64,000 nt of DNA, from NCBI RefSeq assembly GCF_000519265.1, contig NZ_KI912608.1:2513313-2577312 (forward strand), given 5' to 3'. How positions within the stretch are numbered: position 1 is the stretch's first letter; each line of letters opens with the position of its first letter. The translations under genes were made by a program, and so were the position numbers. The notes under the pieces were generated by a model. It was not told where the DNA came from. It searched no databases and worked only from the letters and a program-made list of their open reading frames with translations. Positions 1 to 64,000 of the stretch are shown here, piece after piece. The stretch comes from Desulfonatronum lacustre DSM 10312. GTDB lineage: Bacteria; Desulfobacterota; Desulfovibrionia; Desulfovibrionales; Desulfonatronaceae.

Positions 1-357
1 TAGGTATTGCGTTTCATAAATGCCTCCGGCATGAAAACGTTCGCCCGCGACCATCTGGTCATGGGCACGCGGAAAAGAACGTCATGTCGACTTTCACTCG
101 CGAAGGAACGGCAAAACTTTCAAGGCTTTGCCCCGTATGCGGAAGAAACGACAACCCGCTGAACGCCGAGGTAATATGGAAGTTTGGAAGAACCGCTCCG
201 AGACAACGTACTGCCTAACCGCAATCCCCCCTCCGTGGCAAGTCTTGACATGACATTTCGGGCAATTAAGGAGCCGTGTCGCTGAAGAGGCCAAAAACAG
301 GCGAAATAATGGCCCAAAACATCTTGAAAATCAACCTCACTGGAAGCAAAAATACCC
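1..357. other. Unassigned left-edge region
   Basis: I see no convincing gene here. The open frames on the minus strand (94-294, 120-563) are low-complexity translations that overlap the real gene starting at 358. A purine-rich stretch near 269-272 and the region just upstream of 358 may hold the promoter and leader of the downstream membrane protein, but no clear -35/-10 pair is visible. Confidence 0.4.
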
Positions 358-1311
358 ATGGACGTCGTGGAAATTTGGACGGCCTTGATCCGGCCTCTAC
401 TCAAGCTAACCATGTTCATCAGCTTAGGCCTGCTTGTCGGCCAGCTGATCGAGGCCCTGAACTGGACCAGGGTGGTGGCCGCCGGCGTCACGCCCTTGCT
501 GCGCCTGGGGCGGCTTTCGGACATTGCCGGAGCCAGTTTCTCCTTGGCATTTTTTTCAGGCATTTCAGCGAACTCTATGCTCGCGGACGCTTACGAACAG
601 GGCCGGATCAGTCGTCGTGAACTGATCATGAGCAACCTGTTCAACAGCCTGCCCACGTACTTTCTTCACCTGCCCAGCGTTTTTTTCATCCTGGTCCCGC
701 TGATCGGCGCCGCGGCAGGGGTCTATCTGGGGTTGACCATCGGGTCGGCCATGTTGCGGACCGTGTTCATTCTGCTGTTTTCCCGATTCTTCCTGCCCCC
801 GCCCACAGAGCGATGCGTTTCCTGCCGACTGGATGAAAAAGGCCCGGTTTCATTCAAGGATGCCATTAAGCGCACGGTCCAGCGATTCAAAAAACGCATC
901 CTTCGGGTTCTGTCCATCACCGTGCCGATTTACGTCTGCTTTTTCCTGCTCAATCGCTGGGGCGCGTTTAGAGCGGTGGAAGAATTTATGGCCCAAAACC
1001 TGGGATGGCTGTCCTGGCTTTCACCGCAGGCCGTGAGTGTCGTGATTTTCCAGATGGCCGCCGAGTTTTCCGCCGGGGCCGCCGCCGCCGGAGCGTTGCT
1101 CTCAGCGGGAAGTCTGAGCCAGAAAGAGGTCGTGCTCGCCCTCCTGGTGGGCAACATCCTCTCCTCGCCCATGCGGGCCGTGCGGCACCAGTTCCCGTAC
1201 TACGCCGGAATCTTCAAACCGGCCCTGGCCGCGAAACTGATCTTCTGGAACCAGGGATTGCGGATAATCAGCCTGATCCTCGTGGGCGCGGCCTATTCCG
1301 TATTGGTCTGA
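358..1311 (+). CDS. Nucleoside-recognition (Gate) domain membrane protein
   Basis: A 317-residue polytopic membrane protein. The N-terminal segment with PLLKLTMFISLGLLVG and the repeated SAGAAAAGALL-type hydrophobic stretches match the Gate/nucleoside-recognition family (PF07670, related to spore maturation proteins and the core of nucleoside transporters). The motif SFSLAFFSGISANSMLADAY after the first helices is typical of the stand-alone bacterial members found in Desulfovibrionales. About seven hydrophobic segments can be counted, with a charged cytoplasmic loop around residues 145-185 containing a CxxC pair (CVSC). Substrate is unknown; such proteins are predicted inner-membrane transporters or gates. 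It converges with the small zinc-ribbon gene at 1332. Confidence 0.75.
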   Translation: MDVVEIWTALIRPLLKLTMFISLGLLVGQLIEALNWTRVVAAGVTPLLRLGRLSDIAGASFSLAFFSGISANSMLADAYEQGRISRRELIMSNLFNSLPTYFLHLPSVFFILVPLIGAAAGVYLGLTIGSAMLRTVFILLFSRFFLPPPTERCVSCRLDEKGPVSFKDAIKRTVQRFKKRILRVLSITVPIYVCFFLLNRWGAFRAVEEFMAQNLGWLSWLSPQAVSVVIFQMAAEFSAGAAAAGALLSAGSLSQKEVVLALLVGNILSSPMRAVRHQFPYYAGIFKPALAAKLIFWNQGLRIISLILVGAAYSVLV

Positions 1312-1331
1312 GCCGTCGTCTTTTGCTTTGC

Positions 1332-1550
1332 TCAGGTGTCGATCAGGTTCTGCCCTTTCAAAGAGAGCCGCTCGTTCAGGGAGTCGATCCGCTCCTGAAG
1401 AGACGCCCGCCGAACCGGACTGGCTTCCTGATACAACTGCTTGAGCAAGTAGTTGCGGCAGTGGAACAGGGTGTGCCGTTCATCCGGCCGGTGGACCATC
1501 TTGCCGCAAACCGGACAGGCGCGAATATCGGATTGGCGAAGTGGAGACAT
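1332..1550 (-). CDS. Small zinc-ribbon protein
   Basis: A 72-residue protein with an N-terminal metal-binding signature: CPVC at residues 12-15 followed by His and Cys about 15-20 residues later (HTLFHC). The rest is a charged amphipathic helix (SLQERIDSLNERLSLKG). No named family is recognised. Its ATG overlaps the TGA of the upstream receiver-TPR gene by one base (TGATG), so the two are translationally coupled and probably act in the same pathway. It may be a small regulatory or scaffold protein; that is inference. Confidence 0.6.
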   Translation of the reverse strand: MSPLRQSDIRACPVCGKMVHRPDERHTLFHCRNYLLKQLYQEASPVRRASLQERIDSLNERLSLKGQNLIDT

Positions 1551-2743
1551 CAGTCGTTCGCGATTTTATCGAGTGTTTTGTTATCAGCCGCCACTGGAGC
1601 GTTTTTGTCGTCGTTCCATTCCACCTTGGTGAAGAGCCGATACAAGTCCTGGGCCTCGGAATGGTCTTTATTCAACTGTAAACATTTGCGAATACTGAGC
1701 AAGGCGTCATCAAACCGCTTCGCGAACATTTGGGCCTTGGCCAGATTGTAATAGATGTTCTCGTCTTTCGGAGATAACTTGAGAGCGTTGATATAGGCAT
1801 GAACCGCCTCGACGTACATTCTCTTGTGACGCAGTTCAATACCCAGGGTGTTGTAGGCGTTGGGGGCGTGAATGTCGTACTTGGTGATCTTGGCGAAAAT
1901 ACGTTTGACCTCGGCGAACTGATCCAGGCGGGCGTATTCATCAGCGGCTTTTTGCAGATAGATCTGATAATTCTTCATGTCCTCCCGACCACGATACGCT
2001 TCGGCAAGACCTTCGTACGCCTTGATAAACAAATTGTTTAATCGGAGAGCATTGTTGAAGGCGACAATAGCCTTGCCGAACTTGCGATCCAGCAGATACT
2101 GCATGCCCATGTCGAAATACTTCCGGGCTTCATCGTTCTCGTCGTTGGTGTTTCCGGCGACGATCTCCTCGAATTCCTGGATGGCCGCATCGTAGTCGCC
2201 CTTCGCAAGGCTTTCCTGGCCTTGCGACAACAGCTCTTCGCTCACCTGGATAGCGTCTGCCTCCGGCTTGACTTTGGCATGGCGTATGAGCGTCTCCAGC
2301 GTATAAGGACGGATGATGAAACCCGTACACCCTGCCGTGATGGCGTCGATGACGAAACCTTCGTCGGAAACATCCGAAATGACGATCATGTTCAGAGGGG
2401 TGCCGCGCAGGTATTTCCGAATCTGAAAGATCAACTCGTGCAGAGGACAGCCGGAGACCGAAGAATCGAGGATGATTGTCTGAATGGAGTTGTGCCGGAT
2501 GAAGTCCAGAACCGCTCCTGCCGAGGTCAGCCGACAGCTCATAACCAGCCCGATCTTACGCAAGTTTTCCCGATCATGCTCATAATTTACGTCACTGGAC
2601 GTGGCGATGACGTATGCGGGCAGCAGGCTTCCAGGCGCGCCGCCGGACGGAACCGTGGGCATCGAAACCGACGGCTTGGTCGGCTGAGCCGACGATCTGC
2701 TCATGGCCGGAGAGGAAGGTGAGGACGGGGTGGACTTTTGCAT
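1550..2743 (-). CDS. Receiver-like domain + TPR repeat protein
   Basis: A 397-residue protein starting at the ATG at 2743 (an upstream TTG at 2755 is in frame but less likely). After a Ser/Pro-rich disordered leader of about 40 residues comes a response-regulator-like fold with TIILDSS holding the phosphoacceptor-type Asp near residue 93, while the usual Lys of the KP motif is Arg (IIRPYT). From about residue 170 onward there are several TPR units (ARKYFDMGMQYLLDRKFGKAI, FIKAYEGLAEAYRG, PNAYNTLGIELRHKRMYVEA, ENIYYNLAKAQMFAKRFDDA). This architecture is common in delta-proteobacterial cytoplasmic signalling proteins that bind partners rather than DNA. Partner and input kinase are not in the window. 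Confidence 0.8.
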   Translation of the reverse strand: MQKSTPSSPSSPAMSRSSAQPTKPSVSMPTVPSGGAPGSLLPAYVIATSSDVNYEHDRENLRKIGLVMSCRLTSAGAVLDFIRHNSIQTIILDSSVSGCPLHELIFQIRKYLRGTPLNMIVISDVSDEGFVIDAITAGCTGFIIRPYTLETLIRHAKVKPEADAIQVSEELLSQGQESLAKGDYDAAIQEFEEIVAGNTNDENDEARKYFDMGMQYLLDRKFGKAIVAFNNALRLNNLFIKAYEGLAEAYRGREDMKNYQIYLQKAADEYARLDQFAEVKRIFAKITKYDIHAPNAYNTLGIELRHKRMYVEAVHAYINALKLSPKDENIYYNLAKAQMFAKRFDDALLSIRKCLQLNKDHSEAQDLYRLFTKVEWNDDKNAPVAADNKTLDKIAND

Positions 2744-2925
2744 CGACGGAACCAAGCACGCTCCAGATGTTTAGGCGTTTCGTTCTCCGTAGCCGGGGCG
2801 CACTCTGAAATCAAGAGGCACTCGCGTCCCACGCAGGGCCATTTTGTTCTCTGGAAAATATCCATACTTTCAGAGTGGTAGATTGCAGGGTGTTCAAAGG
2901 GAACCTCCATGGGTGGGCCAGCAAT
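2744..2925. other. Intergenic gap before repeat A1
   Basis: About 180 bases between the receiver-TPR gene and the hexamer element. No gene or obvious terminator recognised; small open frames crossing it are shadows. Confidence 0.3.
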
Positions 2926-3012
2926 CATCGAAGTCGAAATCGCCATCGAAATCGGAATGTTGCCAGAAATCGATTTCGATCAAGATTTCGATTTCGATTT
3001 CGATACCGATCC
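2926..3012. repeat. Hexamer inverted-array element A1
   Basis: The left arm holds diverged copies of ATCGAA, the right arm copies of TTCGAT, separated by a short core (GAAATCGGAA, six variable bases, then CAGAAATCGATTTCGAT). The same core appears in the element at 37568. The two arms are reverse complements, so the element can fold into a long hairpin. The right arm is translated as the C-terminus of the minus-strand glycosyltransferase, where it encodes alternating Ser and Lys. Confidence 0.85.
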
Positions 3013-3720
3013 AGAGCGCCCGTGGTTCGAAAACAAAATTGCCCTGGCGTCCCTCGACGCCAAACATATTCGAGTGGCCGCGTCGTGGGGCAGCAGATTT
3101 CGCTGGACGAGTTGCCGCAGACCCGCTTCATCGTCCACATCGGACCAGGGTCCCAAAAGACGCGGCTCCAGGCCGCTTCGAAGCAGGGCCGCCCGGCACT
3201 CGGCAAGAACCCTCGGCGTACTCCAGGGGACGGTGGTGAACAGGCCGGGTCGAAAAGCCCGCCGAGCCCACCCGAGCAGATAAAAACCGCCGTCCCGGGC
3301 CGGGCCGAGGACGACCTCACGGCGGTCCAAAATCCGGAACGCCTCGACCAGCAGGCTTCCGGGCAAATCCGGCAGGTCGCTTCCGATGAGCACCACCCGG
3401 TCGTGTCCCGCCTCGAAGGCCCGGAAAAAAGCGTCGTCCATTCTCGCGCCGAGGTCAGGTCCGACCTGGGGCTGGAACCAGCGCTCACTTCCCAGCCACG
3501 CCGCGAAATCCGCCCGCATGTCCCAGGGGGCAATGCTCAGCAGAACGCGTCCCTCCAAGGCGTCCACGGTACGCAAGACGTCCTGGACAAAGCACCGATA
3601 CAAGGCAGCGGCGTTCTCCGCTCCCAATGTCGCGACCAAGCGGGTCTTCACCCGCCCGGGTTGCGGATGCTTGATCATCACGACCACGCAGTCCGAAAGG
3701 GCGGCTGTTGAAAGGTTCAT
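2980..3720 (-). CDS. TIGR04282-family glycosyltransferase-A-fold protein (DUF2064)
   Basis: A 246-residue GT-A-fold nucleotidyl/glycosyl transferase-like protein of the DUF2064/TIGR04282 family. Diagnostic stretches are KHPQPGRVKTRL near the N-terminus (nucleotide-binding loop), VLIGSDLPDLPG, and LGPARDGGFYLLG. It overlaps the upstream TIGR04283 gene by four bases (ATGA), the usual pairing of these two families; a radical-SAM partner often found with them is absent here. The last dozen residues read SGSVSKSKSKS and are encoded by repeat element A1, so the native C-terminus has probably been replaced or extended by the element. Exact substrate unknown. Confidence 0.8.
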   Translation of the reverse strand: MNLSTAALSDCVVVMIKHPQPGRVKTRLVATLGAENAAALYRCFVQDVLRTVDALEGRVLLSIAPWDMRADFAAWLGSERWFQPQVGPDLGARMDDAFFRAFEAGHDRVVLIGSDLPDLPGSLLVEAFRILDRREVVLGPARDGGFYLLGWARRAFRPGLFTTVPWSTPRVLAECRAALLRSGLEPRLLGPWSDVDDEAGLRQLVQRNLLPHDAATRICLASRDARAILFSNHGRSGSVSKSKSKS

Positions 3721-4448
3721 GAGGGCGGGAAAGGGCGCGCGCCTGAATCGAGGGACTCGGCGGTGGGATAAAATCGCCGCAACCTCGCGGGAGACGCGCC
3801 GAAGTGATAGAGGAGCCGAACGCCCCAGTTACGCAGGGTGCAGTTCCAGACACCTTCCTGTTCCCAGCGCCGGGCCGAAGTAAGCGCGGCCTCGCGAAGC
3901 AGAACCACGGGCCATCTCTTGCGCCGAACCCGGCGCATCAGTTCCAGATCCTCCATCAAGGGAATGTCCGCGTATCCGCCCAGTTCCTCAAAGGCCGCAC
4001 GACGCAAAAAAATGGCCTGGTCGCCATATGGAACCCTGGTCAGCCTGGTGCGCAGATTCGCCGCGGCGGCGATCAAGCCCAGGGCCGGACGGGGCGAGTC
4101 GATGGCCAGCCTGAAGGCCCCGCCCACGAGCCGGAGATTTCGGAGTGCCTGAAAAATCAGCGTATCAGCGCCGGGCGGCAGACGGGTGTCCGCGTGCAGG
4201 AAGAGCAGCACGTCGCCGCGCGCCTGGGCGGCCCCGGCGTTCATCTGCCGCGCCCGCCCTGCATCCGAGCCGATCCGGATCACGTCCCGGCCTTGCAGGG
4301 CGACCAGGGTGCGCTGCTCCGAATCGCCGTCCACGACCAGGATTTCCGCCGTTTCCCTCAGGGCGCGGGAGGTTAAATGGTCCACCAGGGACGTGATGCC
4401 CCGCTCCTCCCGAAAGGCGGGAATGATCACGGACAGCCGGACGTTCAC
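3717..4448 (-). CDS. TIGR04283-family glycosyltransferase 2
   Basis: A 243-residue family-2 glycosyltransferase. It opens with RLSVIIPAFREE, followed by ILVVDGDSEQRT and LFLHADTRLPPGAD, the DxD-type nucleotide-sugar site, and ends with the WEQEGVWNCTLRNW region characteristic of TIGR04283. The start is GTG at 4448, three bases after the stop of the Lon-like gene, with GGGGA about 7 bases upstream as ribosome-binding site. It forms an overlapping pair with the TIGR04282 gene; together they are likely to make or modify a sugar-linked small molecule or lipid. Confidence 0.82.
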   Translation of the reverse strand: MNVRLSVIIPAFREERGITSLVDHLTSRALRETAEILVVDGDSEQRTLVALQGRDVIRIGSDAGRARQMNAGAAQARGDVLLFLHADTRLPPGADTLIFQALRNLRLVGGAFRLAIDSPRPALGLIAAAANLRTRLTRVPYGDQAIFLRRAAFEELGGYADIPLMEDLELMRRVRRKRWPVVLLREAALTSARRWEQEGVWNCTLRNWGVRLLYHFGASPARLRRFYPTAESLDSGARPFPPS

Positions 4449-4451
4449 GAA

Positions 4452-6938
4452 TTATCCCCGAGGTCGCCGTCCTTTGACTTCGGCGGAGAGCGGCGCCGCA
4501 ATGGCCTTCTTCGCCTTGGGCGACGCCCGACGCGGCTTTCGCGACGAGGAATCCCGTGTGGCCAACTCTTCCAGTTCCTTGAGCCGGTCATCCGCGAAGC
4601 GGTACAAGCTGCCCGCGGAGAAGGAACCGTTTTTCAGCCGCCGCCCGGCCGGCAGCCCGGTCAGAATCTCCAAAGCCTCTTCAATGCAGCAGACCGGATA
4701 AATATGGAATCGTCCTTCCTCCACGGCCTGGATCACGTCCTGTTTGAGCATCAGGTGAACCACGTTGTCCTCGGGCAGAATCACTCCCTGGCTGCCGGTC
4801 AGACCGCGACGGCGGCAGACCTCGAAAAAACCCTCCACCTTGCGCGTCACCCCGCCCACGGCCATGATCGCCCCGGATTGACTGACTGCGCCGGTGAAAG
4901 CCAGGGCCAGGTTGTTCGGACGACCGGAAAGGGCCGAGATCAGCGCGGCCAGTTCCGCGCCCGAAGCGGAGTCGCCGTCCACCTGGGCGTAACTTTGCTC
5001 GAAACAGAGGCTGGCGGTGAGGACCACGGGCTTGTTCTGGGCAAAGAGCTTGAGCAGGTAACTTTTGAGAATCATCATGCCCTTGGTGTGGATCGGTCCG
5101 CCGAGTTCGGCTTCCCGCTCCAGGTCGATGATCCCGCCGTGTCCGACGCCGACGCTGCACGAAATCTGATGCGGCAGCCCCATCTCGTAGTCCCCCAGGA
5201 ACGAGACGGACAGACCGTTGGCCTGGCCCACGGCGCTGCCGGTGGTGGCAACCTTGATCAACTGCCGGTCGTACTCGGACAAAAATTCCTCTTCGTACAG
5301 ATTGGCCCGGTAGTTGCGGGCCTCCCAGGCTTCCTCCAGGGTTCGCCTGTCGACCATGGCGGCTTGGCGCATGGTTCCCATGGCCGAGGCCTCGATCATC
5401 AGTTCGCGGACGATGGGCAAACGCAGGGACAACTTCTTTTGGTCCTCGGCCAGCCTGGAAGCGAAGTCCACCAGCCAGGCCAGGGCGTCCCGGTCGAACG
5501 GCAGCAGTTCGTCCTCCCGGATCATCCGGCCCATGGTCTGAACGTACTTGTGAATGGAATCCGCGTCCCGGGTCACGGTGTCCTGAATCTGCCCCTTGAT
5601 CTTGAACAGCTTGGGGAACCGGTCGTCGTAGGCCAGGAGCAGGTCGTAGGCCTCGTCCGTGCCCACGAGAATCACCTTCACGTCCAGGGCGATGGGTTCC
5701 GGAGTGATGGTCTTGGTACGGATCGTTTCGTGATGATCACCCGGGTCTTCGATGCGAATCTGCATGGAGCGCAGTGCCCGCAAAAGACCTTCCCAGGCCT
5801 GGGGATGCTGGAGAACGTCTTCGATGTGCAGGACCAGAAACCCGCCGTTGGCCCGGTGCAAGGCGCCGGGCTTGAGCAGGGAAAAGTCGGTGAACAGGGC
5901 CCCCCATTCAGCCTCGCGCTCGATGCAGCCCAGAAGGTTGAAGAACGTAGGATTGTCCTCGACGATGATCGGCGCTCCGCTTAAACGGCTGTTGTCCACG
6001 AACAGATTGACCATATACCGATCGAAAAAGCCTTCGTTGGAGGCCATGGCTTCCGGCCCTCCGCCCTGGGGCCCCGGCTCCTTCGGCTTGAACTGATCCA
6101 GGTTGTCCAGCAGGTCCCCTCGCAATGCCGTCAAGAAGGCATGGAGGCGTTCGTGCTCGACATGTTGAGCGATGAAAGGCTCCAGGGCTTCGACCAGCAC
6201 CTGTTCCAGCACGTCTCGCTCCAAATTGCGTTCCGCCTCCCGCAAATCCTGCTCACGGGCGTTGATCTGGCGCAGCAGGCCGAGCATCGCGTCCAAGGTT
6301 TGATCGCCTTCGTTGCGCAGCTTCAACCGCACCCCCGATTCCAGCTTCTCCACGTCGCCGCTGTTCAAAACCTTCCCGTCCACGACGGGAAACAGGTTGA
6401 CGTTGCCCTGCTCGTCGAAGGAGAGGTTGAACCCGTGTCCGTCGGCCTGTTCCTCCATCTGGAGAATCAACTCCTCCTTGGAGTTTTGGAACTGGCGGAC
6501 CAGTTTTTCCTTTTGCCGTAAATACTGGTCCTGGCTGAAACGGTTCGGCACCTCGTCACGGATGCGATGCACCACGGCGGTCAGCTCGGTCTTGAACGTC
6601 TTGGCCGCGCCGGGGGCCAGGGAGACGGCCAGAGGACGATCCGGATCCTCGAAGTTGAAGACGTAGACCCAATCCGGCGGGGTCGGCCGTTGCGCGGCGC
6701 GCGGGGTCAGGTAGTTCTGAACGAGATAGGTCCGCCCGAGTTGCGGCTCACCGACAACGAAGATATTGTATTCCTTTTTGGGGATGTTCAGGCCCAACTC
6801 CAGGGCGTGCAAGGCCCTGGGCTGCATGGGCGGAGCCGGGTCCTCGCGGGGGATCTGGGTGCTGTCGGCGTAGCCGATGTGCTCGGGGTCGAGCCGCGCG
6901 CGCAGACTTTGGGAAGGCAATGCTTTAGGTATGGACAT
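4452..6938 (-). CDS. Lon-like ATP-dependent protease (AAA_32/LonB-type)
   Basis: An 828-residue cytoplasmic protease when started at the ATG at 6938 (a GTG at 7058 would add 40 non-conserved residues). The nucleotide loop is the family-typical VGEPQLGRT at residues 62-70. A long coiled-coil insertion lies around residues 140-260, then the second half of the AAA module (PIIVEDNPTFFNLLG, NGGFLVLHIEDVL). The C-terminal proteolytic domain has the GDSAS serine signature at about 655-659 and the dyad Lys in TRKVEG near 700. Such proteins lack the Lon N-domain and are thought to degrade specific substrates. A lysine/arginine-rich tail ends the protein. It is probably the first gene of an operon with the two glycosyltransferases, as only 3 bases separate them. 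Confidence 0.88.
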   Translation of the reverse strand: MSIPKALPSQSLRARLDPEHIGYADSTQIPREDPAPPMQPRALHALELGLNIPKKEYNIFVVGEPQLGRTYLVQNYLTPRAAQRPTPPDWVYVFNFEDPDRPLAVSLAPGAAKTFKTELTAVVHRIRDEVPNRFSQDQYLRQKEKLVRQFQNSKEELILQMEEQADGHGFNLSFDEQGNVNLFPVVDGKVLNSGDVEKLESGVRLKLRNEGDQTLDAMLGLLRQINAREQDLREAERNLERDVLEQVLVEALEPFIAQHVEHERLHAFLTALRGDLLDNLDQFKPKEPGPQGGGPEAMASNEGFFDRYMVNLFVDNSRLSGAPIIVEDNPTFFNLLGCIEREAEWGALFTDFSLLKPGALHRANGGFLVLHIEDVLQHPQAWEGLLRALRSMQIRIEDPGDHHETIRTKTITPEPIALDVKVILVGTDEAYDLLLAYDDRFPKLFKIKGQIQDTVTRDADSIHKYVQTMGRMIREDELLPFDRDALAWLVDFASRLAEDQKKLSLRLPIVRELMIEASAMGTMRQAAMVDRRTLEEAWEARNYRANLYEEEFLSEYDRQLIKVATTGSAVGQANGLSVSFLGDYEMGLPHQISCSVGVGHGGIIDLEREAELGGPIHTKGMMILKSYLLKLFAQNKPVVLTASLCFEQSYAQVDGDSASGAELAALISALSGRPNNLALAFTGAVSQSGAIMAVGGVTRKVEGFFEVCRRRGLTGSQGVILPEDNVVHLMLKQDVIQAVEEGRFHIYPVCCIEEALEILTGLPAGRRLKNGSFSAGSLYRFADDRLKELEELATRDSSSRKPRRASPKAKKAIAAPLSAEVKGRRPRG

Positions 6939-7365
6939 GACGAATTCCGGTTTCCTCCAAACGATTCCAGTGATTTCTATTGTTTTCAGGGAATACCCGC
7001 GCTCCCCGGCGAACGGTGGCGGACGGGACGACATTCGGCCGTCCGTCGCCTCGGCCACTGCGCCGTGTCGGGCAAGAAGGATTCCTATTCGCTTCCAGGA
7101 AACTTGTCATCCCGCCACGAGGCCCGCCGCCCACGGGGCAGGCCATTGAAAGCCGGCGACACGAAGAGATGCTTTCACGAAGGCGGCCACGTTGTTTTTT
7201 TTCGCCGACCTCGTTGACTTGCTCCGGAGCGCTGTGATAGACGCCGTGGGCATGTGAATGTTTGCACGAAGAGACGGGGCGGACGAAAAATTTTTCCTTC
7301 CGAAGCGGAATCGTATCGATCCGGCGAAAACGCACGACACTCACACCAAAGAGCCGAACATAAAG
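6939..7365. other. Divergent intergenic region, Lon-like / atp genes
   Basis: About 430 bases carrying outward-facing promoters for the Lon-like gene (minus) and the ATP synthase F0 genes (plus). Frames extending the two genes into it are not conserved in character. I found no clear operator or riboswitch. Confidence 0.4.
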
Positions 7366-7641
7366 ATGTTTTTTCGATCCAAGTCCAAGTACAAAGACCT
7401 GATGCAGCCGTTCTCCCAGGCCGGTCTTTTGGGCATCCACCTCGTCGCGTCGACGTTCGTGGGTGCGCTCATCGGGTGGTACCTGGACAAATGGTTGGAC
7501 ACCAAACCCACGCTGTTTCTGCTTTTCTTGGTTTTCGGGATCATCGCCGGCTTCAAGAACATGTACATGGAAACCAAGAAAATTCAGAGGGAGTTGGACA
7601 AGCAGGATGCGGCCGCTCGACAGAACAAACCACAAGATTGA
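7366..7641 (+). CDS. atpZ: AtpZ/AtpI-like F0F1-ATPase accessory protein
   Basis: A 91-residue protein with two transmembrane helices (GIHLVASTFVGALIGWYLD and TLFLLFLVFGIIAGFKNMY) matching the small F0F1-ATPase subunit family PF09527. The ATG at 7366 is chosen because residues upstream of it in the same frame are charged and unlike the family. Members help assemble the c-ring and may carry divalent cations. The 3' end overlaps atpI by 35 bases. Confidence 0.78.
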   Translation: MFFRSKSKYKDLMQPFSQAGLLGIHLVASTFVGALIGWYLDKWLDTKPTLFLLFLVFGIIAGFKNMYMETKKIQRELDKQDAAARQNKPQD

Positions 7642-8038
7642 GGCCTTTTTACGGCGCAATGGTTTCTACCTGGACGACGTACGCATTCTGATTCGCAATC
7701 AGCTGTATTTTCTGTTTTTAGGGTGCGCCCTGATGGCCTTCTCCGGGCTGGCCCCATGGGCTCTGGCCTTTGGCGCGGGGTGCGCGCTCAGCACGATGAA
7801 CTTCTGGATGCTGGCAAAAGGGTTGCAATCCATCGTTCATCGCCCTGACGGCGCCGTCGCCGTCTCGCTGATTCGATTCTACGGACGACTTGCGTTGACC
7901 GGCGTGACGCTGTTCGGATTGATCGCCTGGGCGGGCCTGCCCCTGGCGGCCCTGATCGTCGGGCTTTCGACGGTCGTTGTGAATATTCTGTTCTGGGGCG
8001 TGTTCCGGTTTCACCGGCAAAAAGTGAAGGAGGCTTGA
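7607..8038 (+). CDS. atpI: ATP synthase subunit I
   Basis: About 143 residues with four hydrophobic helices ([80 protein letters not shown]), the pattern of the AtpI family PF03899, an assembly chaperone for the c-ring. The ATG at 7607 follows AGCAGG and lies inside atpZ; this overlap suggests translational coupling. The NFWMLAKGL motif is typical of deltaproteobacterial AtpI. Confidence 0.75.
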
Positions 8039-8043
8039 CCAAA

Positions 8044-8736
8044 ATGGCTGGAGACATTCAATACGTTCTAATTTTGAAAGAAGGCCTGGATGCGGTGGGG
8101 ATAAACTTTCCCAAGGAGTACATTCACATCGTGTACTCGTGGGTCATTATCGCCGTGCTGATTTTTCTGGGCTGGCTTGCCACCAGGAGGCTCACCCTCG
8201 TCCCGGGAAAAAGTCAAAACGTCTGGGAGACACTGATCGGCGGCATGGAAGATTTCGTCGTCCAGAACATGGGCGAGGCAGGCCGCAAGGTGTTCCCCGT
8301 GCTCTTTACCCTGTTCATCTACATCCTCTTCATGAACCTCACCGGCCTGATCCCCGGCGCGGACGCCCCCACGGCCAACATCAACACCAACGTGGGCATG
8401 GCCATCTTCGTCTTCCTTTACTACAACTACTGGGGTTTCAAACTCCACGGCCTGCACTATATCAAGCACTTCACCGGCCCGTTCTGGTGGCTGGCGCCCA
8501 TGATGCTGCCCATTGAAATTATCAGCCACTTGGCCCGCCCGCTTTCGCTCACCCTGCGACTTTTCGGAAACATCCGCGGCGAGGAAATCGTCATCGCCCT
8601 GATGTTTTTCCTGGCACCCGTACTCGGTTCCCTGCCCATCTTCATGCTCTTCGTGTTGATGAAGACCATGCAGGCCTTCATCTTCTTCATGCTCTCCCTG
8701 ATGTACCTCAAGGGAGCCTTTGAAGAAGCCCACTAA
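8044..8736 (+). CDS. atpB: ATP synthase F0 subunit a
   Basis: A 230-residue inner-membrane stator subunit forming the two half-channels for ion flow through F0. The conserved helix [16 protein letters not shown] contains the essential Arg facing the c-ring, preceded by [11 protein letters not shown] and followed by the terminal [19 protein letters not shown]. Start is ATG at 8044, about 10 bases after AAGGAGG, rather than the TTG at 8035 that overlaps the atpI stop. The order atpZ-atpI-atpB-atpE without the F1 genes shows that the synthase is split between two loci. Confidence 0.95.
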
Positions 8737-8805
8737 ACACCTCTCGGGGGAAATGGTCATTTGACCAACAACTATAACACTCTCTTTTAAGGAGGACGTA
8801 GTCCA

Positions 8806-9129
8806 ATGCGCAAACTGTTTTTGATCGCCCTGAACACCGTGGCCCTGATGGGTTTGGCTTCCGTTGCCTTTGCCGCCGATGTGGCTCCCGGCACCATCTC
8901 CATGATCGCCATGGCCACCGCCCTGGGTATGGCCATTGCCGCCTTCGGCTGCGGTATCGCTCAAGGTATGGGCCTGAAGGCGGCCTGCGAAGGCACCGCC
9001 CGCAACCCCGAAGCCAGCGGCAAGATCACCGTGACCCTGCTCTTGGGTATGGCCTTCATCGAGTCCCTGGCCATTTACGCCCTGGTCGTGAACCTGATTC
9101 TGCTGTTCGCCAACCCCTTCATCGGCTAA
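8806..9129 (+). CDS. atpE: ATP synthase F0 subunit c with leader peptide
   Basis: A 107-residue proteolipid. Residues 1-23 form a leader-like segment ([14 protein letters not shown]... ending AFA), giving a mature form of about 84 residues, which is the usual c-subunit size. The hairpin follows: helix 1 with GIAQG (Q53), polar loop ARNPEA, helix 2 with the ion-binding Glu86 in FIESLAIY. Gln53, Ser87 and Tyr91 match positions seen in sodium-binding rings, but the Thr next to the Ser is Leu here, so proton versus sodium use cannot be decided. An AAGGAGG site lies 10 bases before the ATG. A strong terminator follows. Confidence 0.93.
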
Positions 9130-9156
9130 CACGGCACATTTCTTCACTCGAAGAAC

Positions 9157-9193
9157 AAAAAAGACCGCTCTCGACAAGAGGGCGGTCTTTTTT
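9157..9193 (+). terminator. Rho-independent terminator after atpE
   Basis: AAAAGACCGCTCTC, a short loop, then GAGGGCGGTCTTTTTT forms a GC-rich stem followed by a run of six T. It closes the atpZIBE operon. Confidence 0.9.
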
Positions 9194-9237
9194 GGCCGCA
9201 AACATGTTCCTATTTTCACAACTCGTCACACATACCT

Positions 9238-9897
9238 GTGAAAAGCAAACACATCCCCAGGGCCACGATCCAGCGCCTGGCCGTGTATCTCCAGGTACTC
9301 GAGGCGCTGAACGACGAGGAGATCGAAGTCGTCTCCTCCGAGGCGCTTGCTCGCGCTTGTGACGTCAACCCGTCCCAAATCCGCAAAGATCTTGCCTATT
9401 TCGGAGAATTCGGCGTCCGCGGTGTCGGCTATTACGTCGGCAAGCTGATCCAGTCCATCAAAGTTTCCCTCGGCACGGACCGCATTTGGCGTACCGCCCT
9501 GATCGGCGTCGGCAACCTCGGGCGTTCCCTGCTTCGCTACAAAGGCTTTCCGAAGCGTGGATTCCAAATAGTAGCCGCCTTTGACTGCGATCCGTTCAAG
9601 ATAGGGGAAACCATCGCCGGTTTGGAAGTGATGTGTCCGCGACGGATGAAAGAAAACGTCAAGGACATGCGCATTGAGATCGGCATCATCACCACACCTA
9701 CGGATCGCGCCCAGCGCGCCGCCAACTACCTCGTAGAATCGAACATCCACTGTATTCTGAACTTTTCAGCGGCCCGCATTCATGTGCCGGACTATGTCTT
9801 CGTGGAATACGTCGACTTTTTCCACCACCTCTACGCCCTGACCTTCAAGTTGAATACCAGCGCCGTCCAACGATTCGAGGCTTTTTCCAAAAATTGA
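9238..9897 (+). CDS. rex: Redox-sensing transcriptional repressor Rex
   Basis: A 219-residue winged-helix repressor that reads the NADH/NAD+ ratio. The N-terminal DNA-binding half has [10 protein letters not shown] and the signature [22 protein letters not shown]; the Rossmann half has [12 protein letters not shown] near residue 88. It starts with GTG at 9238. The upstream region contains TTTTCACAA (9214-9222), half of a Rex operator (TTGTGAAA-type), so autoregulation is possible but the matching half is poor. The stop overlaps the next gene by one base. Confidence 0.93.
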
Positions 9898-10394
9898 TGC
9901 CCCCATCGGAACTCACTCACCCCAAAATTCAGTCTTTGGAAGCGTTTTGTAACCGCGCCAGCGCCCATCCACGCCCCCTCGTCTTCACCAACGGCTGTTT
10001 CGACATCCTGCACGCCGGCCATGTCCACCTGCTTCGCCGCGCCCGCGCCCACGGCGACATGTTGGTCGTCGGCTTGAACAGCGACGCGTCCATCACCGGA
10101 CTGAAGGGTCCTTCGCGACCCGTCACGCCGCTTAAACAGCGCGCCTACGTCCTGGCCGGCCTGGAGTGCGTGGACGCCGTGATCGCTTTCGATGAGGACA
10201 CTCCGCTGGAGCTGATCAAGGCCATTCAGCCCGACGTGCTCATCAAGGGCGGCGATTGGGCCAAGGATCGCATCGTCGGCGCGGCGGAGGTCGCATCCTG
10301 GGGCGGCGAGGTTTTCAGCCTCGATCTGTTGCCGGGCTTTTCCACCACGGCCATCGTGGAACGTATTCTTCGGCTTTCTCCTCCGCTCCGCTGA
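9897..10394 (+). CDS. rfaE2: D-glycero-beta-D-manno-heptose 1-phosphate adenylyltransferase
   Basis: A 165-residue nucleotidyltransferase corresponding to the C-terminal domain of HldE. It makes ADP-heptose for the lipopolysaccharide inner core. The cytidylyltransferase signature [17 protein letters not shown] (HxGH) and the downstream GLNSDAS and [10 protein letters not shown] (C-terminal STT) are all present. The ATG at 9897 overlaps the rex stop as TGATG. A stand-alone domain means the kinase half (RfaE1) is encoded elsewhere, a common arrangement in Desulfovibrionales. Confidence 0.92.
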
Positions 10395-10539
10395 TCAACA
10401 CGCCTCGTCACCATCCGAGCGCATCCCCGGCGCATGTTGACAGTTTCACGCCTTCCGGCCAAAAAACCCCATCGGCTTTCACGGCCTCACGGCGACTCGC
10501 CGCCCCTATAAACTATCGACCCAGCAGGAGACCCACTTC

Positions 10540-11886
10540 ATGGATTATCGCATCAACTTGCCCGAGAAGGACATGCCCCGCCAGTGGTACAACGTGCTGC
10601 CCGACCTTTCCCCGCCCCTGGCGCCACCGCTCGACCCCGCTACCCAACAGCCCCTGGGGCCGGAAAAGCTGGCCGCCATTTTTCCCATGTCCGTCATCGA
10701 GCAGGAGATGTCTTCGCAACGCTGGATCGACATCCCGGAGCCGGTCTGGGACATCTATCGCCTGTTTCGGCCCACCCCCCTGGTTCGGGCGCACCGCCTG
10801 GAAAAGGCCCTGGGAACCAAGGCCAAGATCTACTACAAAAACGAGTCCCTTTCCCCGGCCGGCTCCCACAAGCCGAACACGGCTATTGCCCAGGCCTACT
10901 ACAACAAGCAGGAAGGCGTGCGGCGTCTGACCACCGAAACCGGGGCCGGGCAGTGGGGCACGGCGCTGTCCTTCGCTTGCAAGATGTTCGGACTGGAATG
11001 CACCGTGTACATGGTCCGATGCAGCTACGAGCAGAAGCCGTACCGGGGCGTGTTGATCCGATCCTATGGGGCCGAGGTTTTTCCCTCGCCTTCGAACAAG
11101 ACCAATGCGGGAAGGGCCGTGCTGGCCGAGAATCCCGATTCCGGCGGCAGCCTGGGTCTGGCCATTTCCGAGGCCGTGGAAGACGCGGCTACCCATGACG
11201 ACGCCAAGTACTCCCTGGGCAGCGTGCTCAACCACGTATTGCTCCACCAAACCATCGTCGGCCTGGAAACCCAGAAACAACTGGCCCTGGCTGGAGAAAA
11301 ACCTGATGTCCTGGTTGGTTGCGTAGGCGGAGGCAGTAATTTCGGCGGTCTTGTCCTACCGTTTGTGCCGGAAAAGATGCACGGCAAGGGCCCGCGCTTC
11401 GTGGCCGTGGAACCCAAAGCCTGCCCGACCCTGACCAAGGGCGAATTCCGCTACGACTACGGCGACATGGCCAAGATGACCCCGTTGCTGAAAATGCACA
11501 CCTTGGGCTCGGGCTACTTCCCGCCGCCCATTCATGCCGGAGGCCTGCGCTACCACGGCGATGCGCCCATCGTCTCTCACCTGGTTGACCAGGGTATGGT
11601 GGAGCCTCGCGCCTATTATCAAAACGACGTCTTCGATGCGGCAAAGCTGTTCCTGCAAACCGAAGGCTTCCTGCCCGCGCCCGAAACCTCCCACGCCATC
11701 AAGGCAGCCATGGACGTGGCCAAGGAAAGCGACCCTGATACCGTCATCGTCTTTCTCTATTCCGGACACGGCCTGCTTGATCTCGGAGCCTACGACGCCT
11801 TCAACCAGGGCAAGCTCAAGGACGACGAGTTCGCCGAATGCGACCTCCAGAAAGCCTTGGCTACGTGTCCGAAGATCAACGTATGA
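10540..11886 (+). CDS. trpB2: Tryptophan synthase beta-like protein (TrpB2 type)
   Basis: A 448-residue PLP enzyme of the TrpB2 branch, which is longer than TrpB1 and does not need the alpha subunit contact. It condenses indole and serine to tryptophan. PLP lysine is Lys111 in [17 protein letters not shown] is the active-site loop; GCVGGGSN binds the phosphate; the C-terminal [10 protein letters not shown] region holds the ring-stacking segment. No other trp gene is adjacent, which fits a role in indole salvage. A purine-rich AGCAGGAG stretch lies about 10 bases upstream of the ATG. Confidence 0.92.
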
Positions 11887-11951
11887 CCTTTTACCGTCGC
11901 AGGCCGCCTGCGGATCGAGATCGAAATTTCTTTCCGTGAGCGAACCAGATA

Positions 11952-11985
11952 GCGGCAAACTGCCATCAGGCGGTTTGCCGCTGCC
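11952..11985 (+). terminator. Terminator-like hairpin after trpB2
   Basis: A 13-bp stem (11952-11964 against 11969-11981, one G-T pair) with an ATCA loop, followed by the weak T-rich CTGCCTTTAT. Likely the transcription end of trpB2. Confidence 0.65.
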
Positions 11986-12659
11986 TTTATGAGTCGAACG
12001 CTGGAAACGTCTTTCAGATTACCGAATTGAGAATAATTTCTTTTGCCTGTCCCTACCCACGGTTGCCTTCCCTACTAGAAATTTTCCGCAACTGATTGTT
12101 GAAAAAGTCCTTTGTCGGCTGTCCGATAAGGGGAGAAAGGTGGATTCGCTGAAAGAGAATTCTTTCGGCGAAAAAGAGGGAATCGCATTTCGGGTTTCTG
12201 ACCGATGACGAATTGGCCGACATGGAACACGCCGTCCGCAAGGATATGCGGGGAACTGAGTTTAACTGAGTTTTAAAAGTCCTTATCCACAGTCCGTTCA
12301 AAAAACATCATTGCAGAACATGTCAATGAAAACGAGACACCGTTGGTCATAAAATTACTGTAGCGTTTGTTGCAGGCTTGGCGGAAGAGCTTGTGGCAGA
12401 AGAGTTCGTGAAGTAAGCAAGATTGGGTCATGTACTCTGAAAGAGCCTGTATCGGCTTATAATGATGTTTTTGAGGGCAAAATGAGGCTTCTAAGCTCTG
12501 AAAACATACTGATTTGGGACATTTATCCTGATATTTGAGCATGATGGCTAGGTCCGACCCTAAAGCCTCTAGGGACAGGCGATGTGAATCCGCGCGGCAA
12601 GTTGTACGTACGTAACGTCAAAAAACAATTCTATTCTATCGGAACCGGAGCACTGAGTC
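11986..12659. other. AT-rich intergenic region at edge of accessory segment
   Basis: About 670 bases without a supported gene. A plus-strand frame at 12150-12269 ends with the protein-like tail FLTDDELADMEHAVRKDMRG, and a minus-strand frame at 12273-12542 is Cys/His-rich; both look like debris of decayed genes but I cannot name the source. The base composition becomes more AT-rich here than in the atp-rex-trpB2 region, marking the start of the accessory region. Confidence 0.35.
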
Positions 12660-13676
12660 ATGAACCTGATTAACATTAAATTCTTGACGATTGCAGTCTT
12701 GGTAAGCCTATTCCTTGCCGCATGCGGAGGTGGCGGAGATAGTTCTCCGGTTCATGTTCGAACCGATTACTCACAGGACACGCATTGGTTGTCGATTCCT
12801 GTTGTATCCCATAACGTGGATGTTTTTTATCTTTATCCGACGGCTTGGCAAAAGATTCATGACAGCGATCCGAACATTTGTGACATCGACAATCCATCCA
12901 TGCTGGCCGGTTCCGCCTCCGTCTATGCGCGACAGGCGACCGCCTTTGAAACCTTTGCCAATGTTTATGCGCCTTACTATCGGCAAGCGGATGCGGCCTA
13001 TGCTTTAACGCTGCCCTTGCCTGAGCATGACGCCCTGATAGCTGGCATACCGACAAGGGATGCCGTTGCGGCCTTCGACTACTACATCAGGCACTTCAAT
13101 GCCGGACGGCCGTTTATTTTAGCCGGTCATTCGCAGGGGGCTAACGTCTTGATTAATCTTTTGACCGGATATCTGAAAGATCATCCGAAGGTTTACCAGA
13201 GAATGGTTGCCGCCTACGTAATCGGCTATCCCGTAACGGCTCAAAATATGGCGGACCATCCGCATTTGAAATTCGCTGAAGGCCCGGACGACACGGGGGT
13301 TATCATTTCTTACAACACTCAGGCGCCTGATGTTGTGCCGGGCGTCAATCCGGTCTTATCCGGACTGATCGGCCTTGTGATTAACCCCATCAGCTGGACG
13401 AGAACCGAGACGCTCGCCACCAGGGACGAGGGGCTGGGATCGATCATGCCAAATCCTTCGACCCTGATATTTGAACCGGTGCCACAATACGCCGACGCCC
13501 GTGTCGATATTGCAAATGGTGTGCTGATCTGTACGACGGCCGATGAAGACGTTCTGTATGAATTAACGCGGCATGGATTCCCCAGGGGTGTATACCATAG
13601 CTTTGATTACCCATTTTACTACTTTAATATTCGCACCAACGCTCAAAACAGAGTGAACAAATACTTAGGCAATTAG
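12660..13676 (+). CDS. DUF3089-family lipoprotein alpha/beta-hydrolase
   Basis: A 338-residue predicted lipoprotein: a hydrophobic leader ends in the lipobox LAAC with Cys22, followed by a Gly-rich linker. The mature part is a DUF3089 (PF11288) alpha/beta-hydrolase: VDVFYLYPT opening strand, nucleophile elbow AGHSQG with Ser158, later PDVVPG and CTTADED, and a His in GVYHSFDY that could complete a triad. Members are esterase or lipase-like; the substrate is unknown. It stands alone between AT-rich gaps, so it may have been acquired. Confidence 0.78.
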   Translation: MNLINIKFLTIAVLVSLFLAACGGGGDSSPVHVRTDYSQDTHWLSIPVVSHNVDVFYLYPTAWQKIHDSDPNICDIDNPSMLAGSASVYARQATAFETFANVYAPYYRQADAAYALTLPLPEHDALIAGIPTRDAVAAFDYYIRHFNAGRPFILAGHSQGANVLINLLTGYLKDHPKVYQRMVAAYVIGYPVTAQNMADHPHLKFAEGPDDTGVIISYNTQAPDVVPGVNPVLSGLIGLVINPISWTRTETLATRDEGLGSIMPNPSTLIFEPVPQYADARVDIANGVLICTTADEDVLYELTRHGFPRGVYHSFDYPFYYFNIRTNAQNRVNKYLGN

Positions 13677-13816
13677 AGAAAGCATTTTATGAAACCTAGT
13701 ATATTAACAGGTTGCCGGGTGTACAGATGACTTGCAGCGACGCAGCAATTGGGGATTTTTCAATAGACTGATAAAACTACCTTGCAAATTCACCACGTGA
13801 TGGATAGATTGCAAGC

Positions 13817-14986
13817 ATGATTCCGCGACGCATCCTTCCTTTCATCCAGTCGGCTCTGAAACGTCAAGCCGCGGTGGCCCTGATCGGGCCGCGTCAGGTG
13901 GGGAAAACCACCCTGGCCTTGGCCATCGGCAATGACCTTCCATCACTGTATCTTGACCTCGAAGATCCCGGAGATCGTCAGAAGTTGGCGGAGCCGGTTC
14001 TTTTTCTGAGCAGGTATGAGGACCGTCTGGTCATCCTTGACGAGATCCACCGTGTGCCGGAACTGTTTCAGTCCTTGCGAGGCATTATCGACCAGGGACG
14101 AAACCGTGGCCGGCGAGTCGGCCGGTTTCTGCTTCTCGGCTCCGCTTCCATTGAGCTGCTCAGGCAGTCGGGTGAAAGCCTTGCCGGTCGGATCGCATAC
14201 GTGGATATGGGGCCGTTCGACGTGCTGGAGGTTGCGGATGTTCCGTCGAAACAGTTCGACCTCTGGATTCGTGGCGGTTTCCCGGACAGTTTTCTCGCTG
14301 AAGACGACCCGACAAGCCTGGCCCTGCGCAAGGATTTCATCCGGACCTACCTGGAGCGGGATGTTCCGATGTTCGGTCCGCGCCTGCCCGCGGAAACGAT
14401 GCAACGATTATGGACCATGCTTGCGCATGGGCAAGGCACGCTCCTGAACGCCTCCCGCATTGCGGCGAGCCTTGGGGTAAGCGCCCAAACCGTAACGCGG
14501 TATATCGACCTGCTCGTGGACCTGCTGCTGGTGCGCAGGCTGTCGCCCTTCCATGCCAATCTGGGCAAGCGACTCGTCAAATCACCGAAAATCTATGTGC
14601 GCGACAGCGGCCTGCTGCACGCACTACTGGACATCTCAGACCATAATGAACTTGCCGGGCATCCCGTGGCCGGCGCGAGCTGGGAGGGATTTGTGATCGA
14701 GAATCTCCTGGCCGCGGCCCCGGTTCGGACCAGGGCGAACTTCTTTCGTACGGCAGCGGGCGCCGAAATCGACCTGCTGCTGAGATTTCCCGGAGGCGAA
14801 CTCTGGGCCGTCGAAATCAAGAACAGCCTGTCCCCCAGGCTTGAAAAAGGATTCCATCTCGCCCTCGCGGACGTGAACCCTTCCCGGGCATTCGTCGTCT
14901 ATCCGGGGGAAGAACGGTATCCGATCAGTGAAACCACGGAAGTCGTCAGCCTCCATGAAATGTGCATGGTCCTGGCGGGAAGGTAA
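13817..14986 (+). CDS. DUF4143-type AAA+ ATPase
   Basis: A 389-residue ATP-binding protein of the widespread AAA_14/DUF4143 group. Walker A is GPRQVGKT (residues 24-31), Walker B is LVILDEIHRV, sensor I is FLLLGSAS. The C-terminal DUF4143 part carries YLERDVP, a winged-helix-like stretch ASLGVSAQTVTRYIDLL and the PD-(D/E)XK-like remnant EIDLLLRFPGGELWAVEIKNS. Function is unknown; these genes are scattered singly, often in mobile or defence-rich regions. A relic of a second copy lies at 21191. Confidence 0.85.
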   Translation: MIPRRILPFIQSALKRQAAVALIGPRQVGKTTLALAIGNDLPSLYLDLEDPGDRQKLAEPVLFLSRYEDRLVILDEIHRVPELFQSLRGIIDQGRNRGRRVGRFLLLGSASIELLRQSGESLAGRIAYVDMGPFDVLEVADVPSKQFDLWIRGGFPDSFLAEDDPTSLALRKDFIRTYLERDVPMFGPRLPAETMQRLWTMLAHGQGTLLNASRIAASLGVSAQTVTRYIDLLVDLLLVRRLSPFHANLGKRLVKSPKIYVRDSGLLHALLDISDHNELAGHPVAGASWEGFVIENLLAAAPVRTRANFFRTAAGAEIDLLLRFPGGELWAVEIKNSLSPRLEKGFHLALADVNPSRAFVVYPGEERYPISETTEVVSLHEMCMVLAGR

Positions 14987-15155
14987 GTTGGAATGAACGG
15001 TTGCGGGCCGCATCGCATCGGCCTGGCTGATCCGGCGGTTCATTGACCCCGCGGCCGGTTTCCGCTTTGACGCCAAGCCGGGCAGGGATGACGCGCTGCG
15101 GGCGGTTTAAACAGCTTCGGCTCTCCCTCGCAACCGCATCAAAGTGAGAAAACCA

Positions 15156-15608
15156 ATGAGACGTAAAGATCGCGCAACAACCATTGAGGAGGCAAGAATC
15201 CTCCTGGAAACGGCGCAATACGGCGTACTCTCCATGGCATCCCTGGACGGTTCGCCCCACGGCATCCCTTTGAATTTCGCCTTTGATGGCGATTGCATCT
15301 TCTTCCATTGCGCTTTGGAGGGAAAGAAGATCGATTTGCTCTCCGTGAACGGGAAGGTCTCGTTTTGCGTGGTCGGCAAGACAGAGGTGCTGCCTGAGAA
15401 GTTCGGTACAAAATACGAAAGCGTAGTTGCCGCGGGGATCGTGGAAGAGCTTTTCGACGAGGAAAAAAGGGCAGGACTGGTCTTGCTCGTCAGGAAATAT
15501 TCGCCCGACTACTTCACGCAGGGACTTGAATACATTGACGGATTCTTCGACAAGACCAAGGTTTTCAGGGTCCGCCTGGAGTCGATCACGGGCAAGGCCC
15601 GCAGATGA
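15156..15608 (+). CDS. Pyridoxamine 5'-phosphate oxidase-like flavoprotein (NimA type)
   Basis: A 150-residue split-barrel FMN-binding protein. Motifs of the NimA/PNPOx-like family are visible: ARILLETAQYGVLSMASLDGSPHGIPLNFAFDGDCIFFHCALEGKK in sections, then VSFCVVGKTEVLPEKF and KYESVVAAGIVEEL. Such proteins bind flavin or heme and may reduce nitro compounds. The ATG at 15156 is preferred to a GTG at 15144. Confidence 0.82.
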   Translation: MRRKDRATTIEEARILLETAQYGVLSMASLDGSPHGIPLNFAFDGDCIFFHCALEGKKIDLLSVNGKVSFCVVGKTEVLPEKFGTKYESVVAAGIVEELFDEEKRAGLVLLVRKYSPDYFTQGLEYIDGFFDKTKVFRVRLESITGKARR

Positions 15609-15669
15609 CGGGCACCCGGCGCAGGTGGAGCCGGGATGCGGAAAGTGACCAATAATCGATGCCGATCAT

Positions 15670-15720
15670 GATTTCGATACCGATCCGGAGCGCCCGTGGT
15701 TCGAGCACAAATTTGCCCTG
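15670..15720 (+). repeat. Fragment shared with element A1 and its flank
   Basis: 47 of 51 bases match 2996-3046, beginning in the hexamer arm (GATTTCGATACCGATCC) and continuing into non-repeat sequence (GAGCGCCCGTGGTTCGA). Both copies translate in one frame as FDTDPERPWFE followed by N/H-K-I/F-AL, so the shared part could also be the tail of a protein-coding unit; here the frame stays open to a TAG at 15763. Confidence 0.75.
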
Positions 15721-15961
15721 ATCAATGATCCAGATACGATTGCCTCCATTCCAAAAGTAGTTTAGTGCTTTCAACAGTTAGCACTATATGGGGCTTCCGA
15801 AGCCAGTACCGGAATTTGACGATGGCTTCCCGATATGCGTGATGACGATCAGGAGGGACACTTGGCCTTCAAGGCCTTCGTCAAAAATGATCACGGATGC
15901 GTCCATCATTTCCTCCGAGGTTGGCTTTATGCCCCGCACTTGTGATGATTATACGGCTGCC

Positions 15962-16001
15962 GCATAAAGCTGACTTCAGGAGAAGGCATAAAGCTGACTT
16001 C
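15962..16001 (+). repeat. Two direct 16-bp repeats (IS-end-like)
   Basis: GCATAAAGCTGACTTC occurs at 15962-15977 and 15986-16001. A 14/16 inverted match, GAGGTCAGCTTTGTGC, lies at 21471-21486 on the far side of the cassette array. These may be ends of lost insertion sequences. Confidence 0.5.
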
Positions 16002-16141
16002 GGAGTCATGAAGGATTTGACAGACTTTTCTCAATAAGCTGAAATAACGTGGCAAATGCGGAAAATTTTTTCAAAAATTGCTTGCCGAATCAGCTGGTGT
16101 TAAGGTCGGGAATTTGGAGGGGCGGATTTTTGCGAGTTCCG

Positions 16142-16147
16142 TATAAT
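16142..16147 (+). promoter_or_regulatory. Possible -10 box driving the cassette array
   Basis: A perfect TATAAT sits just before the first cassette boundary (GTTAGCC at 16154). No good -35 at 17-bp spacing is visible; TTGGAG at 16114 is too far. It would act as a Pc-like promoter if functional. Confidence 0.3.
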
Positions 16148-16193
16148 AACACTGTTAGCCTGAAGTAAAAATTCAGATTTAAGTGAGATCAAT

Positions 16194-16979
16194 ATGGAAG
16201 AGCAGTACTTAGAAATATTCCTGGAGCCAATTCGGAAGTGCATGGATTACAAGCCTAAACTAGGGAATGCCTCAGGGAATGGTGTAGACCTGCAGGGTTT
16301 CCAGGAGCTTTATGGAGCAGATCCTTTTTACGCATGGATAGGGCTTAACAGTGACTTAATGTACGCGGCGCACAAGGCGGCCGGTGGGATGACATCTATT
16401 TATCGTCAAATAGGGATTGGCTGCGAGCGGCTGTTCCGAAAGATTATTATAGATATGACAGCATATTCTGACCCTAGGCTAGCTGAGTGGTCTTATACAG
16501 CTCAAACTAGAGCGGGAGGAAATAAAAAACTGAGCCTAGATGGCAGACTTGAACTTTCGGAAATTGCAAGTGATGAGTTAAAGGGTAGAGTCGATAACTG
16601 GCTCAGGCAATACTGCGACGAACTTGGTGTTGAACATCCAAAATACGGCGTGGTTTTCGAGGTTCGACAAGGGTATAAGAGTAAAGATAGCAAACGCCAA
16701 AATGGCGATATTGATAACGCAGCCGTGGCTTGGTCAAAAGGATACTTTCCAGTTTTCGCTATTTTCTCGTCACAAATTGATAGAGATATCGTTCTTAGGT
16801 ATAGGAATAGCAGCTGTGGCATCTTGGTGGGCCAAGTTAACGATAATCCAAATATTTCCTTGTTCGCATTTTTTGATCAGATCCTTGGGTTTGATTTGGC
16901 TGGGTTCTTTGAAAGGAATTCAGATTACTTGAAAGGCGAAATAGAAAACGTGTTAGAACATCTACTGAGTGCAGAGTAA
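16194..16979 (+). CDS. Putative type II restriction endonuclease
   Basis: A 261-residue protein ending one base into the methyltransferase gene (TAATG). The centre has FEVRQGYKSKDSKRQN at residues 155-170, which resembles the E-x(n)-K core of PD-(D/E)XK endonucleases and the KSKDSKRQNGDI strand seen in several type II enzymes; it is followed by PVFAIFSSQIDRDIVLRYR. I cannot name the recognition site. Coupling with an adenine/cytosine-type methylase in one operon and one cassette is the main support for the call. No helix-turn-helix controller precedes it. Confidence 0.65.
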   Translation: MEEQYLEIFLEPIRKCMDYKPKLGNASGNGVDLQGFQELYGADPFYAWIGLNSDLMYAAHKAAGGMTSIYRQIGIGCERLFRKIIIDMTAYSDPRLAEWSYTAQTRAGGNKKLSLDGRLELSEIASDELKGRVDNWLRQYCDELGVEHPKYGVVFEVRQGYKSKDSKRQNGDIDNAAVAWSKGYFPVFAIFSSQIDRDIVLRYRNSSCGILVGQVNDNPNISLFAFFDQILGFDLAGFFERNSDYLKGEIENVLEHLLSAE

Positions 16980-18199
16980 TGACAGAAGTGGCTCAAAGGT
17001 CAGATTATACATTTAAGTTCAACAAGAATATCGGCCGTCATGGCTGGCTTAGACTAACGCCAGCATATTCGGTTAAGTTGGTGGAGGAGCTTGTTGAAGA
17101 AACTCCGCGCAACGCAATGATATTAGATCCATTTTCCGGAACAGGGACTACAGGTGTCTGTGCCGCTGAATCAGGAATGCATTCTCACCTTTTCGACATA
17201 AATCCGTTTCTTATTTGGTTTGGTAATGCCAAGTGTGCAAAGTTCAATAAATCTGATTTAGATAAGACCAGGGGCCGGGTTTATAAGTTACTTTCAAGCC
17301 TTCAGCTCCAAGCAAATGAAGAAAACTGGGTTCCGCCAATTCATAACATTGAGCGGTGGTGGTGTGGTCATACACTTCCAATACTGTCGGGGCTTAGGGC
17401 TCTTATTGTAAAGGAGTTTGGAGAGCCCGGTGAATGCAAATATGCAAATCTAGTGTGGATTTCTTTCTGTCGGCTAATCATAGAGACGTCTTCAGCAGCA
17501 TTTAATCATGTCTCTATGTCATTTAAATGTGGTGTGACTAGGTTTGAGGTAAAGCAGATTGAAAAGATTTTCTGTGATGTATTGGAGCTTATTTTAGAGA
17601 GCGCCAAGTACGAGTTCCCGGGTACAGTTTCAGTTTTTTATGCTGACTCTCGCGAAATGCCAAGTATCGACGACTGCACATATGACCATGTCATAACATC
17701 GCCGCCTTATCCTAATAGAATGAGCTATATAAGGGAGCTTCGTCCATATATGTATTGGACAAAGTTCCTTAATGAGGCGAAAGAGGCTGGGCAGCTCGAC
17801 TGGAAGGCAATTGGTGGCACTTGGGGTACCGCAACCAGCAAGCTAAAAGAATGGTGTGCAGACAACGTTATCTTGCCAGAAGAGTTGTATATAACGTGCG
17901 AAAAGATCAGCCGGTGTGAGAATAAAAATGCAGACTTAATGGGAAGGTATGTGCATAAATACTTTCATGATATGCATCTACACTTTGCGGCGCTTAGGCA
18001 AAGGTTAAGCGTGGATGCGAAAGTAGATTACATAGTTGGAAACTCCACCTTCTACGGCGTACATGTTAATTCGGAGTCTTTGTTTGAAGAGTCACTTCGT
18101 ATGCTTGGTTATCAAGAAATTCATTCAAGAGTGGTAAGAAAACGCAACAGCAAAAAAGAGCTATTCGAGTTTTGCGTCACTGCCAGATGGTATGGCTAA
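16979..18199 (+). CDS. DNA methyltransferase (N4-cytosine/N6-adenine type)
   Basis: A 406-residue AdoMet-dependent DNA methylase. Motif X-like GWLRLTPAYSVKLVEELVEE comes first, then motif I DPFSGTGTTG (residues 50-59), a variable region of about 150 residues likely to be the target-recognition part, and motif IV TSPPYPNRMSY with SPPY at 241-244. The SPPY form is most often seen in N4-cytosine enzymes. The order X-I-TRD-IV corresponds to the alpha-like arrangement. Its stop codon TAA is formed by the R'' end of attC1 (GGCTAAC). It presumably protects host sites from the upstream nuclease. Confidence 0.85.
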   Translation: MTEVAQRSDYTFKFNKNIGRHGWLRLTPAYSVKLVEELVEETPRNAMILDPFSGTGTTGVCAAESGMHSHLFDINPFLIWFGNAKCAKFNKSDLDKTRGRVYKLLSSLQLQANEENWVPPIHNIERWWCGHTLPILSGLRALIVKEFGEPGECKYANLVWISFCRLIIETSSAAFNHVSMSFKCGVTRFEVKQIEKIFCDVLELILESAKYEFPGTVSVFYADSREMPSIDDCTYDHVITSPPYPNRMSYIRELRPYMYWTKFLNEAKEAGQLDWKAIGGTWGTATSKLKEWCADNVILPEELYITCEKISRCENKNADLMGRYVHKYFHDMHLHFAALRQRLSVDAKVDYIVGNSTFYGVHVNSESLFEESLRMLGYQEIHSRVVRKRNSKKELFEFCVTARWYG

Positions 18200-18264
18200 C
18201 AAAGCGCTGCACTCGGACAAAGTTTCCGCTGCGCTTCAACTTTGCCGGTGAGCGCGGCGTAGCC
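18195..18264 (+). repeat. attC site 1
   Basis: Starts GCTAACA, ends GCGGCGTAGCC. Inner arms CACTCGGACAAAGTT and AACTTTGCCGGTGAG pair with a few unpaired bases, the extrahelical-base pattern of attC. The right end lacks one T of the expected GTTAGCC, so the crossover triplet is damaged; excision of this junction may be impaired. Confidence 0.8.
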
Positions 18265-18280
18265 AAAATATGGGAGTCCC

Positions 18281-18646
18281 ATGAGCCCTAATAAATATAT
18301 CGTTGTCAGCTCACATGAGAGTGAGTTCCCTAAGCCCATCACCTTTAAAAAAGGTGATCCTCTTCTTGTAGGTGAAGAATACGAAGGGTCTGAGGGTTGG
18401 GATAACTGGTTCCTCTGCACTACACCTGGGCAAGAGCCCGGCTGGGTTCCTGGTCAGATTATCGAGCGTATCGAGAACTCACACGCTAGAGCACTTGATG
18501 ACTACACGGCAAAAGAGCTAAATGTTCTGGAAGGAGAGCTACTCATTGGTTCAAGGGTTTTGAATGGCTGGCTATGGTGTGAAAAATCGGCCAGTACAGA
18601 ATCAGGGTGGGTGCCATTAGAGAACCTTAAAGAGGTTGCGGAGTGA
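18281..18646 (+). CDS. Double SH3-domain protein (cassette 2)
   Basis: A 121-residue protein made of two SH3-like folds: residues 1-60 (YIVVSSHESEFPKPITFKKGD, then GWVPGQII) and 66-118 (RALDDYTAKELNVLEGEL, then GWVPLENL). Both show the eukaryote-like ALDDY...L.. and W..GWVP pattern. No enzymatic domain or signal peptide. As a cassette-borne gene it could be an adaptor, an immunity-type or a binding protein; that is inference. Confidence 0.78.
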   Translation: MSPNKYIVVSSHESEFPKPITFKKGDPLLVGEEYEGSEGWDNWFLCTTPGQEPGWVPGQIIERIENSHARALDDYTAKELNVLEGELLIGSRVLNGWLWCEKSASTESGWVPLENLKEVAE

Positions 18647-18653
18647 ATTCGTG

Positions 18654-18728
18654 GCTAACAAGGCCATCAAATTTGCTCCCTGCTGTCGCCGGACGCTCGT
18701 TCCTCGCGCCGTTTATGGCGGCGTTAGC
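18654..18728 (+). repeat. attC site 2
   Basis: About 75 bases with perfect complementary ends GCTAAC and GTTAGC. Inner arms GGCCATCAAA and CGTTTATGGC pair, and the middle is GC-rich. This is the most canonical of the three sites. Confidence 0.88.
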
Positions 18729-18798
18729 ATGCACTATGTCGGTAGTTCAGTACGCATGAATAGATTTCATATTACACCATCAACGTCAGGTAAATATT

Positions 18799-19884
18799 AT
18801 GTATAGCTTAAGAACTAATATAGGTACCGGAGATATAGTGTTAATTAGGGGGCCAGCTAAACACAGCAAGATAATATCTAAAGTCACCAAAGGCCATTTT
18901 TCACATGCCTATCTAGCTCTAGGTGAGTCACAGATGATAGAGGCAATAGGTAGCGGTGTTCAATATACTAGCTGCTTGAGGTTTGCTGTAGAAGATAAAT
19001 CAAATATAGCAGTTTTAAGGCCATTGTTCAAAGACGACTCTCAAGCTCATGAAGTGCGTTCAAATATAAGGGATATTGCGAAGGGACACCAAAGCAGAGG
19101 CTATGATTTTATTGGTGCGATCCTAGCAGTATTGGAAAGAAAGAAGACAAAAAAATCAGAGAAATATTTTTGCTCTCAACTCGTCGCTAGTATTTTTCGG
19201 GAGGCTGGCTTTCCCTTGTTTGAGAAGGAAGACCACCTTGTCACACCAAATGACTTTTTAAGATGCTCGCTCCTTTTTGATATCACAAATGATTCAGTAG
19301 GCCAAGTGCCAGATTATCTCGCCAAGCGGAAGATTAAGAACGGAATACGAATACCACTTCTCGACAAAGGAGGGGAAACAACATCTGAAAACGCTTTATT
19401 ACTTAGAAAGCTTCTTAAGAAATCAAAGAATATCTTTTTACAGCATGGTCTAAAACCGCCAAACAAAATGTATGATCTTGTTGATGCTATAACCGATCCG
19501 GCGAATTTAAGCTTTGCGGCAGAGCTCGATAGCAAGATCACAAAATTATACGACGAACTAAACATTAATAGTCATCTAGCATCACAGTGTACAGGTGCGC
19601 TAGGCGATATGGAAGAGTTATGGAAAGAACTGAACGAATATGGCCAGCCATTCGCAATAGACGAGATGAAGTGGATTATCGACAGATTAAATTTATTGAA
19701 GCTCCGATTAACTGATTTAAGGGAATACGAGCATATGTATGCGTTAGTTTACGAGACAAACAAACTTAGTTATGCTTGTAGGCAACGGGATTACTATAGG
19801 ATCATTATAAAAAATGTAATAGAGGTAGCGGCTGACTTAAATAATAGAATTGACTTAATAAAAAAGTATCTGGATGAATGCTAA
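18799..19884 (+). CDS. Permuted NlpC/P60 (YiiX/YebB-like) hydrolase with helical tail (cassette 3)
   Basis: A 361-residue protein. Residues 8-165 look like a permuted papain-fold NlpC/P60 domain: GDIVLIRGP, KGHFSHAYLALG with His36, MIEAIGSGVQ, then the Cys motif YFCSQLVASIFREAGF with Cys125. This order (His before Cys) is the YiiX/YebB type, which acts on lipids or peptides rather than on cell-wall stems. The remaining 190 residues are predicted helical with no recognised family (EELWKELNEYGQPFAIDEMKW). Strongly AT-rich. The natural substrate is unknown; an N-terminal signal is absent, so a cytoplasmic role is likely. Confidence 0.75.
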   Translation: MYSLRTNIGTGDIVLIRGPAKHSKIISKVTKGHFSHAYLALGESQMIEAIGSGVQYTSCLRFAVEDKSNIAVLRPLFKDDSQAHEVRSNIRDIAKGHQSRGYDFIGAILAVLERKKTKKSEKYFCSQLVASIFREAGFPLFEKEDHLVTPNDFLRCSLLFDITNDSVGQVPDYLAKRKIKNGIRIPLLDKGGETTSENALLLRKLLKKSKNIFLQHGLKPPNKMYDLVDAITDPANLSFAAELDSKITKLYDELNINSHLASQCTGALGDMEELWKELNEYGQPFAIDEMKWIIDRLNLLKLRLTDLREYEHMYALVYETNKLSYACRQRDYYRIIIKNVIEVAADLNNRIDLIKKYLDEC

Positions 19885-19986
19885 CAAGGGCATGCACACG
19901 GACACCGAACCACGCGGGGCACATATGGTGACTTCCAGTGTGGCTCCTTGGCCGCGTGGTTCGGTGCCGGTGATGCCCGGCGTTCC
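19880..19986 (+). repeat. attC site 3
   Basis: About 107 bases from GCTAACA to GGCGTTCCC. Long inner arms (GGGCATGCACACGGACACCGAACC region against GGTTCGGTGCCGGTGATGCCC, quoted in parts) pair well. The last bases after the crossover G are TTCCCGC, that is, flanking chromosomal sequence, as expected for the final cassette. Confidence 0.82.
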
Positions 19987-20012
19987 CGCGACGCTTCCGC
20001 GTCGCGGGAACG
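19981..20012 (+). repeat. Perfect 14-bp stem hairpin at the right array boundary
   Basis: CGTTCCCGCGACGC and GCGTCGCGGGAACG separated by TTCC. The first bases overlap the attC3 right end. With no T-run it is not a standard terminator. Confidence 0.75.
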
Positions 20013-20108
20013 GGCCGGGGCTGACTGCGTCCAGTCGGTTGCCCTCGCAGCGGAAGCCGCGTCGAGAATGTTTACTTATACGTCAGGACATCTTGAATAG
20101 GAGCATGC

Positions 20109-20798
20109 ATGCTTCAAGAAGCCCGCGACACACTCCGCGAGTTCGCCAGCGAAACGGACGCGAAGCATCTGCAACGGTTTTTCAAGACCAGTCCCGGTGA
20201 ATACGGAGAAGGAGACCGGTTCCTCGGCGTCCGTGTCCCCGCCACCCGCAAGGTCGCCCGGATGTTCCGGGCAATGCCCCTGGCCGACGCGCAAACCCTC
20301 CTGACCTCGGAAATACACGAGGAACGTCTCCTGGCCCTGCTGATTCTGATCGGTCGGTATCAGCGCGGGACCGCCGACCAGAAGCGGGAAATCTTCGATC
20401 TGTATCTCGCCAACACGCGCCATATCAACAACTGGGACCTCGTCGACGTCTCAGCCGAGCACGTGGTCGGCGCCCATCTTTGGGACAAAAGCCGCGCCCC
20501 GCTCTCCAACCTGGCCCGCTCCGCCGACCTCTGGGAACGGCGCATCGCGGTCATGGCCACCTTTCACTTCATCAAGATGAACCAGTTCGACGAGACGCTG
20601 CGGATCGCCGAACTCCTCCTTTCCGACTCCCACGACCTGATCCACAAGGCCGTGGGCTGGATGCTCCGGGAAATCGGCAAGCGGGATCTGGACGTGGAAG
20701 AGGATTTCCTGCGACGCCACCACCTGCACATGCCCAGAACCATGCTCCGGACGCCATCGAGAAATTTCCCGAGGACAAACGACGCCGGTATTTGCTGA
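20109..20798 (+). CDS. alkD: DNA alkylation repair protein, AlkD-like, frameshifted 3' end
   Basis: A 229-residue HEAT-repeat DNA glycosylase-like protein. Conserved parts are FLGVRVPATRKVAR, HEERLLALLILI, INNWDLVDVSAEHVVGAHL and HKAVGWMLREIGKRD, matching AlkD enzymes that remove alkylated purines. The family normally ends with MPRTMLRYAIEKFPE and a basic tail. Here frame 1 becomes RTPSRNFPRTNDAGIC after MPRTMLR, while the next frame reads DAIEKFPEDKRRRYLLKG and stops at 20824. One base is missing near 20750. Either a recent frameshift or a sequencing error. Confidence 0.8.
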   Translation: MLQEARDTLREFASETDAKHLQRFFKTSPGEYGEGDRFLGVRVPATRKVARMFRAMPLADAQTLLTSEIHEERLLALLILIGRYQRGTADQKREIFDLYLANTRHINNWDLVDVSAEHVVGAHLWDKSRAPLSNLARSADLWERRIAVMATFHFIKMNQFDETLRIAELLLSDSHDLIHKAVGWMLREIGKRDLDVEEDFLRRHHLHMPRTMLRTPSRNFPRTNDAGIC

Positions 20799-21190
20799 AA
20801 GGGCGGGGTGATGGCAGGTGTTGACCGCATCGCCACTTGGACTGCGCATCGCATTGAGTAAAATTACTCAATAAAAAAAACGCAAAATCATTCGCGCATT
20901 GTGGCCTGAATCCGGCTTCAATCCTTCACCATGATCATCAGTCTGTTGCACCATGTCGATATCTTTTTTACAAGATTTCAGCCAAGTTCAACGCTCGCCG
21001 AAATAATTTGGGTTCATCCGGCTGGAGCGTACTTATGAAAAATGAACCGCCCGCTTCGCTCAAGGCCCGGAGCACGCCAAGAAAATATTTTTTAACCTTC
21101 CGCTGGAATGATGCGGAAGCCAAAAGATTTCACGCCTGACGGCGATGATTCTTCCTCCCGACAGGGAGGGTCCGTGCGGGCAGGCGGTTG
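20799..21190. other. Intergenic debris
   Basis: About 390 bases after alkD. It holds a small palindrome ATTGAGTAAAATTACTCAAT at 20853-20872, followed by an A-run rather than a T-run, so not a plus-strand terminator. Otherwise only untraceable sequence leading into the DUF4143 relic. Confidence 0.4.
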
Positions 21191-21352
21191 CTGGCCATCG
21201 AGATCAAAAGCGGTCGCCGCCGCGACGCCCTGCCCGGCATGGCCGCCTTCGTCGAAGCCTTCCAGCCGGACCGCACCCTGCTGGTCGGCGGCGACGGTAT
21301 CAAGCTGGAAGCCTTTCTGTCGCGTTCGGTTATGGAGTGGGTGCAGGCGTGA
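21191..21352 (+). pseudogene. C-terminal relic of a DUF4143 ATPase
   Basis: The frame reads LAIEIKSGRRRDALPGMAAF, then VEAFQPDRTLLVGGDGIKLE and AFLSRSVMEWVQA before TGA at 21350. This is the usual end of DUF4143 ATPases (AIEIKSG and LLVGGDGI-LE motifs). Nothing upstream restores the ATPase domain, so it is a truncated remnant. It differs from the C-terminus of the intact gene at 13817, thus not a simple duplicate. Confidence 0.72.
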
Positions 21353-21703
21353 GGGCTTTGGGTGCCACCGTGCAACTCGTCGAGGGCGTCGCGGCGTGGC
21401 AATATCTTTCTTGCAAGGGGTCCACCATACTCTGCGACGTCTAATAAAAATCTCGCCGCCCATTGCACGTGAGGTCAGCTTTGTGCATGTTTATTTCGTG
21501 TACTCTTCCAGTGCTGTAGTATATTGCTGACTTTGAGGGGGAGTAAAAAAAGCTAGCCTCTGGCGCGGGAGAGGGCGGTGGAGATGATAATGGATTTGCA
21601 TACGGGATGTTGCGAATAGGAATGATTCAGCTTGATAAAAGGCTTGAGTGATCGTGAGATAAGATGGTGAGAAATCTTGTTATACCTATGGAGAGTGACG
21701 TCT
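21353..21703. other. Gene-poor spacer with IS-end-like repeat
   Basis: 350 bases. GAGGTCAGCTTTGTGC at 21471-21486 is an inverted near-match to the direct repeats at 15962 and 15986. No gene seen. Confidence 0.4.
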
Positions 21704-22066
21704 GTGTTTGAAGTGTTGCGATATGATTGGAGGATTTATCGTTTGCTTCGTCGCATTGCCAAACAACGAGTTGGCATGATCATGCCTGGAAATGTCTGGG
21801 TGATTGAGTACGCGGCACCGATTAATGAAGAAAGTATGCCAATGGTTCAAACCTGCATACTGCGAGGGTGGATTGAAGTACTGCATCAGGGGGTGAATCA
21901 TTGTCGTCTAAATGAGAACGATTCGTTGCCTGAGAACCTGCAATTTAAGGAAACGCAAGATGTCTGGCGACTGACAGACGCCGGTTGGGCTGCGATCTAT
22001 CGCGCTCATCAACTATCGCTTCTTGGATTGGCACTATCGCTATTCGGAGTCATAGTTGCGCTCTAG
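21704..22066 (+). CDS. Hypothetical protein with C-terminal membrane helix
   Basis: About 120 residues if started at the GTG at 21704, which follows GGAG/GAG by 9-12 bases; a TTG at 21677 is also possible. The globular part contains RQRVGM-like and GNVWVIEYAAPI stretches and RLTDAGWAAIYRAHQ, followed by one terminal hydrophobic helix (LSLLGLALSLFGVIVAL). It looks like a tail-anchored protein. No family is recognised. Confidence 0.5.
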   Translation: MFEVLRYDWRIYRLLRRIAKQRVGMIMPGNVWVIEYAAPINEESMPMVQTCILRGWIEVLHQGVNHCRLNENDSLPENLQFKETQDVWRLTDAGWAAIYRAHQLSLLGLALSLFGVIVAL

Positions 22067-22394
22067 CCTAAGTTTCCTGATTATGCGTTGAATGGGAAAA
22101 AGGGCGTATCGTGCGCCGAGGTATCACCGGCTGGACCGGACTTCGGCCAGTCCTTCCGCAAGCGAGCTTGCTCCAGCACAGGCCAAAGCCGATCAGGCTC
22201 GAGACATTATCCGGACGGGCGAAAGGACCTCATAGCCATTCTTCCCCCAATTGACGCCAATAAACTGATAAGATGGGCTAAATTTCTTCAAATTGGCACC
22301 TTAGAGGCGCATAGGCGCACAAAGATTTCCATTTGAAAAAGCAGGCGGACGGGAGATTTCGAGGTTGAAGGTGCATGACAAAGGACGGCGGCAA
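22067..22394. other. Spacer before dinD
   Basis: About 330 bases, no gene recognised. AAGGA at 22381 serves as ribosome-binding site for dinD. Confidence 0.4.
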
Positions 22395-23243
22395 ATGAAA
22401 AATGACCTGATTCACGCCATGACCGAGAGCTTCGAGGGTCACGCCCAAGAGACGGATACCGGCGTGGAGTACTGGCTGGCCCGTGACCTGCAGCACCTCT
22501 TGGGCTACGGCAAATGGGACAATTTCCAGAGCGTGATCTCCAAGGCCAAGACCGCCTGCGAGATATCTGGCCATGCCATCGGGGACCATTTTGCCGACGT
22601 CGGGAAAATGGTCGATCTGGGTTCAGGTAGTCGGCGCGAGATCGACGACGTAATGCTCACCCGCTACGCCTGCTACCTCGTCGCCCAGAACGGCGACCCG
22701 AGGAAGCCGGAAATCGCCTTTGCCCAAACCTATTTCGCCATACAGACCCGCAAAGCCGAGCTGATCGAACAGCGTCTGCTGGAGGCGGAACGGGTACAGG
22801 CCCGCCGCAAACTGTCGGACACTGAAAAGGAACTCTCCCAGGTCATCTTCGAGCAGACCGGGGGCAACCAGGACTTCGCCCTGATCCGCAGCAAAGGCGA
22901 CACCGCACTGTTCGGCAAAAACACCAAGGCGATGAAGGCGCAATGGCGGGTACCGGACAACCGTCCCCTGGCCGACTTCGCGCCCACCATCATCCTCAAG
23001 GCCAAGGACTTTGCCACCGAAATCACCATCCACAACGCCCGCGCGCACCAAATGATCAACGAGCCCGCCATTTCCCACGAACACGTCACCAACAACGAGG
23101 CCGTGCGCCAGACTCTGCTCAGCCGCGGCATCCGCCCGGAAAGCCTGCCGCCTGCCGAGGACGTGAAAAAGGTGGAGCGCCGACTGGCCTCGGCGGAAAA
23201 GAAGACTCTGCAAAACCCGGACAGGCTGCCTGGCGATGAGTGA
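22395..23243 (+). CDS. dinD: DNA damage-inducible protein D
   Basis: A 282-residue DinD homologue. The BRO-N-like first half shows [20 protein letters not shown], then [14 protein letters not shown] and [20 protein letters not shown]; the second half contains [20 protein letters not shown] and [14 protein letters not shown]. In E. coli DinD inhibits RecA-mediated strand exchange. In many genomes dinD lies inside type I restriction loci; here its 3' end overlaps the start of an hsdS relic by eight bases. The ATG at 22395 is preferred to a TTG at 22365. Confidence 0.9.
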
Positions 23244-23486
23244 ACAAGAGAGTCAGAAGAAGATAGAACTGGTGCTTGGCTTGCGGTTTCCTGAGTTTCG
23301 GGATGCGGGGGGGTGGCAGGAAAGAGCTTTATCGAGTGTTGCCCGCATTACCCATCGGCCGAAGCCGAGCCGGAAATCGACCTGGCCGCCGTTCACGCGC
23401 AACTGACCGACATCGACAAGCGCATTGCCCAAGCCGCCGAGACCCATAACCGGCACCTGAGGGAGCTTGGCTTGCCGCCTTTGTAG
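23236..23486 (+). pseudogene. Chimeric relic of type I restriction genes (hsdS start, hsdM end)
   Basis: From ATG 23236 the frame reads [20 protein letters not shown] then FRDAGGWQERALSSVA, the usual N-terminus of type I specificity subunits (HsdS). Near 23345 it ends in unrelated sequence; in another frame the stretch AEAEPEIDLAAVHAQLTDID to HLRELGLPPL, stopping at 23484-23486, is the typical HsdM C-terminus. Two genes have been fused by deletion and rearrangement around an intact dinD. Confidence 0.68.
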
Positions 23487-23576
23487 AGGGCATCATCAAG
23501 GCGCCGGACAACATTTTTGCTACCCCCCAAGGTTCCCGGTAATCCTGGTCGGTAGACCTCAAGGACACCACTTCGC

Positions 23577-24191
23577 ATGTTTACCACTGAATTCCTCATC
23601 ACATCGCTGATCGTCATCCTCATCCCCGGAACCGGCGTCGTGTTCACGGTATCCACGGGGCTTGCGCACGGGGGCCGGGCCGCTTTCTTCGCCTCGGTGG
23701 GTTGTACCCTGGGCATCGTGCCCCACCTGCTGGCAACCGTGTTCGGCCTGGCCGCGGTCATGCATACCAGTGCGTTGGCGTTCCAGGTGCTCAAGTACGC
23801 CGGAGTCGCCTACCTGCTGTACCTTGCCGTGGCCACATGGCGCGACCGATCGGACCTGGCCGCGCAGCCCGTTGGAGCAAAGGGCGGATCGCTGGGCCTG
23901 GTCGTCAAGGCGTTTCTCCTGAATATCCTCAATCCCAAGTTGACCATCTTCTTCCTGGCGTTTCTGCCGCAGTTCATCACCGCCGAAGCCGGCGCGCCCC
24001 TTTTGCAGTTGTTCGGCCTCAGCGCCGTGTTCATGGCGATGACCTTCGGGGTTTTCGTGGTGTACGGGCTGCTGGCTCATGCGTTTCGCCGCACGGTCAT
24101 CGAATCGCCGCGCGTCCAAGCCTGGCTGCGTCGTGGCTTCGCGGCGGCGTTCGCCGGGCTTGGAGCGCAGTTGGCGGTGTCCGAGCGGTGA
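23577..24191 (+). CDS. LysE/RhtB-family exporter
   Basis: A 204-residue inner-membrane protein with six predicted helices. Family signs: PGTGVVFTVSTGLAHGGRAAFFASVG, ending in the typical second helix, and FLLNILNPKLTIFFLAFLPQF. Such proteins export amino acids such as homoserine, threonine or lysine. The exact substrate is unknown. It is a single-gene unit. Confidence 0.88.
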   Translation: MFTTEFLITSLIVILIPGTGVVFTVSTGLAHGGRAAFFASVGCTLGIVPHLLATVFGLAAVMHTSALAFQVLKYAGVAYLLYLAVATWRDRSDLAAQPVGAKGGSLGLVVKAFLLNILNPKLTIFFLAFLPQFITAEAGAPLLQLFGLSAVFMAMTFGVFVVYGLLAHAFRRTVIESPRVQAWLRRGFAAAFAGLGAQLAVSER

Positions 24192-24326
24192 GGTCTGGCC
24201 CTCAATAAGCCGCGCGAGCCGAAAGTTTCGGAAGGGAAACACGGGAGGGAGGGTGACGACGGGTGATGTCGACCAGACCGTGGCAATTCCAAACTAATTG
24301 TACATACATAGGAAAAAAGTACACCC

Positions 24327-25733
24327 ATGTCCCGGGACGTACCGGAAAAGCTGATCCAGAACGTCATCACGGCCTGCGGCTCCTGTGAGGATTGTCGGCA
24401 TTTCATCGAGGACGCTTGCCTGTTCCTGCCGGAATTGTTTCGTCTGCACGACCGCAAGCGCGAGCAGGGAGGAGGCATCACCGCCGCGGAGGCGCGGCGT
24501 CTGGCCGATTTGTGCAATCTTTGCGGGCTGTGTCCCTGCGTGGATATCCGGCGCGGGATCATGGCGGGCAAGGCTGCTTACGGCCGACGGGACGGACTGC
24601 CCTTCGGAACGCGGATGCTGCAGGACGTGGGTCGGATCGGGAAGCTGTGCGGCGCGTTTCCACGCTTGAGCGGCCTGGCGACCTCCCTCCCGGCGACCTC
24701 GGCCCTGATCAAGCGCGTCCTGGATATTCACCCGGATCGGCCCCTGCCCGCCGTGCCTCGGGAGAATTTCGACGGCTGGGTCCGCCGTCGACAGGTCCCT
24801 CCAAAACACAAACCGGGCCACGCCGTGCGCAAGGCGGTCTACTTTCCGGGCTGCACGGCCCGCTATCTGTTCCCGGAGGTGGCCCGGGCCGCGGTGGAGG
24901 TTCTGGAAGCCTGCGGCGTGGAAGTGCTTTCGGCCGTGAACGACCCGGACGGGGCGTGCTGCGGCATGCCCCCGCTGTTGGAAGGGGACCGGGACATGGC
25001 CCTGGGACTGGTCTCGCGCAATCTGCGCTGGATGGCCGAGCATGTGGCCGCTGGATTCGATCTGGTCTGCTCCTGCCCGACCTGCGGCTATTTTTTCAAG
25101 CAGCTCCTGCGCGAAGGGGCCTACTACTCGGACGCCTATCAGGACCAGACCGGCGGTGACGGGCAAGCGCTGCGCATCCCCGTGGGCATGGGTGTCAGCG
25201 GCCCCCGGGAGGGGAACATGGTGGTTCTGCGCCGGGCCACCTACGGTTCGATTCTCCAGGACAAGGGCCAATTTTCGAGTCTCGATCCGCTCCAGCGCAT
25301 CGCGGTGGGCGAGCACGCCTTTGATCTTGGAGAGTATCTGGCGTCCCTGTCCGGAGAGGGCCGCTTTCCGCCGATGACCCGGGCCGCTTCCAGGCGGGTG
25401 GTCTACTACCCGCCCTGCCACCTTCGGGAACAGAAGATCGGGTATCCTTTTCTGGAACTGCTGCGCAACGTGCCCGGACTCGACGTCGCCCCGCTCACCG
25501 GAACCCTGAACTGCTGCGGCATGGCCGGAATCATGGGCTACAAAAAGCCGTTCCACCAGCCCAGCCTGCAACTGGGCGCGCCGCTGATGGACAAAATCCG
25601 AGCGCACCGGCCTGAAGCCATCCTCACCGAATGCCTGAGCTGCCGTCTGCAATTCCAACACATGGACGACATCCCGGTCAGCCATCCGGTGGAGGTGCTG
25701 CGGGATTCGCTCCCCGACGCCGATCCGGGTTAA
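24327..25733 (+). CDS. GlpC/HdrD-like Fe-S protein with two CCG domains
   Basis: A 468-residue cytoplasmic or membrane-associated electron carrier. The N-terminal part binds Fe-S clusters (CGSCEDC and CNLCGLCPC). Two cysteine-rich CCG domains (PF02754) follow: YFPGCTARY...CCGMP...CSCPTC and YYPPCHLR...CCGMAG...ECLSCR. This is the layout of anaerobic glycerol-3-phosphate dehydrogenase subunit C and heterodisulfide-reductase-like proteins. No dehydrogenase gene is adjacent. It converges with the sigma-54 regulator. Confidence 0.82.
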   Translation: MSRDVPEKLIQNVITACGSCEDCRHFIEDACLFLPELFRLHDRKREQGGGITAAEARRLADLCNLCGLCPCVDIRRGIMAGKAAYGRRDGLPFGTRMLQDVGRIGKLCGAFPRLSGLATSLPATSALIKRVLDIHPDRPLPAVPRENFDGWVRRRQVPPKHKPGHAVRKAVYFPGCTARYLFPEVARAAVEVLEACGVEVLSAVNDPDGACCGMPPLLEGDRDMALGLVSRNLRWMAEHVAAGFDLVCSCPTCGYFFKQLLREGAYYSDAYQDQTGGDGQALRIPVGMGVSGPREGNMVVLRRATYGSILQDKGQFSSLDPLQRIAVGEHAFDLGEYLASLSGEGRFPPMTRAASRRVVYYPPCHLREQKIGYPFLELLRNVPGLDVAPLTGTLNCCGMAGIMGYKKPFHQPSLQLGAPLMDKIRAHRPEAILTECLSCRLQFQHMDDIPVSHPVEVLRDSLPDADPG

Positions 25734-25761
25734 CCGACCTGGTTCACCGGCTCCGTGAAGG

Positions 25762-27966
25762 TTACGCCGCTTCCGGAACGGTAATCCCCAGCCTTTTCAT
25801 CTTGGCGTAGAGCGTACTGCGGCCGATGGCCAGGCGTTGGGCGGCCAGCTTTTTGTTCCAGGAGCAGGATTCCAGGGCTTGCAGGATGATCGCCCGCTCC
25901 TGTTCCTCCAGCGTGGGCGCGGCGCTTTGGAACGGCTCCGGGCCGGCCTTGAGCCGGGTCGGCAATTCCTCCGGGGTGATGACCCTGGACTTGGCCAGAA
26001 CCGTGGCCTGCTCCACCACGTTTTCCAGTTCCCGGACATTGCCCGGCCAGGGATAGTCCAGCAGCAGACGCATGGCCCTGGGACTGATCTCGGTGATCTC
26101 CTTGTGCTGCTCCGCGCTGAAACGGCGCAGGAAATGAGCGGCCAGCAGGGCCACGTCGTTGCCGCGCTCCCGCAGGGGCGGAAGCTGAATGGGGATCACG
26201 TCCAGGCGGTAGTAAAGATCCTCCCGAAACCGCCCGGCCTTGACCTCCTCCAGTAAATTCTTGTTCGTGGCCGCGACGATGCGTACGTCCACGGTCACGG
26301 TCCGATCCCCGCCGACCCGTTCGAAGCGTTGGGTCTGGAGCACGCGCAGCAGCTTGACCTGGGCCGAGGCGCTGATTTCGCCGATCTCGTCCAGAAACAC
26401 GGTCCCGCCGTCGGCCTGCTCGAACCGCCCCGGACGCTGCTTCAGGGCCCCGGTGAACGCGCCCCGTTCGTGGCCGAACAGCTCGCTTTCCAGCAGGGTA
26501 GCCGGATAGGCCGAACAGTTGATGACCACGAAGGGTTTGTCCTGGCGCGGACTAAGGTCGTGGATCGCCCTGGCCACCAACTCCTTACCCGTGCCGGACT
26601 CTCCCTGGACCAGGACCGTGGCGTCCGTGGCCGCCACGTCCTCAATCAGCCGGAAAATCAGGGTCAGTTTGGTGTCGCGGCCGATGATGCCCATGAATCC
26701 GGCCCGTGCGTCCTGCCGAACCTGGAATTTTTCCGCCTCCACTTCCTGTTGCACGGCGCGGCGCAGCGTTCCCGCGGCCTGGGACAGGACAAGGCTGGCC
26801 AATTCCAGGTCCCGGGGCCGACAGGCGCACTTTTTCACGCAGCCCACGATCATCGCCCCGCACAGGCTGTCCTCGTGATACAGGGGCAGAATGGATTGGC
26901 CCGGAAGCCTTGCCTGGGCCTCGGAAATCATCGGCGGTCGGAACACCGGAGTCTCGGGCTGGTGGATCGGTTCCATGCCCTGAAGCAGGGCCACTGCCGC
27001 GGCCGCGGCCTCTGGGTCCGTAACCTTGCGGGCTTCCTCCGTGGTAAGCATGAAGAACATCTCCCTGTCCGGGCTGAAGACCAGGACGTTGGCTTCCTTG
27101 CAGTGGAGAATCTCCTGTGTCCGCCGGATCAGATACCCCGCGACCTCCGGCAGGGAAGCCAGGGCCGAGACGTTCCGGACGATCTCGCAGGAAGCCCGGA
27201 GTTGACTTTGGGCCTGTTCCAGCTTGGCCGCCTGATCCTCCAAACGCCGGGTGTATTCGTCGATCCGGCTGGTCATGGTGTTGAAGGCCTCGGCCAGGAC
27301 CGCGATTTCCTTTTGCCCTTTGATGGGCAGCGGCGGCTGACTCCGGCCCGGCGCATACGCCTGGGCCGCCTGGACCAAGGCCAGCAAGGGCCGGGTCATC
27401 CGGTTCAGGAACAACATCCCCCCGGCCAGGGCCGGCACAAGGGTCAGCAAGGCCAGGATGCCGATGGACGCCCAGAGATCACGCACCTCGCCGCGCAGAT
27501 GCTCCTCGGAAACGCCCAAGCGCAATATCCCGGCATGACCGTCGAAGATGGGCAGGGCCATGTCCAGATGCCGTCGCCCGGTTTCGGAGACGATGCGTTG
27601 CAGGGCCGTTTCCTCTCCGGAAAGCTGCTCCGGGAGGTTGAAGGCCAGGAGATCCTCGGGAACTTCCGAACCAAAGGTCGAGGCCAATACCCGGCCTTCG
27701 CGGACGACGAACAGGTAGGTCAGGGAAGGGTGGGCGACGCGATGGCGTTCCAGCATGTTGCGCAGGCTGACCAGGTCGTTGACCAGGACCAGGTCGGCCG
27801 CTTCCGCGGCCAAGGCGCGGCCCACGTTTTCGGCCTGGGCGGCCAGGGTCTGCTCCAGGCTCTGAGCGTAGCGGTGCGAAGCCAGCAAGGCCACCAACAG
27901 CGTGCTCAACGCCATGAGTCCGGTCACGGCGACCAACAGCGTTCCCTTGAGGGAGCGGAGCTTCAT
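25762..27966 (-). CDS. Membrane-bound sigma-54 activator (HAMP, GAF-like, AAA+, Fis)
   Basis: A 734-residue enhancer-binding protein. An N-terminal helix ([20 protein letters not shown]), a periplasmic sensor region to about residue 165, a second helix ([20 protein letters not shown]), HAMP, a GAF-like domain with CVKKCACRP, the AAA+ domain with GESGTGKE near 450 and GAFTGA near 502, then a C-terminal Fis helix-turn-helix ([20 protein letters not shown]). It has no receiver or kinase domain, so signal input is direct through the periplasm. Its start overlaps the end of the PhnD-like gene by four bases, which suggests that this binding protein feeds the signal. Confidence 0.9.
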
Positions 27967-28919
27967 GGGTTTTCCGGCTCCCGCGCCATGCGCACCGTGT
28001 CATGCAGTTCCTGGATGGATGCGTACCAGGCGTCATCGGCGCGGACGAACCGTTCGATGAGCAGTTCATCCAAAATGACCGCGCCTTCGGGGTCCTGGTG
28101 CATGGTCAGGAGCAGTTCCCGGATGCGCCGGGCCAGGTCTTCGGACATGGACTTGGCCACCACCACGGGGGGAATGCCGAAGGGCTCGGAACGCTTGATG
28201 ATCCGGGTTTGGGACGTGTGGACGGGGTTTTTCCGGGCGTAGTAGTCCCAGATCAGGTTGTCCACCGCGGCGCCGTCCACCAGCCTCTGGGCCACGGCCT
28301 GGATGGAATTATCGTGGCTGTAGGTATAGATCACGTCCCGAAAAAACGTCTCCGGCCGTTCGCTCATCAGGGCCAGCCAATACGTCGGGACCAGCCGACC
28401 GGTATTGGAGTCCGGGTCCGTAAAGGCGAAGGTCTTGCCGCGCAGGTCCTCCAGGGACTGAAACGGGCTGTCCCGGTTGACGATCAGGTAGGAATAGTAA
28501 TGGTGGTCCCCCTGGACGATCGGGGTGGCCAGGAGGTCGAACCCGTGCTCGTCCCGGCCCAGGGCGTAAGGGCCGGAGCAAATAAAGGCCAGGTCCAGTT
28601 CCTGAAGTCCCAGAAGCTCGTTCACCTCGGCGTAGGTTTTGCGCTGGACGAATTCCAGCTCCATGTCCAGCTTCGTGCTGATGTAGGCCAGGAGTTGGAG
28701 ATAGATTTCATGGGTCTCCTTGGGCGAGATCATGGCCCCCACGGCCATGCGCAATACCGGGCGATCCGTCGGCTGATCCGGCGGGGAAGCAACGGTCACG
28801 GTCTTGGTGAAGTCCACGGACCGGACATCCTCGCCGCGCTCGCAGCCGAGGACCAGGATAAACGCCACAAGGAGCAGGCAGTATCGCATCATTAAGTCAA
28901 GCCGTGGTTTGTTGAGCAT
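27963..28919 (-). CDS. PhnD-like substrate-binding lipoprotein
   Basis: A 318-residue lipoprotein: leader ending in LVLGC, then a type 2 periplasmic-binding fold of the phosphate/phosphite/phosphonate (PhnD) group with LRMAVGAMISPKETHEIYLQ, CSGPYALGRDEHGFDLLATP and GKTFAFTDPDSNTGRLVPTY. ATG at 28919 is preferred for the GGGAG site upstream. No ABC permease or ATPase gene follows; instead it is coupled to the membrane sigma-54 activator. A sensory rather than transport role is therefore likely; the ligand cannot be told. Confidence 0.85.
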   Translation of the reverse strand: MLNKPRLDLMMRYCLLLVAFILVLGCERGEDVRSVDFTKTVTVASPPDQPTDRPVLRMAVGAMISPKETHEIYLQLLAYISTKLDMELEFVQRKTYAEVNELLGLQELDLAFICSGPYALGRDEHGFDLLATPIVQGDHHYYSYLIVNRDSPFQSLEDLRGKTFAFTDPDSNTGRLVPTYWLALMSERPETFFRDVIYTYSHDNSIQAVAQRLVDGAAVDNLIWDYYARKNPVHTSQTRIIKRSEPFGIPPVVVAKSMSEDLARRIRELLLTMHQDPEGAVILDELLIERFVRADDAWYASIQELHDTVRMAREPENP

Positions 28920-29050
28920 GGACTTCTCCCGGACAACGCCCAAGGGACATCAAGGTTTCACCTTTCATGAGGTTGCGAAGGCAAGCAAACATGCCTGGAA
29001 ATGTCAACACCCGCCTCAGGCGTTGGAACGACAGCCTATTTTGAAAATAA

Positions 29051-29082
29051 TATCGATTTCGATAGCGATTTCGATTTCGATT
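29051..29082. repeat. Hexamer element A2 (single arm)
   Basis: Only the TTCGAT arm is present (ATCGATTTCGATAGCGATTT and onward). The complementary arm is missing, so this is a degraded or half element, located between the divergent PhnD-like gene and ispG. Confidence 0.75.
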
Positions 29083-29256
29083 GGTGCTCTTCACCGATTG
29101 GCAACCGGTGCCTGAACAGGAGTCTCAGGGTGGCAGTCAAAGATGAAGAGCAAAGGTTTACCTCCGGGCGAACTCCGCGTAGATAAACGGTTTTCGCCAA
29201 GCATGACGGTACACTGGTCGGACAGCAACCGACAATCCAGGGAGTTTCCCCCCACG

Positions 29257-30378
29257 ATGACCACCTCGCCCTCTGATCTCACCCCCCGCCGCCGTCCCAC
29301 CCGGACCATCTCTCTGGGCAAAGTGGCCATGGGCGGTGCGCATCCGGTTCGGGTCCAGAGCATGACCAACACGGACACCCGGGACGCGGAAGCGACCTTG
29401 GCCCAGGTCGCCCGGCTGGCCGAGGCCGGGTGCGAGTTCGTGCGTCTGGCCGTGCCGGACGAGACGTCCGCCGCGGTTTTGCCGCAAATCCAGGCCGCCG
29501 CCCCGGTGCCGCTGATCGCGGACATCCACTTCGACCACCGTCTGGCCCTGAGGGCCTTGGAAGCCGGGCTGCAGGGGCTGCGCATCAACCCCGGGAACAT
29601 CGGCGCCAAGGCCAACGTGGACCGGGTGGTGGACGCGGCCAAGGCTCACGGAGCCTGCATCCGGATCGGCGTCAACGGCGGCTCCTTGGAAAAGGAGCTG
29701 CTGCGCCAATACGGCGGGGCCACGCCCGAGGCCATGGTTGCCAGCGCCCTGGGCCACGCGGCCCTGCTGGAGCAGCGCGGCTTCGACAATTTCAAGATCT
29801 CCCTGAAATCCTCCTCTGTCCCCCGGACCGTGGCCGCTTATCGCCTTCTGGCTGAAAAGCTGGACTGCCCGCTGCACATCGGGATCACCGAGGCCGGGAC
29901 CCTGCTTCGGGGCGCGGTCAAATCCGGCGTCGGCCTGGGCATCCTGCTCTGGGAAGGCCTGGGCGACACCCTGCGGGTCTCCCTGACCGCGGACCCGGTC
30001 CTGGAAGTCCGCGCGGCCTGGGAAATCCTGCGCAGCCTGGGCCTGCGCCAACGCGGCCCGGAGATCATCTCCTGCCCCACCTGCGGACGGACCGAAATCG
30101 ATCTCCAGGACCTGGCCGAAGAGGTGGAACGCCGCCTGGACGGCGTGACCGAAGTCTTCACCGTGGCCGTGATGGGCTGCGTGGTCAACGGACCCGGCGA
30201 GGCCAGGGAAGCGGACATCGGCCTGGCCGGAGGCCGGGACTGCGGCCTGATCTTCCGCCGCGGCGAAATCCTGCGCAAGGTTCGCGGCCGGGACGATCTG
30301 CTGCCGGAATTTCTGCGTGAACTGGATGCGTTTTTGGCGGAGCGGAGGGCGACTCGAACCCTGAATCCTGAACCTTGA
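29257..30378 (+). CDS. ispG: 4-hydroxy-3-methylbut-2-enyl diphosphate synthase
   Basis: A 373-residue Fe-S enzyme of the MEP isoprenoid pathway that converts MEcPP to HMBPP. Visible signatures are [32 protein letters not shown], and the cluster ligands in [11 protein letters not shown] and [14 protein letters not shown]. Start at ATG 29257, 12 bases after GGGAG, gives the normal family length; in-frame upstream ATGs add non-conserved residues. Only 14 bases separate it from proS, so they probably share a transcript. Confidence 0.95.
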
Positions 30379-30392
30379 AAAGGAATCTCATC

Positions 30393-32123
30393 ATGCGCTG
30401 GAACAACTACTACCTGCCGACCCTGAAGGAACACCCGGCCGAGGCCGAGGTGGTCAGTCATCGTTTGTTGATGCGCGCGGGCATGATCCGCAAGCTGACC
30501 TCCGGGATTTACACTTATCTGCCCCTGGGGCTGCGCTGTCTGGACAAGGTGGCCCGGATCGTGCGCGAGGAGATGAACCGGGCCGGGGCCCTGGAGGTGT
30601 TCATGCCCATGGTCCAGCCGGCGGACCTCTGGAAGGAGTCGGGACGCTGGGTTGTGTACGGCAAGGAGTTGCTGCGCATTCAGGATCGGCACGGTCGGGA
30701 CTACTGCCTGGGGCCGACCCATGAGGAAGTCATCACGGACCTGATTCGCGGGGAAATCCGCTCCTATCGGCAGTTGCCCGTGAACCTGTACCAGATCCAG
30801 ACCAAGTACCGGGACGAGATCCGACCCCGGTTCGGGCTGATGCGTGGACGGGAATTCATCATGAAGGACGCCTATTCCTTCGACCGGGACGACGCGGGCG
30901 CGGACAAGAGCTACCGGGCCATGTACGAGGCCTACATGCGCATCTTCACCCGCTTCGGAATGACCTTCCGGGCCGTGGAGGCGGACTCCGGGGCCATCGG
31001 CGGGAGCTTTTCCCACGAATTCATGGTCCTGGCCAACACCGGGGAGGACACCATCGCCGTGTGCACGGCCTGCGAGTTCGCCGCGAACCTGGAAAAGGCC
31101 GAGGCCGTGGTCCGGGGCGAAGGCGATGACGGGGAATGCCCGCCTACGGAACCGGTTTCCACGCCGGGCAAGCACACCGTGGAAGAGGTCACGGCGTTTC
31201 TGGGGGTCGGCCCCCAGGCCATTCTGAAGACCCTGCTTTACGAGGCCGATGGCCGCCCCGTGGCCGCCCTGGTGCGCGGGGACCGGGAGCTGAACGAAAT
31301 CAAGTTGAAGAACGTCCTGAACGCCAATGAACTGAACCTGGCCACGCCGGAGCAGGTCCAGGCCTGGACCGGTGCGCCGGTGGGCTTTGCCGGGCCGGTG
31401 GATCTGCATGTGGACGCCATCTGGGCGGACCGGGAAGTGGGCCTGCGTCGGGACTGGATCGTCGGGGCCAACAAGGCCGACGCGCACTTGCGGCATGTGG
31501 ACCTGACCCGGGACGCCGCCATTGCCGGGTACGTGGATCTGCGCCAGGTCACGGCCCAGGATCCCTGCCCGCGCTGCGACGCGGCCCTGGAACTGCCCAA
31601 GGGCATCGAAGTGGGCCACGTGTTCAAGCTGGGCACCAAGTACAGCGAGGCCATGGGCGCGCGGTACCTGGACGAGAACGGCAAGGAGCAGCTGATCATC
31701 ATGGGTTGCTACGGCATCGGCGTCAGCCGGATCATGGCCGCCTGCCTGGAGCAGAACCACGACGACAACGGCGCCCTGTTCCCGCCGCCCATCGCGCCCT
31801 TTCAAATCGAGCTGATCCTCCTGGGCGGCAAGAACCCGGAACTGGTGCAACAGGCCGTGGACCTGCACGACCGCCTGGAAGCCCTGGGCTTCGAGGTGCT
31901 CCTGGACGACCGGGATGAACGGCCCGGCGTGAAGTTCAAGGACGCCGACCTCATTGGCATCCCCGGCCAGCTCATCCTGGGCGAAAAAGGCGCGGCCCGG
32001 GGCGTCCTGGAAGCCAAGAACCGCAAGACCGGAGAACGCACCGAACTGGCTCTGGACGACCTGGATAATCAGGTCCGGTTGTGGTGGCGGGGGATTCTTG
32101 AAGATTGGGGAATTGCAGGCTGA
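30393..32123 (+). CDS. proS: Prolyl-tRNA synthetase
   Basis: A 576-residue class II aminoacyl-tRNA synthetase of the long bacterial (ProRS with editing insertion) type. Class II motifs: motif 2 [27 protein letters not shown], motif 3 [12 protein letters not shown]; the INS editing domain lies between about 225 and 400 ([34 protein letters not shown]). The C-terminal anticodon domain ends with [20 protein letters not shown]. Start at ATG 30393 after AAGGA. Confidence 0.96.
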
Positions 32124-32228
32124 AGAAGCCCAGTGCGGCTGAGGGAGTTGGCTGGTCTCGACTTACTGTTTTTGCCACGCCCCCGTTTTATGCTCCGCGA
32201 GAGTGGCAGGTAGCGTGTCAAAATGGTG

Positions 32229-32272
32229 GGACAGGCATCTTGCCTGTCCGTGTGCAGGCAGGATGCCTGCAC
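32229..32272. repeat. Paired REP-like hairpins
   Basis: Two adjacent perfect 9-bp stems with three-base loops: GGACAGGCA-TCT-TGCCTGTCC (32229-32249) and GTGCAGGCA-GGA-TGCCTGCAC (32252-32272). They share the AGGCA/TGCCT core. They sit between proS and xseA and look like one REP-type pair. Confidence 0.8.
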
Positions 32273-32312
32273 TACCCAATTCACAAACGGTAATTATGGA
32301 ACAACCTGAACC

Positions 32313-33665
32313 ATGCCCCACATTTTCTCCGTCCGCGAACTGACCCTGGCCGTGAAGGCCACGTTGGAGGGGGAGTTTCCGCTGGTTTGGGTGCGGGGGC
32401 AGGTCTCCAACCTGGCCCGGCCGGGGTCCGGGCACATCTACTTCACCCTGAAGGACAACGAGGCCACGCTGGCCTCGGTCTGGTTCAAGTCCCAGCAGTG
32501 GCAGCCCGCGGCGGTCCGGGATGTCCTGGCCGATGGTCAGGAGGTGGTCTGCGTCGGGCGGTTGACCGTGTACGCGCCGCGGGGTGCCTACCAGCTCGTG
32601 GTGGAGATGGTTCAGGATCAGGGTTTGGGAACGCTGTACGTGGCCTTCGAGGCCCTGAAGAAGCGGCTGGCCTCGGAAGGATATTTTGATCCGGCCCGCA
32701 AGCGCCCTTTGCCGTCGCATCCCAGGCGGATCGCGGTGATCACGGCCCTTGGCGGCGCGGCCTTGCGGGACTTTCTGTGCCTGGCCGACGAACGCGGCTT
32801 CGGCGCGTCCATCCGCGTGCATCCGGTCCTGGTCCAGGGCGACCAGGCTCCCGGTCAGATTATCCAGGCCTTGCAAGAGGCCAATATCCAGGCCTGGGCC
32901 GAAGTGATCGTGCTGATCCGGGGCGGCGGCTCCCTGGAAGACCTGTGGGCCTTCAACAACGAGGACCTGGCCAGGGCGGTCTTCATCTCCGAAATCCCGG
33001 TGCTTGCGGGCATCGGCCACGAGGTGGACACGACCATCGCGGACCTGACCGCGGACGTCCGCGCCGCCACGCCCAGCCATGCGGCCCAGCTCCTGTGGCC
33101 GGAGCGACGAGAGCTGGCCCAGACCGTGGACGAACTGGAAAACCGGCTGCAAACCGCGGCCCGGGAGCTGCTGCGTCGGAAAGAAGCGCTGCTGATCGGA
33201 CAGGAAAAAGCCTTGTCCTGGCTTTCTCCCAAAGTTCGAGTGCAGCGGGCCCTGGAGCGATTGGCCGGGCTGGAGCGCGATCTGCTTCGCAGCGGCCGGG
33301 CCATGCTCCGGGAGCGCCGGTCCGCCCTGGCCCAGGCGGCTTCGGACCTGACCAGAACCATGGACGCCCGCTTCTGGGCCGCCAGGCAGGCGGTGTTGGA
33401 CCAGCGGCAACACGAACTCCTCGCCGCCGGCCGGGAAGCCGTTCGTGTCCGGGATCACGAGTTGGCCAAGCTGGAAACCGTCATGAGCGGTCTGAATCCG
33501 GAGCGGCCTTTGGAAAAGGGATTTTGTCTGGTCCAGTCGGAACGGACCGGAAACTTCGTGCGGGACGCCCGTGACGTGGGCCAGGGCGATCTGTTGCGGA
33601 TCGTACCCCGATCCGGGACCATCGACGCGCGGGTGGAAGAGATACGGACGGAACGGGGAGAATAA
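32313..33665 (+). CDS. xseA: Exodeoxyribonuclease VII large subunit
   Basis: A 450-residue protein. N-terminal OB-fold (VWVRGQVSNLARPGSGHIYF, TLKD), catalytic region with PLPSHPRRIAVITALGGAALRDF, then RGGGSLEDLWAFNNEDLARA and GIGHEVDTTIADLTADVRA, and the long C-terminal coiled coil. With XseB it degrades single-stranded DNA. The small subunit gene xseB, often adjacent, is not next to it. Its stop TAA overlaps the start of the M23 gene (TAATG). Confidence 0.93.
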   Translation: MPHIFSVRELTLAVKATLEGEFPLVWVRGQVSNLARPGSGHIYFTLKDNEATLASVWFKSQQWQPAAVRDVLADGQEVVCVGRLTVYAPRGAYQLVVEMVQDQGLGTLYVAFEALKKRLASEGYFDPARKRPLPSHPRRIAVITALGGAALRDFLCLADERGFGASIRVHPVLVQGDQAPGQIIQALQEANIQAWAEVIVLIRGGGSLEDLWAFNNEDLARAVFISEIPVLAGIGHEVDTTIADLTADVRAATPSHAAQLLWPERRELAQTVDELENRLQTAARELLRRKEALLIGQEKALSWLSPKVRVQRALERLAGLERDLLRSGRAMLRERRSALAQAASDLTRTMDARFWAARQAVLDQRQHELLAAGREAVRVRDHELAKLETVMSGLNPERPLEKGFCLVQSERTGNFVRDARDVGQGDLLRIVPRSGTIDARVEEIRTERGE

Positions 33666-34564
33666 TGCGACGGTACGGAATCAAGCGGTTGGGCGCGGGT
33701 TGGGTGGTGGCCCTTGGAATGCTGTTGTTCGCTCTGGCGGCGGTCACGGCCCATGCGCAAGGACACGTCCACACCCAGGTCCACATCCAGGCCCCGGACC
33801 GGGTGGGCGTGGGCATGCCGTTTTTGGTCCGGTTTTCCGGGCCGGAGGATTTTCAAAGCGTAAGCCTGCGCTGGCTGGACAACGACCTCGGCCTCGTCGC
33901 CACGAAAGGCGAACAGGGCCGGGAAGCGGCGGTCTTGCTGGGCGTTGATCTGGAGACTCCGCCGGGAACGTATCGGCTTACAGGGACCGTTTCCACGGCT
34001 GAAGGGCAGCACGTGTTTGCCCATGACGTTTTGGTCCACGTCCGAGAATTTCCGGAACAGCGACTGCGGGTGTCCCGGGAGATGGTCTCTCCGGACGCCT
34101 CGCTGATGCCCCGGATCGAACAGGAACGTAGAGCCGCCCGGGCCGCTTTGGAGCGGGTCACGCCCATGCGATATTGGGAACAGCCCTTTGTCCGACCGGT
34201 CCAGGGCAGCGTGTCCAGCGCCTTTGGCCTGCGCCGGTTTTTCAACGACCAGCCCCGGGCCCCGCATCGCGGGGTGGACCTGCGCGGCGCGGAGGGCACG
34301 TCGGTGCGGGCCTTCAGCAACGGCGAGGTGGTTTTGGCGGGCGATCACTATTTCGCGGGCCGCTCCATCTATATCGACCACGGCCTGGGCGTGGTCACCC
34401 AGTACATCCATCTGTCTGAAATCCTGGTTCAGGAGGGGGACAGGGTCGTCGCCGGGCAGGTCATCGGCAAGGTGGGGGCCACGGGACGGGTCACCGGGCC
34501 GCATCTGCATTTCGGACTAAGCGTCCTGGGCATGTGGGTGGACCCTCTGCCGCTGCTGGAATAG
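33665..34564 (+). CDS. M23-family metallopeptidase, exported
   Basis: A 299-residue periplasmic protein with a signal peptide (VVALGMLLFALAAVTAHAQ). A beta-rich middle domain precedes the lysostaphin-like zinc domain: HRGVDLRG supplies HxxxD, HLSEILVQ and HLHFG supply the later His ligands. All zinc and catalytic His are present, so it is likely an active endopeptidase of the cell wall. It is translationally coupled to xseA. Converges with the kinase gene. Confidence 0.9.
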   Translation: MRRYGIKRLGAGWVVALGMLLFALAAVTAHAQGHVHTQVHIQAPDRVGVGMPFLVRFSGPEDFQSVSLRWLDNDLGLVATKGEQGREAAVLLGVDLETPPGTYRLTGTVSTAEGQHVFAHDVLVHVREFPEQRLRVSREMVSPDASLMPRIEQERRAARAALERVTPMRYWEQPFVRPVQGSVSSAFGLRRFFNDQPRAPHRGVDLRGAEGTSVRAFSNGEVVLAGDHYFAGRSIYIDHGLGVVTQYIHLSEILVQEGDRVVAGQVIGKVGATGRVTGPHLHFGLSVLGMWVDPLPLLE

Positions 34565-34588
34565 CTCGGAGGAGATCAAAAGCGATGG

Positions 34589-35938
34589 TCAGTCCGGAAC
34601 CGTGCTGACCGCCCGGACAAAGGCCGGACAGGTAAAATCCTGCCAGCCCAGGTAGCCGGACTCCACATCCACGATCCAGGCCGCGATGAAGGTTCGCCGG
34701 TCCGCGCTCCAAAGCCGGAGCTGGCGGCGATCGAACAGGGGTTGCAGACAGAAGTCGTCCAACGGGGCGTCCGGTTCCAGCAAGGTGAGCAGTTCGTCTA
34801 CCGTGGGCAGCCGCCAGGTGGACCGCCCGGCCCAGCGCTCCCGGTTGAGCCGACGGACGTGTTCCCGCGCCGCGCCCCACTCCAGGGGCTCCGCGGACCC
34901 GGACCGCTGCCAAAGTCGGCCCGCGTCCGGATCGGAAACCGTCTCCCGCTCGACCACGTATCGCTTCGCCTTTGGGCGGACCGGCCGCCACAAGGCGTCC
35001 ACCATGAACATCTCCCGGGCGTCGTGCCCGCCGACCTTGCGCGGTTGCTCGCGCGGTTTTTCATCGCGCGCGCCCCGGCGAGCCGTCCGGGCATGTTCCT
35101 CCCAGCGCATTCGACAGACGGCCTCCCGGTGTATTCTCCAGTACCGCGCCATGGCGTCCAAGCCCTCCAGGACCTCAGCGGCACCGGCAGGGCGCTCGGC
35201 CGGTTTCGAGGCCAGCATGCGGCCCAGAAATCCGCCCCCTTTCGCGCCGAATTCCCGGATTATCGGCGACCAATCCAAATTTTCCCCGGGCAGCCCTCCG
35301 GAAATCATCCGGTACAGGACCACGCCCAAGGCGTACCAGTCGGCGCGCTGGTCCACGCTCTCCGGATCACGCTCCTGCTCCGGCGGAGCGTAGAACGGGC
35401 TGCCGACCATCAGCTGGCTCGGGCGGACCTCCCTCTCGCCGCGCAGTTTGGACAGGCCGAAGTCCGCCAATTTGACCCGTTTCCGGCCGTCCAGGAGCAG
35501 ATTCGCCGGTTTCACGTCCCGATGCACAAGACCTTGGCCATGCAGGGCCTCCAGGGCCGACGCCGTTTGTCGGGCCACCTCCAGGGCCAGGTCCGGGCGC
35601 AGGGGACGGCTCGGCTCCTCCACCAGCGGGCTTTCGCCGATCCACTCGCCCACCGTGCGACAATGGTATTCCAAAAGCATATACCACCGCGCGCCCTCAA
35701 GTCGTTGTCCCAGCAGCCGGACCACGTGGGGATGGTCCGTGCGGGCCAGGACCCCGGCTTCAAATTGGAACCGCCGCTGGATTTCCTCCAAGCCCAGCAG
35801 GTCCGCCAGGTGCGGATGGGGGCGCAGCAGCTTCAAGGCGCAAATCCGGCCGTCCAGCGCGGACCGGACCTTGAGCACCCGGCTCATCCCGCCCTGGCCC
35901 AACAGACCCAGAATCTCGTGGCCGTCCATGAAACGCAT
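34589..35938 (-). CDS. Ser/Thr protein kinase with C-terminal DUF1566-like domain
   Basis: A 449-residue Hanks-type kinase. Gly loop GQGGMSRV, catalytic-site lysine in ALKLL (Lys36), HRDVKPANLLL near 140, DFGLSK, APPE, DWYALGVVLYRM are intact. Residues from about 330 match the Lcl/DUF1566 fold (WRLPTVDELLTLLEP, WSADRRTFIAAWIVDVESGY, FVRAVS). No transmembrane segment is visible. The kinase is the third gene of an operon with an SDR and a metallophosphoesterase. The combination of a kinase with a neighbouring phosphoesterase suggests reversible regulation, but the MPE type here is not the PP2C type usually paired. Confidence 0.88.
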   Translation of the reverse strand: MRFMDGHEILGLLGQGGMSRVLKVRSALDGRICALKLLRPHPHLADLLGLEEIQRRFQFEAGVLARTDHPHVVRLLGQRLEGARWYMLLEYHCRTVGEWIGESPLVEEPSRPLRPDLALEVARQTASALEALHGQGLVHRDVKPANLLLDGRKRVKLADFGLSKLRGEREVRPSQLMVGSPFYAPPEQERDPESVDQRADWYALGVVLYRMISGGLPGENLDWSPIIREFGAKGGGFLGRMLASKPAERPAGAAEVLEGLDAMARYWRIHREAVCRMRWEEHARTARRGARDEKPREQPRKVGGHDAREMFMVDALWRPVRPKAKRYVVERETVSDPDAGRLWQRSGSAEPLEWGAAREHVRRLNRERWAGRSTWRLPTVDELLTLLEPDAPLDDFCLQPLFDRRQLRLWSADRRTFIAAWIVDVESGYLGWQDFTCPAFVRAVSTVPD

Positions 35939-35940
35939 GC

Positions 35941-36669
35941 TTACTCCCGCAAACGCCGCGCGTTGACTTCCGGAAACTCCAGGGCCTCGATCTTGGCAAT
36001 GGTCAACGCGGCGTCATACGGCACGGCGCGCACGTCCAGCAACGCCCGGTCGGAGTCCCAGAGCACGTACTTGGCCGCGAGGGTTCCGTCCCGGGGCTGC
36101 CCCACGCTGCCCACGTTGATGATGAAGCGTCGTCCCTCGTCCAGGCGGAATGTCCCGGGTTCGATTTCGTCCAGCGTGGCTTCATGGCCGTCCCAAGATG
36201 CCAGATGGAGCATGTGGGTGTGGCCCACGAAGCAGACCTTCTGAGAAAAGGCGGCAAACAGCTCGGGCAGGGTCTCTGGTTCGTATTCGAAAAAATAGTC
36301 GAAAGGATCGTCCGGAGGGCAACCGTGCACAGCGAGAAACGTTTCCCGCTGGATGGCCATGGGCCATGTGCCCAGCACCGCGATGGTTTTCGGACTGAGC
36401 AGTCCCAGGGTGATCTCCAGGGATTTTCGGGTCGTGGGATTGAACCAGTCGCGTTTTTCCGGGAACAGCACTCCTTGTTCGTGGTTGCCCTGAATGCAGG
36501 AAATGCCTTCCCGGCGCAGCAGATGGACCACGGCATTGGGGTCCGGTCCATAGCCCACGGCGTCGCCGAGATTGATCACGGCGTCCGGGCATTGGGTTCG
36601 CAGATCTGCCAGGACCGCCAGCAAGGCCTCCTGGTTGGCATGGATGTCCGAGAGCACCGCCAAACGCAT
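35941..36669 (-). CDS. Metallophosphoesterase (YfcE/PrpE-like)
   Basis: A 242-residue calcineurin-like phosphoesterase: LAVLSDIHANQEALLAVL, INLGDAVGYGPDP, IQGNHE, VHGCP, FVGHTHMLHL and INVGSVGQPRDG supply all metal-binding motifs. The ATG at 36669 follows GAAAGGCGG; the longer frame to 37317 is an SDR shadow. Stop lies two bases before the kinase start. Confidence 0.9.
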   Translation of the reverse strand: MRLAVLSDIHANQEALLAVLADLRTQCPDAVINLGDAVGYGPDPNAVVHLLRREGISCIQGNHEQGVLFPEKRDWFNPTTRKSLEITLGLLSPKTIAVLGTWPMAIQRETFLAVHGCPPDDPFDYFFEYEPETLPELFAAFSQKVCFVGHTHMLHLASWDGHEATLDEIEPGTFRLDEGRRFIINVGSVGQPRDGTLAAKYVLWDSDRALLDVRAVPYDAALTIAKIEALEFPEVNARRLRE

Positions 36670-36701
36670 AACCGCCGCCTTTCGTTCCCGCGTCTGCGGA
36701 C

Positions 36702-37463
36702 TTACAGGTCCCGCACGTCCCAGGTCCTGCCGTGCAGGCGGCGCGGGTTCCCGGCAAGCAATCGGACCAACCCGGCGGCGGACTGTTCCGGGGTCATCAA
36801 TCGCCCCTCCTCCTTCCAGGGTCGGAACACGGACTGGAGCTGGCTCGCCGCGCCGCCCTCGGATTCCCGGGCCTGAGCCTGCATCCGGGTTTCCACGATC
36901 CCCGGCCGGTAGACAAAAGTGGTGATTGTCGGGGCCTCGGCGGCCAGCTGGCGGGCCAGATGCTCTTCCGCGGCCTTGGCCGCGCAATAGGCCGCGATGC
37001 CCGGCTGGGTCTTTTCCGCGGCGCCGGAGCCGAAGAAAACCGCCAGCCCCTCGCCTTGTTCCAGAAGAAGCGGCAGGCAGCCGCGAATCAGTTGATGGGC
37101 GGCCATGACGTTGGCCTGGAACACGGTCAGAAAGTCCGTGTCCGACAACTCCCAGACGTACGGTCCCGGATGCAGGATTCCGGCGGCGTGGACGAATCCC
37201 CAAAAATTCCCAATTGTTCGAGCCCCTTCTACCATGGCGACAACGGTCTCGGCCTTGGAGGCGTCGCCGGCCACGACCTCCACCACGGCCTTGGACTCCC
37301 CGCCCCGTCCGGCGCACAACTCCCGCGTCTCCCGCAGCGGGTCCGTGCTCCGGGCGTTGATCACCAGATTCACCCCTTCCTTGGCCAGGGCCACGGCCAA
37401 GGCCCGCCCGATGCCCATGGACGCGCCGGTGAGCAGCAAGGTTTTTCCGTGCAGTTCGTGCAT
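36702..37463 (-). CDS. Short-chain dehydrogenase/reductase
   Basis: A 253-residue NAD(P)-binding oxidoreductase: TGASMGIGRA cofactor motif, FVHAAGIL, FFGSGAAEKTQPGIAAYCAAKAA with the Y-x3-K active pair, then VYRPGIVETRM. Substrate unknown. ATG at 37463 has AAGGAAGG about 8 bases upstream. It appears to be the first gene of the SDR-phosphoesterase-kinase operon, with a 32-base gap. Confidence 0.9.
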   Translation of the reverse strand: MHELHGKTLLLTGASMGIGRALAVALAKEGVNLVINARSTDPLRETRELCAGRGGESKAVVEVVAGDASKAETVVAMVEGARTIGNFWGFVHAAGILHPGPYVWELSDTDFLTVFQANVMAAHQLIRGCLPLLLEQGEGLAVFFGSGAAEKTQPGIAAYCAAKAAEEHLARQLAAEAPTITTFVYRPGIVETRMQAQARESEGGAASQLQSVFRPWKEEGRLMTPEQSAAGLVRLLAGNPRRLHGRTWDVRDL

Positions 37464-37567
37464 GATGTTCACCCTTCCTTGGCTTGTCGCTGATACTCTT
37501 TCACTGGTTCCCAAGCTGAAGCGTGGGAATGAGCGGAAAGGCTCGTCTCCAGAGGGAGTACCCGCAT

Positions 37568-37660
37568 CAATCGAAATCGAAATCGAAATCGAAATCGTGA
37601 TCGAAATCGGAAATTCATCAGAAATCGATTTCGATAGCGATTTCGATAGCGATACCGATT
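37568..37660. repeat. Hexamer inverted-array element A3
   Basis: Left arm of repeated ATCGAA units, core GAAATCGGAA then CAGAAATCGATTTCGAT as in A1, right arm of TTCGAT/AGCGAT units. It lies between the divergent SDR and CDF genes. Confidence 0.85.
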
Positions 37661-37751
37661 GGGGCAGCCCCGAGGCCCGAGAACAACTCCGTCCTGCCCT
37701 CTGAACGGTGTCCATTAGACAGCACCCGCGCTCGTCCTGTAAAGACCTCGC

Positions 37752-38714
37752 ATGTCCCTGCTGCAAACCCCCGCCCGCTACGCCCTGGTGTCCGTGGCCG
37801 CCTCCCTGGTGACCATGGCCCTCAAGTTCGGCGCGTTTTGGATGACCGGCTCGGTGAGCATCTTTTCCGATGCCGCGGAGTCCGTGATCAACCTCGTGGC
37901 CGGGTTGATCGCCTTCATCGCGCTGCTCATCGCGGCCCGTCCGGCGGACAAGCAGCACACCTACGGCCACGACAAGGTGGAGTACTTTGCCAGCGGTGTC
38001 GAGGGGACCCTGATCCTCGTGGCCGCGGCGACCATCTTCATCACCTCGGTCCAGCGCCTGTTCGCCCCGGTCCCCCTGGACAGCCTGGGCTGGGGCATTG
38101 CGGTTCTGGTCCTGGCCGCGGCCATCAACCTGGGCGCGGCCAGGGTTCTGATGCACGGCGCGCGCAAGCACGACAGCATCACCCTGGAGGCCGACGCCAA
38201 GCATCTGATGACCGACGTCTGGACCTCGCTGGCCGTGGTCGTGGGTATCGGAGTGATCATCCTCGCCCCGGAGGAATGGCTCTTTCTCGATCCCCTGATC
38301 GCCATGGCCGTGGCCGTGAACATTTTGCGCGCCGGCGTGGACCTGCTGCGCCGCTCCTGGAACGGGTTGATGGATCAAACCTTGCCGGCCGAGGAAATCC
38401 AAATCATCACCGAGGCCCTGCAAGCCCAGGCCCCGGACGCTCCGTTCCACGGTCTGCGCTCCCGCAAGTCCGGCTCCCGGCGGTTCATCGACGTGCACCT
38501 GCTGCTGCCCGGAGAGTGCAGCGTTCAGGAAGCCCACGAACTCTGCGACAGGATCGAACACCTGGTCGAGTCGCGGCTGAACAACACCAGTCTGACCATT
38601 CACGTGGAGCCCGTGGAGGACGACGCCTCCTGGGACGGACACTGCATCGGCGGTGTGGCCAACGACGGCTCGGACCAGCAGGCGCGACTTCCCAACAATC
38701 TACAGCCGTCGTAA
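37752..38714 (+). CDS. Cation diffusion facilitator family transporter
   Basis: A 320-residue inner-membrane metal exporter with six helices. Metal-site signature SIFSDAAESVINLVAG on helix 2 (D-A-A-E rather than H-D) and HLMTDVWTSLAV on helix 5 (H-x3-D) resemble FieF/MMT1-type carriers of iron, zinc or manganese. YGHDKVEYFASGVEG is the cytoplasmic loop; the C-terminal domain ends with a non-conserved acidic tail. Its stop codon lies within the left terminal repeat of element B1, suggesting that the element inserted immediately at the gene end. Confidence 0.9.
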   Translation: MSLLQTPARYALVSVAASLVTMALKFGAFWMTGSVSIFSDAAESVINLVAGLIAFIALLIAARPADKQHTYGHDKVEYFASGVEGTLILVAAATIFITSVQRLFAPVPLDSLGWGIAVLVLAAAINLGAARVLMHGARKHDSITLEADAKHLMTDVWTSLAVVVGIGVIILAPEEWLFLDPLIAMAVAVNILRAGVDLLRRSWNGLMDQTLPAEEIQIITEALQAQAPDAPFHGLRSRKSGSRRFIDVHLLLPGECSVQEAHELCDRIEHLVESRLNNTSLTIHVEPVEDDASWDGHCIGGVANDGSDQQARLPNNLQPS

Positions 38715-38889
38715 CTGCTCAGTACGGAGTAGTGCCGTTGCCGGGATCAGAATCGGAGTCGGAGTCGGGATCGAAAAGGATGGGGTGCGTTCTATTTTTT
38801 TCCGTTCCGATACCGATACCGATAGCGACCCCGACCCCGACCCCGATTTGCCGGAGCAAGAAGGGACACAAGATGTGCTGAGGAGATAC
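38711..38889. mobile_element. Terminal-repeat hairpin element B1
   Basis: Begins GTAACTGCTCAG and ends CTGAGGAGATAC; these are complementary. Inside are two head-to-head hexamer arrays, GGATCAGAATCGGAGTCGG on the left and CCGATACCGATAGCGACC on the right, around TGGGGTGCGTT. Base by base it matches the reverse complement of 54297-54481. Confidence 0.85.
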
Positions 38890-38919
38890 CAGCTTTCAGA
38901 CGAAAACAAGGAGGATGAC

Positions 38920-39111
38920 ATGGAACTCAACAGGATGATTCATCTTTCAGGCGTCCTCGGCGTGCTCGGACTGCTTGGCTTCTTCAAGCCCATGTTCAGC
39001 GCCTTTGCCGCCTTCGCCGCGTTTGGGGCCTGGGGAGCGCCAGGTCCGCTACGCTATATGGGCTACCTGGGATTTTTGGGCTTCATCGGCCTGCTCGGCT
39101 TTTTCCGTTGA
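38920..39111 (+). CDS. Small hydrophobic protein
   Basis: 63 residues with an excellent ribosome-binding site (AAGGAGGATGAC before ATG). The sequence is made of short repeats: GVLGVLGLLGFFKP, AAFAAFGAWG, and YLGFLGFIGLLGFF. Two hydrophobic stretches suggest a small membrane protein. No family recognised. It sits directly upstream of the EamA transporter (12-base gap) and may be co-expressed. Confidence 0.72.
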   Translation: MELNRMIHLSGVLGVLGLLGFFKPMFSAFAAFAAFGAWGAPGPLRYMGYLGFLGFIGLLGFFR

Positions 39112-39123
39112 CCCGCGATTGCG

Positions 39124-40011
39124 ATGCTCTGGGCCGTACTGGCATTGGGCACGGCCTTTTTCGAGGCGATCAAGGACGCGCTGAGCAAGGGGCAGCTGAT
39201 CCTGGGAGACGAATATCTTCTGGCGTGGTCCTACTGCGTTTTCGCCCTGCCCCTAACCGGGGCGTACCTCTGGTGGGAGGGTATTCCGGCCATCGGAAGC
39301 GACTTCGGCTGGGCCCTTGCGGCCGGGGTTGCCCTGAACCTGGTCGCCGTGACCCTCTACATGCGGGCGATCAAGGCTTCGGAGTTGTCCCTGACCCTGC
39401 CCATGCTCACCTTCACCCCGCTGTTCATGCTGATCACCTCGCCGCTGATCCTGGGCGAATTTCCTGATCGCTGGGGCGGACTGGGCATGCTCCTGATCAT
39501 TTCCGGGGCCTACCTGTTGAACCTCAGACCAACCTCTGCAAGCCTCGGAGCCAACAGCGGGATAAGTTTGCTGGCCCCTTTTCGGGCTCTGTGGAACGAT
39601 CCCGGCCCCCGTGTCATGCTCCTGGTGGCCTTCATCTGGAGCTTCACCGCCAACATCGACAAGGTCGGCGTGATCAACTCCTCGCCGGCGTTCTGGCTGT
39701 TCTGCTTTTTCATGGCCATGAGTCTGGGCCTTTCGCCGGTGGTCCTGATCAAGTCCCGCCGTCCATTTCTCCGGCTGCGGCAAAATTTCCGGGCGCTTTT
39801 CCTGGTCGGGCTGTTCGGCTCCCTGGCCCTGGTGCTCCAGATGTGGGCCTTGACCCTGACCCTGGCGGCCTACGTGGTTTCCATCAAACGGATGAGCGTG
39901 GTCTTCGGGGTTCTTTTCGGTCACGTCATGTTCGGCGAAAAAGACCTCACCCGCAAACTTCTCTGCGCGGCCCTGATGGTCGCCGGAGTGGGGTTGATAG
40001 CCTTGAACTGA
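39124..40011 (+). CDS. EamA/DMT-family transporter
   Basis: A 295-residue membrane protein with ten predicted helices arranged as two EamA repeats. Motifs: YMRAIKASELSLTLPMLTFTPLF in the first half and VVSIKRMSVVFGVLFGHVMFGEK in the second. Such drug/metabolite transporters export small metabolites; the substrate is unknown. Confidence 0.85.
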   Translation: MLWAVLALGTAFFEAIKDALSKGQLILGDEYLLAWSYCVFALPLTGAYLWWEGIPAIGSDFGWALAAGVALNLVAVTLYMRAIKASELSLTLPMLTFTPLFMLITSPLILGEFPDRWGGLGMLLIISGAYLLNLRPTSASLGANSGISLLAPFRALWNDPGPRVMLLVAFIWSFTANIDKVGVINSSPAFWLFCFFMAMSLGLSPVVLIKSRRPFLRLRQNFRALFLVGLFGSLALVLQMWALTLTLAAYVVSIKRMSVVFGVLFGHVMFGEKDLTRKLLCAALMVAGVGLIALN

Positions 40012-40118
40012 CGGGAACCTGATTCAAGACTTGCCACCCAGGGTGAGAGTGCCCATTTTATATTCTTGGGGGTAAGGACTTGAAAGGCCATCCCACCGTC
40101 ATTCCAGGAGGTTCAAAA

Positions 40119-40997
40119 ATGCGCAGATCCATCGAGCAGGTATTTTTCGGAGAGCCGATCACCGAAGGGGCGGGCGTGAAGCTGCACCGCACTTTTGGGT
40201 ATTATGAGGCGGAGTTGTTCGACCCGTTTCTGATGCTGGACGATTTCCGTTCAGACCGGCCCGAGGACTACCTGAAAGGCTTTCCCTGGCATCCGCACCG
40301 GGGAATCGAAACCATCACCTACGTGCTCAAGGGCGATGTGGAACATGGCGACAGCCTGGGCAACACCGGAATCACCTCTTCGGGAGACGTCCAGTGGATG
40401 ACCGCCGGAAGCGGGATCATTCACCAGGAAATGCCCAAGGGCGACGCCCACGGTTCCATGCACGGATTCCAGCTCTGGGCCAACCTTCCGGCGGATCAAA
40501 AGATGATCGAGCCGCAATACAGGGATATCACGGCCGCGGACATCCCGGAGGTTGAAACCGAAAACGGCGTGCGGATCAAGATCATCGCCGGAACCGTGGG
40601 CGCTGTTTCCGGCCCGGTGGACGACGTGGTGGTGGCCCCGGAATACCTGGACTGCACCATCCCGCCGAACACGGAATTCGTCCATCCCACCCGGCGCGGC
40701 TTCACGGCCTTCATCTACGTGATCGGCGGAGCGGGCACCGTGAACGGAACGGCCGTGGCCAACCGGCAGGTGGTGTTGTTCGGCGACGGGGACGAACTGG
40801 CGGTGGTCGCCGGGGAAGAGCCCCTGCGGATGCTCCTTCTGACCGGCAGGCCCCTGGACGAACCCATTGCCTGGCGCGGCCCCATCGTCATGAAGACCAG
40901 GCAGGAACTGGAACAGGCGTTCCAGGATCTGCGCGACGAAACCTTCATCAAGCATCCCCCGCTCCACGTGGCGCACCATCTGGCAGACGGTCGCTGA
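40119..40997 (+). CDS. Pirin family protein
   Basis: A 292-residue bicupin protein. Iron-site motifs are in the first cupin: FPWHPHRGIETITYVLKGDVEH, WMTAGSGIIHQEMP, and MHGFQLWANLPA. Pirins act as quercetinase-like dioxygenases or redox-linked regulators. The ATG at 40119 follows AGGAGG. It stands alone. Confidence 0.9.
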   Translation: MRRSIEQVFFGEPITEGAGVKLHRTFGYYEAELFDPFLMLDDFRSDRPEDYLKGFPWHPHRGIETITYVLKGDVEHGDSLGNTGITSSGDVQWMTAGSGIIHQEMPKGDAHGSMHGFQLWANLPADQKMIEPQYRDITAADIPEVETENGVRIKIIAGTVGAVSGPVDDVVVAPEYLDCTIPPNTEFVHPTRRGFTAFIYVIGGAGTVNGTAVANRQVVLFGDGDELAVVAGEEPLRMLLLTGRPLDEPIAWRGPIVMKTRQELEQAFQDLRDETFIKHPPLHVAHHLADGR

Positions 40998-41107
40998 CGG
41001 CATTCGGAACGGTACGGTTTACGGTTCCAGTGCGAGCCCTCGCCAAAGGCAAACCACGCATCACCCCGCGGATTGCGCGGACGGGTAAAAGCTAAGAGGG
41101 CCCCTAG

Positions 41108-41220
41108 TGGATTCGCCAAGTCGGGCTTGCCTTGCTGGTGGCCAGGGATACCGGGCTGCCGTTTTTCTATCGCGAATACGAGGGCAACTGCCATGATTCC
41201 AAGGTGTTTCAGTGCGTTGC
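41108..41220 (+). pseudogene. Internal fragment of an IS4/IS1634-type transposase
   Basis: The open frame QVGLALLVARDTGLPFFYRE, then YEGNCHDSKVF, corresponds to the conserved DDE-region segment of IS1634-like transposases (LALLVSRD-GIPLFYREYEGN-HDS). It starts after TAG and runs into unrelated sequence; no ends of an insertion sequence are recognisable. Confidence 0.6.
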
Positions 41221-41284
41221 AGCCTACTCCCGTGCCCCCGCCGGCGCTTCGCGCGCCGGGGAGAGCACGGGGGGGGCCGGTCGA

Positions 41285-41893
41285 TCATTTCAGGAGCAGC
41301 AACAGCAGCATGCCCACGGGCACGATCCAGGCTACCGCGAGGGCGGGGATGAGGATTTTTTGGAAGCGGATCAGTTGGCGGGTTTGTTTGATCATTTCGG
41401 GGTCGGCCAGGTCCGCGAGCAGACCGACGATCTCCGGGGCGGATTTTTCCAGGCGATCCAGGGTATCCTTGGGCATGGTCTCGTACATCTTGGCCATAAT
41501 GTCCGCGGACTGCTGGGCGGATCGGAAATAGCCCTTTTGTTCCCATTCCGTGGCTTTTTCAATGTAGTCCATCATCAAGCCGCGCAGGGTGTCGTAGGAT
41601 TCCTTGCCCAACTCGGCCACTGCCTCCAGCTGACGCATGGCGTAGTTGATGTTGTGGATGTTCTTCAGAAACAGGATCAGCATCTGGCGCAGTTCTCGGC
41701 CGTCCACCTTCACGTTTTCCAATTCCAGCTCTTCCTGCAGGGAGAACATCGCGGCATTGCCCACGATGTTCAGATCCCGGGCCAGATCCTGGGTCATCTC
41801 GTTGCGCAGCATCATCTCCCTGGCCATCCTGGAGACATCGTCCAGCTTCCGCTCTAAAGACGCCAGTGTTTCCACGTGTTGTTCCATGGTCAT
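41285..41893 (-). CDS. DUF1641 domain protein
   Basis: A 202-residue protein with an N-terminal coiled coil, a DUF1641-like centre (LRQMLILFLKNIHNINYAMR, QLEAVAELGKESYDTLRGL) and a single C-terminal membrane helix (ILIPALAVAWIVPVGMLLLLLL). DUF1641 proteins accompany SQR-like flavoproteins and formate dehydrogenases and may anchor them to the membrane. AGGAGGTGGACC lies directly before the ATG. The gap to the SQR-like gene upstream is 12 bases. Confidence 0.82.
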   Translation of the reverse strand: MTMEQHVETLASLERKLDDVSRMAREMMLRNEMTQDLARDLNIVGNAAMFSLQEELELENVKVDGRELRQMLILFLKNIHNINYAMRQLEAVAELGKESYDTLRGLMMDYIEKATEWEQKGYFRSAQQSADIMAKMYETMPKDTLDRLEKSAPEIVGLLADLADPEMIKQTRQLIRFQKILIPALAVAWIVPVGMLLLLLLK

Positions 41894-41905
41894 GGTCCAC
41901 CTCCT

Positions 41906-43165
41906 CTAGGCCGTGATGGAGCCGGGCATTTCCTTGCCGGCCATGGTCATGAACGGGGAAACCGGAAGGTCCTTGCCCTTGAGCAGGAGATGCCAGTAGG
42001 CCCAGCGAAACATCATCTTGCCGTAGTGGTTCATCTTGGTCTCCTTGAGCAGGGTGAAGGGCCCGGCTCCGGGCAGGGGGAATTTTCCGGGCAGCGGCTC
42101 CTGGGTGTAGTTGAAGTCAATGAGCAGGGCCTTGCCGAATCCGGACTCGATGAAGCAGTTGGAATGTCCGTCGAACTTGGGCAGCGGCTCCAGGCCGTCC
42201 AGGTGACGCAGGATGTTCTCGATCAGGATTTCGCTTTCAAAGTGGGCCACGGAACCGGCCTTGGACGTGGGCACGTTGGTGGCGTCGCCGATGACGAAGA
42301 TGTCCTGGAAGTTCTTGCTTTGCAGGGTGTGATTGTCCGTGGGCACCCAGCCCAGGGGATCGCCCATGTCTGAATCGATGATGAACTGGGCGCCCTTCAT
42401 GGTCGGGATGGACACCAGCAGATCGAAGTCGATTTCCCGCTTGTCGTGGGAGACGATGCGCTTGTTCTCGTTGTCCACGTGGCTCAGGGCGAAATCCGGC
42501 ATGATCTTGATGTTTTTCTCCTCACAGACGTACTTCAAGGTCTGGGAAGCCAGGGGCTTGGTGAACGGACCGCTGAGCGGGGTGGCGAAGACGATTTCCA
42601 CCTTGTCCCGGATGCCTCGCTCATGGAAGTACCAGTCTGAAAGCATCACGAATTCCGGCGGAGCCACCGGACATTTCACCGGCATTTCTGCCACGTTGAG
42701 CACGAGTCTGCCGCCCTTGAAGGAGCGCATGGCCTGTTGCAGCTTCAGGGCTCCGTCCAGGGTGTAAAAGTCGAAGATGGACTTTTGCCAGTTCGGCCCC
42801 AGCAGACCCTCGTTTTCCGTGGGATCGCAGCGCGAACCGCTGGCGATGATCAGCAGGTCGTAGTCAATGGTTCCCTTCTTCATCACCACCTTCCTGGCAT
42901 CAGGATCGACCTTCTCGATCTTGGAGACGATGAATTTGACCTCAGAGGGCAGGAACACGTCCCGGGGCTTGAGCACGTCCTCCTTGGACCGGTACATGCT
43001 GAAGGGGAGGAACAGCAGACCGGGCTGATAGAGGTGGACGCGGTCCTCATCCACGATGGTTACGCTGATCTTGTTCTGATCGATTTCCGTACGCAGGTTT
43101 TCGCACAACCGATTGGCCATCATTGTGCCGGCGGTCCCGGCTCCGAGAATGACGATTTTCCGCAT
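41906..43165 (-). CDS. Sulfide:quinone oxidoreductase-like flavoprotein
   Basis: A 419-residue FAD protein. Dinucleotide motif ILGAGTAGTMMANRL, second motif LLIIASGSRCDPT, FIVIGDATNVPTSKAGS at the FAD C-terminal site. The catalytic-type Cys165 lies in VKCPVAPPEF, the place of the first active Cys of SQR; a second redox Cys at the usual C-terminal site is not evident, so the reaction (sulfide oxidation, polysulfide handling or another quinone reaction) is uncertain. ATG at 43165 has AAGGAGAGG upstream. Divergent from the molybdoenzyme operon. Confidence 0.85.
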   Translation of the reverse strand: MRKIVILGAGTAGTMMANRLCENLRTEIDQNKISVTIVDEDRVHLYQPGLLFLPFSMYRSKEDVLKPRDVFLPSEVKFIVSKIEKVDPDARKVVMKKGTIDYDLLIIASGSRCDPTENEGLLGPNWQKSIFDFYTLDGALKLQQAMRSFKGGRLVLNVAEMPVKCPVAPPEFVMLSDWYFHERGIRDKVEIVFATPLSGPFTKPLASQTLKYVCEEKNIKIMPDFALSHVDNENKRIVSHDKREIDFDLLVSIPTMKGAQFIIDSDMGDPLGWVPTDNHTLQSKNFQDIFVIGDATNVPTSKAGSVAHFESEILIENILRHLDGLEPLPKFDGHSNCFIESGFGKALLIDFNYTQEPLPGKFPLPGAGPFTLLKETKMNHYGKMMFRWAYWHLLLKGKDLPVSPFMTMAGKEMPGSITA

Positions 43166-43411
43166 GAGCGCACCTCTCCTTGGTGGTTGAGGGTGATAGG
43201 GAAAAGCTGGCCGCGGCGGCGACAAGGCCGGACGCGGGCAGTGGATCGCTTCTTCGCGGAATGGAGGGGCTTCCGGCGGGACTGGATACGTGAATGAGTG
43301 AGGACACCGTATAGTAGCCAGCACTTCATTAATCAGATGAATTCCAGGAATGTCGGAACCATAATAGTACTAGCAAACTTCATACCCGTATTCATCACGG
43401 CGGCAAGCCTT

Positions 43412-43439
43412 GGCCGCCCATGGTCGATGAAGGGCGGCC
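43412..43439. repeat. Hairpin GGCCGCCC / GGGCGGCC
   Basis: A perfect 8-bp GC stem with a 12-base loop, in the middle of the divergent region. No T-run; function unknown. Confidence 0.5.
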
Positions 43440-43807
43440 TGTGAGTGGCTTGGGGCTCAAAAACGAGCATTCGCTCCAAGGATGACGTTTTGGTTTTGCC
43501 GGAAAGCATTCCTCTGGAAATTTCGAGGGTATCTCCACACCGAGCGCCAAGTTGCGACCCGTGCGGAAGCTGCGAAACTCAGTCAGTCCAGGACTCTTTC
43601 TCGCCATGCAGTCCAGAAACAGATCACGATAGTATTTTGGAATCGTTTAATTTTCTTGGCGCCATCTAGAATGTGTCCAAATACGGGACACAAAATCATA
43701 GTTTTCAAGTCGGAATTTCTAAAAAAACTGGAGCATCCCGATGTACTGATAATATTTAGTTCATATTTTCAGATTCTTGGGTGCAGTCCGGGGCTTTGCT
43801 CATCGCA

Positions 43808-43823
43808 TGGCATGGGAATTGCC
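43808..43823 (+). promoter_or_regulatory. Sigma-54 (RpoN) promoter candidate for the molybdoenzyme operon
   Basis: TGGCATGGGAATTGCC has the GG and GC doublets 12 bases apart, matching the consensus TGGCACG-N4-TTGC at 10 of the 11 most informative positions. The implied start would be near 43833, giving a leader of about 140 bases. An inverted repeat TGCATG-N7-CATGCA follows at 43860. Confidence 0.55.
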
Positions 43824-43973
43824 ATATCTTGCCGGATAATATGGTGTTGCCGTGAAAACTGCATGAACAATACATGCAAAGTGTTCGCCGGACCGTGACC
43901 AGACGCGACTCCAGGAAGCCCACGCTCCGGCAATTTGAGGATGACCCCCATCCGAGAACCTCAAGGAGGAGCC

Positions 43974-46538
43974 ATGAGACAATTGGAGATTGACGGAATG
44001 GACGGCAAAGGCGGAGCCGCGGTCAGCAGGCGATCGTTCGTCAAGGGCGCCGCCGCGGCGTGCGCCGGGTTGGCCGCGGGCGGGCCCGCGCTGCGCGCCC
44101 TGGTCCCGGACACGGCCCATGCCGGAGGCGCTTTGGCCGAGGGCAAATGGGTCAGCAGCTGTTGCGTGGGCTGTACGTCCTGGTGTTCCAAACAAGTTTA
44201 CGTGATCAACGGGCGGGCCGTGAAGATTCGCGGCAACCCGCATTCCAAGACCAACGGCATCAACTCCTGCCCTCGGGCGCACCTGGCCCTGCAGCAGGTT
44301 TACGACCCGGACCGGGTCAAGACGCCCATGAAGCGGACCAATCCCAAAAAAGGTCGGTATGAAGATCCCGGTTTCGTGCCCATCTCCTGGGACGAGGCCC
44401 TGGACATATTGGCGGACAAGATCATGGAACTGCGGGCCAACGACGAAACCCACAAGTTCATGCTCATGCGCGGGCGGTACACCGCGCTGAACGACCTCTT
44501 CTACGATCGGTTGCCGAAAATCATCGGTTCTCCGAACAACATCTCTCACAGCTCCATCTGCGCCGAGGCCGAGAAGATGCGCTACTTCCAGGAAGGGCAG
44601 TGGGCCTACATGCAGTACGACATCCCCAACACCCGCTACGTGCTGATCTGGGGCGCGGACCCGCTGGTGGCCAACCGCGGCGTCTCCTCGTACCTGAACA
44701 GTTGGGGCCGGGCCCTGGACAACGCGAGGATCGCCTCGGTGGAACCGCGGCTTTCCGGTACGGGCAGCAAGTGCGACGAATGGTTGCCGGTCAAGCCGGG
44801 CTACGACGGCGCTCTGGCCTCGGCCATGGCCCATACCATCCTGGTGGAGGGAATGTGGTACAAACCTTTTGTCGGCGACTTCTTCGACGGCGAGAACAAG
44901 TTCATCCCCGGACAGGAGATCAATGAGTTCACCTTTCTGGAGGAACATACCCACGGTCTGGCGAAGTGGTGGAACCTGTATCTGAAGGACGCCACCCCGG
45001 AATGGGCCGAACCGCTCTGCGGCATTCCGGCGGACCAGATCAGGCGCGTGGCTCTGGGCTTCGCCGCGGCGGCTCCGAACTGCATTTCCTGGGTCGGCGG
45101 CGGTCCGGCCATGCAACCCCGTGGAACGTACGGCTGTCTGGCGGCCAACGCCTTGAACGGTCTGGTGGGCGGCTGCGACAACCTGGGCGGTGTCCTTACC
45201 TACAATTCCCGCAGTTACCAAGGGTTTCCCTCACCTAACGATTTCATGGACGAAATGGCCCAAACCAATTCAAAGAAAGAAAAGATCGACCAGCGTGGTC
45301 GCTTGGAATGGCCCAATCTGGCCAGTGGACGGTCCGGAGGCGGCGTGAACACCAACAACGTGGCTGACGCGATCATCAACGAGGACCCCAACGAGATCAA
45401 AGTGGCCATGGGCTATTTCAATAATTTTGCCTTTTCCTGCCCAGGCACCGGACGCTGGGATCAAGCCCTGTCCAAGATCGACTTTTTCGCCCACATGACC
45501 ACCCATGCTTCGGAAATGAGTTTTTACGCGGATATCGTGTTGCCGGTGAACCATTGCATGTTCGAGTCTTGGGGAACTTTGGACAATTCCAGCAACGGGT
45601 ATCGGTCCGTGAGCCTGATGCAGCCGGCCATTGAGCGGCTCTGGGACACCAAGAGCATGGAAACGGAAATTCCCTGGCTGCTGGGCGAGAAATTGGCCCA
45701 GCGCGGGTTCGACAACCTGTTGCGCTACTATCAAGCCGTCGTGGACCCGGAAACCGGTAAAGCGCCCACCAATGAAAAGGAATTCGAACTGTACGCCATC
45801 AAGCACCGGATGCAGCATTTCTGGGACCCGGCCCAGAGCAAGGGGGGCGACAAATTCTCCGGTTGGGAAGAGTTCGTGGAAGTCGGGGTCTGGAACTCCG
45901 ATCCCTATGCGTATCGGGCCCGGTGGAGCAACATGGGCACCAAAACCGGGAAGTTCGAATTCTACAGCGAGACCCTGAAGGATTCGTTGGAGAAGCACGC
46001 CGAGCGGCACAACACCACCGTGGACCACGTTCTGGAGGTTTGCAACTACGAGGCCCGGGGCGAAATGGCCTTCATCCCCCACCATGAGGAACCCTACGAA
46101 TGGGGCGACTCAGGTGAATATCCCTTCAAGTTCGTGGATTACAAGGCCCGCCTGAACCGGGAAGGTCGGAGTTCCAATTGCCCCTGGTATCTCCAGCTCA
46201 AGGACCTGGACCCTGGGGACAAGTCCTATGAGGACGTGGCCAAGCTGAATCCCATTGACGGCGAACGCCTGGGCATCAAGTCCGGGGACAAGATCCGACT
46301 GACCACGCCCACGGGCAGCATCGTCTGCACCGCCTCCCTCTGGGAAGGCGCCAAACCCGGCACCGTGGCCAAATGTTTCGGTCAGGGACACTGGGCCTAT
46401 GGTCGCTACGCGGCCAAGGTCTTCGGCAAGGAGGCCCTGGGAGCGAACAACAACGACATCATCCCGGTGGACTATGACCGGTTGAGCGGTTCCACGGCCT
46501 ACTACGGCCACATCCGGCTGAAAGTCGAAAAGGTCTAG
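43974..46538 (+). CDS. Tat-exported molybdopterin oxidoreductase, polysulfide/thiosulfate reductase type
   Basis: An 854-residue catalytic subunit. Tat signal SRRSFVKG near residue 18; [4Fe-4S] ligands at Cys64, Cys67, Cys71 and Cys99; the probable Mo-ligand is Cys196 in NISHSSICAEAEK, as in PsrA/PhsA-like enzymes. The middle region has GADPLVANRG and VEPRLSGTGSKCDEWLPVKPG typical of DMSO-reductase family proteins, and the C-terminal domain ends GHWAYGRYAAKVFGK. With the next two genes it makes the common A-B-C sulfur-oxyanion reductase set. Direction (reduction versus oxidation) and substrate cannot be decided. AAGGAGGAGCC precedes the ATG. Confidence 0.9.
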   Translation: MRQLEIDGMDGKGGAAVSRRSFVKGAAAACAGLAAGGPALRALVPDTAHAGGALAEGKWVSSCCVGCTSWCSKQVYVINGRAVKIRGNPHSKTNGINSCPRAHLALQQVYDPDRVKTPMKRTNPKKGRYEDPGFVPISWDEALDILADKIMELRANDETHKFMLMRGRYTALNDLFYDRLPKIIGSPNNISHSSICAEAEKMRYFQEGQWAYMQYDIPNTRYVLIWGADPLVANRGVSSYLNSWGRALDNARIASVEPRLSGTGSKCDEWLPVKPGYDGALASAMAHTILVEGMWYKPFVGDFFDGENKFIPGQEINEFTFLEEHTHGLAKWWNLYLKDATPEWAEPLCGIPADQIRRVALGFAAAAPNCISWVGGGPAMQPRGTYGCLAANALNGLVGGCDNLGGVLTYNSRSYQGFPSPNDFMDEMAQTNSKKEKIDQRGRLEWPNLASGRSGGGVNTNNVADAIINEDPNEIKVAMGYFNNFAFSCPGTGRWDQALSKIDFFAHMTTHASEMSFYADIVLPVNHCMFESWGTLDNSSNGYRSVSLMQPAIERLWDTKSMETEIPWLLGEKLAQRGFDNLLRYYQAVVDPETGKAPTNEKEFELYAIKHRMQHFWDPAQSKGGDKFSGWEEFVEVGVWNSDPYAYRARWSNMGTKTGKFEFYSETLKDSLEKHAERHNTTVDHVLEVCNYEARGEMAFIPHHEEPYEWGDSGEYPFKFVDYKARLNREGRSSNCPWYLQLKDLDPGDKSYEDVAKLNPIDGERLGIKSGDKIRLTTPTGSIVCTASLWEGAKPGTVAKCFGQGHWAYGRYAAKVFGKEALGANNNDIIPVDYDRLSGSTAYYGHIRLKVEKV

Positions 46539-46550
46539 GAGGATAGATAT

Positions 46551-47303
46551 ATGGCACGATATGCTATGGTCATAGATTTGCAGCAGTGTACGGGTTGCGG
46601 CGGGTGCATCATCGCCTGCATGAACGAGAACAACCTGCCCGAGGGGGTGCGTTGGTCCGGGAAGATGACCGAGACCTTGGGCAGATATCCTTTTGTCCGC
46701 TACCACTACCGGCCAACGCTGTGCAATCACTGCGAGAACGCGCCGTGCGTACGCGGCTGCCCGACCAAGGCCCTGCATAAGGCCGAGGGCGGGATCACGG
46801 CTCATGATCCCAACAAGTGCATCGGCTGCCGGTACTGCATGGTCAACTGCCCCTATGGGGTGATCCATTACAACTGGCGCAAACCGCATGCCGAGTGGGA
46901 AGACACTACGGCCGTAATTCCCGGCGGCACGTCGACTCCCGTGGAAACGGTCCGTCGAGCCGGGGCCAAGGGCTGGCCGATCCAGAATCCGGACCCCGAC
47001 GCCACGTACGCCTCGATCCGGCCCACCGGCGTGGTGGAGAAATGCACTTTTTGCCACCACCGGGTGGTCAACGGCGAGTTGCCTTATTGCGTGGAGGCCT
47101 GTCCGGCCAATGCCCGAATTTTCGGCGACCTGGACGACCCCCGAAGCAAGGTCAACCAACTCCTGGGCATGTTTCGGGCCGAGCGACTGCGCGAGGAATT
47201 GGGCACCCGGCCCCGGGTCTACTACATCCGAGAGTTCTGTCCCTGCGCTTACGAACCGGGCAAGGGCATGGTCCAGGCTGACGTCCAAAACGCAATCGCA
47301 TAA
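46551..47303 (+). CDS. Four-cluster ferredoxin subunit (PsrB/NrfC type)
   Basis: A 250-residue periplasmic-side electron-transfer subunit. The four ferredoxin-type clusters are visible: CTGCGGCIIAC, CNHCENAPCVRGCP, CIGCRYCMVNCP and CTFCHHRVVNG...CVEACP. It has no signal peptide and should be co-exported with the Tat-carrying catalytic subunit. Spacing to its neighbours is 12 and 18 bases. Confidence 0.93.
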   Translation: MARYAMVIDLQQCTGCGGCIIACMNENNLPEGVRWSGKMTETLGRYPFVRYHYRPTLCNHCENAPCVRGCPTKALHKAEGGITAHDPNKCIGCRYCMVNCPYGVIHYNWRKPHAEWEDTTAVIPGGTSTPVETVRRAGAKGWPIQNPDPDATYASIRPTGVVEKCTFCHHRVVNGELPYCVEACPANARIFGDLDDPRSKVNQLLGMFRAERLREELGTRPRVYYIREFCPCAYEPGKGMVQADVQNAIA

Positions 47304-47321
47304 TCCACGCGGAGGTGAACT

Positions 47322-48437
47322 ATGAGTAAGGTATGGTTTGGTCTGTTGGGCGTCGGTTTGCTGTTCGGCCTGTTCAGCGCCCTGACCGTGGTCTCCCGTG
47401 GGCTGGGGGTCTACAACGCCAACGACGTGACCTTCTGGGTCCTGCCCATGTCCGGGTATCTGTTCTTCGCCCTGACTGCGGCCGGATTGACGTTTCTGTC
47501 TTCCCTGCCCTCGGTGTTCGGGATGAAGCAGTACTACCCCATTGCCAAGCGGGCCTCGCTGCTGGCCGGGGCGGCCCTGGTGGTTGGCGTGATGTGCAAG
47601 GGTCTGGATCTGGGCCCGCTGTCCACGCTGCTGAACACCGTGTACCTGGCATTGTCCCCCAACCTGTATTCGCCCGTCTGGTGGATGGCCGTGCTCTACG
47701 GAATCTACATCGCCATCGTGGCCTTAAAGTTCTTCACCATTCACAAAGGCCGATGGCATTCCACGGGCGGAAAGACCGCCGGGTTGTTGGCCCTGCTGTT
47801 GATGTTCATGTCCTACACCGCCCTGAGCATCGTCTTCGGGACCGCGGACGCCCGCCCGGCCTTTTTCGGGCATTTTACGGCCCTGTACTTCGCGGTGACC
47901 GCCGTGACCTGCGGCATGGCCGTGATCGTCCTGGCCACTTTCGTGCATTTCGCCGTTACCGGCGGCATGCCCAAGGAGCAGGAGCCGCTTTTCAACAACA
48001 TCATCAAGCTGTTCACCGTGTTGCTGGCGGTTTCCCTTTTCGTCTTCATCCTGCGCGCCGTGATCGGTTACACATCCCTGCAGGAAGCCTTTGACGGGTT
48101 CCGGCACATCGCCTCAACGGCCATCTATCAGATCGAATTGTGGGTCGGCCTGCTCATTCCGCTGCTGCTGATGCTCATCCCCGCGATCCGGGCCTCCACG
48201 GCAGGCAGAATCCTGGCTTCGGCCATGGTCCTGGTGGGCATGTTCTTCGGCAGGCTGGTGATGCTTCTCTCGGCCCAGGTCAAACCCATCGGCGTATTGG
48301 CGGAAAACAGGCCGGAATTTGTCTCCTACTTTCCGAGCATGTACGAATTCGGGATCATCATCCTGGCATTCTCCCTGTCCATGCTGATCTATTCCATTGG
48401 AGTCAAATACTGGAACCTCGAAGCCACCCCGGAGTAG
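47322..48437 (+). CDS. NrfD/PsrC-type membrane anchor
   Basis: A 371-residue integral membrane subunit with about eight to ten helices; SPVWWMAVLYGIYIAIVALKFF and GLLIPLLLMLIPAIRAS are family-like. It exchanges electrons with the quinone pool. The operon ends in a strong terminator at 48451. Confidence 0.9.
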   Translation: MSKVWFGLLGVGLLFGLFSALTVVSRGLGVYNANDVTFWVLPMSGYLFFALTAAGLTFLSSLPSVFGMKQYYPIAKRASLLAGAALVVGVMCKGLDLGPLSTLLNTVYLALSPNLYSPVWWMAVLYGIYIAIVALKFFTIHKGRWHSTGGKTAGLLALLLMFMSYTALSIVFGTADARPAFFGHFTALYFAVTAVTCGMAVIVLATFVHFAVTGGMPKEQEPLFNNIIKLFTVLLAVSLFVFILRAVIGYTSLQEAFDGFRHIASTAIYQIELWVGLLIPLLLMLIPAIRASTAGRILASAMVLVGMFFGRLVMLLSAQVKPIGVLAENRPEFVSYFPSMYEFGIIILAFSLSMLIYSIGVKYWNLEATPE

Positions 48438-48450
48438 GCTCCTCCTGGGT

Positions 48451-48500
48451 ACGGCCCGCGCCCGGACATCGGGTTCGGGCGCGGGCCGTGTTTTCTATTT
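48451..48500 (+). terminator. Rho-independent terminator of the molybdoenzyme operon
   Basis: ACGGCCCGCGCCCG, an 11-base loop and CGGGCGCGGGCCGT make a perfect 14-bp stem, followed by GTTTTCTATTTTC. Genes beyond it (chaperone and redox genes) are probably transcribed separately. Confidence 0.88.
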
Positions 48501-48563
48501 TCAGGACGGGGCGGCAATTCCTTCAATCCCGCAAAGAACCCGGAAAGAGCTGGATTACAAGGG

Positions 48564-48692
48564 ATAACGACATCGAAATCGAAATCGCTATCGAAATCGA
48601 AATCGAAATCGAAACAAACCTGTTGTCGTTATACATTGAGACAAGCCTTTTGAAGACCGATTTCGATCCCGATTTCGATTTCGATAGCGATC
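48564..48692. repeat. Hexamer inverted-array element A4
   Basis: Left array ATCGAAATCGAAATCGC... and right array GATTTCGATTTCGATAG... in opposite orientation, with a long loop. The left array is itself flanked by ATAACGACA (48564) and its complement TGTCGTTAT (48624). The loop differs from A1 and A3. Confidence 0.82.
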
Positions 48693-48752
48693 CAATAGCT
48701 GAGAGGATCGAGAACATATCTGTTGTAAAAAAAGCACCCACGGAGACCATTC

Positions 48753-49439
48753 ATGCCCGACCCGAACATCATCGCCCGGTTGGAGACCTATAAAGCCTTG
48801 GCCGGGTGCTTCTTTCCCCCGGACGACCACTTGCCGCAAAACGTGGAAAATCTGGCGGCTCATGCACCGACCTGGGTCACGGGAATTCAGGATTCGGCCT
48901 TGACCATGCTGGAAAGTCTGCCCGGCGACGAGCAGGGCCGCGAGGCGCTCAGGGTGGAGCATGCCAAGCTTTTTTTCGGGCCTTTTGAAGTCCTGGCTCC
49001 GCCCTTTGGGTCGGTCTATTTCCATGTGAACAAGATGCTCTCCCACGAAAGCATCGACGACGCGGCGGAGCGCTACCGGGAAGCCGGGGTGACCAGCGCT
49101 CCGGACGGCGGGAACCCGCCGGATCATATCACCGCGGAACTGGAGTTCATGTACTACCTTCTGTTTCAGGAACACGCCGCCCTGTGTCGGGACGACGTTA
49201 CGGTCGCCCGAGAATGGCGGGATCGCAGGACGGACTTCTTCCCCATCCATCTGGGAGCCTGGGGGCCGCTGTTCGCCGACCGGGTGATATCCTTCGCGCA
49301 ATCGCCGTTTTACAAACACCTGGGGCTTGTCGCCAGGGATATTTTGAAGACGGAGTTCCTCCTGACGACCGGCACAGTGGAGGCGGAACGGGTCGGGAGG
49401 TCGACGGGAGCCATGGCTGCACCGAGCATGCCCGGATAA
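48753..49439 (+). CDS. TorD-family molybdoenzyme chaperone
   Basis: A 228-residue cytoplasmic protein. Typical motifs are YKALAGCFFPPDDHLP, RVEHAKLFFGPFEVLAPPFGSVYF, and ELEFMYYLLFQEHAAL. It most likely binds the Tat signal of the molybdoenzyme at 43974 and assists cofactor insertion. GGAG lies 8 bases before the ATG. The stop falls in the first of two 19-base tandem repeats. Confidence 0.88.
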   Translation: MPDPNIIARLETYKALAGCFFPPDDHLPQNVENLAAHAPTWVTGIQDSALTMLESLPGDEQGREALRVEHAKLFFGPFEVLAPPFGSVYFHVNKMLSHESIDDAAERYREAGVTSAPDGGNPPDHITAELEFMYYLLFQEHAALCRDDVTVAREWRDRRTDFFPIHLGAWGPLFADRVISFAQSPFYKHLGLVARDILKTEFLLTTGTVEAERVGRSTGAMAAPSMPG

Positions 49440-49459
49440 ACCGAGCATGCCCGGATAAA
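49422..49459 (+). repeat. Perfect 19-bp tandem duplication
   Basis: CCGAGCATGCCCGGATAAA occurs twice back to back. The first copy holds the TorD stop; the second is a free intergenic duplicate. A recent slippage event. Confidence 0.9.
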
Positions 49460-49483
49460 GCGTCAACCTCCGAAGGAGGAACA

Positions 49484-50674
49484 ATGTCGGACACCATCCC
49501 GAGGAGCGCTCTGATCCTGCTGGGAAGCATCTGGATGATCGCGGCGCTGTCGCTTCTTCCCCGCACCGTCGTCACGCCGGCCCATGCCGCCCTGTCCGAT
49601 TATCAGCGGATAATCTCACTGCCCAAACCGGCGCCCTCCGACATTCTTTCCGGAACGCAAGACCTGCCCGTGCTGGTAAATACCGGCATCGAATCCTGTC
49701 CGCCCTGCCAGCGCATGGCCTCTTCGCTGCTGGAACTGCACCGCGACTACGGCCATGTTTTTCTGACCTTCTACTACGATACCCAGAAAGAACCGCGGGC
49801 CCTGACGCTATTTCAATCCCCGACCGTGCCGACCCAGATATTCTATGCCGCGGACGGGACCGAACTGCACCGCAACGAGGGCTTTCTGTCCAAACACCAT
49901 ATTTTGGAACAGTGGCGCGAGTTGGGAGTGGTCGTCCAACCCGTCGGAAGAGTAGCTTCGATCCGGGACCGACTCTCCTTCGAGAACATGCTGTCCTCGT
50001 TGACTTTGGCGGTCCGGGGGGCCGCGCCCACGGCCATGCTGGCCGCGTTTTTCTGGGGCGTGTTGAGCATCGTGCTCAGCCCCTGTCACCTGGCGGGCAT
50101 CCCCCTGATCGTCGGCTACATCAACGGTCGAAAGGTCGAGACCTCCGGCCGGGCCATGTCCTTGTCCCTGCTTTTCGGCCTGGGCATTCTGGGGAGCATC
50201 GTGGTGGTAGGGATCGTCACGGCCACGGCCGGTCGGTTGCTGGGCGACCTGGGCCCGTTGCCCTACTATATTTTGAGCGGAGTGTTCATCCTTTTCGGAC
50301 TGAACCTGACCGGACTGGTGCCCATGGGATGCCTGGTTCCGGAGAAGCTGCTCTCCGATATGCCCCGGAAAAGAGGGGCCTTGGCCCTGGGGTTGATTCT
50401 GGGCATCGGCCTGGGGCCGTGCACCTTCGTGTACATGGCCCCCATCCTGGGCTTGACCATGGCCATGGCCGCCACGGACCTGTTCTACGGCCTGCTGCTG
50501 CTCCTGCTTTTCGCGGTGGGCCACTGCCTGTTCCTGATGCTGGCCGGGATGTCGCCGCGGTTCATCCAGTTTTTCCTGCGCTGGAACGAGCGCTCCCTGA
50601 GCGCTTCCGTGTTGAAGAAGATTTGCGGAGCGCTGCTGATTCTGGGCGGAGCCTACTTGGCGTTTACGATATGA
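49484..50674 (+). CDS. Thioredoxin-CcdA (DsbD-like) fusion
   Basis: A 396-residue membrane thiol-disulfide protein. Signal-like helix, then a thioredoxin fold with CPPC at residues 72-75 and VPTQIFYAADGTELHR, then a CcdA-type membrane domain with SPCHLAGIPLIVGYINGR and GPCTFVYMAPIL supplying the paired membrane Cys. The order thioredoxin-first is the reverse of classical DsbD. It is a fused version of the separate proteins at 54542 and 55106. A strong GAAGGAGGAACA precedes ATG. Likely role: passing electrons from the cytoplasm to the periplasmic side near the molybdoenzyme. Confidence 0.88.
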   Translation: MSDTIPRSALILLGSIWMIAALSLLPRTVVTPAHAALSDYQRIISLPKPAPSDILSGTQDLPVLVNTGIESCPPCQRMASSLLELHRDYGHVFLTFYYDTQKEPRALTLFQSPTVPTQIFYAADGTELHRNEGFLSKHHILEQWRELGVVVQPVGRVASIRDRLSFENMLSSLTLAVRGAAPTAMLAAFFWGVLSIVLSPCHLAGIPLIVGYINGRKVETSGRAMSLSLLFGLGILGSIVVVGIVTATAGRLLGDLGPLPYYILSGVFILFGLNLTGLVPMGCLVPEKLLSDMPRKRGALALGLILGIGLGPCTFVYMAPILGLTMAMAATDLFYGLLLLLLFAVGHCLFLMLAGMSPRFIQFFLRWNERSLSASVLKKICGALLILGGAYLAFTI

Positions 50675-50699
50675 CGCGGGCGACACATACGGAGGAAAG

Positions 50700-51059
50700 A
50701 TGAGTCGTACAGCCGTTATGCTGCATGACAACGCCGAGGAAGTCTCCCGGGTGGAGCGCTTGTTGGCCGGTCATCGCCTGCGTTTGTTGCGCTGCGAGCA
50801 GGTCGATGAACTGGAGCAGCTTCTGACGACCTGCCGGGAATGCTTGGTGCTGCTCAACCTGGAGATCAACGGGGTGGACAACGAGCTGCTGCGCCGCGTG
50901 AGCAAGGCCTGTGATCAGGTCCAAATCATCGGCATTTCCAGACGACCCTATCATCCTGAACTGGAGCAGGCCTTGCGCTCACATCTTCGGGCCGTGATCG
51001 CCCGGCCCATTGACGACGACGAACTGACTCTGTGCCTGCGAGGAGCCATGGATTTATGA
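50700..51059 (+). CDS. Pseudo-receiver domain protein
   Basis: A 119-residue stand-alone receiver-like domain. The place of the phosphoacceptor reads LLNLEING, so Asp is replaced by Asn, and the KP motif is RP (IARPID). It probably works without phosphorylation. The start of the next gene overlaps its stop by four bases. Confidence 0.65.
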   Translation: MSRTAVMLHDNAEEVSRVERLLAGHRLRLLRCEQVDELEQLLTTCRECLVLLNLEINGVDNELLRRVSKACDQVQIIGISRRPYHPELEQALRSHLRAVIARPIDDDELTLCLRGAMDL

Positions 51060-51949
51060 GACGCGGACTTGATGTACACGCGATGTCCCGAACGGGAAAT
51101 CGTTTGGCGGGAAAACGTTTGGTTTGGGCGCTGGTCTGTCTGCTGTTTGTTGCGGCAACGCCGGCATTCAGCCAGAACAGCGAGGCGTTGCGGATCTCCG
51201 GAGCGACAACGATCCAGCCCTTGGTGGAGCAATTGGCCGAGGAGTTCCGGGAGGGCACCGGACGGACGGTCAGGGTCCAGGGAGGCGGCAGTCTGACCGG
51301 GGTTGTGGACGCCATGGAAGGAACGTCCCAGATCGGCATGGTTTCGCGGGCTTTGTCGGAAGAGGAAAAGGAGCGATTGGAGTACGTGACCATCGGCTTG
51401 GACGTCCTGGTGGTCATCGTCAACAGCCGCAATCCGCTGCGTGAGGTGGACAAGCAAACCGTGATCGACCTGTTCACGGGCCGGATCACGAACTGGAGCG
51501 AGCTGACGGCATGGGATCGTGAAGTGGTCCTGGTGAACAAGGAAATGGGCCGCAGCACTTTGGAACTCTTTGAAGAGTACAGCGGTGTCCACCACCGGGG
51601 CAGCCCCACGGAGGGCCCCAACGGACGGGTCGCGCCGCAAGCCTATGAAATCGCCTCCAACCTGGACGGAGCCACCCTGGTGGGTGGGATTCCCGGAGCC
51701 GTGGGCTACATGTCCCTGGGCACGTCGCTCTATCTGCTGGACAAGGGCATGCCCATCAAGATTCTCGTCCTGAACGGCCATGACCCGACCACGGAAAACG
51801 TCATCTCCAGCGGATATCCCATCGTCCGGGAACTGAACCTGGTCTATCTGAAAAGCAACGAGCCGGACGTGAGGGCGTTTCTGGACTTCTGTCTCGGTCC
51901 GCGCGGTCGGGAAGTGGTCCGGGAGTTCAGATACCTTCTCGTTGATTAG
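51056..51949 (+). CDS. PstS-like phosphate-binding-type periplasmic protein
   Basis: A 297-residue exported protein (signal ending VAATPAFSQ). Matches the PstS/SphX-like fold: ISGATTIQPLVEQLAEEF, VQGGGSLTGVVDAMEG, IGMVSRALSEEEKE, VIDLFTGRITNWSEL and NKEMGRST. The phosphate ABC transporter genes are not adjacent. In this setting it may be a sensor or a binder of another oxyanion; that is inference. Confidence 0.85.
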   Translation: MRRGLDVHAMSRTGNRLAGKRLVWALVCLLFVAATPAFSQNSEALRISGATTIQPLVEQLAEEFREGTGRTVRVQGGGSLTGVVDAMEGTSQIGMVSRALSEEEKERLEYVTIGLDVLVVIVNSRNPLREVDKQTVIDLFTGRITNWSELTAWDREVVLVNKEMGRSTLELFEEYSGVHHRGSPTEGPNGRVAPQAYEIASNLDGATLVGGIPGAVGYMSLGTSLYLLDKGMPIKILVLNGHDPTTENVISSGYPIVRELNLVYLKSNEPDVRAFLDFCLGPRGREVVREFRYLLVD

Positions 51950-51963
51950 GGAGGGCCGGAAAT

Positions 51964-52485
51964 ATGCGAAACGTTACCCGTACAGCCAAAGTATATCGGA
52001 AAACGAGCGGTGTTGGGCGTGGAATATTTGCATCCTTGTCGGCGCTCCTGCTCGCCATGACCCTGCTCGGGGCCGGCTGCACCCAACAAGACGGCGCGGA
52101 GCAGGAGAAGCTGGACCAGGAACAGTTGGCCATGCTCCTGCAGTTCGAGCGCAAAGTCATCCAGGTCCAGCAGGCCGTCAAAAGCGGAATCCTGACCGAT
52201 GACTCGGCCTACCTCGTCATGGCGGCCCAAGTCTCCCTGGAGGTCTTCGACCTGCTGGACCAGATCAAGGCCGCTTTCCCGGACGCGGCGGCCCTGGAGA
52301 AATCCTACCAGGACTTCTACGCCAAGCTGCTGACCATCGTCACCCTCTTCTTCGAAAACCGCCTGGAACGCGGCCGAGCCACGCTCATGGAACTGGAGGA
52401 AAGCCACGTCTTCATCTACGGCAAACTGCGGGCCATCATGAGCACGGCCACCGGCGACGGTTGCGTACCGTGTTTTTCGCAATAG
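51964..52485 (+). CDS. Lipoprotein with helical body and terminal CVPC
   Basis: 173 residues: lipobox LGAGC near residue 39, then a helical domain (EQEKLDQEQLAMLLQFERKV, VSLEVFDLLDQIKAAFPD, YQDFYAKLLTIVTLFFENRL) and, at the very end, GDGCVPCFSQ. The CxxC is unusual at a C-terminus and suggests a thiol-redox or metal function in the periplasm. No family recognised. Last gene of the group started by the thioredoxin-CcdA fusion. Confidence 0.7.
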   Translation: MRNVTRTAKVYRKTSGVGRGIFASLSALLLAMTLLGAGCTQQDGAEQEKLDQEQLAMLLQFERKVIQVQQAVKSGILTDDSAYLVMAAQVSLEVFDLLDQIKAAFPDAAALEKSYQDFYAKLLTIVTLFFENRLERGRATLMELEESHVFIYGKLRAIMSTATGDGCVPCFSQ

Positions 52486-52508
52486 GCGTGGTGGGCGCGG
52501 CTTGTGAC

Positions 52509-52937
52509 TCAGCCGAGGGCTTCCGGCAAAGTCCGCACGTAGTCCCGGATTTCGTCGCGCACCCGGCGGTAGTGGTCCAGGGCCTCTTCCTCGGATTGGG
52601 CGGTCTCCGCGAGTTTGGGAGGGTCGTCGAAGCCGACGTGGAGTCGCTTCGTCTTGGCGGGGAAAAAGGGGCAGGTTTCCTGGGCGTGGCCGCACAGGGT
52701 GATCACGTAGTCGAATTCCTGTTCCGGCAGTTCGTCCACGGTCTTGGAACGAAATCCACTGATATCCACCCCGGCCTCGGCCATGACCCGCACGGCGTGC
52801 GGATTGAGCCCGTGCTTCTCGATGCCCGCGGAAAAGGCATCGACCACGTCGCCCTTGAGGTGCTTGGTCCAGCCTTCGGCCATCTGGCTGCGACAGGAAT
52901 TGCCGGTGCAGAGAAAGAGAATCTTGACCTTGGACAT
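52509..52937 (-). CDS. arsC: Thioredoxin-dependent arsenate reductase
   Basis: A 142-residue LMW-phosphatase-fold arsenate reductase. The P-loop CTGNSCRS contains Cys10; the redox pair Cys82 and Cys89 sits in LCGHAQETCP, exactly as in thioredoxin-linked ArsC. Converts arsenate to arsenite for efflux by Acr3. Confidence 0.94.
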   Translation of the reverse strand: MSKVKILFLCTGNSCRSQMAEGWTKHLKGDVVDAFSAGIEKHGLNPHAVRVMAEAGVDISGFRSKTVDELPEQEFDYVITLCGHAQETCPFFPAKTKRLHVGFDDPPKLAETAQSEEEALDHYRRVRDEIRDYVRTLPEALG

Positions 52938-52964
52938 GATTTCCTCCGTTGGTTTACGGTTCGG

Positions 52965-54266
52965 CTATCCCCAGAAGTGTCCGTAGATCATCCCGCTGAT
53001 GGTGGCCATGACCACCACCAGGCAGACGAAGACCACGGTCTTCCGGGTGCCCATGATGCTCCGGATGACCAGCATATTCGGCAGGCTCAGAGCCGGACCG
53101 GCCAGAAGCAGGGCCAGGGCCGGGCCCTTGCCCATACCGCTGCCCAGGAGTCCTTCCAGAATGGGCACCTCGGTCAGGGTGGCGAAGTACATGAACGCGC
53201 CGACGAATGAGGCGAAAAAGTTCGCTCCCAGCGAGTTGCCGCCCACGGACGCGCTGACCCATTCCGAGGGAATCAGGCCTTCGTTGCCTGGACGCCCCAG
53301 GAGCAGTCCGGCCACGAAAACGCCGATCAGCAGCAGGGGCAGAATCTGCTTGGCGAAGATCCAGGACGATGAGAACCACTGCCCCAGCTCGTCTTCACGG
53401 GTGCTGATCACCGCGGACAGGCCGATGAATCCGGCCACGAAGGCGATGGTCGGCTCCTGGGGAAAAGCCAGGGCCAGGGCCGCGGTGGGCAGGGCGACCA
53501 GGGCCATGCGCGACCAGGGCAGGCCGAACCACAGCGGGAGAATCACGGCCAGGACAGCGGCGAAGATCGCCGTCAGCATCCATTTGTGTTCCGCCACCGT
53601 CCGCCAGACGCCTTCGGCCGCTTCGGGCGCGCCCCAGTTGGCGAACACCAGAATGCCGATCATGCTCAGGAAGTACAGGCCGGTCCGGCCCAGTCCGCGC
53701 GTGGGTTCTTCCTCGGGCATTTGCGCGGCCTGAGCAGCCTTGTCCGCCTCTTCCCGGCGATAGATCAGGTGCATGATCAGACCGATGACCACGGCGAAGC
53801 CGATCGCGCCAACGGCCCGGGCAATCCCCATTTCCGGCCCCAGGACCCTGGCCGTGAGCACGATGGCCAAGATGTTGATGGCCGGGCCGGAATACAGGAA
53901 CGCCGTGGCCGGGCCGATGCCTGCGCCCATCCGGTAGATGCCCGCGAACAGGGGCAGGATGGTGCAGGAGCAGACCGCCAGGATTGAGCCGGAGCAGGAG
54001 GCCACGCCGTAGGCGCAGGCCTTGTTGGCTTGGGGCCCCAGGTACTTGAGCACGGAGTTCTGGCTGACGAACACGCCGATGGCCCCGGCGATGAAAAAGG
54101 CCGGGATCAGACAAAGCAGCACGTGCTCCTGGGCGTACCAGCGGGCCAGTTGCAAGGCCTCGTGAACCGCGTTGTCGAACCTCGGCAGGCCCACCGGCAG
54201 ATAGTACATGACCAGAAAGACCGTCACGATGACGGCCAAAGGCTTCCATTCGGATTTCCAATTCAT
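52965..54266 (-). CDS. PF03773-family permease (ArsP-like)
   Basis: A 433-residue membrane protein with around ten helices. GVASCSGSILAVCSCTILPLFAG has the family-typical CSC motif after SGSIL; SGPAINILAIVLTARVLG follows. The family includes organoarsenical permease ArsP and metal efflux permeases. It lies in an arsenic locus, so an arsenic or related metalloid role is the best guess. The start is 30 bases from element B2. Confidence 0.85.
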   Translation of the reverse strand: MNWKSEWKPLAVIVTVFLVMYYLPVGLPRFDNAVHEALQLARWYAQEHVLLCLIPAFFIAGAIGVFVSQNSVLKYLGPQANKACAYGVASCSGSILAVCSCTILPLFAGIYRMGAGIGPATAFLYSGPAINILAIVLTARVLGPEMGIARAVGAIGFAVVIGLIMHLIYRREEADKAAQAAQMPEEEPTRGLGRTGLYFLSMIGILVFANWGAPEAAEGVWRTVAEHKWMLTAIFAAVLAVILPLWFGLPWSRMALVALPTAALALAFPQEPTIAFVAGFIGLSAVISTREDELGQWFSSSWIFAKQILPLLLIGVFVAGLLLGRPGNEGLIPSEWVSASVGGNSLGANFFASFVGAFMYFATLTEVPILEGLLGSGMGKGPALALLLAGPALSLPNMLVIRSIMGTRKTVVFVCLVVVMATISGMIYGHFWG

Positions 54267-54296
54267 GATAGGGCCTTTTGTTGTTCAAGAAATTGG

Positions 54297-54481
54297 GTAT
54301 CTACTCAGCACATTTTGTATCCGCCCTTGCTCCGGCAATCGGAGTCGGGGTCGCTATCGGAATCGGAATCGGAACAGGAAAAATTTTAAACGCACCCCAG
54401 CGTTTCGATCCCGATCCCGATTCCGATTCCGATTCCGATTCCGACCCCGGCAACAGAATTCCTCTGTGCTGAGTAGTTACA
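54297..54481. mobile_element. Terminal-repeat hairpin element B2
   Basis: An inverted copy of B1 with near-perfect terminal repeats GTATCTACTCAGCACA and TGTGCTGAGTAGTTAC (15 of 16 bases complementary), inner arrays of GGAATC and GATTCC-type hexamers, and flanking AAATTGG on both sides (54290-54296 and 54482-54488), possibly a target-site duplication with one base offset. No coding capacity. Confidence 0.88.
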
Positions 54482-54541
54482 AAATTGGACGCTGCGATCA
54501 ACGTAAAAAGACTGGATTCCCGCCTACGCGGGAATGACGTT

Positions 54542-55024
54542 CTACCCCGCCGTCGCCAAACTGACGCCCAATTGCCTCCAACGCATCAGAATATCCTGCT
54601 TGGACATGAACCCCTCGTGGCGGAAGAGTTCCTTGCCCTCGGCATCGAAAAAAATCTGAGTGGGAATCATCCGGACGCTGAACTGGCGGCCCGCTTCCGG
54701 GTTTTTCCAGACGTCGATGAAATGCGTGGTGAAGGCTTCGGCATATTCGACCTTCAATTCCTGAAGGATCGGGGCCATGAGCTTGCAAGGAATGCAGTTG
54801 TCCGCGCCCAGGTCCACCAAGCGCGGCAGGTCCGAGGGGATGCCGGGAAGCAGGCTCGGGTCAACGCCGTTACCGGCGACATGGGCGGCGGATTCCCCGA
54901 ATGTTTGCAAAGCCACGGCGGCCGTGTCGTCGAGCTGCCCGCTTTGGTGCTGATGGATCAAGACGATGGTCCCGAGAACGGCGATCAGAACGACCACGAT
55001 GCCGATAAGGGTTTTTGAATTCAT
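54542..55024 (-). CDS. Membrane-anchored thioredoxin-like protein
   Basis: 160 residues: N-terminal anchor helix, thioredoxin fold with CIPC at 77-80, IPTQIFFDAEGKELFRHEGF. Nearly the same wording as the thioredoxin half of the fusion at 49484 (EGFLSKHHILEQWRELGV versus EGFMSKQDILMRWRQLGV). It faces the periplasm and probably takes electrons from CcdA encoded upstream. Confidence 0.88.
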   Translation of the reverse strand: MNSKTLIGIVVVLIAVLGTIVLIHQHQSGQLDDTAAVALQTFGESAAHVAGNGVDPSLLPGIPSDLPRLVDLGADNCIPCKLMAPILQELKVEYAEAFTTHFIDVWKNPEAGRQFSVRMIPTQIFFDAEGKELFRHEGFMSKQDILMRWRQLGVSLATAG

Positions 55025-55105
55025 GGGGCTTTCCTAGAGGGGGATGGATGATTGGTTGGTTGGGGATGCTCGCGATGCTGAACGCGGGATTGCAAAGTGG
55101 TGGCG

Positions 55106-55810
55106 TTAGATATCCAGAAACGGCAAGGCGATGAAGTACAATCCCAGCAGGCCGATCAGCGTGCCGGCTCCGCGCTTGAACCACAGGCCGCCTGTGGCCA
55201 TGGACCGGCTTTCCAAAATCCGGCGGACCAGGGCCGTGGAGCTGCCGGCAATGACGATGGGGATGCAGTGGCCGATGCCGAAGAGGATGATCAGCATCAG
55301 GCCGTTGGCCAGTTGGTCCTGGATGGTGATGATGGCCAGGATCGGGGCGATGAAGCCGAAGGTGCAGGAGCCGGAGAGCACCCCGTAGGCCAGGCCCAGA
55401 ATTAACGCTCCAGACTTGCCGGAGACCTTGAGCTTGCTCATCAGGCCGGTGGACATGGAGCATCTGGATACGCCGAGCATGTCCAAAGCGACCCAAATCA
55501 GGATCAGCCCCACCAGGATGGTCCACCAGGGGCCGATATCGCCCAGCATCCTTCCCAAAAGCGCGGTGACAATGCCCACCAAGGCAATGGTCACGAACAG
55601 GCCGAAAGAGAAAAGCCCGGCGTAGACAGCTGCTGCACGGCCTTCGATGAGCTTGTTCTGTCCCCCCACGTAGCCGACGATGAGCGGAATGGAGGCCAGG
55701 TGACAAGGGCTGAAGAACACGCTGACCATGCCCCATAAAAAGCTTCCGGCCATGGCAAAGCCAGTTCCGCTGGTGATCCACATGTTCAGGGTAATGAAAA
55801 ACTGGTCCAT
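55106..55810 (-). CDS. CcdA-type thiol-disulfide membrane protein
   Basis: A 234-residue polytopic protein: SPCHLASIPLIVGYVGGQ and SGSCTFGFIAPILAII provide the two membrane Cys. It passes reducing power from cytoplasmic to periplasmic thioredoxins. It is the split counterpart of the membrane half of the protein at 49484. Confidence 0.9.
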   Translation of the reverse strand: MDQFFITLNMWITSGTGFAMAGSFLWGMVSVFFSPCHLASIPLIVGYVGGQNKLIEGRAAAVYAGLFSFGLFVTIALVGIVTALLGRMLGDIGPWWTILVGLILIWVALDMLGVSRCSMSTGLMSKLKVSGKSGALILGLAYGVLSGSCTFGFIAPILAIITIQDQLANGLMLIILFGIGHCIPIVIAGSSTALVRRILESRSMATGGLWFKRGAGTLIGLLGLYFIALPFLDI

Positions 55811-55903
55811 ACAGATCCTATCTGAGTGCTGAAAAATCCCTATTTTGCTGTTCGTTCAAAAGCGCCAAAAGCAGGGAGCAATTCGGAGTTTTTCAACGGA
55901 CGG

Positions 55904-56341
55904 CTATTCAACGCCGAGCTTGGCCAATTCGGCCTCAATGGACTTTTTGTCCATGAATCCGATATGGCGTTTGGCCTCGTTGCCGTTTTTATCGTAGAAG
56001 ATCAGCGTGGGGATGACCTGAATGGCGTATTGGTCGATCAGTTCATAGTGGCGGTGCAGATCGATGAACACGATGGCCGCCCGGCCCTCGTACTCCCGCT
56101 GCAGTTCCTCCCGGATGGGAACCATCATCCGACAGGGAACGCAGTTTCTGGCTCCGAAATTGGCCACGGTGACCATGCCGGGCACGGGGGCTTCGGGCGG
56201 GTCGTTGGGCGTTTCCTCGGCCCAGGCGGCAAAGGCAAGACCGACCAGCAAAACCGCAAGACCGAACCGCAAGGCCCAGGCTCCGGAACCGACGGCTTTC
56301 ATTCGCGGCTGAAAGCGCTCAGGCTGAGATGGAAGGCGCAT
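55904..56341 (-). CDS. Exported thioredoxin-like protein
   Basis: 145 residues: signal-anchor (FGLAVLLVGLAFAAWAEE), CVPC at 67-70, VIPTLIFYDKNGNEAKRHIGF. Start at ATG 56341 overlaps closely with the previous gene. Probably a periplasmic partner of the CcdA protein. Confidence 0.86.
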   Translation of the reverse strand: MRLPSQPERFQPRMKAVGSGAWALRFGLAVLLVGLAFAAWAEETPNDPPEAPVPGMVTVANFGARNCVPCRMMVPIREELQREYEGRAAIVFIDLHRHYELIDQYAIQVIPTLIFYDKNGNEAKRHIGFMDKKSIEAELAKLGVE

Positions 56342-56342
56342 A

Positions 56343-56576
56343 TTACCCGTTGATCCAGGCCAGCACGTCCTTCTTGCCCGGCACCTTGCCCACGGCCTTG
56401 ACCTGATCGTCCACGATCACGGCGGGGGTGCTGAACACGCCGTACTTCATGAATTCCTGCATATCCGTGATCTTTTCCACCTCAACGGCCTTGCCGGACT
56501 CGGCCACGGCTTCCCTGACGATCCGTTCCACTTCCGAACACTTGGCGCAACCTGGCCCCAATACCTTGATTTTCAT
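56343..56576 (-). CDS. Small thioredoxin-like redox protein (TIGR00412 type)
   Basis: 77 residues, cytoplasmic: KVLGPGCAKC with the redox pair Cys10/Cys13, YGVFSTPAVIVDDQVKAVGKVP. Such proteins often accompany arsR and permease genes and may hand electrons to ArsC or bind metal. Confidence 0.88.
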   Translation of the reverse strand: MKIKVLGPGCAKCSEVERIVREAVAESGKAVEVEKITDMQEFMKYGVFSTPAVIVDDQVKAVGKVPGKKDVLAWING

Positions 56577-56640
56577 AAAACCCTCCTCATCTGATTATAT
56601 AAAGCCGATTCTCAGCTGCCTGCTCAATCCCGATTCCCGC

Positions 56641-56691
56641 TCTGACTCCTGATTTCTAACTCCTGACTTCTGGCTCCTGACTTCTGACTCC
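56641..56691. repeat. Short GACT/TCCT-type direct repeats
   Basis: About seven units of the type CTGACTTCTGACTCC with variations. The minus-strand arsR gene runs into it at its 3' end, producing the tail residues VRSQEPEVRS. Confidence 0.65.
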
Positions 56692-57000
56692 TTCGCACAA
56701 GACACAGGCGTGCTCCTCGACCCTCCGGGCGTTGAAACGGTCCACGCAGGATAAAAAGCCTTTCACGCACTCCATTCGAAGTGAGTAATAGACGTTGGTT
56801 CCGCGCTTCTCGCAGCCCACGACGCCCGCTTCCCTGAGCACGGACAAATGCTTGGACACGGTGGACACATCCGCGCCCACCAACTCCCGGAGTTCGCAAA
56901 CGCACCGCTCCCCTTCCAGCAGGGCGTCCACCAGCAGAATCCGGCTGGGGTGGCCCAGAGCCTTGAAAATTTTGGATCGAAATTCGTGTTTATTCCGCAT
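56656..57000 (-). CDS. arsR: ArsR-family repressor 1
   Basis: 114 residues: winged helix with HPSRILLVDALLEGERCVCELRELVGADVSTVSKHLSVLREAGVV, with the metal-sensing Cys pair at 33 and 35 (CVCEL), then CVLCEG near the end. The last ten residues come from intergenic repeat DNA and are probably not native. A 14-bp perfect palindrome lies just upstream. It is first in a run of thiol-redox genes. Confidence 0.88.
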   Translation of the reverse strand: MRNKHEFRSKIFKALGHPSRILLVDALLEGERCVCELRELVGADVSTVSKHLSVLREAGVVGCEKRGTNVYYSLRMECVKGFLSCVDRFNARRVEEHACVLCEGVRSQEPEVRS

Positions 57001-57019
57001 GCCCCGCCCTTTGCATGTT

Positions 57020-57033
57020 TATTTGGCCAAATA
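57020..57033 (-). promoter_or_regulatory. Palindromic operator candidate before arsR1
   Basis: TATTTGGCCAAATA is a perfect 14-bp palindrome 20 bases upstream of the ATG at 57000. Good candidate for self-regulation by ArsR. Confidence 0.5.
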
Positions 57034-57156
57034 GGCAAGTTTGTGCTCGGCGTCAATAGCCAGCCCGCGAGTACATTCTTGGAGAGGTGTAAGGCGTCAT
57101 TATAGTCCCGCCCGGCTTGCTTGGAGCTGGGCGGAAGCCTGAGTTCTCGATACGGG

Positions 57157-58260
57157 CTATTTGACGTCCACCGGTTTGCAGGTCACGTGGCAGACGCCGG
57201 TGGGAGTTTGCATTGCAAAGGGGAAGTACTTGCGCTTGAAATACAGGGCCACGTGGACCAGCCCGATGAGCACCGGCACTTCCACCAGGGGCCCGATGAC
57301 CGCGGCAAAAGCCACCCCGGAATGGATGCCGAACACGGCGATGGCCACGGCGATGGCCAGTTCGAAGTTGTTGGAGGCCGCGGTGAAGCTCAGCGACGTG
57401 GACTGTTCATAGGTGGCCTTGAATTTCATGGACAGAAAAAAGGAAACAACGAACATGACCACGAAGTAGATCAGCAGCGGAATGGCCACGCGGACCACGT
57501 CCATGGGCAGTTCAACAATGTACTCGCCCTTGAGGGAAAACATCACCACGATGGTGAACAGCAGGGCTATCAGGGTAAAAGGACTGATGAAGGGAATGAA
57601 TTTTTCCTGGTACCATTGTTCGCCCTTGGCCCGTACCCCGTACAACCGGGAGAAGATGCCCCCGGCAAAGGGAATGCCCAGATAGATCAGCACGCTGACG
57701 GCGATTTCCTTCATGGTGATGTCCACCAGGGCGCCCTCAATGCCCAGCCAGCTTGGAAACACGGTCAGGAAGAGGTAGGCGTAGACCGAGAAGAGCAGGA
57801 TCTGAAAGACCGAATTGAAGGCCACCAGCCCGGCGCAGTATTCCCGGTCGCCCTTGGCCAGGTCGTTCCAGACGATGACCATGGCGATGCACCGGGCCAG
57901 GCCGATCAGGATCAGACCGACCATGTACTCGTGATGGTCCGAAAGAAAGGCCACGGCCAGCAGAAACATCAAAATCGGCCCGATGATCCAGTTCTGGACC
58001 AGGGACAGCACCAGCACCCGGGTATGACGGAAGACCAGGTGCATCTTGTCGTACTGAACCTTGGCCAGGGGCGGGTACATCATCACGATCAGGCCGATGG
58101 CAATGGGGATGTTCGTATTTCCGATCTGGAAGAGATTGAGGATGTCCGGGATGGCCGGGAAGAGATACCCGGCCCCCACGCCAACGAGCATGGCCAGGAA
58201 GATCCAGAGGGTCAGGTACCGGTCCAGAACGGACATTTGTTTGGCAACGGACTCGGTCAT
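57157..58260 (-). CDS. acr3: Arsenite efflux permease Acr3
   Basis: A 367-residue membrane carrier with ten helices. The family-defining [19 protein letters not shown] with its essential Cys and [20 protein letters not shown] are intact. Exports arsenite. ATG at 58260 follows AAGGAGAGCGCA. Transcribed behind the second arsR. Confidence 0.94.
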
Positions 58261-58288
58261 TGCGCTCTCCTTGAAACACGTTGAACAA

Positions 58289-58660
58289 TTACGCGGAACA
58301 TTCCGCACCCTCGCGTTGGCGACGGCACAGGTCATCGGGGTCGCAGGCCAGGATGGCCTTCAAGTTGTCTCTGTCCGCCAGAACCCCAGGTGAGGCGGCC
58401 AGCGATTCCCGAAGCCATGCTCGGAGTAGTTCAGGAAATTCATCGGAGAGACGATAAAAAACCCATCGCCCCTGCTTGCGGCTTTGAACCAGACGGGCAG
58501 CCTGCAGAATGCTCATGTGCCTGGATACTGTTGCTCCGGCCAAGCCAAGCATCTCAATCAACTGGCAGACGCACAGTTCGTCATGTTCCATGAGCGCCGC
58601 AATGACTCGCATCCTGTTCCCGTCGGCCATTGCCTTGGCCATAGCCAGTGTGTTTTCCAT
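58289..58660 (-). CDS. arsR: ArsR-family repressor 2
   Basis: 123 residues starting at ATG 58660 (a TTG at 58669 adds three residues). Winged helix with [31 protein letters not shown]; metal-binding Cys30 and Cys32. Likely controls acr3, from which it is separated by 28 bases. An ATATATACATTC stretch lies upstream and may be the operator. Confidence 0.9.
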
Positions 58661-59314
58661 ACGCCTCAAGAATGTATATATAGCTAAACGACGAAATGGC
58701 TTTTTTAATAAGTCAATTGATGGCTGTCAAGCCACGGATCCGGTTATCCAGGGACGAGTCCGCATAGATCGAAATCAAAAAAGGTGAAGTCGATAGCCAC
58801 CGCGACCGCGACTCCACGCATTGACCTTGCCGCTGTCGCGGAACTATCTTGCTTGTAATTGTACCAGTTTTCAGGACGGTGCTGAGTGCGTGAGCAAACT
58901 GGCCAGGACCTGGGGGGCAGTAGGGACAGTGATTAAGGCCGTAAGCTTCCACCTTTAAAGTTTGCAATTTGGCTGAATAGCCAAACAAAAAACAAACTGT
59001 CAAATCTCCGGCAACAGGCCGGGGTAACCTGGGGTACCCAGTTTTTTATCTGGCTTTGCGGAGTAGTTGCAAGTATATCCAACAAGACAGGTGACCGCTG
59101 TTTTAGCAGAATTGCACTTTTATCGAATGAATACTCCCGTCCAATGAGATTTCCTTCGCCTGGAGCCGTATTTTCGACATGTTCTCGGTTCGTTTCGTCT
59201 GTTGCCTCACCATTTTCGGATGATAGCGAAAAACAGTTGCTTGATCTTGGAGCACGGATGAAGGCTCATTGTCGGCTGAAAATATGATGTTGATCTCAAG
59301 CACAGGAGTCTGGC
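58661..59314. other. Long intergenic region before the epimerase
   Basis: About 650 bases. Noted: TTTGGCT-GAAT-AGCCAAA inverted repeat (58968-58985), CTGGG-GTA-CCCAG with six T (59029-59047), a degenerate hexamer-array relic around 58760-58795. No protein gene is supported. Confidence 0.45.
59029..59047 (+). terminator. Weak terminator-like hairpin
   Basis: CTGGG, loop GTA, CCCAG, followed directly by TTTTTT. The stem is only 5 bp, preceded by a second GC hairpin (CCGGC-AACAG-GCCGG). Confidence 0.4.
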
Positions 59315-60439
59315 ATGGTCAAGGAAAATCACGATTGTCCGGATAATATCGTAAAATACGGTCTACTGGTGGGTGGTTCCGGCTTGATCGGTGGGGGGAT
59401 TCTTCATTACTTCAAGACCCATGTGGACGGCGGGTTTGAACTGATGGGCCCCAACAGCAAACAATTGAGTTTGCGCAACCCCGAGGATATCCGCCACCAT
59501 GTTCGCCGTCACAGGCCTGAATTCATCATCAACTGCGCCATCGCCGCGCTCGATTCCAACCCCCTGCTTGCCTACCAGACCAACTACCTGGGTGCTCTGT
59601 ACCTGGCCCGAGCGGCATTGGAACAGGGCATCCCTTATATTCATTTCAGTTCCGCCGCCGTATTGCCGCCCGGTGAGAACCTCACCGAAGCGGATCGCCT
59701 GGAACTGACCGCGGAGCTGCCCAACTACCCCAAATCAAAGCTGCTGGCGGAATTGGCCCTGGCGGAGATGCACCGGAAATACGGGCTGGACTATACCACT
59801 ATCCGCCTGGGTGTGGTTTACGGAGCCCATGACCACAAGATTCAAGGATTTCATCGGATGATGTTCGCCATCGCCGACCAGATCATGCCCCTGCTCTTCA
59901 CCAACAGGCGGGCCGCCCATTCCTATACCAACGCCGCGAAGATTCCGCCCTTTGTTCATCATGTCCTCAGCCACCGGGAGGAGTTCGGCGGGAAAACCTG
60001 GCATTTCGTGGATCCCGACGCGGTTTTGCTGAGCAAACTGATCCTGACCATCAAGTCTTATCTCCAGGTGAAGAGGCCGTGGAAATTTTTTTTACCTTAC
60101 CCCGTGGCCCATTTCGGGGCGGGGATCATCCACTTGTTGATCCGCCTGATGGGCCGCATCGGCATCGAAGCCAGGATGCCCGCGGAACTGCTCTTCATGG
60201 AACAGTTCTATCAGACCCAGACCCTGTCCTGCCGCCGCCTCCAGGAATCCAGCTTCGTCGACCCCAAGCCCGAGGCCACGGTATTCACCGAGCTGCCTCA
60301 TTTGCTGGAGTACTACCTGACCCGCTGGGAAGCCCTCAACCTGATCACCTCCTTCAACAAAGACTTTTTCGACTGCGGACGTGAAAGTGAGGACTTCGTG
60401 CGTGATCCGGCCCGGTTGCTGGAGAGATTGGAGCGCTAA
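59315..60439 (+). CDS. NAD-dependent epimerase/dehydratase (RmlD-like)
   Basis: A 374-residue extended SDR: GLLVGGSGLIGGGIL cofactor loop, INCAIAALDSNP, HFSSAAVLPPGEN, YPKSKLLAELAL (Y-x3-K), IRLGVVYG. Similar to dTDP-4-dehydrorhamnose reductases and sugar epimerases. No sugar-biosynthesis genes are adjacent, so the substrate is unknown. Confidence 0.84.
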   Translation: MVKENHDCPDNIVKYGLLVGGSGLIGGGILHYFKTHVDGGFELMGPNSKQLSLRNPEDIRHHVRRHRPEFIINCAIAALDSNPLLAYQTNYLGALYLARAALEQGIPYIHFSSAAVLPPGENLTEADRLELTAELPNYPKSKLLAELALAEMHRKYGLDYTTIRLGVVYGAHDHKIQGFHRMMFAIADQIMPLLFTNRRAAHSYTNAAKIPPFVHHVLSHREEFGGKTWHFVDPDAVLLSKLILTIKSYLQVKRPWKFFLPYPVAHFGAGIIHLLIRLMGRIGIEARMPAELLFMEQFYQTQTLSCRRLQESSFVDPKPEATVFTELPHLLEYYLTRWEALNLITSFNKDFFDCGRESEDFVRDPARLLERLER

Positions 60440-60605
60440 GCCGCATTACGAATCGGCTTCAGCCGGGGGTGCGGAGCCGGGAACGGGAAGAGTGTCCGAA
60501 CACTCAGAAACGCCGACCCAATGCCTTCTTTGCGGAGCTTGGATTTTTCACCATAAAAAGCCGTGTATTGGCAAGCCAATCCCGATGAGGAGATGGCCGA
60601 CCGCG

Positions 60606-60625
60606 GAGCCGTGTGCGGGAGAACC
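60606..60625 (+). other. Possible group II intron remnant
   Basis: GAGCCGTGTGCGGGAGAACC resembles the region seen in bacterial group II introns near the reverse-transcriptase reading frame (GAGCCGTGTGCGGGAAAACC-type). No reverse transcriptase gene or intron ends found. Weak. Confidence 0.3.
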
Positions 60626-60677
60626 GTACGCAAGGTGAATGGACGGGTGGTGAAAAGAACTGTAGAAGGCCGCCACG

Positions 60678-62108
60678 ATGCCTGAAGCAACGCCCCTCAA
60701 TCCACGCCAGAAATCCGGCCCGGTATCCCGATCTCCGCATCGCCCGAGGCTGGTCGTCCTCGGCCTGGACGGGCTGCCGTACTCCACGGCCTGCCGCCTG
60801 TGCCAAGCCGGACATTTGCCCAATCTGGCCCGGATCGCCCTGACGCCTCAAGCCAGGCCTATCCGGGCTGAACTGCCGGAACTCTCCCCGGTGAATTGGA
60901 CCTCCTTTTTCACCGCCGCCGGGCCGGAGGAGCACGGCATTTTCGGCTTCACTACGCTTGATCCCCAGGACTATGCCATCCGGTTTGCGGATTTTTCCCA
61001 GGTCCGGACCCGGACCCTGTTCGACCGGCTGGGCGACCACGGCCTGACCAGCCGGGTGGTCAACCTGCCCAATACCTATCCGGCCCGGCCCATCAAGGGC
61101 ATGCTGGTCTCCGGTTTCGTGGCCCACGATATGAACCGGGCGGTTTTCCCGCCCTTTCTGGCCCACCCGTTGCGCTCCTCCGGGTACGTGCTGGAAGCGG
61201 ACACCACCCGGAGCGGACCGGACCCGGGCTACCTGCTGGAAGAGCTTGACCGCGCCCTGCGCGGCAGGCGGGCCGCCCTGAACCTGCTCTGGCCCGACCT
61301 GGCCTGGGATCTGTTCGTTTTCGTGCTCACGGAAACCGACCGCCTGGGCCACTTCCTTTTTCCGGCCCTGGAAAACCCCGCGCACCCCTGGCACGGGCCC
61401 AGCCTGGATTTCCTGGGCCGTTGGGACGAACTGGTGGGGGACGTGCTGGAGCGCTTTGCCGCGCTTCCGGAACCCAAGCGGCTGCTGGTCCTGGCGGACC
61501 ACGGCTTCACCAGCCTGACCATGGAGGTGGACCTGAACGCCTGGCTGCGGGAACAAGGCCTGCTGGTCACTGACGGCCCACCACGCCACGAACTGGACGC
61601 CGGGATCATCTCCACCCAAAGCCGGGCCTTTGCCCTGGACCCTGGCCGGATTTATCTGCATACTTCCCGCTTTGGCCGTGGCCGGGTCACGCCGGACGAG
61701 GCCGCGAGCCTGGAAGAACGGATCAGGGCCGGACTGACGCGCCTGGAGTGGCAGGGCCGTCCGGTGATCCGCGACGTCCTGTCCTGGCGTGATATCTATC
61801 CGGAACGCACTCCGGAACGAACTTTGGACATTTCGGCGCGAGAAACTTCCCCGTCCGGCCCGGCGATTCCGGACCTGGTCTGCGTCCCGCACCGAGGCTT
61901 CTCCCTCCGGGCCAAGTTCGACCAGGCCCGCGTCTTCGGCAAAGAGGACCGCCAGGGCTGCCATACGCCGGACGACGCGTTTTTCTACGATTCCGAGACA
62001 GCCATCGCCGAATCCGATACTCACTCCGGCCCCATACGGGTCCGGGACGTGGGCAGGCTGGTTCTGGAACACTTCGGCGTGGACCGCAAACTGATTCTTT
62101 CCCGGTGA
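60678..62108 (+). CDS. Alkaline-phosphatase-superfamily phosphodiesterase/nucleotide pyrophosphatase-like protein
   Basis: A 476-residue metalloenzyme-like protein: LVVLGLDGLPYSTACRL (first metal-binding Asp), ELSPVNWTSFFTAAGPEEHGIFGF (nucleophile region), TETDRLGHFLFP, LLVLADHGFTS, and GCHTPDDAFFY near the C-terminus. No signal peptide is evident. Probable cytoplasmic phosphodiesterase; the substrate is unknown. Followed by the helicase gene after 16 bases. Confidence 0.8.
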   Translation: MPEATPLNPRQKSGPVSRSPHRPRLVVLGLDGLPYSTACRLCQAGHLPNLARIALTPQARPIRAELPELSPVNWTSFFTAAGPEEHGIFGFTTLDPQDYAIRFADFSQVRTRTLFDRLGDHGLTSRVVNLPNTYPARPIKGMLVSGFVAHDMNRAVFPPFLAHPLRSSGYVLEADTTRSGPDPGYLLEELDRALRGRRAALNLLWPDLAWDLFVFVLTETDRLGHFLFPALENPAHPWHGPSLDFLGRWDELVGDVLERFAALPEPKRLLVLADHGFTSLTMEVDLNAWLREQGLLVTDGPPRHELDAGIISTQSRAFALDPGRIYLHTSRFGRGRVTPDEAASLEERIRAGLTRLEWQGRPVIRDVLSWRDIYPERTPERTLDISARETSPSGPAIPDLVCVPHRGFSLRAKFDQARVFGKEDRQGCHTPDDAFFYDSETAIAESDTHSGPIRVRDVGRLVLEHFGVDRKLILSR

Positions 62109-62124
62109 CCACGGGACGCCAACC

Positions 62125-64000
62125 ATGACCATCGACTTTCAAAAGCAACTTAATCCGGCCCAGTGGCAGGCCGTGCACTCCAGCCAGGGGCCGCTGTTGG
62201 TCATCGCCGGCGCGGGCAGCGGCAAGACCCGGACCATCGCCTACCGCCTGGCCTATCTGGTCCGGCAGGGCGTGGCTCCGGAGAACATCCTGCTGCTCAC
62301 CTTCACCCGCAAGGCGGCCCAGGAGATGCTCCACCGGGCCGCCCGGCTGATCGAACGGGAACTGGGGGGCGTGGCCGGAGGCACCTTTCACTCCTTCGCC
62401 AGCTCGGTCCTGCGTCGCTACGCCCCGGCCCTGGGCTATCCGGACCGGTTCACGATCATGGACTCCCCGGACATGCGCGAGGTCCTCGGCCAGGTCCGCA
62501 ATGATCTGAACCTGGGCAAGGGCGACAAGGCCTTTCCCAAGAAAGCGACCATTCTCGGGCTGATCAGCAAATCCCGGAACAAGGAAATGGACATCGCCCA
62601 ACTTCTGGAGCAGGAGTCTCCGCATCTGCTGCCCTATGCCGGGGACGTCCAGCTCATCGCCGAGGCCTACGCCGCGTTCAAGCCGCGCCACGGGCTGATG
62701 GACTACGACGACCTGCTTTACAATCTGGAACGCCTGCTTCGGGAGCGGGAGGATCTGGCCGAATTCCTGCGCATGCGCCACGGCCATGTGATGGTGGACG
62801 AGTTTCAGGACACCAACAGGGTCCAGGCCCGGCTGGTCCAACTGCTGGCCGGGGACGGGCGCGGGATGATGGTCGTGGGCGACGACGCCCAGTCCATTTA
62901 CGCCTTTCGCGGGGCCGAGGTGCGCAACATTCTCGCCTTCCCCAAGACCTATCCGGACACGACCATCGTCCGCCTGGAAGAGAACTACCGCTCGGCCCAG
63001 CCCATTCTGGACCTGACCAACGCCCTGCTCAAGAACGCAACCACCAGATTCGAGAAGAACCTCTTCTCCCGGCGCGCCGAGGGCCCCAAGCCCCAACTGA
63101 TCCACACCATCAGCGACCAGACCCAGGCCAAGGCCGTGGTGGACAAGATTCTGGAATTGTCCCGGGAATGCCGGCTGCGGGACATCGCCGTGCTCTTCCG
63201 GGCCGGCTTCCAATCCTATCCCGTGGAGATGCTCCTGAACAGGATCGGCCTGCGGTTTCGCAAGTTCGGGGGGCTGAAGTTCACCGAGGCCGCGCACATC
63301 AAGGACGTGCTGGCCTATTTGCGCCTGATCGCCAATCCGGCGGACCTGCCCGCCTGGCAGCGGGCCGTGGTCCACGTCAAGGGCCTGGGCCCCAAGACCT
63401 GCACCGGGTTCTGCAAGGCCCTGCTGGAAGGCGACCAGAAAAAAGTCGCTCAGGTGGAAAAGAAATTTCCGGACGTGGCCGCGGCCTTCGCCCTGATCAA
63501 CGACCTGCGCCGGGAAAAGCCCGCGCCGGACGCGGCCCTGGAACGGATCCTGGAATTCTACCGTCCCCTGTTCCAGGAGCGCTACCCGGACGACTATCCT
63601 CGCCGCCAGGCCGGGCTGGACCAGCTCCTGCAGATAGCAGCGGGCTTCGAGGAGCTGGACGCCTTTCTGGCCGAACTGACCCTGGAAAGCCCGGAGGAAG
63701 GCGGCGAAGTGGATTCCGAGCAGGAGGATTACGTGGTGTTGTCCACGGTCCATTCGGCCAAGGGGCTGGAATGGAAGTCCGTGCTGATCATCGACCTGGT
63801 CAATGGCCGCTTCCCGTCCCGGCATGCCCTGGACAAGGCCGACGATCTGGAAGAGGAACGCCGCCTGCTCTACGTGGCCTGCACCCGGGCCCGGGATTAT
63901 CTCGGACTGTTCGTGCCCTCCTCAGTCTACAACCGCTTCCAGGGCGGCAGCGAACCGGCCATGCCGAGCCTCTTCGTCAGCGAACTGCCTCTGGAATGCT
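62125..64000 (+). CDS. UvrD/PcrA-type DNA helicase (3' truncated by window)
   Basis: Starts at ATG 62125; the frame stays open to the window end (625 residues seen). SF1 motifs: Q motif LNPAQWQAVH, motif I GAGSGKTRT (29-35), Ia LTFTRKAAQEM, motif II MVDEFQDTN, III GDDAQSIYAFRGA, IV RLEENYRSAQ, V STVHSAKGLEWKSV and VI RRLLYVACTRARDY. Belongs to the UvrD/Rep group of repair and replication helicases. Confidence 0.93.
   Translation, partial: MTIDFQKQLNPAQWQAVHSSQGPLLVIAGAGSGKTRTIAYRLAYLVRQGVAPENILLLTFTRKAAQEMLHRAARLIERELGGVAGGTFHSFASSVLRRYAPALGYPDRFTIMDSPDMREVLGQVRNDLNLGKGDKAFPKKATILGLISKSRNKEMDIAQLLEQESPHLLPYAGDVQLIAEAYAAFKPRHGLMDYDDLLYNLERLLREREDLAEFLRMRHGHVMVDEFQDTNRVQARLVQLLAGDGRGMMVVGDDAQSIYAFRGAEVRNILAFPKTYPDTTIVRLEENYRSAQPILDLTNALLKNATTRFEKNLFSRRAEGPKPQLIHTISDQTQAKAVVDKILELSRECRLRDIAVLFRAGFQSYPVEMLLNRIGLRFRKFGGLKFTEAAHIKDVLAYLRLIANPADLPAWQRAVVHVKGLGPKTCTGFCKALLEGDQKKVAQVEKKFPDVAAAFALINDLRREKPAPDAALERILEFYRPLFQERYPDDYPRRQAGLDQLLQIAAGFEELDAFLAELTLESPEEGGEVDSEQEDYVVLSTVHSAKGLEWKSVLIIDLVNGRFPSRHALDKADDLEEERRLLYVACTRARDYLGLFVPSSVYNRFQGGSEPAMPSLFVSELPLEC

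Follow-up and report, generated by a model that had tools for sequence, protein, structure and literature searches.

The cassette array found in the chromosome of Desulfonatronum lacustre DSM 10312 (genome G000) is, very probably as regards both its anatomy and its origin, a defective integron that retains its attI site and belongs to a set of six such arrays in this genome. The textbook integron consists of a single attI beside a single intI. An earlier note on this DNA had described an integron cassette array without integrase in an anaerobe of the Desulfobacterota type. The host assignment was borne out and the integron nature of the array is upheld by its attC sites, its G|TT junctions and cassette starts that mirror their own R'' box. 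The absence of an integrase holds for the whole genome, but this description was incomplete: neither the attI site and the intI remnant, nor a gene-less fourth cassette, nor five further arrays had been noticed. As a genuine attI with an N-terminal remnant of intI has been kept, the array is more than an anonymous group of attC sites.

The features are listed below by their positions in the window, i.e. the whole stretch of 64,000 nucleotides of the D. lacustre DSM 10312 sequence that was analysed and on which all coordinates are based.

15727 to 16154, + strand: attI platform (5' end of intI, direct repeats and attI), 430 bp, six chromosomal copies
15731 to 15906, - strand: intI remnant, a frameshifted N-terminal fragment divergent from the cassettes (tblastn; start codon placed at 15906 by inspection of the sequence)
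15962 to 15977 and 15986 to 16001, + strand: two direct repeats GCATAAAGCTGACTTC, conserved across the platform alignment
16121 to 16156, + strand: attI core ...GCGAGTTCCGTATAATAACACTG|TT, crossover G16154/T16155; nearly all platform copies diverge right after GTT
16155 to 18259, + strand: cassette 1, two genes, type II restriction-modification; starts TTAGCC, and its own attC begins GGCTAAC (mirror rule)
16194 to 16979, + strand: type II restriction endonuclease (PADLOC REase_II PDLC03512, E 5.2e-73, 243.6 bits)
16979 to 18199, + strand: type II DNA methyltransferase (Pfam N6_N4_Mtase, E 3.8e-8; PADLOC MTase_II, E 6.7e-26)
18194 to 18264, + strand: attC1 (model R1, 50.3 bits, E 1.6e-12); R' is G-TAGCC, with one T missing
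18260 to 18723, + strand: cassette 2, SH3-domain protein, gene at 18281-18646 (Pfam SH3_2, E 1.7e-12)
18653 to 18729, + strand: attC2, with a weak stem (R1, 19.5 bits, E 1.7e-4, in an unfiltered local scan of 4.6 kb)
18724 to 19982, + strand: cassette 3, C92 permuted papain-like amidase, gene at 18799-19884 (Pfam Peptidase_C92, E 1.1e-7)
19879 to 19988, + strand: attC3 (R1, 31.9 bits, E 8.4e-7), whose bottom strand folds with three extrahelical bases
19983 to 20068, + strand: first half of cassette 4, gene-less, TTCCCGCGACGC..., with 96.7% identity to the intact gene-less cassettes found in G005
20069 to 22125, + strand: 2-kb segment splitting cassette 4, with a DNA-alkylation-repair gene at 20109-20798
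22126 to 22196, + strand: second half of cassette 4, matching the corresponding half of the gene-less G005 cassette at 94% identity over 71 bp

The 430 bp ahead of 16154 recur in G000 and in sister genomes, which are drafts or metagenome-assembled genomes (MAGs), and in reverse reading they encode the N-terminus of an integron integrase. Codons 19-61 of the IntI of one of these genomes, G006, match positions 15859-15731 with a frameshift (tblastn, E 1.5e-9, 58%). The attI core adjoins a divergent intI remnant, and the same attI lies next to a near-full, likewise divergent intI in G005:C4. Past ...TAATAACACTGTT, the sequence differs in nearly every platform copy (about 20 copies aligned). Only codons ~19-61 of the integrase gene, frameshifted, remain in the window; the element has no functional intI and is therefore a defective integron rather than a complete one. 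The two direct repeats GCATAAAGCTGACTTC may possibly be accessory sites for the integrase. No sigma-70 consensus promoter or terminator was found in 15700-16250. A short repeat (15639-15720) lies directly upstream of the platform; it has about 40 copies in G000 and is frequent in the genus. Many platform copies start near 15727, which would fit a discrete mobile element of 430 bp; this was rejected, the intI remnants ending at different codons and the flanks being different.

In line with the earlier note, three attC sites in the same direction, all on the + strand, bound three AT-rich cassettes, an AT-rich gene lying immediately 5' of each site. Paired R and L boxes as well as extrahelical bases are present in all three, attC2 being weak. 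The covariance check proposed in the note recovers them with the scores listed above, given by a model (R1) trained solely on five attC sites from loci outside the window, whose E-values are rough; the scan that yielded attC1 and attC3 covered 163 kb. The first junction of the array is G16154|TT, where the note had placed it, whereas the last is G19982|TT, the claimed position 19983 being the first T. The cassette boundaries lie at G|TT and each cassette start is complementary to the R'' box of its own attC, with perfect mirrors in GTTAGCC/GGCTAAC, GTTAGCA/TGCTAAC and GTTCCCG/CGGGAAC. Among 13 cassettes of G000, 47 of the 52 variable bases match the cassette's own R'' (permutation mean 23.7; none of 100,000 permutations reached 47), whereas cassette starts compared with the attC of the upstream neighbour match at 14 of 28 only. 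Cassette 2 starts without one T, G|TAGCC, at 18259 (18259-18264); the same loss of one T is observed at a junction of the 1045-kb array described below, G|TAGGC (L125 4709-4784). An Rfam search gave no match, and neither a scan for the textbook RYYYAAC/GTTRRRY motifs nor a loosened version of it detected the attC sites of the window, the R boxes of these sites being divergent or damaged.

Cassette 1 carries adjacent endonuclease and methyltransferase genes, i.e. a type II restriction-modification system, and a related endonuclease in the viral contig L013 also adjoins a DNA methyltransferase-like gene, as judged from its translation. Plasmid homologues of the SH3 protein of cassette 2 showed no attC with model R1. 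Cassette 4, whose sequence reads TTCCCGCGACGC-TTCC-GCGTCGCGGGAAC..., has lost the 3' end of its attC; intact relatives occur about 10 times in G005, between other cassettes. The segment of the DNA-alkylation-repair gene (20108-20815) recurs with 95% identity at 2654.6 kb of this chromosome.

The genome of D. lacustre is a single contig of 3.76 Mb, 99.7% complete, and carries six exact attI cores, at 465, 1045, 1099, 2529 (the window), 2808 and 3491 kb. Each platform carries cassettes of its own next to a truncated intI; between the six copies, identity is 89% in the last 36 bp and 61-75% in the intI remnants. The note had suggested a search for intI and for further attC sites. No integron integrase passes the IntI cut-off in the complete chromosome, and the two tyrosine recombinases flagged by the IntI model are XerC/XerD-like and score far below this cut-off. 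All eight attC matches of a genome-wide R1 search (E up to 0.1) fall within the six arrays. The genes carried by these arrays include KAP/AAA (PDC-S59, two copies), FRG (PDC-S15), Schlafen-AlbA_2, HEPN, NYN-LOTUS, RES and PIN, many of which belong, by sequence, to families linked to defence or toxins. The proposal that such arrays are reservoirs of defence genes is partly supported: cassette 1 appears to be a type II restriction-modification system and several cassettes match defence or candidate-defence families. The 1099-kb array lies directly upstream of a chromosomal xerC-like gene (L126 5027-5974), and its last attC contains a dispersed CAGTCCGTTGAAAAACCCCCAATTGCTGCG-like repeat (L126 4780-4840) that is also found inside the intI of G005 (L129 2732-2966).

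Within the genus, an IntI above the cut-off is encoded by G001, G005 and G006 and was not found in G000, G002, G003, G004 and G007, all of which except G000 are drafts. The IntI of G006 is full-length and its gene lies beside a platform match (G006:C18), whereas the intI genes of G005 and G001 are themselves interrupted within the N-terminal extension; both the G005:C4 and the G006:C18 proteins have phage-integrase and SAM-like domains. The intI remnants of the platform copies are truncated at codons ~60-138, and at codon 324 in G005:C23 (tblastn with the G006 IntI). At its N-terminus, the IntI of the genus is extended by about 130 aa (L119 368-1846), and nearly all remnants stop in or near this extension. 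A separate 'Deltaproteobacteria' MAG, whose only intI is broken, also has at least three occurrences of the attI core, one of them with a single mismatch. The same attI platform, with an apparent intI remnant, is present on a contig (L096, RZYD01000256) that has been binned, probably wrongly, into a 'Bacteroidia' MAG. The match to the attI core in L095 is a chance match within a coding gene, and G005:C4 was rejected as an empty site, its attI holding a gene-less cassette. More broadly, IntI proteins above the cut-off are encoded by 9 of 247 genomes of the order and by 107 of 297 sampled genomes of the phylum, and the view that integrons are rare in Desulfobacterota does not hold.

Three platforms of G000 have orthologues in sister genomes. 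The 1045-kb platform corresponds to G005:C4, with 87% identity in the flank at the 3' end of intI, 91% on the attI side, ending at GTT, and 84-90% over 2.9 kb downstream. In G000, 1.2 kb including the catalytic part of intI is missing, with 283 bp in its place; the integrase gene of this locus has therefore been kept in G005 and deleted in G000, and the two loci have no cassette in common. The 1099-kb platform and G007:C57 are 95.7% identical over 1.1 kb (flank, intI remnant and attI) with no gap of more than one base, so the truncation of this intI is older than the split between G000 and G007. The two sequences diverge exactly after GTT, HEPN and FRG cassettes following in G000 and a gene-less and an NYN cassette in G007. 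A common PIN cassette, 96.7% identical, resumes exactly at G|TTCGGT. The attC just before it in G007 is unrelated to that of G000, and the NYN cassette of G007 has an 87% identical relative in a different platform of G000. The 2808-kb platform and G004:C3 have 94% identical flanks and no attI-proximal cassette in common; extra DNA near the intI remnant makes the intI side of this pair less clean.

Since the truncation and the distal cassette of the 1099-kb locus are common to both genomes, while the attI-proximal cassettes differ between breakpoints lying exactly at G|TT, site-specific exchange seems to have continued at an attI of this type after the loss of the local intI, most simply through an integrase acting in trans. 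This reading draws on one clean orthologous pair (1099 kb/G007:C57), with which the less clean 2808-kb pair agrees; G007 being a draft MAG, 84% complete, the absence of intI from it proves little. Service in trans, taken alone, has a slightly better than even chance of being correct. That the six platforms are instead ordinary integrons, each built in cis by its own intI, degraded independently and frozen since that intI was lost, is unlikely. The differing end points of the remnants do point to independent losses, and both pseudogenes of intI and pseudo-integrons arising by duplication have been described (PMC2426708; Xanthomonas, PMC12444791), but frozen arrays would not account for a truncation common to G000 and G007 followed by different attI-proximal cassettes with exact G|TT breakpoints. 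Cassette differences between orthologues could also have arisen without site-specific recombination, through the homologous recombination or the transfer of entire array segments. The platform copies, about 75-90% alike, could pair, the same NYN cassette occupies one platform in G000 and another in G007, and the import of a whole segment from an intI-bearing strain could mimic the pattern expected from service in trans. Against this, such precision is not expected on the side without homology, yet both breakpoints lie exactly at G|TT, and the attC preceding the PIN cassette in G007 is unrelated to that of G000; we consider this route improbable. Much less probable still is that the array is a cluster of attC sites lacking an integron integrase (CALIN) that arose when a distant integrase placed cassettes off target, at a secondary site other than attI. 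This route has been proposed in the literature (PMC8618304) and G000 does lack intI, but the intI-attI anatomy contradicts it: the cassettes entered a conserved sequence that recurs in multiple copies, is flanked by divergent intI remnants and is identical to the attI beside the near-full intI of G005:C4.

According to the favoured reading, the platforms would have multiplied, in the simplest case, by duplication of an integron followed by independent losses of intI. The IntI tyrosine recombinase would have inserted cassettes between the G and the TT of attI, using the folded bottom strands of attC sites. One integrase, probably encoded at the ancestor of the 1045-kb locus, may have served several attI sites in trans, which would have made the local intI copies dispensable. 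The deletion of the serving intI in G000 would then have made the six arrays static, the attI-proximal 430 bp perhaps being kept for the expression of cassettes and/or as an acceptor for any incoming integrase. The chances are about even that these genomes had a distributed integron, in which one integrase acts in trans on many dispersed attI sites and several first-position cassettes, presumably expressed, are displayed at once. In such a system, dispensable local intI genes would decay and, once the last hub copy is lost, as in G000, the attI sites would stay ready for an incoming integrase.

Several of these components are already known, namely CALINs, intI pseudogenes, duplicated pseudo-integrons, long IntI proteins and gene-less cassettes. 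CALINs, i.e. attC cassettes with no integrase nearby, number 2,961 in RefSeq (IntegronFinder, PMC9024848), and the array of the window, with three clustered attC sites (at least two are needed) and no integron integrase nearby, can be classified among them. It resembles them in its attC-bounded cassettes and in the absence of a nearby integrase but differs in that G000 keeps a genuine attI and an intI remnant, six times in one genome. According to its authors, IntegronFinder does not detect attI sites outside class 1 (PMC9024848), so that the arrays of G000 would be filed as plain CALINs. The integrons and CALINs of Xanthomonas (PMC12444791) similarly display repeated erosion of intI with persisting arrays, as well as CALINs at several conserved loci. 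However, they have one platform (ilvD) per genome, their other CALINs are not described as carrying attI, and their arrays are stabler after the loss of intI, whereas here attI-proximal cassettes changed after local truncation. In the parts of Nemergut et al. 2008 (PMC2426708) drawn on here, about one third of intI genes are pseudogenes, some of them arising via within-genome duplication, and the IntI of clade 15 is about 120 aa longer than others, the IntI of the Desulfonatronum group being long as well; this survey concerned intI genes, and these same parts do not describe many attI sites of one family without any intI. The gene-less cassettes resemble the promoter cassettes of Vibrio (PMC11014356) in being short and devoid of ORFs, but form a single family, with about 10 copies in G005, including one directly at attI. 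A literal-phrase search of the open-access literature, with incomplete coverage, found no description of multiple attI sites, of Desulfonatronum integrons or of integrase-less arrays with attI. The presence of several attI platforms of one family in an integrase-free genome and the change of cassettes at attI after the truncation of intI appear to be new.

As standard tools ignore attI sites outside class 1, such systems would be missed. Several of the cassettes carry defence-like genes, and the arrays are therefore relevant to how anaerobes assemble their defence repertoires. Should IntI be able to act in trans on attI sites scattered through a genome, several first cassettes could be expressed simultaneously, and 'CALINs' may in many cases be acceptors that are still live and not dead relics.

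Follow-up and report, generated by a model that had tools for sequence, protein, structure and literature searches.

Restriction-modification (R-M) systems reportedly occur on super-integrons, where Vaisvila et al. 2001, as cited in PMC12707154, are said to have found them. That such systems are carried as integron gene cassettes is stated in the available part of PMC9892861, and the view that integrons serve as stores of anti-phage defence has been developed by Darracq et al. 2025 and others, according to the available part of PMC12409362; restriction terms do not occur in PMC7370490. The locus described here lies in a window of 64,000 nucleotides (the whole stretch of DNA analysed, positions 2513313-2577312 of the 3.76-Mb genome G000, in one contig). 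It resembles the cassettes covered by the available part of PMC9892861 in that R-M genes stand inside an attC-bounded cassette, but differs in that an empty attI, the loss of intI and another host that has the same cassette beside an attI of its own are all visible, and in that the restriction enzyme (R) has no match in Pfam, NCBIfam or, by sequence, PDB. With the defence stores treated in the available part of PMC12409362 it shares a small two-gene defence unit in a cassette, as well as platforms of a same-genus genome in which a CBASS cyclase and a TIR-like protein are found, whereas here short arrays stand at several dispersed attI leaders instead of in one large array. The PADLOC models closest to R (REase_II PDLC03512, a full-length match) and to the methylase M (MTase_II PDLC03224 and PDLC03306, weaker matches) name no enzyme or target site.

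R-M cassettes being known, that of the window appears to be a further example, with unusually complete evidence for its insertion. What makes it attractive is a readable history, in which one cassette stands at two attI in different lineages, next to an empty site and in an array frozen after intI loss; it also makes testable how an R-first R-M pair can establish itself when it arrives without a promoter. Our preferred reading, to which we assign a probability of about 0.8, is that an intact type II R-M system came in as a gene cassette at attI, that intI was lost thereafter, and that the pair would represent a portable, promoter-dependent defence unit. The locus is built up as follows (the slash in G/TT marks the recombination point; L123 is a locus of the same-genus genome G005).

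15727..15779, minus strand: 5'-end remnant of a lost intI, 81% over 53 bp to L123 9657-9709
15800..16154, plus strand: attI-side leader of a chromosomal integron, ending at the recombination G
16142..16147, plus strand: TATAAT box, candidate -10 of the cassette promoter (Pc), predicted from the sequence only
16155..18259, plus strand: R-M gene cassette, first in the array, 2105 bp, left core G/TT, right attC
16194..16979, plus strand: R, predicted type II restriction endonuclease, 261 aa, PADLOC PDLC03512 5.2e-73
16979..18199, plus strand: M, predicted SPPY-type DNA methyltransferase (N4-C or N6-A), 406 aa, PF01555 3.8e-8, over cut-off
18194..18265, plus strand: attC of the R-M cassette (attC1), R'' box holding the M stop, R' core one base short
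18260..18723, plus strand: second cassette, ORF 18281-18646, SH3-domain protein, 121 aa, PF07653 1.7e-12
18653..18729, plus strand: attC of the second cassette (attC2), boxes GGCTAAC...GTTAGC, arms GCCAT-C-AAA and TTTATGGC
18724..19982, plus strand: third cassette, ORF 18799-19884, papain-like C92 peptidase relative, 361 aa, PF05708 1.1e-7
19880..19988, plus strand: attC of the third cassette (attC3), fold of the bottom strand with z -5.66, equalled by 0 of 200 shuffles
19983..20068, plus strand: gene-less palindromic unit, left part, marking where the insertion ends on the right, 93% to L123 from 10325
22126..22196, plus strand: right part of such a unit, some 2 kb past the left part, 94% to positions 89-159 of the unit

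The R-M cassette is bounded by a core G at 16154, which is itself excluded, and a core G at 18259, and the single cassette of about 2.1 kb that the first-pass annotation had described is borne out by the 2105 bp between them. It has the edges of an integron cassette, with G/TT cores and a 3' attC, the right core being one base short (GTAGCC, compared to GTTAGCC). The two-gene unit with a one-base overlap was confirmed as well: the ORFs of 261 and 406 aa meet in TAATG, base 16979 being both the last of the R stop codon TAA and the first of the M start codon ATG. The methylase stop, earlier thought to be formed by attC, is indeed the TAA at 18197-18199 inside the attC box GGCTAAC (18194-18200). 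A stop codon inside attC is a common arrangement among cassettes.

The bottom-strand fold of attC1 has a z score of -2.96, with 1 of 200 shuffles as good, and its arms, drawn by eye, are GCGCT-G-CAC-T-CGG-A-CAAAGTT and AACTTTG-CCG-GTG-AGCGC, with three extrahelical (bulged) bases. The 21-nt arms of attC3 are 90% complementary. The fold of attC2 is not significant (z -1.13, 25 of 200 shuffles as good), and this site is therefore assigned from its boxes alone. The array, in the order R-M, SH3 and papain-like C92, ends with the core G at 19982, and the GC fraction is 0.39-0.47 in 16000-19999 as compared to 0.52-0.62 in the adjoining stretches 14000-15999 and 20000-21499. A home-made attC scanner separated real attC poorly from shuffles (for the attC of locus L006, described below, 2 of 40 shuffles reached its score). 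The non-standard cores of attC1 and attC3 also made the scanner overlook these two sites, and no use was made of what it returned. Rfam gave 0 matches on the 64-kb window.

The claim that a complete R-M pair sits in one cassette is supported. The nuclease call comes from PDLC03512 together with fold matches that are mostly to PD-(D/E)XK nucleases. The PADLOC alignment covers residues 3-260 and thus the whole length of R, and the model is matched by all 27 members of the R alignment, in which D116, E156 and K162 are invariant. Sequence searches with R gave no match in Pfam, NCBIfam, PHROG or PDB; the lack of a Pfam or NCBIfam model and of a solved relative by sequence adds to the interest of this family. 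The AlphaFold model of R is confident (pLDDT 89.6, pTM 0.88). In the fold check proposed for the 261-residue protein, PD-(D/E)XK nucleases lead the VIA structural matches, at Z values of 9.2-7.0 (Can2 included) of which those of 8-9 are near the level reached by models without a clear match, and Foldseek gave no match for the model at E<=0.001. The best VIA matches are VC1899 (Z 9.2, rmsd 4.9, 154 residues aligned), Cdn1 (8.3, 5.7, 162), EcoO109I (8.1, 4.8, 185) and PspGI (7.8, 5.6, 162). R belongs to a type II restriction-enzyme family, with a predicted fold that is probably like that of PD-(D/E)XK nucleases.

A methyltransferase with SAM and catalytic motifs stands beside R, as indicated by PF01555, by the conserved motifs DPFSGT and TSPPYPNR, and by adjacency of the two genes in 18 of 29 loci. 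M matches PDLC03224 and PDLC03306 at 6.7e-26 and 3.3e-24, respectively; by sequence its best PDB match (0.0037) is a cytosine-N4 methyltransferase, and a fold search returned general SAM methyltransferases (best E 3.2e-4).

The 29 loci were obtained by a search with R in one genome per species, and the 18 are those where M lies directly downstream. The distance between the aligned ends of R and M is 0-21 nt in the 18 tabulated pairs (window included, L023 left out). In a tree of 37 R sequences, all 26 that have a downstream SPPY methylase form one clade with support 100/99; the tree was built without L023 and L034, whose R frame is broken, without the partial L031 and L032, and without L191, which nearly duplicates L190, and the C5 label of L187 and L188 in it was taken from the motif, not from Pfam. 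Distant relatives of R have a C5-cytosine methylase directly upstream (PF00145 in 9 of 9 proteins tested); the loci L024-L028, L032-L034 and L057 have this gene in place of the downstream SPPY methylase. Two planctomycete R stand after an SPPY methylase. Within one R family, the methylase partner thus appears to have been exchanged between m5C and SPPY types, and such a change of partner is useful for finding the target site. It makes a cytosine in the target likely, provided that R relatives with different methylases share their target, and our best guess is a cytosine-containing site that would receive N4-C methylation by M.

In genome-wide searches within the phylum to which the window's genome belongs, 3 of 395 genomes have R. 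The figure was 13 of 292 for the phylum of G490, with 7 matches at E<1e-100 and weak ones otherwise, and 6 of 369 for the class of G483; tblastn with R found none in phage and plasmid records. IntI over the cut-off is present in 9 of 20 genomes with an R of the SPPY-downstream clade and, among relatives of the window's genome, in 9 of 101, a comparison that is no test because the taxa differ. A stray pair of ORFs is ruled out by the relatives, by purifying selection and by the tree. An adaptation of the whole R-M family to cassettes could be suspected from a GTTAGC that precedes R by 29-47 nt in L010, L014 and L022, but an upstream attC fold is significant in 0 of these 3 (z -0.11, -0.98 and -0.78), and the downstream folds in L010 and L012 are not significant either (z -1.36 and -0.42).

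The only second firm case of the cassette is locus L006 of a Syntrophaceae MAG, where it has other flanks and where R and M are 94% and 91% identical to those of the window at the amino acid level. The block common to both corresponds to window positions 16142-18260 (88% nucleotide identity) and coincides with the cassette. Between the window and L006, R and M are under purifying selection, with dN/dS values of 0.037 and 0.066. In L006 the cassette is preceded by a leader, the junction reading ATAGATCTATATAAACAATG/TTAGCC, and this leader is also found after intI in L089 of the same MAG, joined there to another first cassette. Since the leader adjoins intI in L089, the R-M cassette stands first at an attI in the Syntrophaceae MAG too; that L006 and L089 have the same attI, like the attC assignments in L006, L089 and the G005 loci, was judged by eye. 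The attC at L006 8001-8072 has an inner stem CAATTTT and AAAATTG, of which the bases differ from those in the window with the pairing kept. The cassette thus moves as a discrete block, being the same in both hosts, with different flanks and beside its own attI in L006.

How the cassette entered the window can be read from same-genus G005. Window positions 15800-16156 align to L123 9963-10326, beside intI, with 84.7% identity over 365 bp, and the homology ends at G/TT. In L123 the leader is directly followed by TTCCCGCGACGC, which in the window is found after the third attC (19983-20068, 93%). When the flanks of the window are joined and compared to L123 9963-10410, 387 of 449 columns are identical in an uninterrupted alignment that is best at zero shift. 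Because the joined flanks reproduce the uninterrupted G005 sequence, the three cassettes were inserted exactly at the attI point. The exact junctions and the empty site point to insertion driven by IntI, which would leave the R-M cassette and the two further ones placed, as they are, exactly with the attI core G on one side and the gene-less unit on the other; insertion and excision of the R-M cassette would then both be IntI reactions. The three may have come together or one by one. Entry of the array at a secondary (attG-like) chromosomal site, as suggested by the odd right junction, is ruled out, because the counterpart of the left flank in G005 is attI, and that of the right flank is the sequence after attI.

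The matching stretch L123 9657-9709 is the start of the intI gene of G005 (L123 8407-9684, minus strand). Searching the window flanks by tblastn with six IntI revealed no remnant beyond the 5' trace, and in the window's genome 0 matches exceeded the TIGR02249 cut-off. Five weaker stretches below it lie at three loci far from the window, in genes of 331, 326 and 359 aa, of which we take the first two to be XerC/D-like. IntI is present in 3 of 7 same-genus genomes (G001, G005 and G006). The window thus lacks the intI gene of a complete integron and holds, with IntI absent, two attC with low-energy folds and one recognized by its boxes. This agrees with a CALIN as defined in the available part of PMC12444791 (several attC, integrase absent), with the difference that the attI side is still present in the window, which makes the array a relic of a complete integron instead of a stray attC cluster. 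The array is frozen because intI was deleted, and since the integrase is absent from the genome it cannot be lost through its own recombinase; what the deletion has left is a three-cassette array with the R-M pair first. A 51-bp repeat (92%) occurs at 15670-15720, just past the intI trace and at the likely deletion joint, and at 2996-3046. The gene beside the array, for DNA alkylation repair (20109-20798), is a second copy with 91% protein identity to G000:C1 2654610-2655275, and the homology between the two copies starts at the start codon.

For expression the pair would depend on the platform, since the 39 nt between the cassette edge and the ATG are too few to hold a separate promoter. The TATAAT box ends 7 bases ahead of the recombination G, and other leader copies have CATAAT or TATAAT. 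Expression of R and M is something that we only infer, because a two-hexamer scan gave no promoter at this box. The pair would be transcribed from the attI-side promoter as one message with R first, and translation of M would restart at the TAATG overlap. M would methylate the target site in host DNA and R would cut incoming DNA that is unmethylated. Carried from one host to another, distantly related one, a cassette of this kind could serve as a complete defence unit that becomes functional once it is placed beside a platform promoter.

The same genes can also be read as an addiction module that holds the array, with cells that lose it being killed by residual R cutting unprotected DNA, as the first-pass annotation had proposed. 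The available part of PMC2654758 presents this role as established for toxin-antitoxin cassettes and as proposed for R-M genes, and it would fit with R and M being open and under purifying selection, but such selection is equally expected from defence. Since IntI is absent, there is also less need for post-segregational stabilisation, the array being not excisable and having merely three cassettes, and we consider addiction unlikely. That the pair is a decaying passenger, silent or near breaking and kept by chance in a dead integron, might be concluded from the loss of intI, the damaged attC1 core and the split unit at the right edge. Nevertheless, both ORFs are open, dN/dS relative to L006 is low (a value that is silent on the time since intI loss), and the pair occupies the first position, adjoining the TATAAT box, so decay also seems improbable to us.

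We attach very little probability to arrival of the block by homologous recombination or with another mobile element, its attC-like ends being incidental. The imperfect core of attC1 and the weak fold of attC2 would agree with such a route, but both junctions are exactly G/TT, the empty site is uninterrupted in G005, and the same cassette stands at another attI in L006.

The 355-bp leader is itself present in six copies in G000, all ending at the core G, the other five being 85 to 73% identical to that of the window; a seventh match is a 54-bp fragment.

Leader copies in G000:C1: 2529112 (window), 465050, 1045173, 2808089, 3491316 (minus strand), 1098841

The gene that comes after the leader differs from copy to copy. 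Homology between pairs of copies mostly stops 2-8 bases past the G, a few alignments extending to +15 to +33, and sequence around the intI start is present in 5 of the 6 copies. In G005, a gene-less palindromic unit of about 170 nt, consisting of a hairpin and an attC-like fold, occurs at attI and attC points; in the window its two parts (19983-20068 and 22126-22196) are split, 2 kb apart.

Palindromic units in G005: L123 10325, 11192; L181 2084, 3190, 4095; L182 1669, 2324, 3975; L183 2402; L184 2146

All 10 full units in the G005 loci examined start at G/TT; three of them were assigned to attI-like leaders (L123, L182 and L184) and six to positions after attC-like sites, that of L183 being the tenth. 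Each is followed by another G/TT, where the next gene begins in nine cases (L183 left out). It can tentatively be envisaged, although we would not count on it, that G000 contains a dispersed frozen integron with six leaders and different captured genes, that the units of G005 alternate with cassettes, and that leaders and units are multiplied parts. If so, one integron would have become a set of separate promoter-driven defence sites, and multiplied attI leaders and palindromic units, if confirmed, would alter the view that an integron is a single platform in a genome. Neither attI leaders in multiple copies nor palindromic units placed between cassettes are described in the accessible parts of the literature searched, which is weak evidence.

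Behind leaders or units of this type, defence-like genes were seen in several loci: a CBASS cyclase (L182 4167-5045, 2.1e-143), a TIR-like ThsB (L181 2282-3139, 5e-7), a PD-T7-4 match (L123 10516-11124, 4.9e-8) and a PDC-S59 match (L215 1431-2687, 4.1e-16). The Syntrophaceae MAG has a unit that is unrelated in sequence and has the same layout, after each of the three attC seen.

Units in the Syntrophaceae MAG: L006 8067-8199, 8672-8799; L089 11874-11999
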